From IMG/VR virus record IMGVR_UViG_3300043410_000643, positions 1 through 33,285 of that record: a stretch of 33,285 nucleotides of DNA. The stretch is one strand, 5' to 3'. The notes below the pieces were generated by a model. The model was not told where the DNA came from. It did no database searches and saw only the letters and a list, made by a program, of their open reading frames with translations. Each line of letters begins with the position of its first letter. Within the stretch, counting starts at the first letter, position 1. Origin of the DNA: a virus. Shown piece by piece: positions 1 to 33,285 of the stretch. Position numbers and translations under genes: made by a program.

Positions 1-392
1 TAGCGGGAGGCGCTAGGCGGTAGCGTGGGCGCTGGGTTTCTTGGGGTTTTATGGCTGATTCAAAAATCGACGTTTTAAGGCGTTTTCTATGCTTGGGGCT
101 ATGCTGGTATTCCCAGCGACAATAACACGCCTTCTAGCGCGTTTTAACGCATTCTGGAGGCATTCCCGTGCGCTGGACATAGTGCGCTTGCTTCTAGGGG
201 CGTGGCTGCTAGATGGAGGCGCGCCCGGATGCGCGATGCGTGCGCGGCGGCGCGGGTGTGCGTGCGTGTGCGCATGTGCGCGGGTGCGTGTGTGCGCGTG
301 TGTGTGTGCGCGTATACGTAACCCCCCCCCTAAAAAAAAAGACCCCCCCTTAAAAAAAGAGAGGGCCCTTAAATTTTCCACCCAAAGGAAAA
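1..392. other. GC-rich non-coding region at the left edge
   Basis: No convincing gene is seen here. The open frames that cross it on both strands translate to low-complexity His/Thr/Ala/Arg or Cys/Val/Arg strings made by GT/GC repeats, so they look accidental. The composition is far richer in G+C than the genes to the right. Short motifs recur: CGTTTTAA occurs near 73-80 and again near 139-146, each followed by a related CGC or GCG context. The segment lies just beyond the stop of the last leftward gene. It may hold a transcription end, an origin or a genome-end/packaging site, but nothing in the sequence decides between these. Confidence 0.6.
255..358. repeat. Alternating purine-pyrimidine tracts followed by paired homopolymer runs
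   Basis: Bases 255-281 and 284-320 alternate purine and pyrimidine almost perfectly (GT, GC, AT steps), separated by a short G run. Such tracts can adopt left-handed Z-DNA under negative supercoiling, as is known for (GC)n and (GT)n. Immediately after come C9, T, A9, then GA, C7, TT, A7, so the poly-C/poly-A unit is imperfectly doubled. The leftward transcript would contain matching U and G runs. Confidence 0.75.
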
Positions 393-746
393 TCAATAGC
401 GCAAAAGGAACAAAGTTTGGTTGATCAGGTTGGCAATATTGTCGACCTCGTTCTGAATGTCGCTGTCTTGCGGGATTTCTTTGCGTTCTTCCTCAACATA
501 GGTCTTCAGGGCTTCTAGCTCTGCTTTGCCACTTGATGCTGGGGTGTAGTAACTGTTCTTGAACTCAAAGGTCAGGTCATACTTGCCCATGATCTTCTCT
601 GCCAAGCTGTCTACCAATGCTGGCAGCTCTTCGTAGAACGATCCTAAGGCAATATGCTCAGGGTAGCTTTTGGTTTGCCAATGCAAGATGTGGGTGTTGG
701 TCGCTGCATGTAGCAACGTCTGTACAAATTCAGCGGCTTCTTTCAT
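393..746 (-). CDS. Dps/ferritin-like DUF5856-type protein
   Basis: A 117-residue protein with an N-terminal helix pair of the form HxLHWQTKSYPEH, then a second acidic helix ending LVDSLAEKIMG. This spacing of H, W and E residues resembles the small phage DUF5856 proteins, which look like a trimmed ferritin/Dps fold. A metal-binding or DNA-protecting role is inferred from family resemblance only. It is the last gene of the leftward early block. Its ATG overlaps the upstream stop (ATGA), implying translational coupling. Beyond its stop lies the GC-rich non-coding stretch. Confidence 0.65.
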   Translation of the reverse strand: MKEAAEFVQTLLHAATNTHILHWQTKSYPEHIALGSFYEELPALVDSLAEKIMGKYDLTFEFKNSYYTPASSGKAELEALKTYVEEERKEIPQDSDIQNEVDNIANLINQTLFLLRY

Positions 747-1105
747 CTCTTAGCTCCAATGTGTTTAAGCACTCTTTCGGCTGCTTCTACCTTCCAAGGC
801 TTTAGTGTGATTGTATCTGCGATGTTTGTCCACTCATGTACTTGTTTGAACCATGCCTTGTCGAACAATTTCTTTTTTTCTTGCTTAGACATTGGTCCTT
901 GGTCTAGCCATGTGTGGCACTTGTAGCACCCCCATACACTCATGCAGTCATCTGCCTTCAGCCCACGACCTTTGCCATGAATCAACTCATTGCTATGACA
1001 AGCCACGGTTGTTGAACCTTCGTCACCATCACAGTATGGGTGGCACTCAAGTAAGCACTTCTCGCCTTGTGCCAAGCGCAACAGGTCAGGGTCACGATAG
1101 GTCAT
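743..1105 (-). CDS. DUF1364-like HNH-type nuclease candidate
   Basis: This 120-residue protein begins MTYRDPDLLR and carries C17, C21 and C25, then ACHSNELIHGKGRGLKADD and a WGCYKCH motif (C60, C63, H64). The order Cys cluster, His, KxxD, CxxCH matches phage DUF1364 (YdfU-type) proteins, which are annotated as HNH-like nucleases of recombination regions. Zinc binding by the cysteines is inferred. The gene is ATGA-coupled on both sides. The C-terminal 50 residues are lysine- and tryptophan-rich and may be a DNA-binding tail. Confidence 0.7.
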   Translation of the reverse strand: MTYRDPDLLRLAQGEKCLLECHPYCDGDEGSTTVACHSNELIHGKGRGLKADDCMSVWGCYKCHTWLDQGPMSKQEKKKLFDKAWFKQVHEWTNIADTITLKPWKVEAAERVLKHIGAKR

Positions 1106-1431
1106 GACATAGCCCTTGCTTCAACTCTTGTATTAAAACATTCAACCTTGTAATGCTCAAAACGAAGCTTGGCGGCCTCCATTCGCCACTTTAGCTCCTC
1201 TTCAGTAGCCACAGCAGCCTTTAAACCCATCAATAAGGTCATGTAATCAGGGTGTGCATAGGCATACATCTCTTTTGCGCCTAATGAGCTTGCGTCACTG
1301 TCTGCCATCAGAATGGCTTTCTTGCTTTTCAATGCGTTTTCAATGTATGTGCGTTCAGCTTTTGCTTGGGCAAACTTCGGGGCGTGATCGCGTATGTAGT
1401 CGATTGCTCGTTCTGCGTCTTGTTCAGTCAT
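1102..1431 (-). CDS. Hypothetical helical phage protein
   Basis: A 109-residue protein predicted to be almost wholly helical and rich in Ala, Glu, Lys and Tyr. A central segment reads AYAHPDYMTLLMGLKAA and is followed by a charged amphipathic helix. I do not recognise a named family. The ATG is inside an ATGA overlap with a 45-residue coiled-coil gene upstream, and the stop overlaps the start of the DUF1364-like gene, so it sits in a tightly coupled early operon. No catalytic motif is visible. Confidence 0.75.
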   Translation of the reverse strand: MTEQDAERAIDYIRDHAPKFAQAKAERTYIENALKSKKAILMADSDASSLGAKEMYAYAHPDYMTLLMGLKAAVATEEELKWRMEAAKLRFEHYKVECFNTRVEARAMS

Positions 1432-1565
1432 TTCTCTTTCCTTTGCTTTTCCAGTTGTTCGATTCGTTTCTCAAGGGCTTTCACTTTTTCTTCCAGCACC
1501 TTCATCGCATTCTCTTTATATCCCACCTCTCTGTATGGGACTGTTATACCAATGGGCTTTCTCAT
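1428..1565 (-). CDS. Small coiled-coil protein, 45 residues
   Basis: An intact 45-residue frame runs from an ATG that overlaps the upstream stop (ATGA) to a TGA that overlaps the next ATG (ATGA again). The C-terminal half, VLEEKVKALEKRIEQLEKQ, has leucine/valine/isoleucine spacing of a short parallel coiled coil. The double overlap fills an otherwise empty gap in the operon, which is the best reason to believe it. Function unknown; it could mediate oligomerisation of a partner protein. Confidence 0.7.
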   Translation of the reverse strand: MRKPIGITVPYREVGYKENAMKVLEEKVKALEKRIEQLEKQRKEK

Positions 1566-1939
1566 GCAGCCAACCTCATCTCTTCTCTGATCTTCTTTTG
1601 TGATAAACCTAAGTTGAATACGTTGTTCATCCTGTACTGGTTTACTTTCTTTTGAACGTAGCGCTTGCGGTTCTCATTGTGGTTGGCCTTGGGCTTCACA
1701 GCGTCCTTCTTGTCACCCAATGCATAGACAGCTCTTGGGTAGCGCTTCAGGTCAACAGCGTCATACACATAGGCTTTGATGTACACCCGCTTGCCTGATT
1801 GTGGTGTCTTTCTATTCATGCGAGAAAGAACAGAAGAAATGCAAACCTTTCCCTCTGGCAATGCTGCTTCAATCTCATTCCTTGTCATTGGACCAAGCTC
1901 TGTCAGCACAGATGTAATGGCGTTTACCCATTTACTCAT
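1562..1939 (-). CDS. Winged-helix DNA-binding protein candidate
   Basis: The chosen start, MSKWVNAITSVL, overlaps the previous stop by 8 bases; the longer frame upstream would lie inside the neighbouring gene. Residues 1-60 read as a winged helix: a first helix, GPMTRNEIEAALPEG, then CISSVLSRMNRKT as the likely recognition helix, followed by a KRVYIKAYVYD wing. The C-terminal part is very basic (KKDAVKPKANHNENRKRYVQKK). It probably binds DNA and may regulate phage or host genes. The target is unknown. Confidence 0.65.
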   Translation of the reverse strand: MSKWVNAITSVLTELGPMTRNEIEAALPEGKVCISSVLSRMNRKTPQSGKRVYIKAYVYDAVDLKRYPRAVYALGDKKDAVKPKANHNENRKRYVQKKVNQYRMNNVFNLGLSQKKIREEMRLAA

Positions 1940-2165
1940 TGTTCTTCTCCTTGAGTTTGGCTTCGACTGCATCAACAACATCGTCATAGTCCATGATTCG
2001 ACCATCAGACCCAATCAAAACATCTGCCTTTTCGTTTTCCGTCAGCCCAACCCATTCACGCTTTGGTTCAGGCATGTAGCAAGGCCCGTCTTTGCGATGA
2101 ACAACTCCTAGCGTAGTCAAGTCACCGCATACGCACATCCAATCAGGATTGAATTCGTTGGTCAT
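1932..2165 (-). CDS. Hypothetical protein with WVGLT module
   Basis: 77 residues. The N-terminal part has three cysteines (C11, C13, C29). The C-terminal part, REWVGLTENEKADVL then VVDAVEAKLKEKN, is closely related to the end of the next protein upstream (WVGLTDEEREELM then AIEAKLNEKN). Modules of this kind are frequent in phage early regions and have no known function that I can name. The ATG overlaps the preceding stop as ATGA. Confidence 0.7.
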   Translation of the reverse strand: MTNEFNPDWMCVCGDLTTLGVVHRKDGPCYMPEPKREWVGLTENEKADVLIGSDGRIMDYDDVVDAVEAKLKEKNNE

Positions 2166-2551
2166 GTGTTCTTCTCATTGAGTTTGGCTTCAATGGCTTT
2201 GGCGTAGTCTGGTGATGCCACATCGTAGTTGTCCATCAGTTCTTCTCGTTCCTCATCCGTCAGCCCAACCCATGTGCGTTGTTGTGGTGTGGTGTAAACA
2301 GGAAAACATTTTTTACAAACCTGGTCTGTCAGCACATCAAAATGACCGTTTGCTTTTTGGCATAACCATGCAATAGGCTCTTGGTTTTGTTTTGGTATTA
2401 CTGTTGCTGTTACTTTGTAATTTGCATTTGGCAACGGCGCATCAAAACCTACTCCACCAATTTTTTCACCCCACACAACTTTTTGCTGCTTTGGTTCTCC
2501 GTGCATCTCATCACGCACAAACTCAAAATGTTTTCTTTGTTCTGGTGTCAT
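2162..2551 (-). CDS. Hypothetical protein with EPIAW and YTTPQQR modules
   Basis: 129 residues. An N-terminal MTPEQRKHFEFVRDEMHG helix is followed by QEPIAWLCQKANG, a CKKC pair, then PVYTTPQQRTWVGLTDEE and a helix ending AIEAKLNEKN. The EP-AW and YTTPQQR elements recur in the adjacent upstream protein, and the WVGLT element recurs downstream, so the three genes are built from shared parts. The ATG is preceded by AAGGAG at good spacing. Role unknown. Confidence 0.75.
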   Translation of the reverse strand: MTPEQRKHFEFVRDEMHGEPKQQKVVWGEKIGGVGFDAPLPNANYKVTATVIPKQNQEPIAWLCQKANGHFDVLTDQVCKKCFPVYTTPQQRTWVGLTDEEREELMDNYDVASPDYAKAIEAKLNEKNT

Positions 2552-2554
2552 GTC

Positions 2555-3349
2555 TTACTCCTTAATGCCATAAAGTGCCTCAACATCACGGACTATCAGC
2601 ACATAGTCGGCAAAATCAATCTCTGCGTCTGTCATGTCCAAAACTCTGGCAACTTGCCAATGTTCACGCAATTGTTCAAGAGTCAGCGGCTTGCGTTGTT
2701 GTGGTGTGGTGTAGAGAGGTTCATTGTTTGGTGAAGGCTTACCATCAGCCCCAATTACTGGGTCATCAAAGTCACGATAAACATAGTCGTCTGCACTGTG
2801 ACCCCAGTTAGGCGCTCTCCACGCCACAGGCTCACCCTGCTCTTGCTTGGCTAACAAACTCATCACTTTGTCATTCAATGTTTCAATCGTGACTTGGCAG
2901 TGGGCGCATTGAAGACTGATTACAGGCTCTTCCTTTGGCTGTGGGTGGGTGTAGAGAGGCTCCATTGCGTACTTTGAACCGATTGGCGGCTCTTTCCCGT
3001 ATGCCCAACCACCAACAGCAGATTGGAATCTCCACGCCACAGGCTCATGTACCTTCCAACCCGTTTCAGCGACACGTTCTTGGGTTGTGTCGTTGGGGGC
3101 GACATTAGCAGCGCACTTCTGCCCCCACTGCATGATTTGCTCAACAACACTTGGAGAAAGCGCAGCGCCGTCTATCTCAAGGATTGGCAACTGAGTAACG
3201 TCATGCTCTTGCTTGGCTAGTGCTTCGGCAGCTTTAAATCCTGCATTAAAAAACCCCTCTGCTTCTGCTCTGCTGATTCCTGTGTTCCAAAGCGGATGCA
3301 GGGTTTTGCAGTACGCCTCAAGCGCCAGCTTCATTGCTTCTTTACTCAT
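2555..3349 (-). CDS. Modular early phage protein with two EPVAW units
   Basis: 264 residues starting MSKEAMKLALEAY, preceded by AAGGAAAAGC. The body contains two copies of an EPVAWR unit, each followed by a G/D-rich stretch and then by MEPLYTHPQP or NEPLYTTPQQRK. The C-terminus, LTLEQLREHWQVARVLDMT, ends in a helical EVEALYG-like segment. Pairs of EPVAW/PLYTxP units are common in hypothetical proteins of lambdoid and Burkholderiales phages, often varying in number. No biochemical role is established. See the finding on shared modules. Confidence 0.75.
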   Translation of the reverse strand: MSKEAMKLALEAYCKTLHPLWNTGISRAEAEGFFNAGFKAAEALAKQEHDVTQLPILEIDGAALSPSVVEQIMQWGQKCAANVAPNDTTQERVAETGWKVHEPVAWRFQSAVGGWAYGKEPPIGSKYAMEPLYTHPQPKEEPVISLQCAHCQVTIETLNDKVMSLLAKQEQGEPVAWRAPNWGHSADDYVYRDFDDPVIGADGKPSPNNEPLYTTPQQRKPLTLEQLREHWQVARVLDMTDAEIDFADYVLIVRDVEALYGIKE

Positions 3350-3358
3350 TGCTTTTCC

Positions 3359-3556
3359 TTAAATTTTGATTGAATAAATGCGTACACAATGTTTTTTATT
3401 TGTTGAATAACGCAAATATTCCAACAATTTGTCTTTTGACATTTCTGTCCAAGAAGTCCAAAGTCCACCTTCTTCTTGAAACTTGTAAATAGCAATCCAT
3501 AAAGTCTCTTGCGGCAATTCATATTTTGTCAATTCACCACATTCTTGTATTTCCAT
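3359..3556 (-). CDS. Hypothetical small protein
   Basis: 65 residues from MEIQECGELTKYEL. This start has AAAGGA six bases upstream; an earlier in-frame ATG at 3583 would overlap the previous gene by 17 bases and lacks such a site. The sequence is rich in W, Y and E (WIAIYKFQEEGGLWTSW) and ends in a basic tail. It is less GC-rich than its neighbours. No family recognised. Confidence 0.6.
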   Translation of the reverse strand: MEIQECGELTKYELPQETLWIAIYKFQEEGGLWTSWTEMSKDKLLEYLRYSTNKKHCVRIYSIKI

Positions 3557-3566
3557 TTCAATTCCT

Positions 3567-3815
3567 TTACAAATGCTTGTCAATCAATCTTTGAACACCC
3601 AACTGGATGTCTCCATCACCAAGTTCTCGTAAACTTAGTGTCTGAATGTTATTTAACTTTATTGCAACTGTCAACCCCTCAACTCTTTTTCTTGGTCTAC
3701 CAGCTCCTTGTCTTGCTCCACCCCAAGGTCTGCCGTTACTTTTGGAGGCTCTTTTTGCTTCTTTTTCAAGAATTTCAAGTTCTTCCCAGTTGATGAAGTG
3801 GTTACTGTTGTTCAC
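3567..3815 (-). CDS. Small DNA-binding candidate with GGARQGAGRP motif
   Basis: 82 residues. An acidic N-terminal helix leads to RPWGGARQGAGRPRKR, an AT-hook-like basic motif common at the front of small phage and plasmid DNA-binding proteins. It is followed by GLTVAIKLNNIQTLSLRELG and a short helix GVQRLIDKH, a beta-strand plus helices arrangement compatible with ribbon-helix-helix. DNA binding is an inference. The start lies 14 bases inside the upstream resolvase-like gene, suggesting coupled expression. Confidence 0.6.
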   Translation of the reverse strand: MNNSNHFINWEELEILEKEAKRASKSNGRPWGGARQGAGRPRKRVEGLTVAIKLNNIQTLSLRELGDGDIQLGVQRLIDKHL

Positions 3816-4254
3816 GGCGCAAATACTCCGCTAACAACAATGCCTCTGCTCTGCCATTATCTTTTTTACGCGACAGTGGAGCATTAGGCCAAAGTTCTCG
3901 CGCCATCTCTAAAGAGTGATTCTTGTCTGAATCGAGTTTTAAAGCCTTTTTCCACTTCTGAGGGGTAACCAGATGCCAAGGACAATTAAAGCGCTGTGCA
4001 AGCCCTAAAACAGCCCCATAAGACGATCCAAATGAGAAAGCAGAACGGACACCATCTCGTGGCATAGAGTGAACAAGCTCCACAACAACACAGCAATCCT
4101 GACCATCTCTTGCCATGCAAATTTCTCCCCAAACTTTCTCTGTCAATATGCCTCTTTCATCAGAAAACATGTCCCCACAAGAGTGATATTCACCATTGTG
4201 TGCGATGGCTCCCCATGCTCCACTCTTTCCCGGATCAAAGCCAAAAATTAACAT
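3802..4254 (-). CDS. RuvC-like Holliday junction resolvase
   Basis: 150 residues with the RNase H-like layout of RuvC-type resolvases. MLIFGFDPGKSGAWG gives the first catalytic Asp (D7). CCVVVELVHSMP gives the Glu at the end of the fourth strand (E59). LSRKKDNGRAEALLLAEYL near the C-terminus supplies the final acidic residues (D122, E127). These enzymes cut four-way junctions in replicating or recombining phage DNA. Length fits the phage family. The first seven bases overlap the HNH endonuclease gene upstream. Its natural partners in this genome would be the ERF annealing protein and the SSB-like protein on the other strand. Confidence 0.85.
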   Translation of the reverse strand: MLIFGFDPGKSGAWGAIAHNGEYHSCGDMFSDERGILTEKVWGEICMARDGQDCCVVVELVHSMPRDGVRSAFSFGSSYGAVLGLAQRFNCPWHLVTPQKWKKALKLDSDKNHSLEMARELWPNAPLSRKKDNGRAEALLLAEYLRREQQ

Positions 4255-4838
4255 ACAACCTCATAAGAAAAAGATTTTTGATTAAAGCGAAGAAGACCTT
4301 TCTCAATCAACTCACTTACGCACTTGTTCAAAGTTCCATGCGCTTTAAAGTGTTGTGATGCGTTTTTGCATAAAGCCAAGTTTTCAATTCTGTTGTCATC
4401 TTTAACAAGATTTATGTGATGCACATGCTCTTCTGGAAGAAGAAATCTTCCAATCTTTTCTTCAATCAGCAATCTATGTTCTGCAACGTAACCATCTTTA
4501 TTTGCATATGGATGACCCATGCTTTTAACCATTAGATGACTATCAGCATGACCACGTTTTCTTTTCTTTGTTCCATCTGGCTTTTTCATCAAACTGTATT
4601 GACATTCTTTGCTACAACAAACCCGCCCCATCTTGTTTGAAATATCTTTCAACGTGGCCTTTCCACAAACGAAGCAATACTTTTCAACGTAGTAGCTGTT
4701 AGCAGTTTTAACAACACCAGATGGATCTATCCATGTTCTTGGCTTTCTGTATCTTCCATCTGATTTCTCTATCAGACCGGGCCATTTTTTAGACCAAGTT
4801 TCAGTTGAAAGAATGTTGATTCCTTTTTTCGCAGCCAT
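4248..4838 (-). CDS. HNH homing-type endonuclease
   Basis: 196 residues from MAAKKGINIL, chosen because GGAGGTG stands just upstream; a longer frame exists but lacks a ribosome site. Residues 55-79 hold a four-cysteine zinc cluster (CFVC, CCSKEC). The HNH core is GYVAEHRLLIEE (116-127), then GRFLLPEEHVHHINLVKDD and NRIENLALC (130-157), with H139 to H141 and N149/N153 as likely metal and catalytic positions. This is the typical free-standing phage homing nuclease. It has its own promoter at 4861-4889 and abuts the resolvase gene, consistent with a mobile insertion into the operon. Confidence 0.88.
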   Translation of the reverse strand: MAAKKGINILSTETWSKKWPGLIEKSDGRYRKPRTWIDPSGVVKTANSYYVEKYCFVCGKATLKDISNKMGRVCCSKECQYSLMKKPDGTKKRKRGHADSHLMVKSMGHPYANKDGYVAEHRLLIEEKIGRFLLPEEHVHHINLVKDDNRIENLALCKNASQHFKAHGTLNKCVSELIEKGLLRFNQKSFSYEVVC

Positions 4839-4860
4839 AACACCTCCATAAAACATGTAC

Positions 4861-4889
4861 ATATTATGCCAGAAAAATAAGAATATCAA
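4861..4889 (-). promoter_or_regulatory. Sigma70-type promoter for the HNH gene
   Basis: On the minus strand TTGATA (4889-4884) and TAATAT (4866-4861) are separated by exactly 17 bases in an AT-rich spacer. The -10 lies 22 bases before the start codon, with GGAGGTG in between. This would let the endonuclease be expressed apart from the surrounding operon. Confidence 0.65.
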
Positions 4890-4917
4890 CATTTAACATT
4901 GATGCCACAGTAGATCT

Positions 4918-5145
4918 TCATGCGTTTCCCCTTGCTCGGATTGCTTGCGCTGCCTTTTGTGCACCTGCGGCGCGATATGGCTGCTCATCACACACCTTTG
5001 CACACGCCTCACGCTCTTTGGCTGCTACCAGTTCGTAGAACGCAGTTATAAATTCAACGGTTTCTGGTGATGGAATCTCTTTGAATGTGTGTCCATGAAC
5101 TGCGGCAGCCTGTCTAGCCATTGCAATGATTTCATCTTTTGTCAT
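4918..5145 (-). CDS. Hypothetical protein, MTKDEIIAMA family
   Basis: 75 residues: MTKDEIIAMARQAAAV, a variable middle, then FYELVAAKEREACAKVCDE and QAIRARGNA. The LVAAKEREAC block is seen in many small early phage proteins. The next gene upstream has the same plan (MTQDEIIEMAEQAG, then KLVAAKEREKC), so the two are tandem paralogues. The start is ATGA-coupled. Function unknown. Confidence 0.75.
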   Translation of the reverse strand: MTKDEIIAMARQAAAVHGHTFKEIPSPETVEFITAFYELVAAKEREACAKVCDEQPYRAAGAQKAAQAIRARGNA

Positions 5146-5345
5146 GCTTTACTTTCTAAGTCTAATATTGCGTCTACACAGTCGTAAGCGTTTCCATTGC
5201 TTTCGGCAACTTGTACGACAGCCATCCAACATTTTTCACGCTCTTTAGCTGCTACCAGTTTGGCAAAGGCTTCAAGTTTTGATAGATGCCAATAATGAAT
5301 TGCACCCGCTTGTTCAGCCATCTCAATGATTTCATCTTGTGTCAT
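5142..5345 (-). CDS. Hypothetical protein, paralogue of the next gene downstream
   Basis: 67 residues with MTQDEIIEMAEQAGAI at the N-terminus, LEAFAKLVAAKEREKC in the middle and a short acidic C-terminus, VDAILDLESKA. It matches its downstream neighbour at both conserved blocks but has a shorter linker and a different tail. ATGA overlaps join it to both neighbours. No enzymatic motif. Confidence 0.75.
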   Translation of the reverse strand: MTQDEIIEMAEQAGAIHYWHLSKLEAFAKLVAAKEREKCWMAVVQVAESNGNAYDCVDAILDLESKA

Positions 5346-5815
5346 ACAACCTCCGCTTCTATACGGCGCATCTTGTTGTGCCGGTACTCTTTCTCGATCA
5401 CTGCCAATGCTGTCTCCATCGTCTTGACGCTGCAGTTCCTGAGTTGTTCATCATGCAGTTCAATGATCTGCTGGACGATAGTTAACTCTTCTCCAGTAAA
5501 CAAGAATTTCTTGCCACTCACGCCACGCTGTGCCATCTTGTAGATAGCATCTTGGGCTTGTTCAATCTCTGGCAACCAATCCCTGCCGAGCTGGAGGTTT
5601 GCCAATGCTTCGCACATGTTCACCATGTTGATCAAGATGTCTACGTGGTCTTTGTCTCCTCTACCTTCTCTGATCTCGTCAAAGGCTGCATGGTTTCTGA
5701 TCAGCAACTTAGTACCAGCATCAGGTACATCTGCTACTTTCTTAAACCCTGAGACAACATAGGTGAGAGTGTCAAGACGAATGGGCTTTGGTTTGTATTT
5801 GCTTTTCTTTTTCAT
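5342..5815 (-). CDS. Conserved-looking phage protein of unknown function
   Basis: 157 residues. A basic head MKKKSKYKPKPIRLDT is followed by helical segments, including VDILINMVNMCEALANLQLG and ELTIVQQIIELHDEQL. The basic first 15 residues followed by helices suggest an RNA- or DNA-contacting tail on a helical body. I do not recognise a function. GGAGG stands nine bases before the ATG, and the start overlaps the stop of the gene at 5812-6087. The first 44 bases are also covered by the out-of-frame gene ending at 5772. Confidence 0.75.
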   Translation of the reverse strand: MKKKSKYKPKPIRLDTLTYVVSGFKKVADVPDAGTKLLIRNHAAFDEIREGRGDKDHVDILINMVNMCEALANLQLGRDWLPEIEQAQDAIYKMAQRGVSGKKFLFTGEELTIVQQIIELHDEQLRNCSVKTMETALAVIEKEYRHNKMRRIEAEVV

Positions 5816-5984
5816 TTCTCAATTCCTCCAGCTTCTTTGCTATTTCTTTTCCTATCCCAATCCACAGACCACTTGAATCCGCCTCCAATTCCCTCGTCCT
5901 CCAACGAGCGTGACCTAACATAGCAGGATTCAAGGCCATCGCTGCGTAGTGGTCTACAAGCTTTTGGCGCGATTCGGTGAACAT
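5772..5984 (-). CDS. Small helical phage protein overlapping two neighbours out of frame
   Basis: 70 residues starting MFTESRQKLVDHYAAMA, then LGHARWRTRELEADSSGLW and an amphipathic helix EIAKKLEELRNEKEK. The HYAAMA...ARxRxxELEA...SGLW pattern looks like a genuine small phage protein. TGGAG stands six bases upstream of the ATG. It shares 173 bases with the gene at 5812-6087 in another frame and also runs 44 bases into the following gene. Role unknown. Confidence 0.6.
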   Translation of the reverse strand: MFTESRQKLVDHYAAMALNPAMLGHARWRTRELEADSSGLWIGIGKEIAKKLEELRNEKEKQIQTKAHSS

Positions 5985-6087
5985 CTAGGTCTCCAGTTGT
6001 GTAGAGGGCTTCGTTTATCTTTGCTTGTGAGACATACATTCCCAGCTTTAGTTGGTTCAACAGTGCGTGTGCCTGTCCTCTATCCAT
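5812..6087 (-). CDS. Small hypothetical protein, C-terminal half overprinted
   Basis: 91 residues. The first 35, MDRGQAHALLNQLKL then VSQAKINEALYTTGDLD, look like a real conserved head. The remaining part (RPLRSDGLESCYVRSRS and onward) has a composition typical of an accidental frame. Its stop forms an ATGA with the next gene and its start overlaps the stop of the replication gene by 8 bases. Either the gene truly overlaps its neighbour at 5772-5984, or a frameshift fused or split the two. Confidence 0.55.
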   Translation of the reverse strand: MDRGQAHALLNQLKLGMYVSQAKINEALYTTGDLDVHRIAPKACRPLRSDGLESCYVRSRSLEDEGIGGGFKWSVDWDRKRNSKEAGGIEK

Positions 6088-6904
6088 TTTTCAGCTCCTG
6101 ACGCAAAGCAGCCAGTTTGGCTAATGTTTCCAAGGATGGTGCAGCAGCACGTTTGGCATCCTCTTCCAGTTTCACAAGGGCTGGGTCTTTTTCCTTGCTG
6201 CCCGGCACGGTGGTGGTGATAGCGTCATACTTGTTGACAGGTTGTTTAACCACTGCTATCTCGTACAGATCTTGCCAACTGCTGGTGATGGAGCGCTCAA
6301 GGATTGCCTGAACGTCTTGACCATCATTCTTAAACTTCTCAAGCTTATTGATCAACAGTTTGATCGCATAGTCTGTTGGCGGCTTCTTGATGCGCTTACG
6401 CATTTTGATGAACGCATCCCAAGTTTCTAAAGGTAACCAATCTGGAAAAACAACAGCAACGTCAGTTGCCTCTTTCTTTGGTTTATGGTTAGTGGTTAGT
6501 GGATAGTGGTTAGTGGTTGGTTGAACGTCCGTTGAACACGTGTTGGACTCTTGCTCAACATTAGGTGAACTATTCTTTAGCGCACGTTTTTCTGCTGATG
6601 CTTTTCCAGCTCGTTTTTTGCTGTTTATGAAGTCGTAGTACTCAGCAATGCCTTCTTCACATCGGTTGTTGATCCAATGTGTACCTTCTTCATTGAGAAC
6701 AAAGAATGTGTTTAAAAGCCAAGAAACCTTGTCCTTTTGATCTCTTGCACTGACGCGCATACTGAGCTGGTCGATGTTATTTTCAATAGGTCCTTCGGTA
6801 TCGTAGTAATACCAAATAAGCTTCATGTAGATGCCGACCTCTTCGTTAGTCAAAAACGAAGTGCTCTTGATGAAGTCACCAATGTGGTGCTGATAGTAGT
6901 GCAT
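6080..6904 (-). CDS. DUF1376 replication-initiation-like protein
   Basis: 274 residues from MHYYQHHIGDFIKST. Residues 1-100 show the DUF1376/YdaU pattern (HHIGDF, LTNEEVGIYMKLIWYYYDTEGPI, later HWINNRCEEGIAEY), found in phage replication proteins. A Thr/Asn/His-rich linker follows, encoded by the heptamer repeat at 6487-6521. The C-terminal domain, FPDWLPLETWDAFIKMRKRI through SSWQDLYE, resembles the helicase-loader or DnaT-like tails of such proteins. It probably begins phage DNA replication and recruits a helicase. An upstream in-frame start at 6943 (MFLSQ) exists but is less likely. Confidence 0.8.
   Translation of the reverse strand: MHYYQHHIGDFIKSTSFLTNEEVGIYMKLIWYYYDTEGPIENNIDQLSMRVSARDQKDKVSWLLNTFFVLNEEGTHWINNRCEEGIAEYYDFINSKKRAGKASAEKRALKNSSPNVEQESNTCSTDVQPTTNHYPLTTNHKPKKEATDVAVVFPDWLPLETWDAFIKMRKRIKKPPTDYAIKLLINKLEKFKNDGQDVQAILERSITSSWQDLYEIAVVKQPVNKYDAITTTVPGSKEKDPALVKLEEDAKRAAAPSLETLAKLAALRQELKNG
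6487..6521. repeat. Five tandem heptamers (GGTTAGT) inside the replication gene
   Basis: Reading the plus strand, five 7-base units follow each other: GGTTAGT, GGTTAGT, GGATAGT, GGTTAGT, GGTTGGT. Because 21 bases equal seven codons, the coded protein repeats TNH-type residues. Position within the replication-initiation gene recalls the lambda O gene, where origin iterons lie in the coding sequence; this parallel is inference. Confidence 0.75.
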
Positions 6905-7014
6905 TGTTCTCTCGCCTTTTAGGCTCCCTTGAGAAAGAAACAAGCGGCAGGAGAGGGAGTAACTCTTTTCGATCTGCTCATGACTTCAGACCTAGCCGTG
7001 TTTCGTAAATCATA
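6905..7014. other. Intergenic gap upstream of the DUF1376 gene
   Basis: 110 bases with no supported gene. On the minus strand a TATGAT hexamer occurs near 7009-7014 but no good -35 is spaced from it, so I do not call a promoter. A 20-codon frame starting ATGAGCAGATCG is present but shows nothing else to support it. Confidence 0.4.
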
Positions 7015-7188
7015 TCACGGGTTTGTGATGATCTGTGGTTTTTGTTCTTGATCTTGCAGTTGACCCACAAACTCCAAAAACATCTTGGCAAGAATGCTTG
7101 CACCAGAGTCTTCAGGTGCATCAGACACGATACGGATACCAAGGCTACCGTCTTCTTTGTCTGTCAGGATGATGTTGACTTCACTCAT
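7015..7188 (-). CDS. Small hypothetical protein, 57 residues
   Basis: An intact frame from MSEVNIILTDKEDG to a TGA at 7015. It has a beta-like head (VNIILTDKEDGSLGIRIV), an acidic turn with SDAPEDSGA, then one helix SILAKMFLEFVGQL and a Gln-rich end. The layout resembles small phage proteins that begin with a regular strand pair and end in a single helix. It fits the gap between the replication gene and the next small gene. Role unknown. Confidence 0.65.
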   Translation of the reverse strand: MSEVNIILTDKEDGSLGIRIVSDAPEDSGASILAKMFLEFVGQLQDQEQKPQIITNP

Positions 7189-7190
7189 GT

Positions 7191-7373
7191 TCAGAATTCC
7201 TTTGGGTTGTAGCCACGTTCATGCAAAAACTTGTCAATCAGCTTATGTACTAAGTTTTCTAAATGCTCAGGGACTCGACGTTCAACGTAAGTTGTTTTGA
7301 CTTTCTCTTCGCTTGGAGCGTATTGCGTAATCATTTGACCTTCGCATTTCACAGGGACTTCATGCAGATTCAT
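7191..7373 (-). CDS. Small hypothetical protein, 60 residues
   Basis: Start taken at MNLHEVPVKCEGQ because GGAG stands seven bases upstream; the longer frame reads through the DUF3310 gene in another frame and is not credible there. The C-terminal part VPEHLENLVHKLIDKFLHERG is an amphipathic helix. The start overlaps the DUF3310 gene end by 14 bases. No family recognised. Confidence 0.65.
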   Translation of the reverse strand: MNLHEVPVKCEGQMITQYAPSEEKVKTTYVERRVPEHLENLVHKLIDKFLHERGYNPKEF

Positions 7374-7668
7374 TTTTGTACTCCAATTCCAATAGCAATT
7401 CACAGTAGTGGATGACCTTACGGATGTCCTCTGCACCATTCTTTTCTTTGTGTCGGGTGATGTACTTGACGACATTGCCTTCACAGAATCCAAGCTTATT
7501 GGCATGGATGTAGACAATAGGCTGGATAGCCTTTGACTTGTAGTGTTGACCGCCTTCTTGGACGTCTAAAGCGGCTGCGGCAAACTCATAGTTTGTGTAG
7601 ATATAACAATCTTCGCATTTAGGATGATCTGAAGCTCCATAGTATTTGCATGTAGCGCACTTAGACAT
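7360..7668 (-). CDS. DUF3310 protein
   Basis: 102 residues. The core GGQHYKSKAIQPIVYIHANKL, then CEGNVVKYITRHKEKNG and DIRKVIHYCELLLE, is the DUF3310 signature (HY...P...GN.VKY..R...K.G..D..K). These are small phage proteins, sometimes labelled nucleotide kinases, without firm biochemistry that I know. An N-terminal CATCKYYG...CEDC pair may bind zinc, an addition to the core. It stands one base overlap (TAATG) after the MazG-like gene, grouping it with nucleotide metabolism. Confidence 0.85.
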   Translation of the reverse strand: MSKCATCKYYGASDHPKCEDCYIYTNYEFAAAALDVQEGGQHYKSKAIQPIVYIHANKLGFCEGNVVKYITRHKEKNGAEDIRKVIHYCELLLELEYKNESA

Positions 7669-8084
7669 TACTGCTCCTTCACGAAGATGCCTTCGGCGTT
7701 CATGTAGCCACGCCTATTTTTTATGGTTTCATACGCAGCTTCCAAGCAATCAGTCAGGTTGACATCCAGCAAGGCACAGATGTTGATCAGGCACACTACG
7801 GTGTCTCCAACAGCATCGATGGCTTCGTCCATGTCATTCTTCTTGAGTGCTTCCTTCAGTTCATCCAGCTCTTCAGCAGCTTTCTTCCATTGAGCAATGG
7901 GTGTGCTGTTTGGAATGATCTTCCGTGCTTCTGACCACTGGATGACCTTCATTTCGATTTCTGCGTAACTACTCATTTTTTTTTCCTTTTCAATAAATTT
8001 TTCTTTACCGAAGATTGCATCCCAGCGGTTTGCATAGTCTTCATTTGACACACTAAACGGACGAGGGTTTGATCCTTTGCTCAT
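7668..8084 (-). CDS. MazG-like NTP pyrophosphohydrolase with phage N-terminal extension
   Basis: 138 residues from MSKGSNPRPFSVS, with GGAG five bases upstream of that ATG. Residues 1-33 carry a short motif (SKGSNPRPF..SNEDYANRWDAIFG) often seen as a separate small phage protein. From about residue 37 (MSSYAEIE) the MazG-like fold begins: W50 region, then KAAEELDELKEAL (E71, E72, E75) and DEAIDAVGDTV (D90, D94) as metal-binding residues, ending GYMNAEGIF. It would hydrolyse NTPs or alarmone-related nucleotides. A second start with GGAAAA upstream of residue 37 could give the bare enzyme. Confidence 0.85.
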   Translation of the reverse strand: MSKGSNPRPFSVSNEDYANRWDAIFGKEKFIEKEKKMSSYAEIEMKVIQWSEARKIIPNSTPIAQWKKAAEELDELKEALKKNDMDEAIDAVGDTVVCLINICALLDVNLTDCLEAAYETIKNRRGYMNAEGIFVKEQ

Positions 8085-8121
8085 GCGTTCTCCAATAGCC
8101 AATCAATGATGATGCCAGCAA

Positions 8122-8307
8122 TCAAAAGCTCCATTTGCAATCCTGACTGATGCGATACGACAGCGCAACACCCCAAATCATGCCGAACAAAGCACAAGCG
8201 GTACGGTCAACACTTGACCATGTGCCAGCATCCCACGCAAAGTTAATGAACACAAACGTGAAATACGAAAGCACCCAAGAAATAGGAAAGCCGACCATGT
8301 ACTTCAT
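8122..8307 (-). CDS. Small two-helix membrane protein
   Basis: 61 residues. Hydrophobic segments MVGFPISWVLSYFTFVFI and CALFGMIWGVAL flank a short polar loop WDAGTWSSVDRTA, so two transmembrane helices are likely. It could act in superinfection exclusion or host membrane modification; this is a guess from location and size. Its ATG overlaps the stop of the Cro-like gene (ATGA). A 17-codon frame (MELLIAG...) overlaps its end and runs to the MazG-like start. Confidence 0.65.
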   Translation of the reverse strand: MKYMVGFPISWVLSYFTFVFINFAWDAGTWSSVDRTACALFGMIWGVALSYRISQDCKWSF

Positions 8308-8471
8308 GACTTCTCCTCAAACAGTTCTGGCATCTTCTCTTTGAGCTGATACAAACGCAGATCAGGAATCTTGCCGGTCTTCTTCCACTTGTAGATAGCA
8401 GGTGGCGTGACACCCAGCGCCTTGGAAACCTTGTACAAGGTTGTTTTCTTCATCAGTTGTTCTAAAGTCAT
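8304..8471 (-). CDS. Cro/YdaS-like helix-turn-helix regulator
   Basis: 55 residues beginning MTLEQLMKKT with AAGGAG four bases before the ATG. TLYKVSKALGVTPPAIYKWKKTGKIPDLRLYQLKE is the Cro/YdaS-type helix-turn-helix: helix 2 VSKALGV, turn TPPA, recognition helix IYKWKK, then a GKIPDLR loop. It is the first gene of the leftward block and faces the divergent rightward block. It most likely binds the intergenic region just upstream and sets the balance between the two blocks. Confidence 0.85.
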   Translation of the reverse strand: MTLEQLMKKTTLYKVSKALGVTPPAIYKWKKTGKIPDLRLYQLKEKMPELFEEKS

Positions 8472-8496
8472 ATAGCTCCTTGGTTAATGAAGCTGT

Positions 8497-8525
8497 ATAG
8501 TAAACCATCCGACAGCAATGATCAA
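8497..8525 (-). promoter_or_regulatory. Leftward early promoter
   Basis: Minus strand TTGATC (8525-8520) and TACTAT (8502-8497) with a 17-base spacer. The -10 differs from TATAAT at one base. It lies about 26 bases upstream of the regulator start codon and the AAGGAG site. It should drive the leftward gene block. Confidence 0.7.
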
Positions 8526-8540
8526 TTGATTTTTACTATT
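8497..8540. promoter_or_regulatory. Inverted TTTACTAT pair, likely operator
   Basis: ATAGTAAA (8497-8504) and TTTACTATT (8532-8540) face each other across about 27 bases. One arm overlaps the leftward -10 element and the other lies just upstream of its -35, so a dimeric regulator such as the adjacent Cro-like protein could repress this promoter. Not tested. Confidence 0.5.
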
Positions 8541-8552
8541 GAATCTGAAATC

Positions 8553-8583
8553 TTGATAGAAACAAATGTGTGGACACTAACAT
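8553..8583 (+). promoter_or_regulatory. Possible rightward early promoter
   Basis: TTGATA at 8553-8558 is followed after 17-19 bases by ACTAAC/TAACAT (8576-8583). The -35 is good and the -10 is weak. Its place between the operator pair and the first rightward gene is suitable. Confidence 0.35.
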
Positions 8584-8638
8584 TGGTTGATGTACATTAC
8601 TCCTACGCAAACAGCGTAATTCAATGAAAGGCAATGCA

Positions 8639-8788
8639 ATGAATAGTATTGAAGCGTGGCAACAGGGATACAGCGATGGCGTGAATGTCGCTGTACAGCA
8701 AATCAACAAATGGTGTGGTCTTGATTGCAAGACATTGGCGCAATTGATCGCTGCGATCAACCAGATCAAGGAGGTGGTACATGATTAA
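8639..8788 (+). CDS. Small hypothetical protein, first rightward gene
   Basis: 49 residues: MNSIEAWQQGYSDGVN, then helical VQQINKWCGLDC and KTLAQLIAAINQIKEVV. GAAAGGC lies upstream of the ATG. Its TAA falls inside the next gene. The W, Y, C content and helical pattern suggest a small soluble protein. First position after the control region suggests an immediate-early role, but nothing identifies it. Confidence 0.65.
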   Translation: MNSIEAWQQGYSDGVNVAVQQINKWCGLDCKTLAQLIAAINQIKEVVHD

Positions 8789-8984
8789 GGTAGACATGTT
8801 CTCTGGTCGCGTTTACGTAGAGACAGAAAACTTCAAGCAATCCAGCAGCGAGACATTTGTTAAGTGCGGTGACACATGGTTTGGTCAACACGGACAAATG
8901 ATTCAGCAACGCAGCGATGACCTGTTCAATTTGAACACAGGTGTCAGTTCTAACTGGGGCGATCCCTTCAAGGAAGAAGAATGA
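8781..8984 (+). CDS. Hypothetical phage protein
   Basis: 67 residues. Strand-rich head MIKVDMFSGRVYVETENF, then TFVKCGDTWFGQHG and an acidic tail DPFKEEE. GGAGGTGG lies just upstream of the start. It overlaps the previous gene by 8 bases and the next by 4 (ATGA). No domain recognised. Confidence 0.7.
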   Translation: MIKVDMFSGRVYVETENFKQSSSETFVKCGDTWFGQHGQMIQQRSDDLFNLNTGVSSNWGDPFKEEE

Positions 8985-9211
8985 GTTTCTATTTAAATAT
9001 CCAATTTCTCGGCGATGACTACTGTGATGTTGACATCGAGTACGACATCATTGATGGCGATGACTCTGTTGGCTTGCCAGTTGACTATGAGTTCTCAGCA
9101 ACCTATCAGGATGAACAAGGCAATGAAATCGACATCACAAACGACCTCACGGAAGAAGAAATCCAAGAAGTCTATGACGCAATCAAGAAAGACATGCGTG
9201 ATGACTATTAA
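8981..9211 (+). CDS. Very acidic hypothetical protein
   Basis: 76 residues with about a third Asp/Glu: FLGDDYCDVDIEYDIIDGDD, then EIDITNDLTEEEIQEVYDAI. Strong negative charge in a small phage early protein recalls DNA-mimic inhibitors of host nucleases or regulators, but no homology is claimed. ATGA-coupled to the gene before it. Confidence 0.7.
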   Translation: MSFYLNIQFLGDDYCDVDIEYDIIDGDDSVGLPVDYEFSATYQDEQGNEIDITNDLTEEEIQEVYDAIKKDMRDDY

Positions 9212-9386
9212 GGACCTGAACCCAACAACACGCTGCTATCCACGGACCATGCGGGAAGCTTTTCCGTTTGACTGCCCAGCAACCTTTGAGCATTACAAAC
9301 GTCCACGTAATAACAATTATGTTGTTTGGATTTTGATGTCGATTGCGATAATTGGAGTCTCAATTGCAATCAAGGTAATTTACTAA
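9201..9386 (+). CDS. Small single-pass membrane protein
   Basis: 61 residues from MTIKDLNPTTRCYPRTMREAF. The head RCYPRTMREAFPFD recalls a small phage protein motif (RTxxEAFP). The C-terminus VVWILMSIAIIGVSIAIKV is one transmembrane helix with three basic residues before it (YKRPR), so the head would face the cytoplasm. The longer open frame upstream in this register overlaps the acidic gene and is not used. Its stop overlaps the next ATG by one base (TAATG). Confidence 0.6.
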   Translation: MTIKDLNPTTRCYPRTMREAFPFDCPATFEHYKRPRNNNYVVWILMSIAIIGVSIAIKVIY

Positions 9387-9616
9387 TGGAATGGACAGAC
9401 AAATTTATGACTTGGGACTTGGCAACCAACAAGTACACAAGGCATATGGAATATGACGGTGTGAGACTCATACTGACATATCACCGGATCTATGACGAAC
9501 ACTTCGCTGTAGATCGGGTGCAGACAGTCGATGGCACAGACATCACCAGTTTGGTCAGAGACAGAGTAATTGAACGGTTGGAAAATATTATTGAAAGGTT
9601 ATCCAATGAAATCTAA
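9386..9616 (+). CDS. Hypothetical phage protein
   Basis: 76 residues from MEWTDKFMTWDLATNKYTR, using the TAATG overlap. The middle (YDGVRLILTYHRIYDEHFAVDRVQ) is strand-like and the end (VRDRVIERLENIIERL) helical. No recognised domain. It forms part of a run of coupled small rightward genes leading to the ERF gene. Confidence 0.65.
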   Translation: MEWTDKFMTWDLATNKYTRHMEYDGVRLILTYHRIYDEHFAVDRVQTVDGTDITSLVRDRVIERLENIIERLSNEI

Positions 9617-9809
9617 GAGCTGGATGGAACAGATCATCGAAGAATTTACAGACAGTGACAACCGCTACTGCGCGTACTGTCTCGTTCTCGAAGGTCATGG
9701 TGGCTGTGATTGTGATCAACGTGCATGGCGCACATTTGGTGAGCTGGACGAGGCAAGCCAAAAAGAGATCATCAGCCAAGAATTTGATTTAACCAAGGAA
9801 AAGCAATGA
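9606..9809 (+). CDS. Small Cys-rich protein, possible zinc binder
   Basis: 67 residues from MKSKSWMEQIIEEF, with GAAAGG upstream. Four cysteines are arranged as YCAYC...GGCDCD, compatible with a small zinc site, followed by an acidic helical end FGELDEASQKEIISQ. It overlaps the ERF gene by four bases (ATGA) and the previous gene by eleven. Function unknown; placement directly before the annealing protein is suggestive of recombination but not proof. Confidence 0.6.
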   Translation: MKSKSWMEQIIEEFTDSDNRYCAYCLVLEGHGGCDCDQRAWRTFGELDEASQKEIISQEFDLTKEKQ

Positions 9810-10417
9810 ACGTCTATCAAAAGCTCAACGAAGCCCGTGAACTTTTTCACGCCGCCCCCATCAAAAAGTCTGGCCTCAACAAGTTTGCTGGCTACAAATA
9901 CTTTGAGCTGGGTGACTTTGTGATCCCTGCACTGCAGATCTTTAAACATGTTGGCCTGACTTCGGTCATCCGATTCACAGCAGATCATGCGTTCATGGAG
10001 ATCGTGAACACTGAGAAGCCAGAAGAGAAGATTGTCATCAGTTCTCCTATGTCTACGGCTGCTTTAAAGGGCTGTCACGAGGTTCAAAACCTTGGGGCAG
10101 TACAAACATACATCCGCCGCTATTTGTGGGTTGCAGCGCTTGAAATCGTTGAACACGATGCGCTTGACGCTACAACAGGCAAGAAGGGCGATGGTCCAGT
10201 TATCACTCCGAAGGGCGACATCGGTAACGACATCCCTGACGATGAGAAAGAGTTTCTCAGTGAGATGGCAGCATCTTGCGAGGATCTGGTCAGCCAAGGC
10301 AAAGCCAAAGAAGCCAAGAACATGGTGGATGAAGCAGCGCTAGAAGCAGACCAAAAAGTGTGGTTGTGGGGTCAACTGACTTCCACTACCCGTAGTGCAA
10401 TTAAGAAAGCAGGTTAA
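9806..10417 (+). CDS. erf: ERF-family single-strand annealing protein
   Basis: 203 residues. The N-terminal 120 show the ERF pattern: LNEARELFHAAPIKKSG, NKFAGYKYFELGDFVIPAL, then VQNLGAVQTYIRRYLWVAALEI. ERF proteins bind single strands and anneal complementary phage DNA, aiding recombination and circularisation or concatemer repair. The C-terminal part is acidic and helical, as is usual for this family. Downstream lie an HNH nuclease and an SSB-like protein with which it would act. ATGA-coupled to the gene before it. Confidence 0.88.
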   Translation: MNVYQKLNEARELFHAAPIKKSGLNKFAGYKYFELGDFVIPALQIFKHVGLTSVIRFTADHAFMEIVNTEKPEEKIVISSPMSTAALKGCHEVQNLGAVQTYIRRYLWVAALEIVEHDALDATTGKKGDGPVITPKGDIGNDIPDDEKEFLSEMAASCEDLVSQGKAKEAKNMVDEAALEADQKVWLWGQLTSTTRSAIKKAG

Positions 10418-10421
10418 TTAA

Positions 10422-10865
10422 ATGGCAGCGCATCATGGCCTTCGTTATCACCCTTTGTACGGGCGTTGGAATGGAATGGTGCAACGCTGTCGTGACAAGA
10501 ATCATGTCGGATACGCCAAATATGGCGGTAAGGGAATCACAGTTTGCGAACGCTGGCTGAGTTTTCCAAACTTTCTGGCTGATATGGGTGAACCACCTGC
10601 TGGGGCATCAATTGAAAGAATTGATAACTCAAAAGGTTACTCACCAGAGAACTGTATTTGGGCTGACTCGTCAACTCAAATGCGGAACACCTCAAGAACC
10701 CGATTGATTGAGTTCAATGGAAAAACGCAATGCGTAACAGATTGGGCGAAAGAAATTGGAATTAAAGAAGCGTCACTAAGAGAACGTCTTGCAAAATGGC
10801 CTCTTGAACGTGCGTTAACACAATCTAAATCAATGAATCAAGGAATGAAAAATGGCAGAGTTTGA
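10422..10865 (+). CDS. HNH-type homing endonuclease
   Basis: 147 residues. YHPLYGRWNGMVQRC, YGGKGITVCERWLSFPNF, MGEPPAGASIERIDN and YSPENCIWADSSTQMRN follow the order seen in phage HNH homing-type enzymes; H10, W16, C23, C42, D68, N77 and C78 are likely zinc or active-site residues. The C-terminal segment CVTDWAKEIGIKEASLRERL is a helix-turn-helix (NUMOD-like) for DNA recognition. It is placed between the ERF gene and the SSB-like gene and overlaps the latter by 14 bases. Confidence 0.8.
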   Translation: MAAHHGLRYHPLYGRWNGMVQRCRDKNHVGYAKYGGKGITVCERWLSFPNFLADMGEPPAGASIERIDNSKGYSPENCIWADSSTQMRNTSRTRLIEFNGKTQCVTDWAKEIGIKEASLRERLAKWPLERALTQSKSMNQGMKNGRV

Positions 10866-11121
10866 CAATACTAATAGGGGTGTTCTTTTCAACAACAAAG
10901 ACAAGAAGACCCAAGACAGCCACCCCGACTACAGCGGCTCCATTAACTTTAATGGCGTTGACTGCTGGTTGAGCGGCTGGATCAAAGAAAGCAAAAATGG
11001 CAAGAAGTTCTTCTCGTTGTCTGTCAAACCTAAAGAGCAACAGGCTCGTCAGGTGAGCCAGCCCACAAGAAAAGCACCCCCCGTCGAAGATTTGGATGAC
11101 GGGTCAGATCTCCCCTTCTAA
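10852..11121 (+). CDS. SSB-like single-stranded DNA-binding protein
   Basis: 89 residues: MAEFDNTNRGVLFNNKD, then DYSGSINFNGVDCWLSGWIKESKNGKKFFSLSV and an acidic end LDDGSDLPF. The acidic tip with a final Pro-Phe is the signature of SSB-type proteins, where it recruits partners. The body is a compact five-strand-like module of the kind found in phage SSB replacements. It likely coats single strands for the ERF protein. No second domain is present. Confidence 0.75.
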   Translation: MAEFDNTNRGVLFNNKDKKTQDSHPDYSGSINFNGVDCWLSGWIKESKNGKKFFSLSVKPKEQQARQVSQPTRKAPPVEDLDDGSDLPF

Positions 11122-11139
11122 CTTGTAAAGGAAATTGAA

Positions 11140-11268
11140 ATGAAAAAAGTATTCGCTGTAATCGTCTTGTTCGCAACTACTGCTGCGTTCGCATCTTGCC
11201 CAACCTATGCCCCATACCGCTGTGTGGTTGGCATGAACGGCAAACAGATCTGCGGCTGCGGAATGTAA
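11140..11268 (+). CDS. Small secreted Cys-rich peptide
   Basis: 42 residues, too short for most gene callers. MKKVFAVIVLFATTAAFA is a clean signal peptide with a likely cut after AFA. The mature part SCPTYAPYRCVVGMNGK ends QICGCGM, with four cysteines that could form two disulfides in the periplasm. AAAGGAAATTGAA precedes the ATG. Function unknown; a periplasmic role (exclusion, envelope change) is possible. Confidence 0.7.
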   Translation: MKKVFAVIVLFATTAAFASCPTYAPYRCVVGMNGKQICGCGM

Positions 11269-11286
11269 AGAAACAGGGGAGTTAAC

Positions 11287-11571
11287 GTGCAATTAGATTT
11301 GTTCCTTGACTCCCCTCCCCTGATGAATCCAAATAAGAATCCAATGGCTCCAGATTGCTTCCGCGACTTCGATCAGTATGGTGAGTGGCTCAAACTAGCT
11401 CGTCTAGCAAAAGAGTCTTGCACTATCTGTGAAGATTGCACAGCACAATACAAAGCAAAGATGAAGGACAAAGGCTTGTGCCACGAACAATGGCATTCGG
11501 TCAATGTCTTAATGAATAGAACAAAGGTGTCAAATGTCAATATTTCAGAAATTCTTTCACCGCGCTCGTAA
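11287..11571 (+). CDS. Hypothetical protein with Cys cluster, GTG start
   Basis: 94 residues. The start is GTG, supported by GGGGAG five bases upstream; no ATG serves as well. MQLDLFLDSPPLMN leads to DCFRDFDQYGEWLKLARLAKE, then SCTICEDCTAQYKAKM and GLCHEQW, a CxxCxxC plus CH layout suitable for zinc or an iron-sulfur cluster. It overlaps the following gene by 38 bases. I do not assign a family. Confidence 0.6.
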   Translation: MQLDLFLDSPPLMNPNKNPMAPDCFRDFDQYGEWLKLARLAKESCTICEDCTAQYKAKMKDKGLCHEQWHSVNVLMNRTKVSNVNISEILSPRS

Positions 11572-11827
11572 GCTTGATCCAACGACAAGCCAAGAGGCAG
11601 CACAGTCAATCCAACAAACAGCCCCCATTCATATGCAACGTATCCATGAGTGCTTGCATGAGCATGGTCCGATGGGCAAAGACTCCATTGCTATGGCTCT
11701 TGATATGAATCCAAACCAAGTGTCTCGTCGTTTGCCAGAAATGCAATCAATGGGCTTGGTGACATTGACAGGCAAAACAGTGAAGTCAAACTCTGGTCGT
11801 CAAGAACGTGAATGGAAAGCGCTATGA
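11534..11827 (+). CDS. Winged-helix DNA-binding protein
   Basis: 97 residues. After a basic head, HMQRIHECLHEHGPMGKDSIAMALDMNPNQVSRRLPEMQSMGLVTLTGKTV is a winged helix: helix 1, helix 2 (KDSIAMALDM), recognition helix 3 (NQVSRRLPEMQSMG) and a wing ending in GRQEREWK. This resembles small MarR/ArsR-type phage regulators. Its start lies inside the previous gene; AAAGGTG stands upstream. Likely a regulator of phage genes, target unknown. Confidence 0.7.
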   Translation: MSIFQKFFHRARKLDPTTSQEAAQSIQQTAPIHMQRIHECLHEHGPMGKDSIAMALDMNPNQVSRRLPEMQSMGLVTLTGKTVKSNSGRQEREWKAL

Positions 11828-12051
11828 AAAATATTCCAGCCTTCCCAAACAACTTTCTTTCTGAAGACAGGCGTGGTATGACATTGCGTGATTACTTTGC
11901 TGCCAAGGCAATGGCTGTAATCATGCCAACAGTTGTTGAGATTCTGCAAAAGCAAGCAATGTCCACAGAAAAGACAGACCAGCTAAAGAATGGCGCGGCT
12001 GCTGCTTGTTATGGAATGGCAGACGCAATGCTGAAAGCGAGAGAACAATGA
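11824..12051 (+). CDS. Hypothetical protein with GMTLRDYFAAKAM motif
   Basis: 75 residues from MKNIPAFPNN, start chosen at the ATGA overlap. The GMTLRDYFAAKAM segment is a frequent motif in small phage proteins of unknown role. A helix with AAAACYGMADAMLKARE ends the protein. It is coupled at both ends by ATGA overlaps. Confidence 0.72.
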   Translation: MKNIPAFPNNFLSEDRRGMTLRDYFAAKAMAVIMPTVVEILQKQAMSTEKTDQLKNGAAAACYGMADAMLKAREQ

Positions 12052-12284
12052 AAAAACCAGTGAATGCTTTCCAATGGCGTGAGTACATTGCTGAAGAAAA
12101 AGCAAAGCAACCCAAGCAGCCTAATCGTGCAGACCCTGCAAAAGTAGCAGAAACAGTCTCACGTAACTTAGAAAAGAAAAGATTAGAACGTGCTGGCTTT
12201 GGCACTATCCCTTGGTTAGCCAAGAAGGATCACATGCTCAAGCCACGAGAGTTCATTGTCTACAGCAGGGCAGGTACAAAATGA
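12048..12284 (+). CDS. Basic hypothetical protein
   Basis: 78 residues from MKKPVNAFQWREYIAEEK, the start in the ATGA overlap. Lys/Arg-rich, with helices KAKQPKQPNRADPAKVAETVSRNLEKKRLER and a tail FIVYSRAGTK. A nucleic-acid-binding role would fit the charge, but no domain is seen. Confidence 0.65.
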   Translation: MKKPVNAFQWREYIAEEKAKQPKQPNRADPAKVAETVSRNLEKKRLERAGFGTIPWLAKKDHMLKPREFIVYSRAGTK

Positions 12285-12385
12285 TTGACAACATCCTGTC
12301 CATCATTGCTATGCTGGGTATGGGATCAATCATCGTAGGGCTGGTTGTGATAGCCCTATGCAAGTTCTGGAGCAACGATGACTAA
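12281..12385 (+). CDS. Small single-pass membrane peptide
   Basis: 34 residues, start in an ATGA overlap with the gene before and stop eight bases into the gene after. IDNILSIIAMLGMGSIIVG then LVVIALCKFW is one long hydrophobic helix ending in a short SNDD tail. Small peptides of this form occur in phage early operons; role unknown. Confidence 0.6.
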   Translation: MIDNILSIIAMLGMGSIIVGLVVIALCKFWSNDD

Positions 12386-12563
12386 CTGGGCATATGTAAT
12401 CTTGGAACGTGACGAGGAAGGAACCATCATTGACTCGCAGGACGCGACAGATGAAGTTCTTTTCCTCTACGCCATGATCGAACGACAAGAAAGGTTAATA
12501 GAGAGTTATCGCAGAGACCTTGGGATAACCCTCTTTGAACCTACATCACTGACTAAGCACTGA
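12378..12563 (+). CDS. Hypothetical protein, last rightward gene
   Basis: 61 residues: MTNWAYVILERDEEGTI, then helix VLFLYAMIERQERLIESYRRDLG and a short end. Its stop at 12561-12563 falls inside the convergent endolysin gene, overlapping by 18 bases tail to tail. No known domain. Confidence 0.65.
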   Translation: MTNWAYVILERDEEGTIIDSQDATDEVLFLYAMIERQERLIESYRRDLGITLFEPTSLTKH

Positions 12564-13145
12564 GATCGCTTGCTGGGTGTGCTTAACACGGTCATCAAGG
12601 CCGATAGTGCCACCATTGATCTTCTTGGTTAAACCAACCCAATCAGCGTTGTCTGCAAGTGGGTTGCATCCGTGAGTAGACCAGAACCATCCGGCAGTCA
12701 TTGCGGCGTATTTTGGAGTAGCCACCAAATCAGGCTGCATGACAAAATCAACGCCCAGTGCCTGACCAGCGTGAAAATAGTTAGCATGACCAGTAAGCTG
12801 AATGCACCCGCGACCGCGAAAACGGAAACCATCCCCAGATGCCTCATCACGATTGCCCATGCGAGAACTGTAGACCATGTTTGCGATTTTTTTGGGGTTG
12901 CCGCCATATTGATTTGCCACCTCTAAAGTAGGAAAGCGCTTAGGCCACAGCTTCATCAGCGTAGCAGCGCGGTAGTTCAGGTTCTCTTCAAGGATCTTAA
13001 AGTTGCCACACTCATGACCGCATTGACCAATGAATGCACCCTTTTGTCGAACAGAAGAGATGCCAAACTTTTCAAAGGTTTCGTTAAGCGCATCAACCCA
13101 TTCAGGTCCAATGTGCAGTTTTGCTAGTTGTTCAGCGGTTACCAC
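12546..13145 (-). CDS. GH19-type endolysin
   Basis: 199 residues with the glycoside hydrolase 19 (chitinase-like) fold used as a phage lysin. GAFIGQCGHECGNFKILEENLNYRA contains the catalytic Glu (E45) and E53/E54 region. RMGNRDEASGDGFRFRGRGCIQLTGHANY is the second hallmark, and AGWFWSTHGCNPLAD the third. It cleaves peptidoglycan glycan strands. No signal peptide or membrane anchor is seen, so release through a holin is expected. It is the last gene of the late operon and sits directly after the spanins. Confidence 0.92.
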   Translation of the reverse strand: MVTAEQLAKLHIGPEWVDALNETFEKFGISSVRQKGAFIGQCGHECGNFKILEENLNYRAATLMKLWPKRFPTLEVANQYGGNPKKIANMVYSSRMGNRDEASGDGFRFRGRGCIQLTGHANYFHAGQALGVDFVMQPDLVATPKYAAMTAGWFWSTHGCNPLADNADWVGLTKKINGGTIGLDDRVKHTQQAISVLSQ

Positions 13146-13557
13146 TCAAAGTCTCCTTCACTTGGTTGTAGCGTTCGATGCAGGAGTTGAGTTCGATGAT
13201 TGCCCTGTCTCCTTCTGCGACGAGCCGGATAAGGTCTTCAACAGTCTGTCCGTCAAGTTCGGCTCTCTCTTGACCATTGTTGGAGGTAGTGGTGGCACAT
13301 CCACCCTTGGAGGTGACGGGGACGAACAGCCTTGGACGACTAGCAATAATCCCAGACAACTTAGTTTCAAACTCTTGCTTAACAGTGGCATCTTTGACAT
13401 CTTGTTCATCCTTTTGTTTGGTCATCTCGCCGTTCAGACGGGCTATCTCCAGCGCGTCCTCGGTTTCCTTCTGCACATAACCGGCATGGTGGCCGTAAAA
13501 GTAGGCAGCTAAAGCGACAACGATAGCCGCTAAGATCATGGTTGGGTTTGGAATCAT
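13132..13557 (-). CDS. Rz: Rz-type inner membrane spanin
   Basis: 141 residues. MILAAIVVALAAYFYGHHAG is a single N-terminal transmembrane helix. The rest is periplasmic and helical: EDALEIARLNGEMTKQKDEQDVKDATV, then VEDLIRLVAEGDRAIIELNSCIERY. This is the inner spanin pattern, which joins inner and outer membranes with Rz1. Its end overlaps the endolysin start by 14 bases. A second gene is embedded in another frame. Confidence 0.8.
   Translation of the reverse strand: MIPNPTMILAAIVVALAAYFYGHHAGYVQKETEDALEIARLNGEMTKQKDEQDVKDATVKQEFETKLSGIIASRPRLFVPVTSKGGCATTTSNNGQERAELDGQTVEDLIRLVAEGDRAIIELNSCIERYNQVKETLSGNR
13158..13409 (-). CDS. Rz1: Rz1-type outer membrane spanin lipoprotein, embedded in Rz
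   Basis: Wholly inside the Rz gene in a different frame. 83 residues with a hydrophobic head SCLGLLLVVQGC ending in a lipobox cysteine (C28). Directly after it comes SPSPPRVDVPPLPPT, the proline-rich segment typical of Rz1. The true start may be M1, M4 or M7. The lipoprotein would sit in the outer membrane and bind Rz across the periplasm. Embedding of Rz1 in Rz is known in lambda and many other phages. Confidence 0.8.
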   Translation of the reverse strand: MNKMSKMPLLSKSLKLSCLGLLLVVQGCSSPSPPRVDVPPLPPTMVKREPNLTDRLLKTLSGSSQKETGQSSNSTPASNATTK

Positions 13558-14081
13558 GATCCCTCCAGTTTGGCTGCTGCTCGTTCATGTGCAATCTCCT
13601 CTGTAGCAGGGTCCACAAAGTTTGGTGGAGTCGTAGGTGGTGGAGGCGCTCTCCAAGTTTCATCCAGTTCTGGGTTTTTAAAGCCACCAAAGTTGAAATC
13701 AAACATGCCCGTGGATGCCGTAGGCGCTGGGCTAGTGCTAGGCGCTACGGCTTGGGGCTGTGGGGGTGTACTCGGAGGAACGCCAAGAGTAGGAGCGATT
13801 CTTTCAGCAGCAGACTGTATCCCCTTGTTGACAGCAAACATACTGACAATGGTTGTGACACTACTAGCCAAAATCAAAACAATGTCGTTCAACATCTTGG
13901 CAAAGGCTTGGTCCATAGGAGCCATAGACTTCAGCGGTTGCGTTACGAAGCCAAGGCTGTACAGCATGAAGGCAACAATGCCTCCAAGCACAAGCATCAA
14001 TATGAAGACTACAAAACCCCAGACGCAAACCTGAATGATTCTGACTAGCTCATCAACACTTTTAATTTCAAGGTGTTTCAT
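13554..14081 (-). CDS. Two-helix membrane protein, possible holin or antiholin
   Basis: 175 residues. TM1 VCVWGFVVFILMLVLGGIVAFMLY and TM2 DIVLILASSVTTIVSMFAV are clear; a Pro/Ala/Ser-rich tail (VPPSTPPQPQAVAPSTS) follows and then a polar end. ATGA overlaps join it to the Rz gene and to the lipoprotein gene upstream. Placed in the lysis cassette it may take part in holin control. Size is larger than a usual holin. Confidence 0.6.
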   Translation of the reverse strand: MKHLEIKSVDELVRIIQVCVWGFVVFILMLVLGGIVAFMLYSLGFVTQPLKSMAPMDQAFAKMLNDIVLILASSVTTIVSMFAVNKGIQSAAERIAPTLGVPPSTPPQPQAVAPSTSPAPTASTGMFDFNFGGFKNPELDETWRAPPPPTTPPNFVDPATEEIAHERAAAKLEGS

Positions 14082-14293
14082 TTTTGCTCCGATGCTACTG
14101 GTGCGGGTTGCATGACTTGCTTCTCCAATACAGGGGCTACGAGGTAATCAGGACAGTCTTGGGTGAACAGGCAGTCAGGTCGTTGGCAGCGCTTTGCTGA
14201 CCAGTTTGCCGGGTCTTGGCAGTAGTACCGATAACGGTCCTCACAACCTGCAACACTAATCAGTGTCAACAGGATCAACACGAATTTTTTCAC
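14078..14293 (-). CDS. Small phage lipoprotein
   Basis: 71 residues. KFVLILLTLISVAGC is a lipoprotein signal with the lipobox SVAGC (C17). The mature part EDRYRYYCQDPANWSAKRC continues with CLFTQDC, five cysteines in all, then a short polar end. It may be a lysis- or exclusion-related outer membrane lipoprotein. Its first 38 bases overlap the next gene upstream. Confidence 0.75.
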   Translation of the reverse strand: MKKFVLILLTLISVAGCEDRYRYYCQDPANWSAKRCQRPDCLFTQDCPDYLVAPVLEKQVMQPAPVASEQK

Positions 14294-14438
14294 GTTTCTT
14301 TTCCTTTTCTTCCAAACGAACGACTAGCGCTTTGACTTCTTTGAGCTGCTTGTTTGTGTGCAAAGCAACCATAGAAACAGCCATGATGCAAAAGATCAGC
14401 AATGTAACGATGGCAACCCAAAACCAGAATTCCTTCAT
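14256..14438 (-). CDS. Small membrane protein with charged helix
   Basis: 60 residues from MKEFWFWVAIVTLL, the start that overlaps the upstream stop (ATGA); a longer frame reaches back into the upstream gene and is not preferred. One TM helix WFWVAIVTLLIFCIMAVSMVA is followed by LKEVKALVVRLEEKEKKREK, a charged helix. This one-TM plus coiled-coil form resembles an inner spanin or holin partner; not identified. Confidence 0.65.
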   Translation of the reverse strand: MKEFWFWVAIVTLLIFCIMAVSMVALHTNKQLKEVKALVVRLEEKEKKREKIRVDPVDTD

Positions 14439-15163
14439 AGAGTGAAATACATTCCAATCACCTGCAGAAACCCCACGGCTACTGCTATTGCGTAGGTCAG
14501 CTTGGCTACCAGAATTTCGTTGCGGTGTTCTAGTCGCCATCTGTTGTCTCTATCTTTCTTAGCCTTCAGCTCCCGTGCAACCTCTTGCTCTTCCAAAATA
14601 TCGTCGTACTTTGAAAGAAATTCTTTGTACATTGATCCAAGCCCCAACTCTGTTGGAGTTCCATAAATCATTACCTGCTTCAACTGGTCTGATAGTTGTT
14701 TCATTTGCCATTCCATTTCAATTCGATCAATCGCACTGTCGGCAACCTTCTCGGTAGTGAGAGCTTCTTCTTCAAGTTCCCGACAGTGTGCTTTGAGCTG
14801 GCGCATAGCCTCAAAGTAGACTTTTAAGTTCTCACATATTTCGTGGACAGCTCTTGCTTGAAACTCTTCATAAGAAAGTTCAGGCTCTTCTTGTCGTTTG
14901 GTTTTCTTTGGCTCTGGTTTTTTCTGAATAGCTTCATTGGGTACGCTGATTTTTGTGACAGCTTTTGGAGGACCAAAGAGTCCTGTGAGCCAACCCCAGA
15001 GTCCTGTGACTTCTCTGTAGATCGCTTTTGCATCAGCAATACCACCTTCAACTTGTTTTTTAAACTTGTTGATTTCAGCCTTACCTTCTGACAGCATTTG
15101 ACAGCCACTGCGGATAGCAGAGACAGCACTTTGTGCCATAAGAAGGAGGCTGATAGGATCCAC
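14435..15163 (-). CDS. Late protein with coiled-coil body and C-terminal membrane helix
   Basis: 242 residues. The head MDPISLLLMAQSAVSAI is amphipathic, VTGLWGWLTGLFG may insert into a membrane, a Lys/Pro/Glu linker follows, then two long coiled-coil helices (ARAVHEICENLKVYFEAM; ELEEEALTTEKVADSAIDR). The end LTYAIAVAVGFLQVIGMYF is a transmembrane helix. A structural or ejection role is possible but not shown. It stands between the holin candidate and the small membrane gene. Confidence 0.6.
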   Translation of the reverse strand: MDPISLLLMAQSAVSAIRSGCQMLSEGKAEINKFKKQVEGGIADAKAIYREVTGLWGWLTGLFGPPKAVTKISVPNEAIQKKPEPKKTKRQEEPELSYEEFQARAVHEICENLKVYFEAMRQLKAHCRELEEEALTTEKVADSAIDRIEMEWQMKQLSDQLKQVMIYGTPTELGLGSMYKEFLSKYDDILEEQEVARELKAKKDRDNRWRLEHRNEILVAKLTYAIAVAVGFLQVIGMYFTL

Positions 15164-15164
15164 A

Positions 15165-15350
15165 TCACTTCTTGCGGAAGTCTTTGTACATCAGGTATAC
15201 CTTGTGAATGATCAACAAGATTGTGTAGATCAAGGTCATCCACATCAAAATGTCGCTCACTTGATAACCCATGAACGTAGCCAATGAAACGCCTACAGGT
15301 AGTGCAGCCTTGGCTGTGACTGCTGCTGCTGTTTCTTCGTTGTGTGTCAT
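15165..15350 (-). CDS. Holin candidate, T7-type layout
   Basis: 61 residues. After a short polar head, AALPVGVSLATFMGYQVSDI is moderately hydrophobic and ILMWMTLIYTILLIIHKVYLM is a strong transmembrane helix, ending YKDFRKK with a basic cluster. This recalls T7 gp17.5-type holins in size and order. A holin would open the inner membrane for the GH19 enzyme. It is the first lysis-type gene after the virion proteins. Confidence 0.7.
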   Translation of the reverse strand: MTHNEETAAAVTAKAALPVGVSLATFMGYQVSDILMWMTLIYTILLIIHKVYLMYKDFRKK

Positions 15351-15353
15351 GAC

Positions 15354-17045
15354 TTATCTCGGTGGTGGGACAGAACGTAAAGGACTGCCAAGTTTCTGGG
15401 ATTCTTTGTCAAACTCGTAGCGACGACGAGCAAGCTCACGCTCCTCACCTTCGTTCAAGCCACCAGCATATGTAGCAGCAGCAAAGCCAGTACCTGCAGC
15501 ACGACTCAGAGCGGCAATACCAAGCTTACCAAGGGCAACAGGGCCACCAATGTCAAAACCAGCTTGACGCAATGGGCCAAAGTCACCTTTCTGAGCGGCT
15601 TGCACAGCACCTGTGAGACCAAGCAAAGCAGCAGCAGCCATAGCACCTTTACCAAGGCTACCAAGCTTGTTGCCTTTGACAGCATCTTCCAACTCGGTAC
15701 GAATACCGGCATGAAGCTTTTGCATTTGTTCTTCAGGAATGCGAGTCAGCTTACCTTCAGCATTACGTGGCAAAGGTTCGCCTGTGTGCTTCTCATAAAA
15801 CTTGCTGGCTTGGTCAATCTGATGAATAGTTCCACCAGTTGGAGGCATAGTCAAAGGACCAGTTTCACCTTTGAACAATTCCAAAGCAGCCATTGACTCA
15901 GGTGTCAGATTTTTCTTTGTGCCACCAAACAATTGCAAAGCAGAACCTTCAGCCCCACCGGGCCATTTAGCGCCTTTCGGAGGCACTGCAGCTTTAACTT
16001 CTGGAGCAGCAGCTTGTGCAGCAGGTGCGGTTGTGGCAACAGGTTCAACAGCAGGTGCAGCAGGTGGTACAACAGCAGCAGGAGGCGGGGCTTTTGTAAT
16101 TGCAGCCGCTTTTTGATCAGCAGCGATTGCCTTATCAAGCTTGGCCTTCTCTGAGCTTTGTAACATTTGACGGTCTTGTGGGCTAATGCCACTAGATGTC
16201 TTTTTCTGGGAAGACAGTTCAGAACGTTTGGCATCAGCAGCCAGACGATTGGCATGTGCTTCATCTCTACGGCGTTGTTCAGCAGCATGTGCTTCTGCAG
16301 CCCTTGCTTCTGCAGCATCTTTACGGCGTTCTGCAGCATTGATTGCATCAAGTTTTGCTTGTTGAATAGGATCAAGCGGCTTAGGCTGTACAGGTGCAGG
16401 AGCAGCTTCAACAGGAGGAGCTACAGCAACATTAGGTGCGCCAGTAGGTTGGTTATATGTTGGCTTTACAGTCTCAAGAGATTGCAATGCAGGAGCAACA
16501 GGTTTAGTTGCCTCTGGGTATTGAGGCGCAGGAGTCTCAACCACTGGTGCTGGAGCAGCTTGTTGTACCGCTGGAGCTGGAGCTGGAGCTGGAGCAGCTT
16601 GTTGCACCACAGGAGCTGGTGCAGCCTCTGCCACAGGAGCAGGTGCAGGTGCAGCGCCAAGAGTAGCGCCCTCTGGACGACCTGCAGTAGTCTTACCCCA
16701 TGCAGATTTAGATCCGTCATTAGAGTCTTGGCCTTTTTGGCTAGACAAAACATCCCAAGCGGCCTTCAAACCAATGGTACCTAAAACCCAAGGTGCAACA
16801 TCTTTGGCAACGCCGTAAAGAACATTACCAATTGGTGGTTCTGGATTGCCAAGCGCATTAGAGATTGCAACAGCATTCTGACCGACAGCAGTTTGATTTA
16901 CTTCTTTTGCTGTAGCAACAGGGGATTCTTCTTTCTTAGCTATCTGTCTTTCAGAGATAGAAGATTTTTTTGTTGCTTTAGGAGCTTCTGATTCAGAGCC
17001 ACCTACAAAGTGACCAGATCCTGAGTATTCGTTTTCATCGGACAT
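15354..17045 (-). CDS. Ala/Pro-rich virion protein, possible ejection protein
   Basis: 563 residues. An Ala/Pro/Gln-rich stretch at about 130-220 (repeats such as QQAAPAPAPAP) precedes a charged helix at 228-282 (INAAERRKDAAEARAAEAHAA), then a second Ala/Pro stretch at 318-356. The C-terminal third has hydrophobic Ala/Gly segments near 466-486 and 500-530 (KGAMAAAALLGLTGAV) and a basic end. Large alanine-rich proteins of this kind beside tail genes are often internal virion proteins that enter the host with DNA. Function not shown. Confidence 0.6.
   Translation of the reverse strand: MSDENEYSGSGHFVGGSESEAPKATKKSSISERQIAKKEESPVATAKEVNQTAVGQNAVAISNALGNPEPPIGNVLYGVAKDVAPWVLGTIGLKAAWDVLSSQKGQDSNDGSKSAWGKTTAGRPEGATLGAAPAPAPVAEAAPAPVVQQAAPAPAPAPAVQQAAPAPVVETPAPQYPEATKPVAPALQSLETVKPTYNQPTGAPNVAVAPPVEAAPAPVQPKPLDPIQQAKLDAINAAERRKDAAEARAAEAHAAEQRRRDEAHANRLAADAKRSELSSQKKTSSGISPQDRQMLQSSEKAKLDKAIAADQKAAAITKAPPPAAVVPPAAPAVEPVATTAPAAQAAAPEVKAAVPPKGAKWPGGAEGSALQLFGGTKKNLTPESMAALELFKGETGPLTMPPTGGTIHQIDQASKFYEKHTGEPLPRNAEGKLTRIPEEQMQKLHAGIRTELEDAVKGNKLGSLGKGAMAAAALLGLTGAVQAAQKGDFGPLRQAGFDIGGPVALGKLGIAALSRAAGTGFAAATYAGGLNEGEERELARRRYEFDKESQKLGSPLRSVPPPR
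16380..16660. repeat. Low-complexity GC-rich repeat coding Ala/Pro/Gln
   Basis: On the plus strand GGAGCTGGAGCTGGAG-type hexamer units recur (clearest at 16568-16594), with GCAGCTTGTTG(T/C)ACC elements repeated at about 16556 and 16593. The minus strand codes the QQAAPAPAP stretch. Such tandem units can change length by slippage. Confidence 0.7.
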
Positions 17046-18477
17046 TTAGGTACTCCGGTTTTCCATCTTTCCAAACGCGAGGACGGTTGTTTGGACCAAC
17101 ATCAACAAAACCATCTGCTGGCACATGATCTTTGCCAGTTTCGTTGGCTTTCTTCAGTGCATCATACTTGTTGTTAATGCCACGAAAAGTGTTGGTGTTC
17201 ATGAATTCTTCACGAGCAGCTTGGATGTCAAGCTCGCCACCATTACGAACTTTGTGCGCCGTGAACGCAGACCAAGCAGAATCCAAAGCATTGTTGCGCT
17301 GCATGTCGTAGCCGTTAGAAATAGCTTCTTTACGGCTTGTCATACCAAGAGCAAACTCAGGCACAGCAACAACGCCGGGTGCGCGGTCTTTGGTGTTTAA
17401 GCTTGCATTCACCTGATTGATCACAGTAGAGTCTTGCAAAAACGCGCGAACTGCATTCAACTCATCTTCGGTCTTGATAGCGCCTTGTGTGTACTTCTGA
17501 ATCTTGGTAATCATGTTCTCAATGTTCTGTTGAGCATTGCTTGCAGATGTACCTGTTTCAGCAGAAGTGCTTTGAGAAGATGTGGCTTGACGAGTATCAG
17601 ATGCGCCAACACCAGCATTTGCGCCACCAGTAAGACCGCCTTTTTTGCCAGCAGCTCCTTCGCCACCAAGATTAACTGTGCCGCCTTTTGTAACAGTTCC
17701 TGAACCACCTTTGTTTTCACCAGCAGCAGTAGTCTCACCTTTGCTGGTTGTGCCCATTGTTTGAGCAAAACCAAACACATCTTTACGTTGCTCTGGTGTG
17801 AGCTTTGTAATGATGTCAAGGATCGGGCTTTTCTTCAGACGATCAATAGTCTGGCTGATCTTATTGTTGGCTTGCGAAGATACTTGGCTAGTCTCGTAAG
17901 ACTTCTTCATTGCTTCAACAACAGGCAATGCCAAACCAGTACGCGCAGCAATAGCGATCTGGCTTTCACTTTGGAAAGCACCACCACGGATTGCGTTTTG
18001 ATCTGAGTTTGTAACAACACCACCACGATCTTCAATAGCAAGACGTTCTTGCTTGCTCATTGGCTGTTCTTTGGCATTGAGCATACGACCTGTATAGCCG
18101 TTTGCGTTGTATTCCTTGAACACTTGTTCACCAGAACCTGTGCGACCCTCTTCCAATCGAGTTGGACCGCCGTTGTAGTATTTCCAAGCGCCCATGTAGT
18201 CGCCTTTAAGAACACTAGCAACAACACCACCCCATTGAGTATGAGTATTGATGTGGCCTTCTTTATCTTCATCAATCTTTTTATTGATGATGTCGGCAGC
18301 GGCTTTGCTGTTACCTGTGCGAATGTGTTCGCCAAGAACAGTTACTTCTTGCAAACCGTTTGATGCACTATCAGACGGGGCTTTTGCTTCAGCAGCAGGA
18401 GTAACAGCAGATGGTGGGATTACTGGAGTCTCTGCTACAACAGCTTGAGTTTGTGGAGGAGCAATAGGTTCTGCCAT
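17035..18477 (-). CDS. Large virion protein, possible ejection protein
   Basis: 480 residues from MAEPIAPPQTQ; the ribosome site is weak, and an in-frame TTG lies 33 bases upstream. N-terminal residues are Pro/Ala/Val-rich. The middle holds GDYMGAWKYYNGGPTR and helices, then a Gly/Thr/Ser-rich linker (GSGTVTKGGTVNLGG). The end is helical and polar (ARAFLQ, RNNALDSAWSAF). It overlaps the next gene by 11 bases. Composition and place suggest an internal virion or tail-tube associated protein; no named family. Confidence 0.6.
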   Translation of the reverse strand: MAEPIAPPQTQAVVAETPVIPPSAVTPAAEAKAPSDSASNGLQEVTVLGEHIRTGNSKAAADIINKKIDEDKEGHINTHTQWGGVVASVLKGDYMGAWKYYNGGPTRLEEGRTGSGEQVFKEYNANGYTGRMLNAKEQPMSKQERLAIEDRGGVVTNSDQNAIRGGAFQSESQIAIAARTGLALPVVEAMKKSYETSQVSSQANNKISQTIDRLKKSPILDIITKLTPEQRKDVFGFAQTMGTTSKGETTAAGENKGGSGTVTKGGTVNLGGEGAAGKKGGLTGGANAGVGASDTRQATSSQSTSAETGTSASNAQQNIENMITKIQKYTQGAIKTEDELNAVRAFLQDSTVINQVNASLNTKDRAPGVVAVPEFALGMTSRKEAISNGYDMQRNNALDSAWSAFTAHKVRNGGELDIQAAREEFMNTNTFRGINNKYDALKKANETGKDHVPADGFVDVGPNNRPRVWKDGKPEYLNVR

Positions 18478-18481
18478 ATTT

Positions 18482-18835
18482 TTACCATTCGTAATCGTGT
18501 TGCTCACCAACAGGTTGTTGTTTAGCAGTTGGATTTTGACCTGTTACAGCGTTAAATACATTGCCTTGTGAGGCTTGATTGAACCTGTTTTGAAGTCCAG
18601 TAATTGTATTTGTAACAGGGGCTACCGCTTGCTTCATCAAAGAATCAAACGATTGAGGGACACCAGCAGTTGATGCAGGAGGTGGAATAGCTCCACCAGC
18701 AGCAGGAATACCAGCAGATTCTGCAGCAACCTGCCTCAGACTTTTCATCTGTTGGTTATCTCCGCCCATTCCTGAATACGTACTGTAATCAGCAAACTGT
18801 CCGGGATTAATGAATTTATTTAAATCAAATGGCAT
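18482..18835 (-). CDS. Hypothetical virion-region protein
   Basis: 117 residues: MPFDLNKFINPGQFADYS, then a Gly/Pro/Ala segment (GIPAAGGAIPPPAST) and helices TNTITGLQNRFNQASQG. Largely disordered-looking. It lies between two Ala-rich virion proteins with short gaps, so it is probably part of the same structure. No recognised domain. Confidence 0.6.
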   Translation of the reverse strand: MPFDLNKFINPGQFADYSTYSGMGGDNQQMKSLRQVAAESAGIPAAGGAIPPPASTAGVPQSFDSLMKQAVAPVTNTITGLQNRFNQASQGNVFNAVTGQNPTAKQQPVGEQHDYEW

Positions 18836-18844
18836 GATTCATCC

Positions 18845-19555
18845 TTAACCAAGCTTGATGCCTTTGCCAGTTCCAGAAGTTGTTGCACCTTGAGTGCCAG
18901 CAAAATTTGGAGTAGCAGCTTGCGGTGTTCCGTAGATGACTTGGGCGTATTTTGCCAACACATCTTGTGGAGTTTGAGCGTAGCCAATACGTGCAGCAGC
19001 AGCTTGGTTAGCGCCTGTAAGACCTGTTTGACCAGCACTAAGCATTTGACCGGCTGCAGCAGCTTTATTGGCTTGAACGCCAGCACGAGCAGTAGCAGCA
19101 GCAGTAGCAAGTCGTTGATCAGTCAATGACTTCAGGTTTTCACGAGCAAGCGCAGCACGAGAACTACCTGCGCCACCTGCGCCACCAAACATGGCATTTT
19201 GTTCGCCAATCTGTTCACGAGCAGCTTCTCGACCAGTTTGCAATGCAGCTTGAACTTGGCCTTCCTCATATTGAGGATTGAACAATGAAGCCAGACCTGC
19301 CATGCCGCCAGCAGCACCAAGTGTGCCAATTGCTTCTTGAGCAGCGCCTGTACGCGCGGCCACATCAGATGCAGTATCTGCTGCAGTTGTAGCGGCAGGA
19401 GCTGTTTGTCCATAAACATCACTAGCCATGCCAATAGTTTTTTGGTAAGCCGGTAAAAATGTTTCTTTTAAAGCCCCTGTTTGTGCCGCCAAAGCATCTT
19501 TTTGCTCTTGCGTTAAAACTGCACTTTGGCTACCAGATGATTTGCCATATCCCAT
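18845..19555 (-). CDS. Ala/Gly-rich helical virion protein
   Basis: 236 residues dominated by Ala, Gly, Gln and Thr, with long helices: LTQEQKDALAAQTGALKE, TAADTASDVAARTGAAQEA, REAAREQIGEQNAMF. A GGAGGAGSSR hinge lies mid-protein. This is typical of podoviral internal or tail-tip proteins with membrane-active helices. A role in DNA transfer is inferred from composition and neighbours. Confidence 0.6.
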   Translation of the reverse strand: MGYGKSSGSQSAVLTQEQKDALAAQTGALKETFLPAYQKTIGMASDVYGQTAPAATTAADTASDVAARTGAAQEAIGTLGAAGGMAGLASLFNPQYEEGQVQAALQTGREAAREQIGEQNAMFGGAGGAGSSRAALARENLKSLTDQRLATAAATARAGVQANKAAAAGQMLSAGQTGLTGANQAAAARIGYAQTPQDVLAKYAQVIYGTPQAATPNFAGTQGATTSGTGKGIKLG

Positions 19556-19557
19556 AA

Positions 19558-19761
19558 TTAAGCTCCTTTGCCCTTGCCTTGACCGGGCTGCTGAATTTGT
19601 TGCTGTGTATTATCCCACTGTCCGACAGTGTTTGAATATTGGTTTGGTGCGCCAATGGTTGGTTGACCAGAGGTCGCTGAATTAGTCTGAGCGCCACCTT
19701 TGCCCATAGGTTTTGGAGGATTGGAAACCTGTGGTTGTTGTACTTGAGCTGAGAATCCCAT
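19558..19761 (-). CDS. Small Gln/Gly/Asn-rich protein
   Basis: 67 residues: MGFSAQVQQPQVSNPPKPMG, then Thr/Ser/Asn/Gln-rich sequence ending QQPGQGKGKGA. It has no hydrophobic core and would be disordered alone. It may be a linker or chaperone for adjacent virion proteins. It follows within 10 bases of the tail protein gene upstream. Confidence 0.6.
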   Translation of the reverse strand: MGFSAQVQQPQVSNPPKPMGKGGAQTNSATSGQPTIGAPNQYSNTVGQWDNTQQQIQQPGQGKGKGA

Positions 19762-19770
19762 ATTTATCCT

Positions 19771-21114
19771 TTAGACCAATACTTGATATGCACTTGCAAC
19801 AATGTTTTGCATAGTAATGCTGTTTGTTGTCACAGTATTACCTGAAGCATCAAGAGAAGCTGTTTGAGCAGAATTGCTTGCAACAACAGAATAAGTACCT
19901 GCTGCAAGATTTAAAACTTGATTGTAGGCATTGCTTTGTGCGGCAATCTTTGCTCCACCACTTGGAACAGGAAGTATTGTTGAAGAAGCAAATCCGACTG
20001 AAGCATTTGAGCTAACTACAGTTCCAGAACTATTTTCAACCCTGATGCCAACGCTGCAAATACATGCAACAGATGAGGTAGATGCCGACAATGTCATCAA
20101 CGTATTTAAGTTGACCATGACAATGCCAGCTTCTGCCAAAGTAAACGTAAATAAAGTTACTTTTGTTCCACTCAAAGGCACAAGAACACTAGCTGCATAT
20201 CCAGTTAATGCACTTAAAAATCCATTTAAATTTACGTTTGTTCCATCAAAGACAATATTACCGGCTGCATTTCCAAGAGCAAATCTGCCATCATCATAAA
20301 AATGAGCGCCAGCACCTGTCATCGTAGTGCCACTAATTACAGGAGTACCCGCCGCTCCAGAGATGATCAACTCACCAGCAGTGACAGTACCAAGATTAGC
20401 ACTAATGGCAGACAAAGCACCAACTTTAAGGTTTGACAGATATGGAGCATTCCATGTTGTCAGGTCTGTCATTGGGTTGTAAATGCCATCAGATTGAAAC
20501 AAAGCCTCGTTTACAGCCAATGTAGGAGGTGTGGCTTGCCAAGTTTCAGATCCTCCCCAAGTATTTGTAGGTGGGAAGCTACTAGCGCCAGATGTTTGAT
20601 ATGTAGATGGAGTGCTTGACAGCGATGTGCTTGTGCTTTTTGCATAGCAAATACGCGATGAAGCACCATCAGAGCCAGAGATCACATCTAAATCAATAGC
20701 TGAACCATTGTCTGCTTGATACAAAGGAGATGGAGCCGCCAAAGCAACAATTAAATCAATACGTCTGCCACCGGTGACAGAATAAAAAATTTGCTTAGTC
20801 GTACTAAACCCACCAGTAACCTTGTACCAAACGTAATCCGCTGGATTAGTTGATTCAGTTGATGAATCAGAGTTCCTGATGCCGTAATACAACCGGCTAG
20901 TAGGAGTATTGCTGAAATTTAAAGTTCCATCAAAACTATCTGCATATTTGATCTGAATATATTTGTACAGATAACTAACCACATTACCAACAGCGTCAGT
21001 GATTTGCCCATTACCAATATTGGTGGATGTGCTTAATTGGCTATTCCCAAGCAAATAGTTAATTGCTTCTGAAATCTCAGAAGGTGTTGGATTTCCATCA
21101 ACAAAAAATGGCAT
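19771..21114 (-). CDS. Tail tip or fibre protein with gpJ-tail-like motif
   Basis: 447 residues, Ser/Thr/Ala/Gly-rich and beta-sheet-like. The N-terminal 45 residues (MPFFVDGNPTPSEISEAIN) look like a virion-attachment helix. At about residues 228-250 KVGALSAISANLGTVTAGEL resembles the C-terminal hub motif of gpJ-type tail proteins. Then comes a domain with GAHFYDDGRFALGN and a C-terminal jelly-roll-like part (GTYSVVASNSAQ). It is probably host-facing. The ATG overlaps the stop of the upstream gene by one base. Confidence 0.65.
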   Translation of the reverse strand: MPFFVDGNPTPSEISEAINYLLGNSQLSTSTNIGNGQITDAVGNVVSYLYKYIQIKYADSFDGTLNFSNTPTSRLYYGIRNSDSSTESTNPADYVWYKVTGGFSTTKQIFYSVTGGRRIDLIVALAAPSPLYQADNGSAIDLDVISGSDGASSRICYAKSTSTSLSSTPSTYQTSGASSFPPTNTWGGSETWQATPPTLAVNEALFQSDGIYNPMTDLTTWNAPYLSNLKVGALSAISANLGTVTAGELIISGAAGTPVISGTTMTGAGAHFYDDGRFALGNAAGNIVFDGTNVNLNGFLSALTGYAASVLVPLSGTKVTLFTFTLAEAGIVMVNLNTLMTLSASTSSVACICSVGIRVENSSGTVVSSNASVGFASSTILPVPSGGAKIAAQSNAYNQVLNLAAGTYSVVASNSAQTASLDASGNTVTTNSITMQNIVASAYQVLV

Positions 21115-22721
21115 TAGAACGCATCCTCAGTTACGGTGGCTTGCCAGTTCAGTGCTGTCAAATTCCACGCATCTGTTGCATCGTTTGATTCAACCTTAAC
21201 AGCAACAGTCCTAAAAGTGTTCTGCTGAGTTGTCACCCAAGGCGTGTTTGTATCAATATCAGTTACTGCTGCGTCACCATATTGTGCCGTTTGAGCTGTG
21301 GAATTAGCGCCACCAACAGTAATATTGATTGTTCCAGTTCCAGAAATCTCAGGCAATACACGGTGGACATAAACCTTAGATGAATACGGGACAGGACCTT
21401 CAGCAGTTTGTAAAGCAATGTTTGTACGTTCAAACAAAGTAGGAATCGGCTGGGAATTGATGAAAGAATTGCCCCTGCCTGTTTGTACTATCTTTTGAGA
21501 TGAAACTCCCCCACGGGCATATGAAACAGTCCTAGAGGCATATTTAAATGCACCACCTATGTAGACAGGAGCTTCAGTTCCCATACACGCATTCTCAACA
21601 TCTTTTGGAGCATTCCAAATCTTCAAGTCATAACGGTACGACAACATCTTGTTGCACCAACCAGTAGAGGTCAGATCAGGATAGTAAATCTCGATCTGGT
21701 TCTTCTGAGTGTTGTTGACCATAAAAATACGGTCAGAGTATGTTGTACTCAGGTTACGGAAGAAATAATCACGTACTCGTTGGTTACCCAATGGAGCAAA
21801 GTCAGAACCGTTAAACACCCAGATGTCTCGGCTGTCAACGCCATAAACTTCAGAATCGGTGTTTGACCAGCAGTTGTTGTTGATCAATCCACGGCCTTGG
21901 TTAAACAAGCGAACACCAAATACAGGTGCTGTGCTGTTTTGATAGGCAATGGGACTCATCACAACCGTGTCCCAGTAAGAACAAATATAGAAGTTCGCGC
22001 CAAGGAAGAAGCCATCAACAATCGGTCCACGAACAGGAATCTCTTGCTCGTTGGCTACGTTATTGAGAGTAGGCATCCATGTGGCAGGAACACCTGTATT
22101 TGCAAATGCTTGTGACCAACGGATTGTCGTTGGGTAGTTTGTAGTGATGCCACCAGCAACTTTAGTTAAGTTACCTGCAATCAGAATGTTGCCTACGTTT
22201 GGAGAGCAAAAGTTACGCACAAATCCTGCAGTTGTTGACGTTACGCCAACGTCATAGTTCCACACGTAGTAATCAGGAGCTGAGTCGTAGATATAGATTT
22301 CCGTGGCAGTTGCCAAGAAATACATTGGAGGACGCAAACCATCATTGATGAAAAACACATTACCAACCCACGAAGTAGTAATGTTTGTGTCGTCAGAATA
22401 ACCAGACAAAGCTACGTTTGGATTGGCTCCAACACCCGGTGTGATGTTGGCAATACCGCCAGCAGTAATCTTGTACCATTTACCTTCTCTGGTGGCAGTA
22501 ATATACGTCCACTCAGTCCCACGGAAGCCACCTTCCCAAAAAATAGGATTACCGGGAATGGCATACAAGATCTCTTCTTCACCTGAGATCTTTTTGATAC
22601 CGCGCACATCGGCCTCAACATTTCGTCCAGAGTTGTACTCGTTCGGACCAAGCGCATTGCTAGGCACATCCGGAGTGAAGGACATGTTTAGAAATGGGGT
22701 GCGAAGTGGTGTATAGCTCAT
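21114..22721 (-). CDS. Tail hub/nozzle-type beta-propeller protein
   Basis: 535 residues. The head MSYTPLRTPFLNMSFTPDVPSN leads to strands with repeating aromatic/Gly pairs (GGFRGTEWTYITATREGKWY; TTSWVGNVFFINDGLRP; VYGVDSRDIWVFNGSDF). Such repeated blades fit a beta-propeller of the kind in podoviral nozzle or DNA-stabilisation proteins. Position after the fibre genes and before Ala-rich proteins also fits a tail nozzle. The family name is inferred. Confidence 0.65.
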   Translation of the reverse strand: MSYTPLRTPFLNMSFTPDVPSNALGPNEYNSGRNVEADVRGIKKISGEEEILYAIPGNPIFWEGGFRGTEWTYITATREGKWYKITAGGIANITPGVGANPNVALSGYSDDTNITTSWVGNVFFINDGLRPPMYFLATATEIYIYDSAPDYYVWNYDVGVTSTTAGFVRNFCSPNVGNILIAGNLTKVAGGITTNYPTTIRWSQAFANTGVPATWMPTLNNVANEQEIPVRGPIVDGFFLGANFYICSYWDTVVMSPIAYQNSTAPVFGVRLFNQGRGLINNNCWSNTDSEVYGVDSRDIWVFNGSDFAPLGNQRVRDYFFRNLSTTYSDRIFMVNNTQKNQIEIYYPDLTSTGWCNKMLSYRYDLKIWNAPKDVENACMGTEAPVYIGGAFKYASRTVSYARGGVSSQKIVQTGRGNSFINSQPIPTLFERTNIALQTAEGPVPYSSKVYVHRVLPEISGTGTINITVGGANSTAQTAQYGDAAVTDIDTNTPWVTTQQNTFRTVAVKVESNDATDAWNLTALNWQATVTEDAF

Positions 22722-22761
22722 AGTGTCTCAGCCATTGAAGAACTGCCCCAATTCTAAGGCT

Positions 22762-23193
22762 TTATGGCAAAGCTTGAAATACCTGCTCTGCGGTAAAAAA
22801 CCTGTTTGCATCAAACTCATAGGCTTCCCACCAAAGAAACTGGTTTGAAGCCAAATACGACCTGTCTTTCAATAAGTTAATGTTCTCTGGGTGACCAAAG
22901 ATCAAAGGGTCAGAAATAGACCAAATGACAGTTCCCGGCTTGCCTTCTGACCATGCCAAGTGCTGGAAGAAGCTGTCGCAGCTAATCCATGTTCGACACT
23001 CTTTAAGCAGTTTTTTTAGGTCGTCTAATGGCAGGTTTTGACGAAAATCCGTGCAAAGTTGCGTTTCACCGGCAATTCCGACCTGAACAACAGGCTCGTC
23101 AATCATGGCAATAAGCTCTTTCCAATACGGAAAGTTCTTTGGGTTTTCCTTTCCGTTGGTCAATTTTTTAGCAAATGGAGAGATGATGATCAT
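22762..23193 (-). CDS. GT9-like glycosyltransferase, C-terminal half
   Basis: 143 residues: MIIISPFAKKLTNGKENPKNFPYW, then VVQVGIAGETQL, DLKKLLKECRTWISCDSFFQHLAW and GKPGTVIWSISDPLIFGHPENIN. This matches the second (nucleotide-sugar) domain of heptosyltransferase-like GT9 enzymes: the beta-alpha repeats, the D/S-x-F-x-Q-H-L-A segment and the GxxGTVIW...DPxxFGHPEN motif. The matching first domain is not in this gene but at the end of the gene before it, from which it is joined by an ATGA overlap. Together they would form one GT-B active site from two chains. Confidence 0.75.
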   Translation of the reverse strand: MIIISPFAKKLTNGKENPKNFPYWKELIAMIDEPVVQVGIAGETQLCTDFRQNLPLDDLKKLLKECRTWISCDSFFQHLAWSEGKPGTVIWSISDPLIFGHPENINLLKDRSYLASNQFLWWEAYEFDANRFFTAEQVFQALP

Positions 23194-24155
23194 AGGTACA
23201 TCTTTTCATATGCAGACTCAAGACTGCCTTGCCACTTCCATTGGTCCATTTTTTTGTAGATGTTCCATTGATCAAGATTGCCAAACTTGTACTCAGCTTC
23301 AGCGATTGACAAGCCTTCAACAACCTCTGGATAGCAGGTAAACACAATCGGGTTCCTAATCTTTGGCAGTACCTTGCTAAACACAATGTGATCGCCCAAG
23401 CCACCATTTAGAACCACAATGGTATGGTTTTTCAACTCCATGAAATTCTCAAAGATACGCTCATCACGTTCATACAAAGCTTGGTTGGTTTCGCTTCGAA
23501 TGCCGCCTTTTGGATTCTTTAGATGCCAAGTAATGGCGTTAGGTGCAACAACTATCCCATATCCTTTTTGGTATAGACCATAGGTGAACAAGGTTTCTTC
23601 TCGATGAGCGACACGAGATAAACCAAGGTTGTAGTCATGAACGCCAGCTCGGTACAAGAACGTGCAATGCAGGTGCTGAACAAATGTAGGTTTGTCAATC
23701 ATTCCCCATTGGATGTTTGGTTCGTCGTTGATTAGCTCAATAAAGCCTGTTGCTCCATTGGCTTTGATGGCAGGAGGAGTCAACACAGATCCTCCAACAG
23801 CACCAATTTTAGAACCTGTGTGCATCATCAACGTCTGAAGCACATTGGGTTCAGGGATAGCGTCATCGTCCACACGCCACACCCATTCATAGCCCATCAA
23901 GTTAGCTGTCTGGTGGCTGTAATGCTGGCCTTTCTTGGCAGCAAATACCCATTCCCAAGCCACGCCTTTGATGTCCAACATCTGGAAAAAATAGCCGTAG
24001 ACAAGCTCATTTCGCATATCCTGCGGCTCATCATTGTCGTCAAAGATTACCAGTTTGTCTGGCAATCTAGTCTGGTTAATGATGGCGTTTAGCGTGAGCG
24101 GTAGAGTAGTAAAGTATCTGCCTCTAGTAGCGATAGAGCAAAGGACCTTACTCAT
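23190..24155 (-). CDS. GT2-type glycosyltransferase fused to GT9 N-terminal half
   Basis: 321 residues. Residues 1-235 are a GT-A fold of family 2: LCSIATRGRYFTTLPLTLNAI, LVIFDDNDEPQ, then WVWRVDDDAIPEP (DDD at 96-98 for metal and sugar-nucleotide binding), HCTFLYRAG and HREETLF (184-190). Residues 243-321 switch to a second fold: HTIVVLNGGLGDHIVFSKVLP and IVFTCYPEVVEGLS, which look like the N-terminal domain of GT9 enzymes. The C-terminal half of that enzyme is the next gene. The protein probably transfers sugars to a phage or host glycan. Confidence 0.8.
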   Translation of the reverse strand: MSKVLCSIATRGRYFTTLPLTLNAIINQTRLPDKLVIFDDNDEPQDMRNELVYGYFFQMLDIKGVAWEWVFAAKKGQHYSHQTANLMGYEWVWRVDDDAIPEPNVLQTLMMHTGSKIGAVGGSVLTPPAIKANGATGFIELINDEPNIQWGMIDKPTFVQHLHCTFLYRAGVHDYNLGLSRVAHREETLFTYGLYQKGYGIVVAPNAITWHLKNPKGGIRSETNQALYERDERIFENFMELKNHTIVVLNGGLGDHIVFSKVLPKIRNPIVFTCYPEVVEGLSIAEAEYKFGNLDQWNIYKKMDQWKWQGSLESAYEKMYL

Positions 24156-24816
24156 TGTCCCACCTGCACAGCATTAGATTGAACTTATTGCGCTCACTGA
24201 GTGCTTGAGGGTAATCAGTAATAAAGCCATGTTCATTCACATAGCTGTATTTAAAGCCTAAAAAGTCAAGCTCTGTAAGGTTGTGAAGCTTGTGATGTTC
24301 GCCCCAAAATCCTTCTGGTTCTTGCAATGGGACTGAGATCAACAATCGTTTGCAGTTCTTTTTGAGTTTTTCGACGATCTCAAGTCCATTGCTCAAATGC
24401 TCAATAACTTCAAAAGCAATGATGGTGTCTTGGTTGCTTATGTTGGCTTGATTGATGTCACAGGTTTTGAATAACCTATTTGCGCCCCAGTTTTGCTTGT
24501 GAGCAACATCAATGATGATTGGGTCGTAATCAAGCCCAAAATATTCCACAGAGTTGGGAAGAAATTGACTTCCATAACCTGTCGAGCATCCAACCTCTAG
24601 AACTTTGTTGCCCAATAGGTTTTGATTGGCCCACAGATAACGAGCTGCTTCTCTTGGCAATACAGGATCACCTTTGAGGAATACAGCCCGTTCATAGTTA
24701 TTGGTCAATCGCCAACGATACCAATCTGGGTTGTATTCTTCTGCTAGGTTGAGAACGTGAATCTCTAAGATCTTTTCCCATTGAGTGGAAATGTCAAGCC
24801 CATACAGTGTGTTCAT
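24148..24816 (-). CDS. Class I SAM-dependent methyltransferase
   Basis: 222 residues from MNTLYGLDISTQW; GGAAAAGT stands upstream. KVLEVGCSTGYGSQFLP is motif I (GxGxG-like SAM-binding loop), YFGLDYDPIII supplies the acidic residue of motif II, and DTIIAFEVIEHLSNG is motif IV/post I of the UbiE/Methyltransf_11 type. An N-terminal extension of about 70 residues may read the substrate. The gene overlaps the GT2-GT9N gene by eight bases, so it likely methylates a sugar or the glycan acceptor. Confidence 0.85.
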   Translation of the reverse strand: MNTLYGLDISTQWEKILEIHVLNLAEEYNPDWYRWRLTNNYERAVFLKGDPVLPREAARYLWANQNLLGNKVLEVGCSTGYGSQFLPNSVEYFGLDYDPIIIDVAHKQNWGANRLFKTCDINQANISNQDTIIAFEVIEHLSNGLEIVEKLKKNCKRLLISVPLQEPEGFWGEHHKLHNLTELDFLGFKYSYVNEHGFITDYPQALSERNKFNLMLCRWDNE

Positions 24817-24840
24817 ACTTTTCCATGTCAATGCAATACT

Positions 24841-25332
24841 TTAAATTCTAGGCCAATTCTGAGCGTTTACAACAGCAGCCAATGCATCTACATCAGCAGC
24901 ACCAGCGATAGCAGCAATCAGACGGTCACACTCAGCCAACACAGCGACACGATAGATCACAGTTTCGACAGGGATAGCAACGTCACGTTCAACTTTGCGA
25001 ATAACCATCCAATCGGATGCAGACAAGAGTTTGTTTGTTGTGTCTTTGATCTGTGCAGACCACTGCGATTTCAAGCCTTTGCTTTCAACAACAGAAACAT
25101 CCGATCCTTCTGGAAAGGTGCTAATGTCTTCCAGTTGTTTTGGGTTGTTTACGCCCCAATAGAAACGGTCATCATACGATTCTGGATCAGCTACTTCGGT
25201 GATGCCGAGCGCAGCGCGTTCCTCTGGTGAGGCAAGACGAAGCCAGTTAGAAGGGTACTGGATAGCATTATCGCCTTCACCAACAGTGAAAGCCGTGTCG
25301 ATCGCGAGTGGTTTATGGTTGAGCATGAACAT
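24841..25332 (-). CDS. Tail fibre assembly chaperone-like protein
   Basis: 163 residues. The start lies after AAGGTAACTCACC. The C-terminal half KSQWSAQIKDTTNKLLSASDWMVIRKVERDVAIPVETVIYR resembles tail fibre assembly (Tfa)/DUF4376-like proteins, with a helical end (LAECDRLIAAIAGAADVDAL). The head FTVGEGDNAIQYPSNWLRLASPEER is typical of the binding part. It lies just after the large fibre gene, the usual place for such chaperones. Confidence 0.7.
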   Translation of the reverse strand: MFMLNHKPLAIDTAFTVGEGDNAIQYPSNWLRLASPEERAALGITEVADPESYDDRFYWGVNNPKQLEDISTFPEGSDVSVVESKGLKSQWSAQIKDTTNKLLSASDWMVIRKVERDVAIPVETVIYRVAVLAECDRLIAAIAGAADVDALAAVVNAQNWPRI

Positions 25333-25417
25333 GGTGAGTTACCTTGCGAGATAGTTGATTGCGTTTTTGAGATTATCTTGATTGTCGCGGAAGAATCCAA
25401 GGCCACGGTTGCATGGG

Positions 25418-27754
25418 TCAGCGGGCCAAAGCGTATTTCGTTGGATTTTCAGCGAAGGCTGCGTAGATGTACGTCACGCCTGAACTGTTGGGGTCGCTAG
25501 ACACTCTCAGCTTAAAGCCGTTGGAGAGCGCATCAAAGCGAACTGTGCCAGACGATTCAGCGTTTGAAAGGTTGGGGAATAATTGTTTCTGCATACCGTT
25601 GTAGTCGTCACGAGCCGTGTCCAAAATCACCCAGTCAGCAACGCCAGACGATGCTTTGGCTAGGATGAAACGGGGTCTAAATCCTAGGTACACAAATACA
25701 CCATCAGTAGACCCGTTGCCAACGTAGCTCCCGAACTTGGAGAAGCCAGCGACTTCTGCGAATAGGTAGGCGACATAGTTTTGCGCCAAGTTCTGACTTC
25801 CAGACAACACGATGTTGCTTGACGACTGGCTAACAAACGGTGTACTTGCATTGCTTGCTGCGCTTGTATTAAAAAGCAAATAATAGTTCGCAGATAAGCT
25901 CTTGTGACCAATCAACCAGTCTGTTGATGTCAAAGTTCTGTCTTTGATAATCCACATAGCTGGTGTAACGCCAAGATTGTGATTAACAGTGATGCTACCG
26001 CTGCCAGTACCCGTATAGGTCACAATGTCAAAGCCAGCGGTGACGGATTCTTTCCAACCCCATGCTGCGTATGTTGCCGAGGCATCAAGACTTCCATCAA
26101 AGCCATCAGCAGTGAACCCATACAAGTCGTTGTCTGTCGTTTCTGCGCCAGTTGTGTTGGATGACAAACGGTTGATTGCGCCACGGACAGTATCAAATAG
26201 CTTGTGGTCTTCGATTGCCGAACGTTTTTTAATCCACACCAAATCTGGCGCGAAGCCGTAACCTGTGATGGATTGGTTAGAACCTGTGCCTGTAACCAAC
26301 ACAGTGTTCATTGCAGAGCCACCCTTCTTGATCGTGCTGTCTGGCAAGTTCTGCGTGTTCAGCGCCTTGAAGCCTGTGGGTGGGGTATAGGTGAAGGGGC
26401 GTTGACCGAAGTTCAACACAGTCGTGCTGGATGAAAAGTTATTCAGCCATACGAATTGCTGGTTTGTGTACGAGTAGGTGAATGTCTGGTTTGTACCAGA
26501 TGAAGGGTCGCCGGTTGTGCCGCTTCCGGAGTCAAACCAAAGACCATTCTTTCCAAACCACACTTTGCCAGTGTCGGCATCGTAGGCCATCATCAGAATG
26601 TCATTGGCTGCAAACGCAATGTTAGAACCATTACGAACAGTTGTCGCACCATTGAGAATGGTCTGTGACACACCATTACGAGTCCCATAGTAGCAGGTGT
26701 CGGCCTGACCGAAAGCATTTGCACTGTTGTTTATCGTGCCATATTTGCTGAAACCAATACCAACCCACGAGCTTGCAGGGAACGATGTTGCTACCGCTTC
26801 AAAATACCACTTGCCCGTAGTAGGAACTGCGAACGTGCTGTAAACACCGCCATACACGCTTCCAGAGTTTGCCCACGTCAAGTTGCCATCAGACAATGTG
26901 CCTGACACGACAGGACCAATAGGGTTCATCACAGCATAGTTGCCGCGCCCATTCCCGCCATCAGCGTAAGGCGTTGGCACATCAATCATGCTGTCGTAGG
27001 TCGTACCAGCAGTCACCGAGATGTTGTTCGGTGTCCAGTTGTTGCCGTTGCCAGAACTGTCCTTGCCAATGGTTGTAGATGTGTTATTGCTGTTGTCTGA
27101 GAAGTTCAGATAAAAGCCGTTAGTGCCGTATGTGCCAGCGTACTTCTTGGGCTTCCACACGCCAGTGATGCTGTCTGTTTCACCAAAGCTGGATGGCGTC
27201 AGAGCTTGACCATCAATAAAGTTGATTTCGGTAACGTAACCATCTAGATAAACTGTCGAATTACTCCGTGAGCTAATCCTGTGAGAAATAGCAGAATTTA
27301 TGTAAGGTGAGTAATTTTGTGTTGGATAGGCTGCAATTGCAAACGAAGTGATTTGCACACCGTTTACATATAAAAGCAATCTATTTGATGCTGTTGCATT
27401 TGCTGAGTCAAAGACCGCAACAATGTGATACCAGCCACTTGGATCTCTATAAACAGCATTTGATCTTATGGCGTAAGAAGCTCCATTGTTTAATAGAAAC
27501 CATAATGTGTCATCAGATCTAAATCCAATCTGATCGTCATTAGGAGCTGTTCCCGCGCCAAATATCAGTTGTTCAGTAGATAAAGCTCCACGTTTAACCC
27601 AACCACTCCAAGTCCATTTCAGGTTGTTGGTTGGTGTTGTAAGTGTCCGATTGAAATAAGCACTCGCACTTGAGCGCAGACGCACAGAGCGGCTGATTCG
27701 ATAACCCTGTTGCCCAGAAGCTCCAGCAAGAATAATGTCGTGAAATGCGCTCAT
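25418..27754 (-). CDS. Large tail fibre: LamG, SPRY-like and repeat domains
   Basis: 778 residues. Residues 45-185 form a LamG/concanavalin-like lectin fold (WTWSGWVKRG, SGWYHIVAVFDS, NRLLLYVNGVQI, YLDGYVTEINFIDG). Residues 310-460 are a SPRY-like domain (GKWYFEAVAT, SWVGIGFSKYG, YDADTGKVWFGKNGLW, FGQRPFTYTPPTGFKAL). The C-terminal 290 residues hold two related modules with FAPDLVWIKKR and VTPAMWIIKDR strands, like DUF7483-type fibres. These would bind host surface glycans or proteins. ATGA-coupled to the gene before it. Confidence 0.85.
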   Translation of the reverse strand: MSAFHDIILAGASGQQGYRISRSVRLRSSASAYFNRTLTTPTNNLKWTWSGWVKRGALSTEQLIFGAGTAPNDDQIGFRSDDTLWFLLNNGASYAIRSNAVYRDPSGWYHIVAVFDSANATASNRLLLYVNGVQITSFAIAAYPTQNYSPYINSAISHRISSRSNSTVYLDGYVTEINFIDGQALTPSSFGETDSITGVWKPKKYAGTYGTNGFYLNFSDNSNNTSTTIGKDSSGNGNNWTPNNISVTAGTTYDSMIDVPTPYADGGNGRGNYAVMNPIGPVVSGTLSDGNLTWANSGSVYGGVYSTFAVPTTGKWYFEAVATSFPASSWVGIGFSKYGTINNSANAFGQADTCYYGTRNGVSQTILNGATTVRNGSNIAFAANDILMMAYDADTGKVWFGKNGLWFDSGSGTTGDPSSGTNQTFTYSYTNQQFVWLNNFSSSTTVLNFGQRPFTYTPPTGFKALNTQNLPDSTIKKGGSAMNTVLVTGTGSNQSITGYGFAPDLVWIKKRSAIEDHKLFDTVRGAINRLSSNTTGAETTDNDLYGFTADGFDGSLDASATYAAWGWKESVTAGFDIVTYTGTGSGSITVNHNLGVTPAMWIIKDRTLTSTDWLIGHKSLSANYYLLFNTSAASNASTPFVSQSSSNIVLSGSQNLAQNYVAYLFAEVAGFSKFGSYVGNGSTDGVFVYLGFRPRFILAKASSGVADWVILDTARDDYNGMQKQLFPNLSNAESSGTVRFDALSNGFKLRVSSDPNSSGVTYIYAAFAENPTKYALAR

Positions 27755-28155
27755 GAATAATTCCCAGTAAACACTGCTTGAATGTTTGTCGATGAACGAA
27801 CAATATAGTCGATTCGGTCAACAGCGTTTGCTGTGGTTGTCAATGTTGGAGCCGTTCCTGCGGGAAACTTCCAATAACTACCAAAAGCCAATGTACGACT
27901 TCCTGTTGCATCTTGAACAACAAAAATCGAACCGCTTTGACCTGCAACCAATCCAGTTGGGTTTGCCAATGTGCGGTTACCGCCTAGCGTCACTGTGAAA
28001 TTACAACTGTCGGTGAATGCAGGGGTAATTGTTGCCCCATCTGTCAAAGTTGTAATAGTGGCAGCAAGAACACCATCAATGGTGTCTGTGTTTGTTGTCT
28101 CTCCAAGAGAAGTTACATCAGTTGCTGTGTAAATTGATTTAACAATACGAACCAT
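27751..28155 (-). CDS. Small tail-associated protein
   Basis: 134 residues: MVRIVKSIYTATDVTSLGE, then a beta-rich core FTVTLGGNRTLANPTGL, GSIFVVQDATGSRTLAFGSYWKFP and VDRIDYIVRSSTNIQAVF. The IF-V-DATGSRTLAFG...KFP-GTAPTLT form is common in phage fibre ends, where it often stands as the trimer tip. Placed between two fibre genes, it may link or cap them. Confidence 0.7.
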   Translation of the reverse strand: MVRIVKSIYTATDVTSLGETTNTDTIDGVLAATITTLTDGATITPAFTDSCNFTVTLGGNRTLANPTGLVAGQSGSIFVVQDATGSRTLAFGSYWKFPAGTAPTLTTTANAVDRIDYIVRSSTNIQAVFTGNYS

Positions 28156-28165
28156 GATTATTCCT

Positions 28166-30415
28166 TTAGCTTACGAGAGCGATGTTTTTAGCTGTGCCAG
28201 CATAGTTTGTGAATGGCAGGTATGTACTGGAAACCAAACTAATTCTGTCATAGACGTTGGCATATGTATAAAACGGAAAATATGCTGCAGCACTTGTTCC
28301 GCTTGTTCCAGAATATCCGCTGTAACCGCTGTATCCAGACGTTCCAGCAGGTCCTGTAGCGCCTGAATAGCCAGAGATGCCAGATGCTCCATTAGCCCCC
28401 GAGTAACCGCTATAGCCAGATTGACCATAAGCAATCAGGTTGGCAGAGAAGTATGTACCGCTACTGTCGCTACTGCCTTTTTGCAAGACTTGGCTAGTGG
28501 TGTTGGATGTGTAAGCAGTGAAGTCAACATAGTCTGTTGAGCCATTCAAATACACAATTCGTGTACCACCCTGAGACAAGCCATTGGCAGTCATCACTGA
28601 GTCTTGATAAATACCAAAAGTGTTGCCGTTTTTACGAGCTTGAATGTTTGTCTGACCAGTGGATAAAACACCAGTTGCCCACCAACCTTGCAATGTGATG
28701 CTGTAGTAACCAGCTACGTTTGGCGTAAAGCGTTTTGTTGATGGATCCCACCAGTTCTTTGGATCAAATGTGTCAACAAAAGAAATTAACGTATCTGAAC
28801 CAGATGTGATTGTTTGATCAGTGCTTAAAGAACCACCAGCCAAATATGTACTGGCAGTCAGTTGACCACCATCTTGACCGCTATAACCAGAGTATCCTGA
28901 ATATCCAGATGCACCTGTAGCACCTGTCGCTCCAGTGGCTCCGGAATAGCCAGAGATACCGCTTGCTCCGTTGATACCTGAATAACCGCTATAGCCAGAA
29001 GCGCCAGTAGCACCACTGTATCCCGAATAACCAGAAGCTCCAGTAGCGCCATTGATACCAGAATAGCCGCTATAACCGCTTATTCCTGACCCGCTATACC
29101 CAGAGTAGCCAGAAGCGCCAGAAGCGCCAGAAGCGCCTACAGCCCCGCTATAGCCAGAATAGCCACTAATGCCGCTATACCCAGATTGGGTGTACATGAC
29201 TTGAGACAAGTTAACAATGACACCGGGGGTTTCTGGAACGCCATCGTAGGCCGCAATGGTTTCAATAGAAACCTGTGTGCTATCAGTTTTCCACCACAAC
29301 TCGACGTAGTCATTTACACCAGTTGAAGTGCCGATAAAGTCAACAGTAGCTACTGAATAACCATAATCACTTGCGTCTTTACGAGCAGGGACAAAGAAAC
29401 GTGTATTGCTATCAGGGTAGTTTGAGCCGTTGTATTTCAGCCAAATATCAGCGTAATGAATGGCATTATCAGTGTTCACCAACTGAATGGAGAACGTCAT
29501 CTTGTAAGTGCCGGGATTATGAATTACAAGTTGACCAGTTCCAGAAAGCGCAATACCCACAGCAGATGTTGTGCTGCCAATTGCAATTACTTGATTGGTT
29601 GCAGAACCAGTTTGATCTGTCGTATCAAAGAAAGCGCCATAGTTACCAATTGCACCGCCAACACCGGGTGCGCCAGAATAACCAGAGTAACCGCTAATAC
29701 CTGAATAGCCAGAGATACCGCTGTATCCGCTATAACCAGACACACCAATGCCAGAGTAACCAGAATAACCAGACATACCAGAGCCTGAATAACCAGAAAT
29801 GCCTGAGTACCCAGAGAATCCTGAATATCCACTTACGCCAGAACCGCTGTAACCAGAAATGCCAGAAACACCACTAGCACCAGAAAATCCAGAAATTCCA
29901 CTAGCTCCAGAAAATCCAGAAATACCACTGTAGCCAGAAATGCCAGAATAACCAGATAATCCTGAACCAGAATAACCACTAATGCCGGAATAGCCTGAGA
30001 AACCAGAATAGCCGGATTGATTCACTTGACCAAATAAACCGGGCTCTGTCCAAGCCAAAGCAGCATCACTCTTGGAGTTAACCAAGGCAATAGACACCCA
30101 AATTTGATCAGGATAAGTTACAGACGTTGGAGGTTGAGAAGTCCAGCCAGATGGTGCTGTACCGCTGTTTGTTGTAAAGCTCCAAGAACCACCAGTTGGT
30201 GTTGCAGGTTGCGTTGGCGAAACCTGAAAGATGAACCATTCAAAATAAGATCCACCAAAGATAGTTCCATTCCCATACAACCCAGAAGTCTCACCTCCGG
30301 GCTGTGCAATTACAGAACCATTAGGACTCTTGCCATATAAACCGGTAGTTTCTGTACCGGGTTGAGCAATAAGAGCGCCTGTTGGACTTTGTCCATAAAG
30401 ACCGCCTGTAGCCAT
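28166..30415 (-). CDS. Collagen-like tail fibre with C1q-like heads
   Basis: 749 residues. The first 48 contain two 20-residue repeats (GLYGxSPxG...IAQPGxETxx) plus part of a third. After a polar region come Gly-X-Ser triplets at residues 134-253, 411-515 and 665-708 (GYS, GIS, GFS, GAS; almost no proline). Between them lie two similar beta-rich heads at 258-409 (NYGAFFDTTDQTGSATNQV; GTYKMTFSIQLV) and 519-664 (GYYSITLQGWW; YVDFTAYTSNTT), like C1q/TNF jelly rolls. The C-terminal 40 residues end in a short polar tip. A trimeric rod-and-head host-binding fibre is the natural reading. Confidence 0.82.
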   Translation of the reverse strand: MATGGLYGQSPTGALIAQPGTETTGLYGKSPNGSVIAQPGGETSGLYGNGTIFGGSYFEWFIFQVSPTQPATPTGGSWSFTTNSGTAPSGWTSQPPTSVTYPDQIWVSIALVNSKSDAALAWTEPGLFGQVNQSGYSGFSGYSGISGYSGSGLSGYSGISGYSGISGFSGASGISGFSGASGVSGISGYSGSGVSGYSGFSGYSGISGYSGSGMSGYSGYSGIGVSGYSGYSGISGYSGISGYSGYSGAPGVGGAIGNYGAFFDTTDQTGSATNQVIAIGSTTSAVGIALSGTGQLVIHNPGTYKMTFSIQLVNTDNAIHYADIWLKYNGSNYPDSNTRFFVPARKDASDYGYSVATVDFIGTSTGVNDYVELWWKTDSTQVSIETIAAYDGVPETPGVIVNLSQVMYTQSGYSGISGYSGYSGAVGASGASGASGYSGYSGSGISGYSGYSGINGATGASGYSGYSGATGASGYSGYSGINGASGISGYSGATGATGATGASGYSGYSGYSGQDGGQLTASTYLAGGSLSTDQTITSGSDTLISFVDTFDPKNWWDPSTKRFTPNVAGYYSITLQGWWATGVLSTGQTNIQARKNGNTFGIYQDSVMTANGLSQGGTRIVYLNGSTDYVDFTAYTSNTTSQVLQKGSSDSSGTYFSANLIAYGQSGYSGYSGANGASGISGYSGATGPAGTSGYSGYSGYSGTSGTSAAAYFPFYTYANVYDRISLVSSTYLPFTNYAGTAKNIALVS
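28292..28423 (-). repeat. Gly-X-Ser triplet block 3
   Basis: A shorter block of about 15 triplets after the second head, including GPA (the rare proline) and ending GTSGTS before the C-terminal tip. Confidence 0.8.
28871..29185 (-). repeat. Gly-X-Ser and Gly-Ala-Thr triplet block 2
   Basis: About 35 triplets with more GAT, GAS and GIN members than block 1, placed between the two C1q-like heads. Codons are again nearly repetitive, so expansion or loss by slippage or recombination is likely. Confidence 0.85.
29657..30016 (-). repeat. Gly-X-Ser triplet block 1
   Basis: About 40 triplets coded by near-identical nonamers such as CCAGAATAA/CCAGAGATA on the plus strand. X is mostly Tyr, Ile or Phe. 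The run is broken at a few SG-SGxSG offsets that shift the triplet phase. Confidence 0.85.
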
Positions 30416-30424
30416 CTTTGATCC

Positions 30425-31411
30425 TTACTTAAAGGTGTAGCGATAGTCGCGTGGTTGCCACTCAGATGTGAGATGCTGATCCCCACCCTTCCAACGGCCT
30501 TTGTTGTATTGGTCTTCAATCAAACCATAAGACTCATCCAAACGAGCCAACCATTTCTGAGCTTCGTCTGTGTTTTTGTTCTTGTCGTAGTACGCCCACA
30601 ATGTGCCGTACAGGTAACCTTCAGGGAACGATGCCAGCACAGCGTTGTTTTGCACGATTGGATCGAGCAAGTCTGCTGTTGGGCCAAACAAGAATGGGAA
30701 TGTGCGGATGTAGTAAGCCTTGATGTTTACGCCTTCACCGGGATTAGGAGTGAACACATAGTTAGGGCCAACTTCAGAGAACGAGCCACGAATCACGCGA
30801 GGCACACCAAATGGACGAACATACAGTTGGTCAATCATGCGACGACGAATGATCTCGCGGTCACCAACACGGTCATACATGATCCAAGGACCCATGCTGG
30901 CAGCAGGTGTGCCGGGTTCTACTTGAGAGTTAGGTGTCTCTTGGAAAAACAACACAGGAATGTTCATGTCGGCTGGGATTTCAGCCATGCCTTCAGCATT
31001 TGTTGTCAAGAATGTTGGGTCGTCGCCATATGGATTGGTACGCAGACCGGGCAACTCCAATGTACGCATCTTCAGTTCAGCAAGCTGAATGCAAGCCTGA
31101 ATCTCAATAGAAGAAGGCGTTGGCAACATCAAAATTGTCTTGGGATACGTTGCATCAGCCCATGTGCCATCAGGGTCCGACACTGTGATGGTCGTGCTTG
31201 AAACGTCCAAGATTGCTGTGAATGGCAACATGGCAGAAGTGCCAATAAAGTCACCAGCCATCAACAAAGAAGTGGGGTCTGTAGCGACAGTCAAAACACC
31301 AGTTGTGGCATTAAATGACGATGCAGTAATACCAGAACTTTTAGGAATAGCCCCTACCATTTGTGCCACACGACTGACTAATGCGTTGGCAGATTGAATG
31401 AACAGGGACAT
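30425..31411 (-). CDS. Head-tail adaptor-like protein
   Basis: 328 residues. The head IQSANALVSRVAQMVGA is helical and ends in strands VSSTTITVSDPDGTW. The middle has PTPSSIEIQACIQLAELKMRTLELPGL; the C-terminal part FPFLFGPTADLLDPIVQNNAVLASFPEG then YGTLWAYYDKNKNTDEAQKW resembles adaptor/tail-tube proteins of SU10/kuravirus-like podoviruses. These join the portal to the tail nozzle. Its place downstream of the capsid gene supports this. Homology was recognised by pattern, not computed. Confidence 0.7.
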   Translation of the reverse strand: MSLFIQSANALVSRVAQMVGAIPKSSGITASSFNATTGVLTVATDPTSLLMAGDFIGTSAMLPFTAILDVSSTTITVSDPDGTWADATYPKTILMLPTPSSIEIQACIQLAELKMRTLELPGLRTNPYGDDPTFLTTNAEGMAEIPADMNIPVLFFQETPNSQVEPGTPAASMGPWIMYDRVGDREIIRRRMIDQLYVRPFGVPRVIRGSFSEVGPNYVFTPNPGEGVNIKAYYIRTFPFLFGPTADLLDPIVQNNAVLASFPEGYLYGTLWAYYDKNKNTDEAQKWLARLDESYGLIEDQYNKGRWKGGDQHLTSEWQPRDYRYTFK

Positions 31412-31420
31412 AGGACTTCC

Positions 31421-31927
31421 TTACTTTGTCGGTATAGCTGGATTATATGGGAGTGGGATCTTTCCAGTAGGGTGACAAACAAAGTCAGAATAGTATTCGT
31501 TCACGATAGCGTAGAACAAAATCTTGTCTTTCTTATCCTGCTTAATCAACTCCCACGGACGGTTGTTAAACCATTTGGAACTGATCTCATGTGCGAAGCA
31601 TTTAGGAAGCTCCATTGCGTGGAACGTACCAGCGAAGAATGGGTTATCAGTGCCATGTTGAGCATAAAACTCACGGCGTTCTTTACAACCTTGACGAATA
31701 GCCTCTACGTTTTTCTGATCGTATTGGACATATCGAACACCATCCAAAGCACCGACTTTGTAGTCAATATTGGCGGTTTTAAATGTTTGTGACCAAGTAC
31801 CAGACTTGACCTCATTAAACATTTTGTCGTTCTTGATCAAAGCCCCTTCCATACCACCTTCCAAGATACCCTTGGTGTAGTAGTCTTCATTGACTTTGGC
31901 TTCTTCGTTGTTTAAGTTCAATTCCAT
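31421..31927 (-). CDS. Hypothetical virion-region protein
   Basis: 168 residues: acidic head MELNLNNEEAKVNEDYY, then FKTANIDYKVGALDGVRYV, a basic middle (CKERREFYAQHG) and an aromatic end (KDKILFYAIVNEYYSDF). Two Cys and several Tyr/Phe. It separates the capsid-side genes from the adaptor. No family identified. Confidence 0.7.
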   Translation of the reverse strand: MELNLNNEEAKVNEDYYTKGILEGGMEGALIKNDKMFNEVKSGTWSQTFKTANIDYKVGALDGVRYVQYDQKNVEAIRQGCKERREFYAQHGTDNPFFAGTFHAMELPKCFAHEISSKWFNNRPWELIKQDKKDKILFYAIVNEYYSDFVCHPTGKIPLPYNPAIPTK

Positions 31928-31929
31928 GC

Positions 31930-32508
31930 TTATACCTTACAGTTGTCAAAATGCCAGCGGTACATGTTAGGTCCACGACCTTCATGCCCACAATTTGGGC
32001 AAGTCAAAACTTTCTGAGCTTGCTGTTTAGCATTTTCGGTCATTTTTGCGACATGCTCTTCACTCTTTGTTTTTCCTTTGTTAGCCAAAGCAATCTTTTC
32101 AGAGTGTTCTTTTGCATGAGGCCCACGAAGTTTGCCTAGCTGAGAAAGTCGAATTTGTTTACGAGTTTGCTCAGAAAGAATTGCACCCAAACGTGGGGGC
32201 GTTCTAAGTTTTAGTTTAGCTTTTTGTTTGTCAGTCCAAACATACCCAGAGCAACCTTCACCACCATCAGTTAGATTGCAAAGAGTAGTCAAATCACGAA
32301 AACACTCAATCAAAAATTTCTCATGAATAAAAGCATCTTTTTCAGATTCCCATTCAGCAAAAATCTCTACCGTGTAACCATGTTTGTTAACAATGTTGCG
32401 CCAATAGTCTGAACGACTATCTTTTTCATGAGCGCGACGACCATTCCCTTTTCCAATATAGAAAAGTTGTTTTGAATCAGCTTTGTAATGACCGTATGTG
32501 TAGTACAT
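31930..32508 (-). CDS. GIY-YIG homing endonuclease with zinc tail
   Basis: 192 residues. The GIY-YIG nuclease is read from YTYGHYKADSKQLFYIGKG (1-21), with R24/R25, E63 and CNLTDGGEG (77-85). A run of basic NUMOD-like segments follows (LSEQTRKQIRLSQLG; AKEHSEKIALANKG). The C-terminus has TCPNCGHEGRGPNMYRWHFDNC, a C2HC zinc finger (C170, C173, H186, C190). This is the usual free-standing phage homing nuclease. It sits directly after the capsid gene and its terminator, splitting an otherwise continuous structural operon. Confidence 0.9.
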   Translation of the reverse strand: MYYTYGHYKADSKQLFYIGKGNGRRAHEKDSRSDYWRNIVNKHGYTVEIFAEWESEKDAFIHEKFLIECFRDLTTLCNLTDGGEGCSGYVWTDKQKAKLKLRTPPRLGAILSEQTRKQIRLSQLGKLRGPHAKEHSEKIALANKGKTKSEEHVAKMTENAKQQAQKVLTCPNCGHEGRGPNMYRWHFDNCKV

Positions 32509-32522
32509 AAAAGTATTCTACA

Positions 32523-32548
32523 GAAAAGGAGGCCGAAGCCCCCTTCTC
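32523..32548 (-). terminator. UUCG-loop hairpin after the capsid gene
   Basis: On the minus strand an 11-pair stem (two or so G-U pairs included) closes on a TTCG loop flanked by C and G, the very stable UUCG tetraloop. Its 3-prime arm is U-rich and is followed by TGTAGAATACTTTT, but there is no long U run, so it may be a partial terminator or an mRNA stabiliser. It stands 18 bases past the capsid stop. Confidence 0.65.
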
Positions 32549-32565
32549 TAGTAGTACTATTGTAC

Positions 32566-33285
32566 TCAAGCAAGGTAGCGCTTGACCTGCGCAGCAGCGC
32601 GTGGCGATGTCACCACAGAACCAGTAGTCATAGCTGCCAAGACAGCCACACCTGCTGGGTTACGCACGATCAAAGTACCTTCCATGATGTACTGATCCAA
32701 AGAAGCGTCAGCGTTCGAGAACACTTCGTTGTTTGGACCGAGTTCACGCAAGCTACCCCACTGAACCACGTCAGGGTTCAAGAACAAGATAGAAGTGTTG
32801 TCAGAACCGGTTTGGTCCATCACCCAGCTATCGTCGATCTGGTAGGTGTAGTTGAAGTCACCTTCGTAAGTACCGATGGTGTCACCCTTGTCAGCAGGGT
32901 TGAAACGGTTGATGCTACGGCTCTGAGGGATGTTGTCAGAGATAGTAGTACGCAACGATGTAGGAACCACCATGTTGGTGATCTTGGCATTGAAGCGTTG
33001 TTCAGCAACAGTAACCAACTGCTTGTACAGCACAGGGCTGAAAGCTTGCAAAGTCACGCCAGAGCTGAAAGTGAAGTAGCCCAAACCTGCGTTAGCCAAC
33101 GAACCGTTGAAAGGTGTGTTGGTGTTAACGGCAGAAGTGGTGTCGTCACTGTCAGAATCAGCCAAGTTCAGCACCGAAGTACCGTCTGTGTCGTTACCTG
33201 AACGGGTACCGGCAAAGGCGAACAACGAACCGAAACGGCGACCGTTGTTGGGGCTAGAACCTTGGGTAGCAGCTTGACCGCTGTA
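32566..33285 (-). CDS. Major capsid protein, C-terminal part (DUF5309/SU10-like)
   Basis: Open to the right window edge; at least 239 residues are seen. The frame continues unbroken from 33285 (YSGQAATQGSS, then NNGRRFGSLFAFAGT). Hallmarks include SRSINRFNPADKGD, GTYEGDFNYTYQIDDSW, ILFLNPDVVQWGSLREL and DQYIMEGTLIVRNPAGVAV, the strand order of SU10-type DUF5309 capsid proteins. The N-terminal part and start are outside the window. An apparent start at 33225 (TTG) is an internal codon. It is the most highly expressed type of gene and is followed by the hairpin. Confidence 0.85.
   Translation of the reverse strand, partial: YSGQAATQGSSPNNGRRFGSLFAFAGTRSGNDTDGTSVLNLADSDSDDTTSAVNTNTPFNGSLANAGLGYFTFSSGVTLQAFSPVLYKQLVTVAEQRFNAKITNMVVPTSLRTTISDNIPQSRSINRFNPADKGDTIGTYEGDFNYTYQIDDSWVMDQTGSDNTSILFLNPDVVQWGSLRELGPNNEVFSNADASLDQYIMEGTLIVRNPAGVAVLAAMTTGSVVTSPRAAAQVKRYLA

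Follow-up and report, generated by a model that had tools for sequence, protein, structure and literature searches.

Glycosyltransferases of the GT-B fold with their two halves on separate chains are already established for the MurG-related Alg13/Alg14 and bacterial EpsE/EpsF pairs, in which the C- and N-domains are naturally divided (PMC8993221). The active site of Alg13/Alg14 lies between its two chains, with the acceptor site on the N-chain and the donor site on the C-chain, and several re-fusions have been reported in the Alg13/Alg14-EpsE/EpsF family (PMC8993221). Self-assembly can also be achieved with GT-B domains that are co-expressed on separate chains (PMC10937113). The GT9 heptosyltransferases, among them E. 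coli WaaC and WaaF, TibC and 3tov, are single chains of ~320–390 aa. Activity of WaaC (HepI) dropped 4688-fold for the D13A mutant, 926-fold for K192A and 2027-fold for D261A (PMC5713226). Searches of the literature outside subscription journals turned up no description of a GT9 enzyme, or of a phage glycosyltransferase, in split form.

The window analyzed here, the whole of a 33,285-base IMG/VR phage contig, contains a minus-strand run of three overlapping genes. The first encodes a SAM-dependent methyltransferase (24148..24831; Pfam Methyltransf_12, E 1.1e-8) and overlaps the next, gene A, by 8 nt. Gene A (23190..24155, 321 aa) encodes a GT2 glycosyltransferase domain (residues 1–240, 23436..24155) followed by a GT9-N-like tail (residues 243–321, 23193..23429) in which GGLGDHIVFSKVLP is located. 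Gene B (22762..23193, 143 aa) follows through an ATGA stop-start overlap (23190..23193); its product begins MIIISPFAKKL and also contains HPENIN. A sequence-only reading of this DNA had proposed a GT9 enzyme divided between these two coupled genes, with one half fused to GT2, and the reading frames, coordinates, motifs and junction it quoted are all present in the sequence. The cassette is flanked by tail-fibre genes (25418–27754 and 28166–30415) on one side and a virion gene (21114–22721) on the other. Elsewhere in the window, a protein recognized by eye as resembling a GIY-YIG endonuclease (MYYTYGHYKADSKQLFYIGKGNGRRAHEK, 31930–32508) is inserted among structural genes.

Residues 1–240 of A are a GT-A/GT2 glycosyltransferase. 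Both the fold and a DxD-type metal site were found, with D96-D97-D98 and R185-E186-E187 invariant. Foldseek matched the domain to GT2/GT-A enzymes, including chondroitin polymerase K4CP and GalNAc-transferases, at E ~1e-8, and the match to Pfam Glycos_transf_2 (E 1e-3) fell below the cut-off. GT-A-type glycosyltransferases were also among the best BFVD matches of A, which included no recognizable GT9-fused relative.

The product of gene B is well supported as a complete GT9 C-terminal, donor-binding domain, as the sequence-only reading had suggested from its starting point at the second GT9 domain. Its AlphaFold model is confident for the domain on its own (pLDDT 96), and the top 25 PDB structures retrieved by Foldseek were all GT9 heptosyltransferases (TibC, WaaF, WaaC, 3tov), ahead of any other family (probability about 1, TM 0.56–0.67 by query length, with a modest best E of 1.5e-3). 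Against a GT9 reference profile built from 19 cellular enzymes (E. coli WaaC and WaaF among them), the B profile (1–149) aligned over the full length of B with WaaC profile positions 187–350 (hhalign probability 97.7%, P 1.4e-12), running from the start of the WaaC/WaaF C-domain to their end. The Pfam Glyco_transf_9 match (E 6.5e-4, 19.5 bits) was below the 22-bit cut-off. Neither Alg13 nor MurG appeared among the 50 structural matches of B listed, and homology to Alg13/Alg14 or MurG was not found.

The tail of A opens with a GGLGDH motif, the GxGD start also seen in GT9 heptosyltransferases, and closes with a conserved NIYKKM..W.W..SLE.AY.KMY end. It was predicted as a compact beta-alpha-beta-alpha-alpha-alpha domain (pLDDT ~92). 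Residues 5–30 of the tail slice aligned by hhalign with WaaC residues 1–27 (P 0.0018), a score reached by 1 of 1000 column shuffles. The alignment is in register at the GxGD motif, placing A-D255 on D13, and its score of 25.8 compares with 10–13 for four slices of the GT2 domain. No measurable match to the GT9 profile was seen for the remaining ~50 tail residues. The tail of A is likely, though not certain, to derive from a GT9 N-terminus. Its likeness to a GT9 N-terminal domain, as first proposed, held only for the first ~26 residues, which cover the first beta-alpha unit; in size it falls far short of the classical domain.

The catalytic Asp, Lys, Asp set of the GT9 heptosyltransferases is also found in A and B taken together. 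WaaC residues D13, K192 and D261 correspond to A-D255 (codon 23391..23393), B-K19 (23137..23139) and B-D73 (22975..22977), each invariant in 31 sequences. The set is divided between the chains, since the counterpart of the catalytic base D13 lies in A and those of K192 and D261 lie in B. The two chains would together form one GT9 active site.

Short single-chain proteins with a GT9-like fold occur in other phages. Comparison by hhalign relates the C-domains of Pelagibacter phage HTVC111P gp53 and of phrog_8954 to B (95.6% and 92.4%); unlike A and B, these proteins are single chains without GT2 and have Lys or Arg at the catalytic Asp. The N-half of gp53 is ~132 aa, and its gene adjoins a tail-fibre gene. 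Judged by eye, the gp53 N-terminus GGVGKCVAFTSLIPKLRK and a NIY segment resemble the tail of A; comparison of the tail with the gp53 profile added little (2 of 200 shuffles as good), and with the phrog_8954 profile no signal emerged (59 of 200 shuffles as good). The Asp-to-Lys/Arg change in the GxGD motif was seen in single-chain GT9-like proteins at L204:2087-2968 (gp53), L207:1877-3061 and L208:1979-2716. Although phrog_8954 is listed as of unknown function, its members match Glyco_transf_9.

In viral contigs A had 368 relatives and B at least 599; the 80 best matches to each were carried forward. Among 106 distinct loci with both genes, the genes were always in different frames and overlapped by exactly 4 nt in 105 and by 7 nt in one, which bears out the proposed coupling. 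The start codon of B was ATG in 97 loci, TTG in six and GTG in three. A pattern scan anchored on the tail W-K-W codons and the start of B, with spacing left open from 30 to 56 nt, gave at least 70 distinct junctions, a set overlapping with the 106 loci; at least 65 had the usual spacing and at least five were altered (L357, L361, L384, L386 and L111). The altered junctions all remained two reading frames, as did those of L108 and L161, and no fused A+B gene was found among the junctions listed or in the 106 loci. The junction does evolve, several lineages having rebuilt it, and two reading frames nevertheless persist, since none of the altered junctions is fused. A search for homologs joining both frames, which the sequence-only reading had proposed as a check, found no gene fused exactly like A+B, the single-chain relatives being those of the gp53 and phrog_8954 type. 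Nor did B turn up alone as an enzyme family, an outcome that would have counted against the proposal: in the best-80 viral sets A accompanied it wherever the contig was long enough, and the sole B without A is clipped by a contig end. Constraint on the protein was alike throughout, with pN/pS values of 0.24 for the GT2 part, 0.24 for the tail and 0.25 for B, at saturated synonymous sites.

The same three-gene cassette, 63–69% identical, is present in a cultured isolate, Methylophilaceae phage P19250A (genes 0024–0026, with A and B as 0025 and 0026). Its genes are annotated hypothetical and retain the 8-nt and 4-nt overlaps of the window, although beyond the cassette this siphovirus does not resemble the phage of the window. 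A tail gene precedes the cassette in both phages. P19250A gene 0023 is common to 93 of 160 loci, with the window sharing only short stretches: the window tail-fibre protein at 28166–30415 matches it at up to 77% over 35 aa. Gene 0023 is annotated as tape measure, an annotation that may be worth checking. The gene immediately before A is a relative of the methyltransferase in 88 of 97 loci, and the 8-nt overlap is retained in 72. In the other nine (L003, L004, L042, L045, L055, L097, L110, L116 and L132) it is replaced by a 214–482-aa protein starting MKYSVVIPTYNHC or similar; this is a second GT2-type glycosyltransferase, and these loci carry a cassette variant with two GT2 enzymes. Single-linkage clustering of flanks merged most loci, and the downstream surroundings of the window were common to two others.

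Outside viral contigs, relatives of B in cellular genome contigs comprised four metagenome-assembled contigs with the same split pair, which are probably phage. The pair was seen on contigs binned under the unrelated cellular labels Nitrosotalea (L161), Mucilaginibacter (L158) and Opitutae (L160); in all likelihood these are misbinned phage contigs. When ~580 genomes were searched with profiles, the relatives retrieved were all conventional one-chain GT9 enzymes that matched the C-half, and a plasmid search gave no match. A junction-spanning match in L351 proved to be a lysyl-tRNA synthetase and was rejected as chance.

The genes are adjacent and in the correct order, and an indel of one base close to the junction would make them one, as might be seen if a true GT2-GT9 gene had been broken by a sequencing or assembly frameshift. 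The probability of this is negligible. The 4-nt overlap is conserved across independent assemblies from many metagenomes, the sequenced isolate has it too, and the altered junctions L108, L111, L161, L357, L384 and L386 remain two reading frames; an assembly error was ruled out by this conservation. The split is neither chance nor a sequencing slip, because the overlap recurs in 105 of 106 loci and in cultured P19250A; kept in every relative examined, it represents a genuine and uncommon enzyme arrangement in freshwater phages. Programmed –1 ribosomal frameshifting, by which a full GT2-GT9 fusion would be made besides the short A protein, is compatible with the –1 frame of B relative to A, but we consider it very improbable. 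Within the final 16 codons of A, where wobble positions are free, there is no conserved X XXY YYZ slippery heptamer, and the frame relation is a different one in L161, L384 and L386, where a –1 slip would fail to connect A with B. The base serving as the A of the B start codon is moreover conserved in 92 of 99 sequences. Termination-reinitiation fits better than frameshifting because no slippery site is conserved.

Two further alternatives concern what the chains do. The similarity of the tail to GT9 spans only ~26 residues at a score that one shuffle in 1000 attains, as might be seen for an unrelated helical domain that begins with a chance GGLGD-like turn. This is unlikely, as the alignment starts where it should, at GT9 residue 1 with Asp on D13, and the segment immediately precedes the C-domain, in the order expected, and one-chain gp53 has a similar N-terminus and NIY segment by eye. 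The only recognizable relation of the tail is with the GT9 N-terminus; a match to an unrelated domain would have undercut the sequence-only reading. Alternatively, B may bind the donor on its own or paired with itself, and the tail may be a separate docking or regulatory module, with no GT9 catalysis across chains. The confident fold of B by itself, the very short tail and the missing catalytic Asp in the single-chain phage cousins would all suit this possibility, to which we give a small but appreciable chance; against it, B does not occur without A in the viral loci examined, apart from the one clipped by its contig end, and A-D255, B-K19 and B-D73 are invariant, as expected for one shared active site.

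We consider it probable that A and B form a bipartite GT-B glycosyltransferase of GT9 type with its acceptor half fused to GT2. As in Alg13/Alg14 and EpsE/EpsF, the N- and C-domains are on separate chains encoded by separate conserved genes. The differences are that those pairs belong to a GT1/GT28-like family rather than to GT9, that their N-chain has a membrane association helix where the N-half in A has a GT2 enzyme, and that re-fusions are reported for them, with none among the loci and junctions examined here. From the GT9 heptosyltransferases, which B resembles over the whole C-domain, the pair differs in its two chains, much shortened N-half and GT2 fusion. The A-B pair would work like Alg13/Alg14 without being a member of that family; by fold and residues it belongs with GT9, its N-half far below full size. 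Several observations weigh against a bipartite GT9 enzyme. At ~80 aa, the tail is predicted to have just two strands, and a full-size N-terminal Rossmann-like domain was not found. The A profile gave no GT9 match among PDB sequences, and the joined A+B profile placed WaaC on top only weakly (E 0.096), covering the C-half alone. Finally, the motif reads GxGK or GxGR, in place of the catalytic Asp, in the single-chain phage relatives of B, so phage GT9-like folds need not be classical enzymes.

Under the bipartite GT9 reading, the product of gene A would be a GT2 enzyme ending in a minimal GT9 N-half that bears the catalytic base D255, and the product of gene B a GT9 C-domain holding the nucleotide-sugar donor through K19 and D73. 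The ribosome would end A at TGA and restart at the overlapping ATG, making both chains in one place. B may then dock on the tail of A and complete a second active site, as in Alg13/Alg14, such that a single complex carries GT2 and GT9 transferases, presumably used one after the other. Together with the upstream methyltransferase, A and B would constitute a three-gene cassette for sugar addition and methylation adjoining tail-fibre genes. Its target is most likely a virion or tail protein or a host surface glycan, because the cassette follows a tail gene in both the window and P19250A while the rest of the genomes differ. More tentatively, the GT9 acceptor half may have shrunk to an ~80-aa stub on the GT2 enzyme, with the GT2 domain as acceptor platform; A-B might then be a disaccharide-building machine with a detachable donor-binding subunit, an idea we hold as possible but doubtful.

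If the bipartite GT9 reading is true, a split GT9 enzyme with its N-half on a second transferase would indicate that GT-B division is possible in other families too. The pair would also offer a small natural model for the mutual recognition of GT-B halves, and would explain proteins that carry a hypothetical label in freshwater phages of a widespread group.
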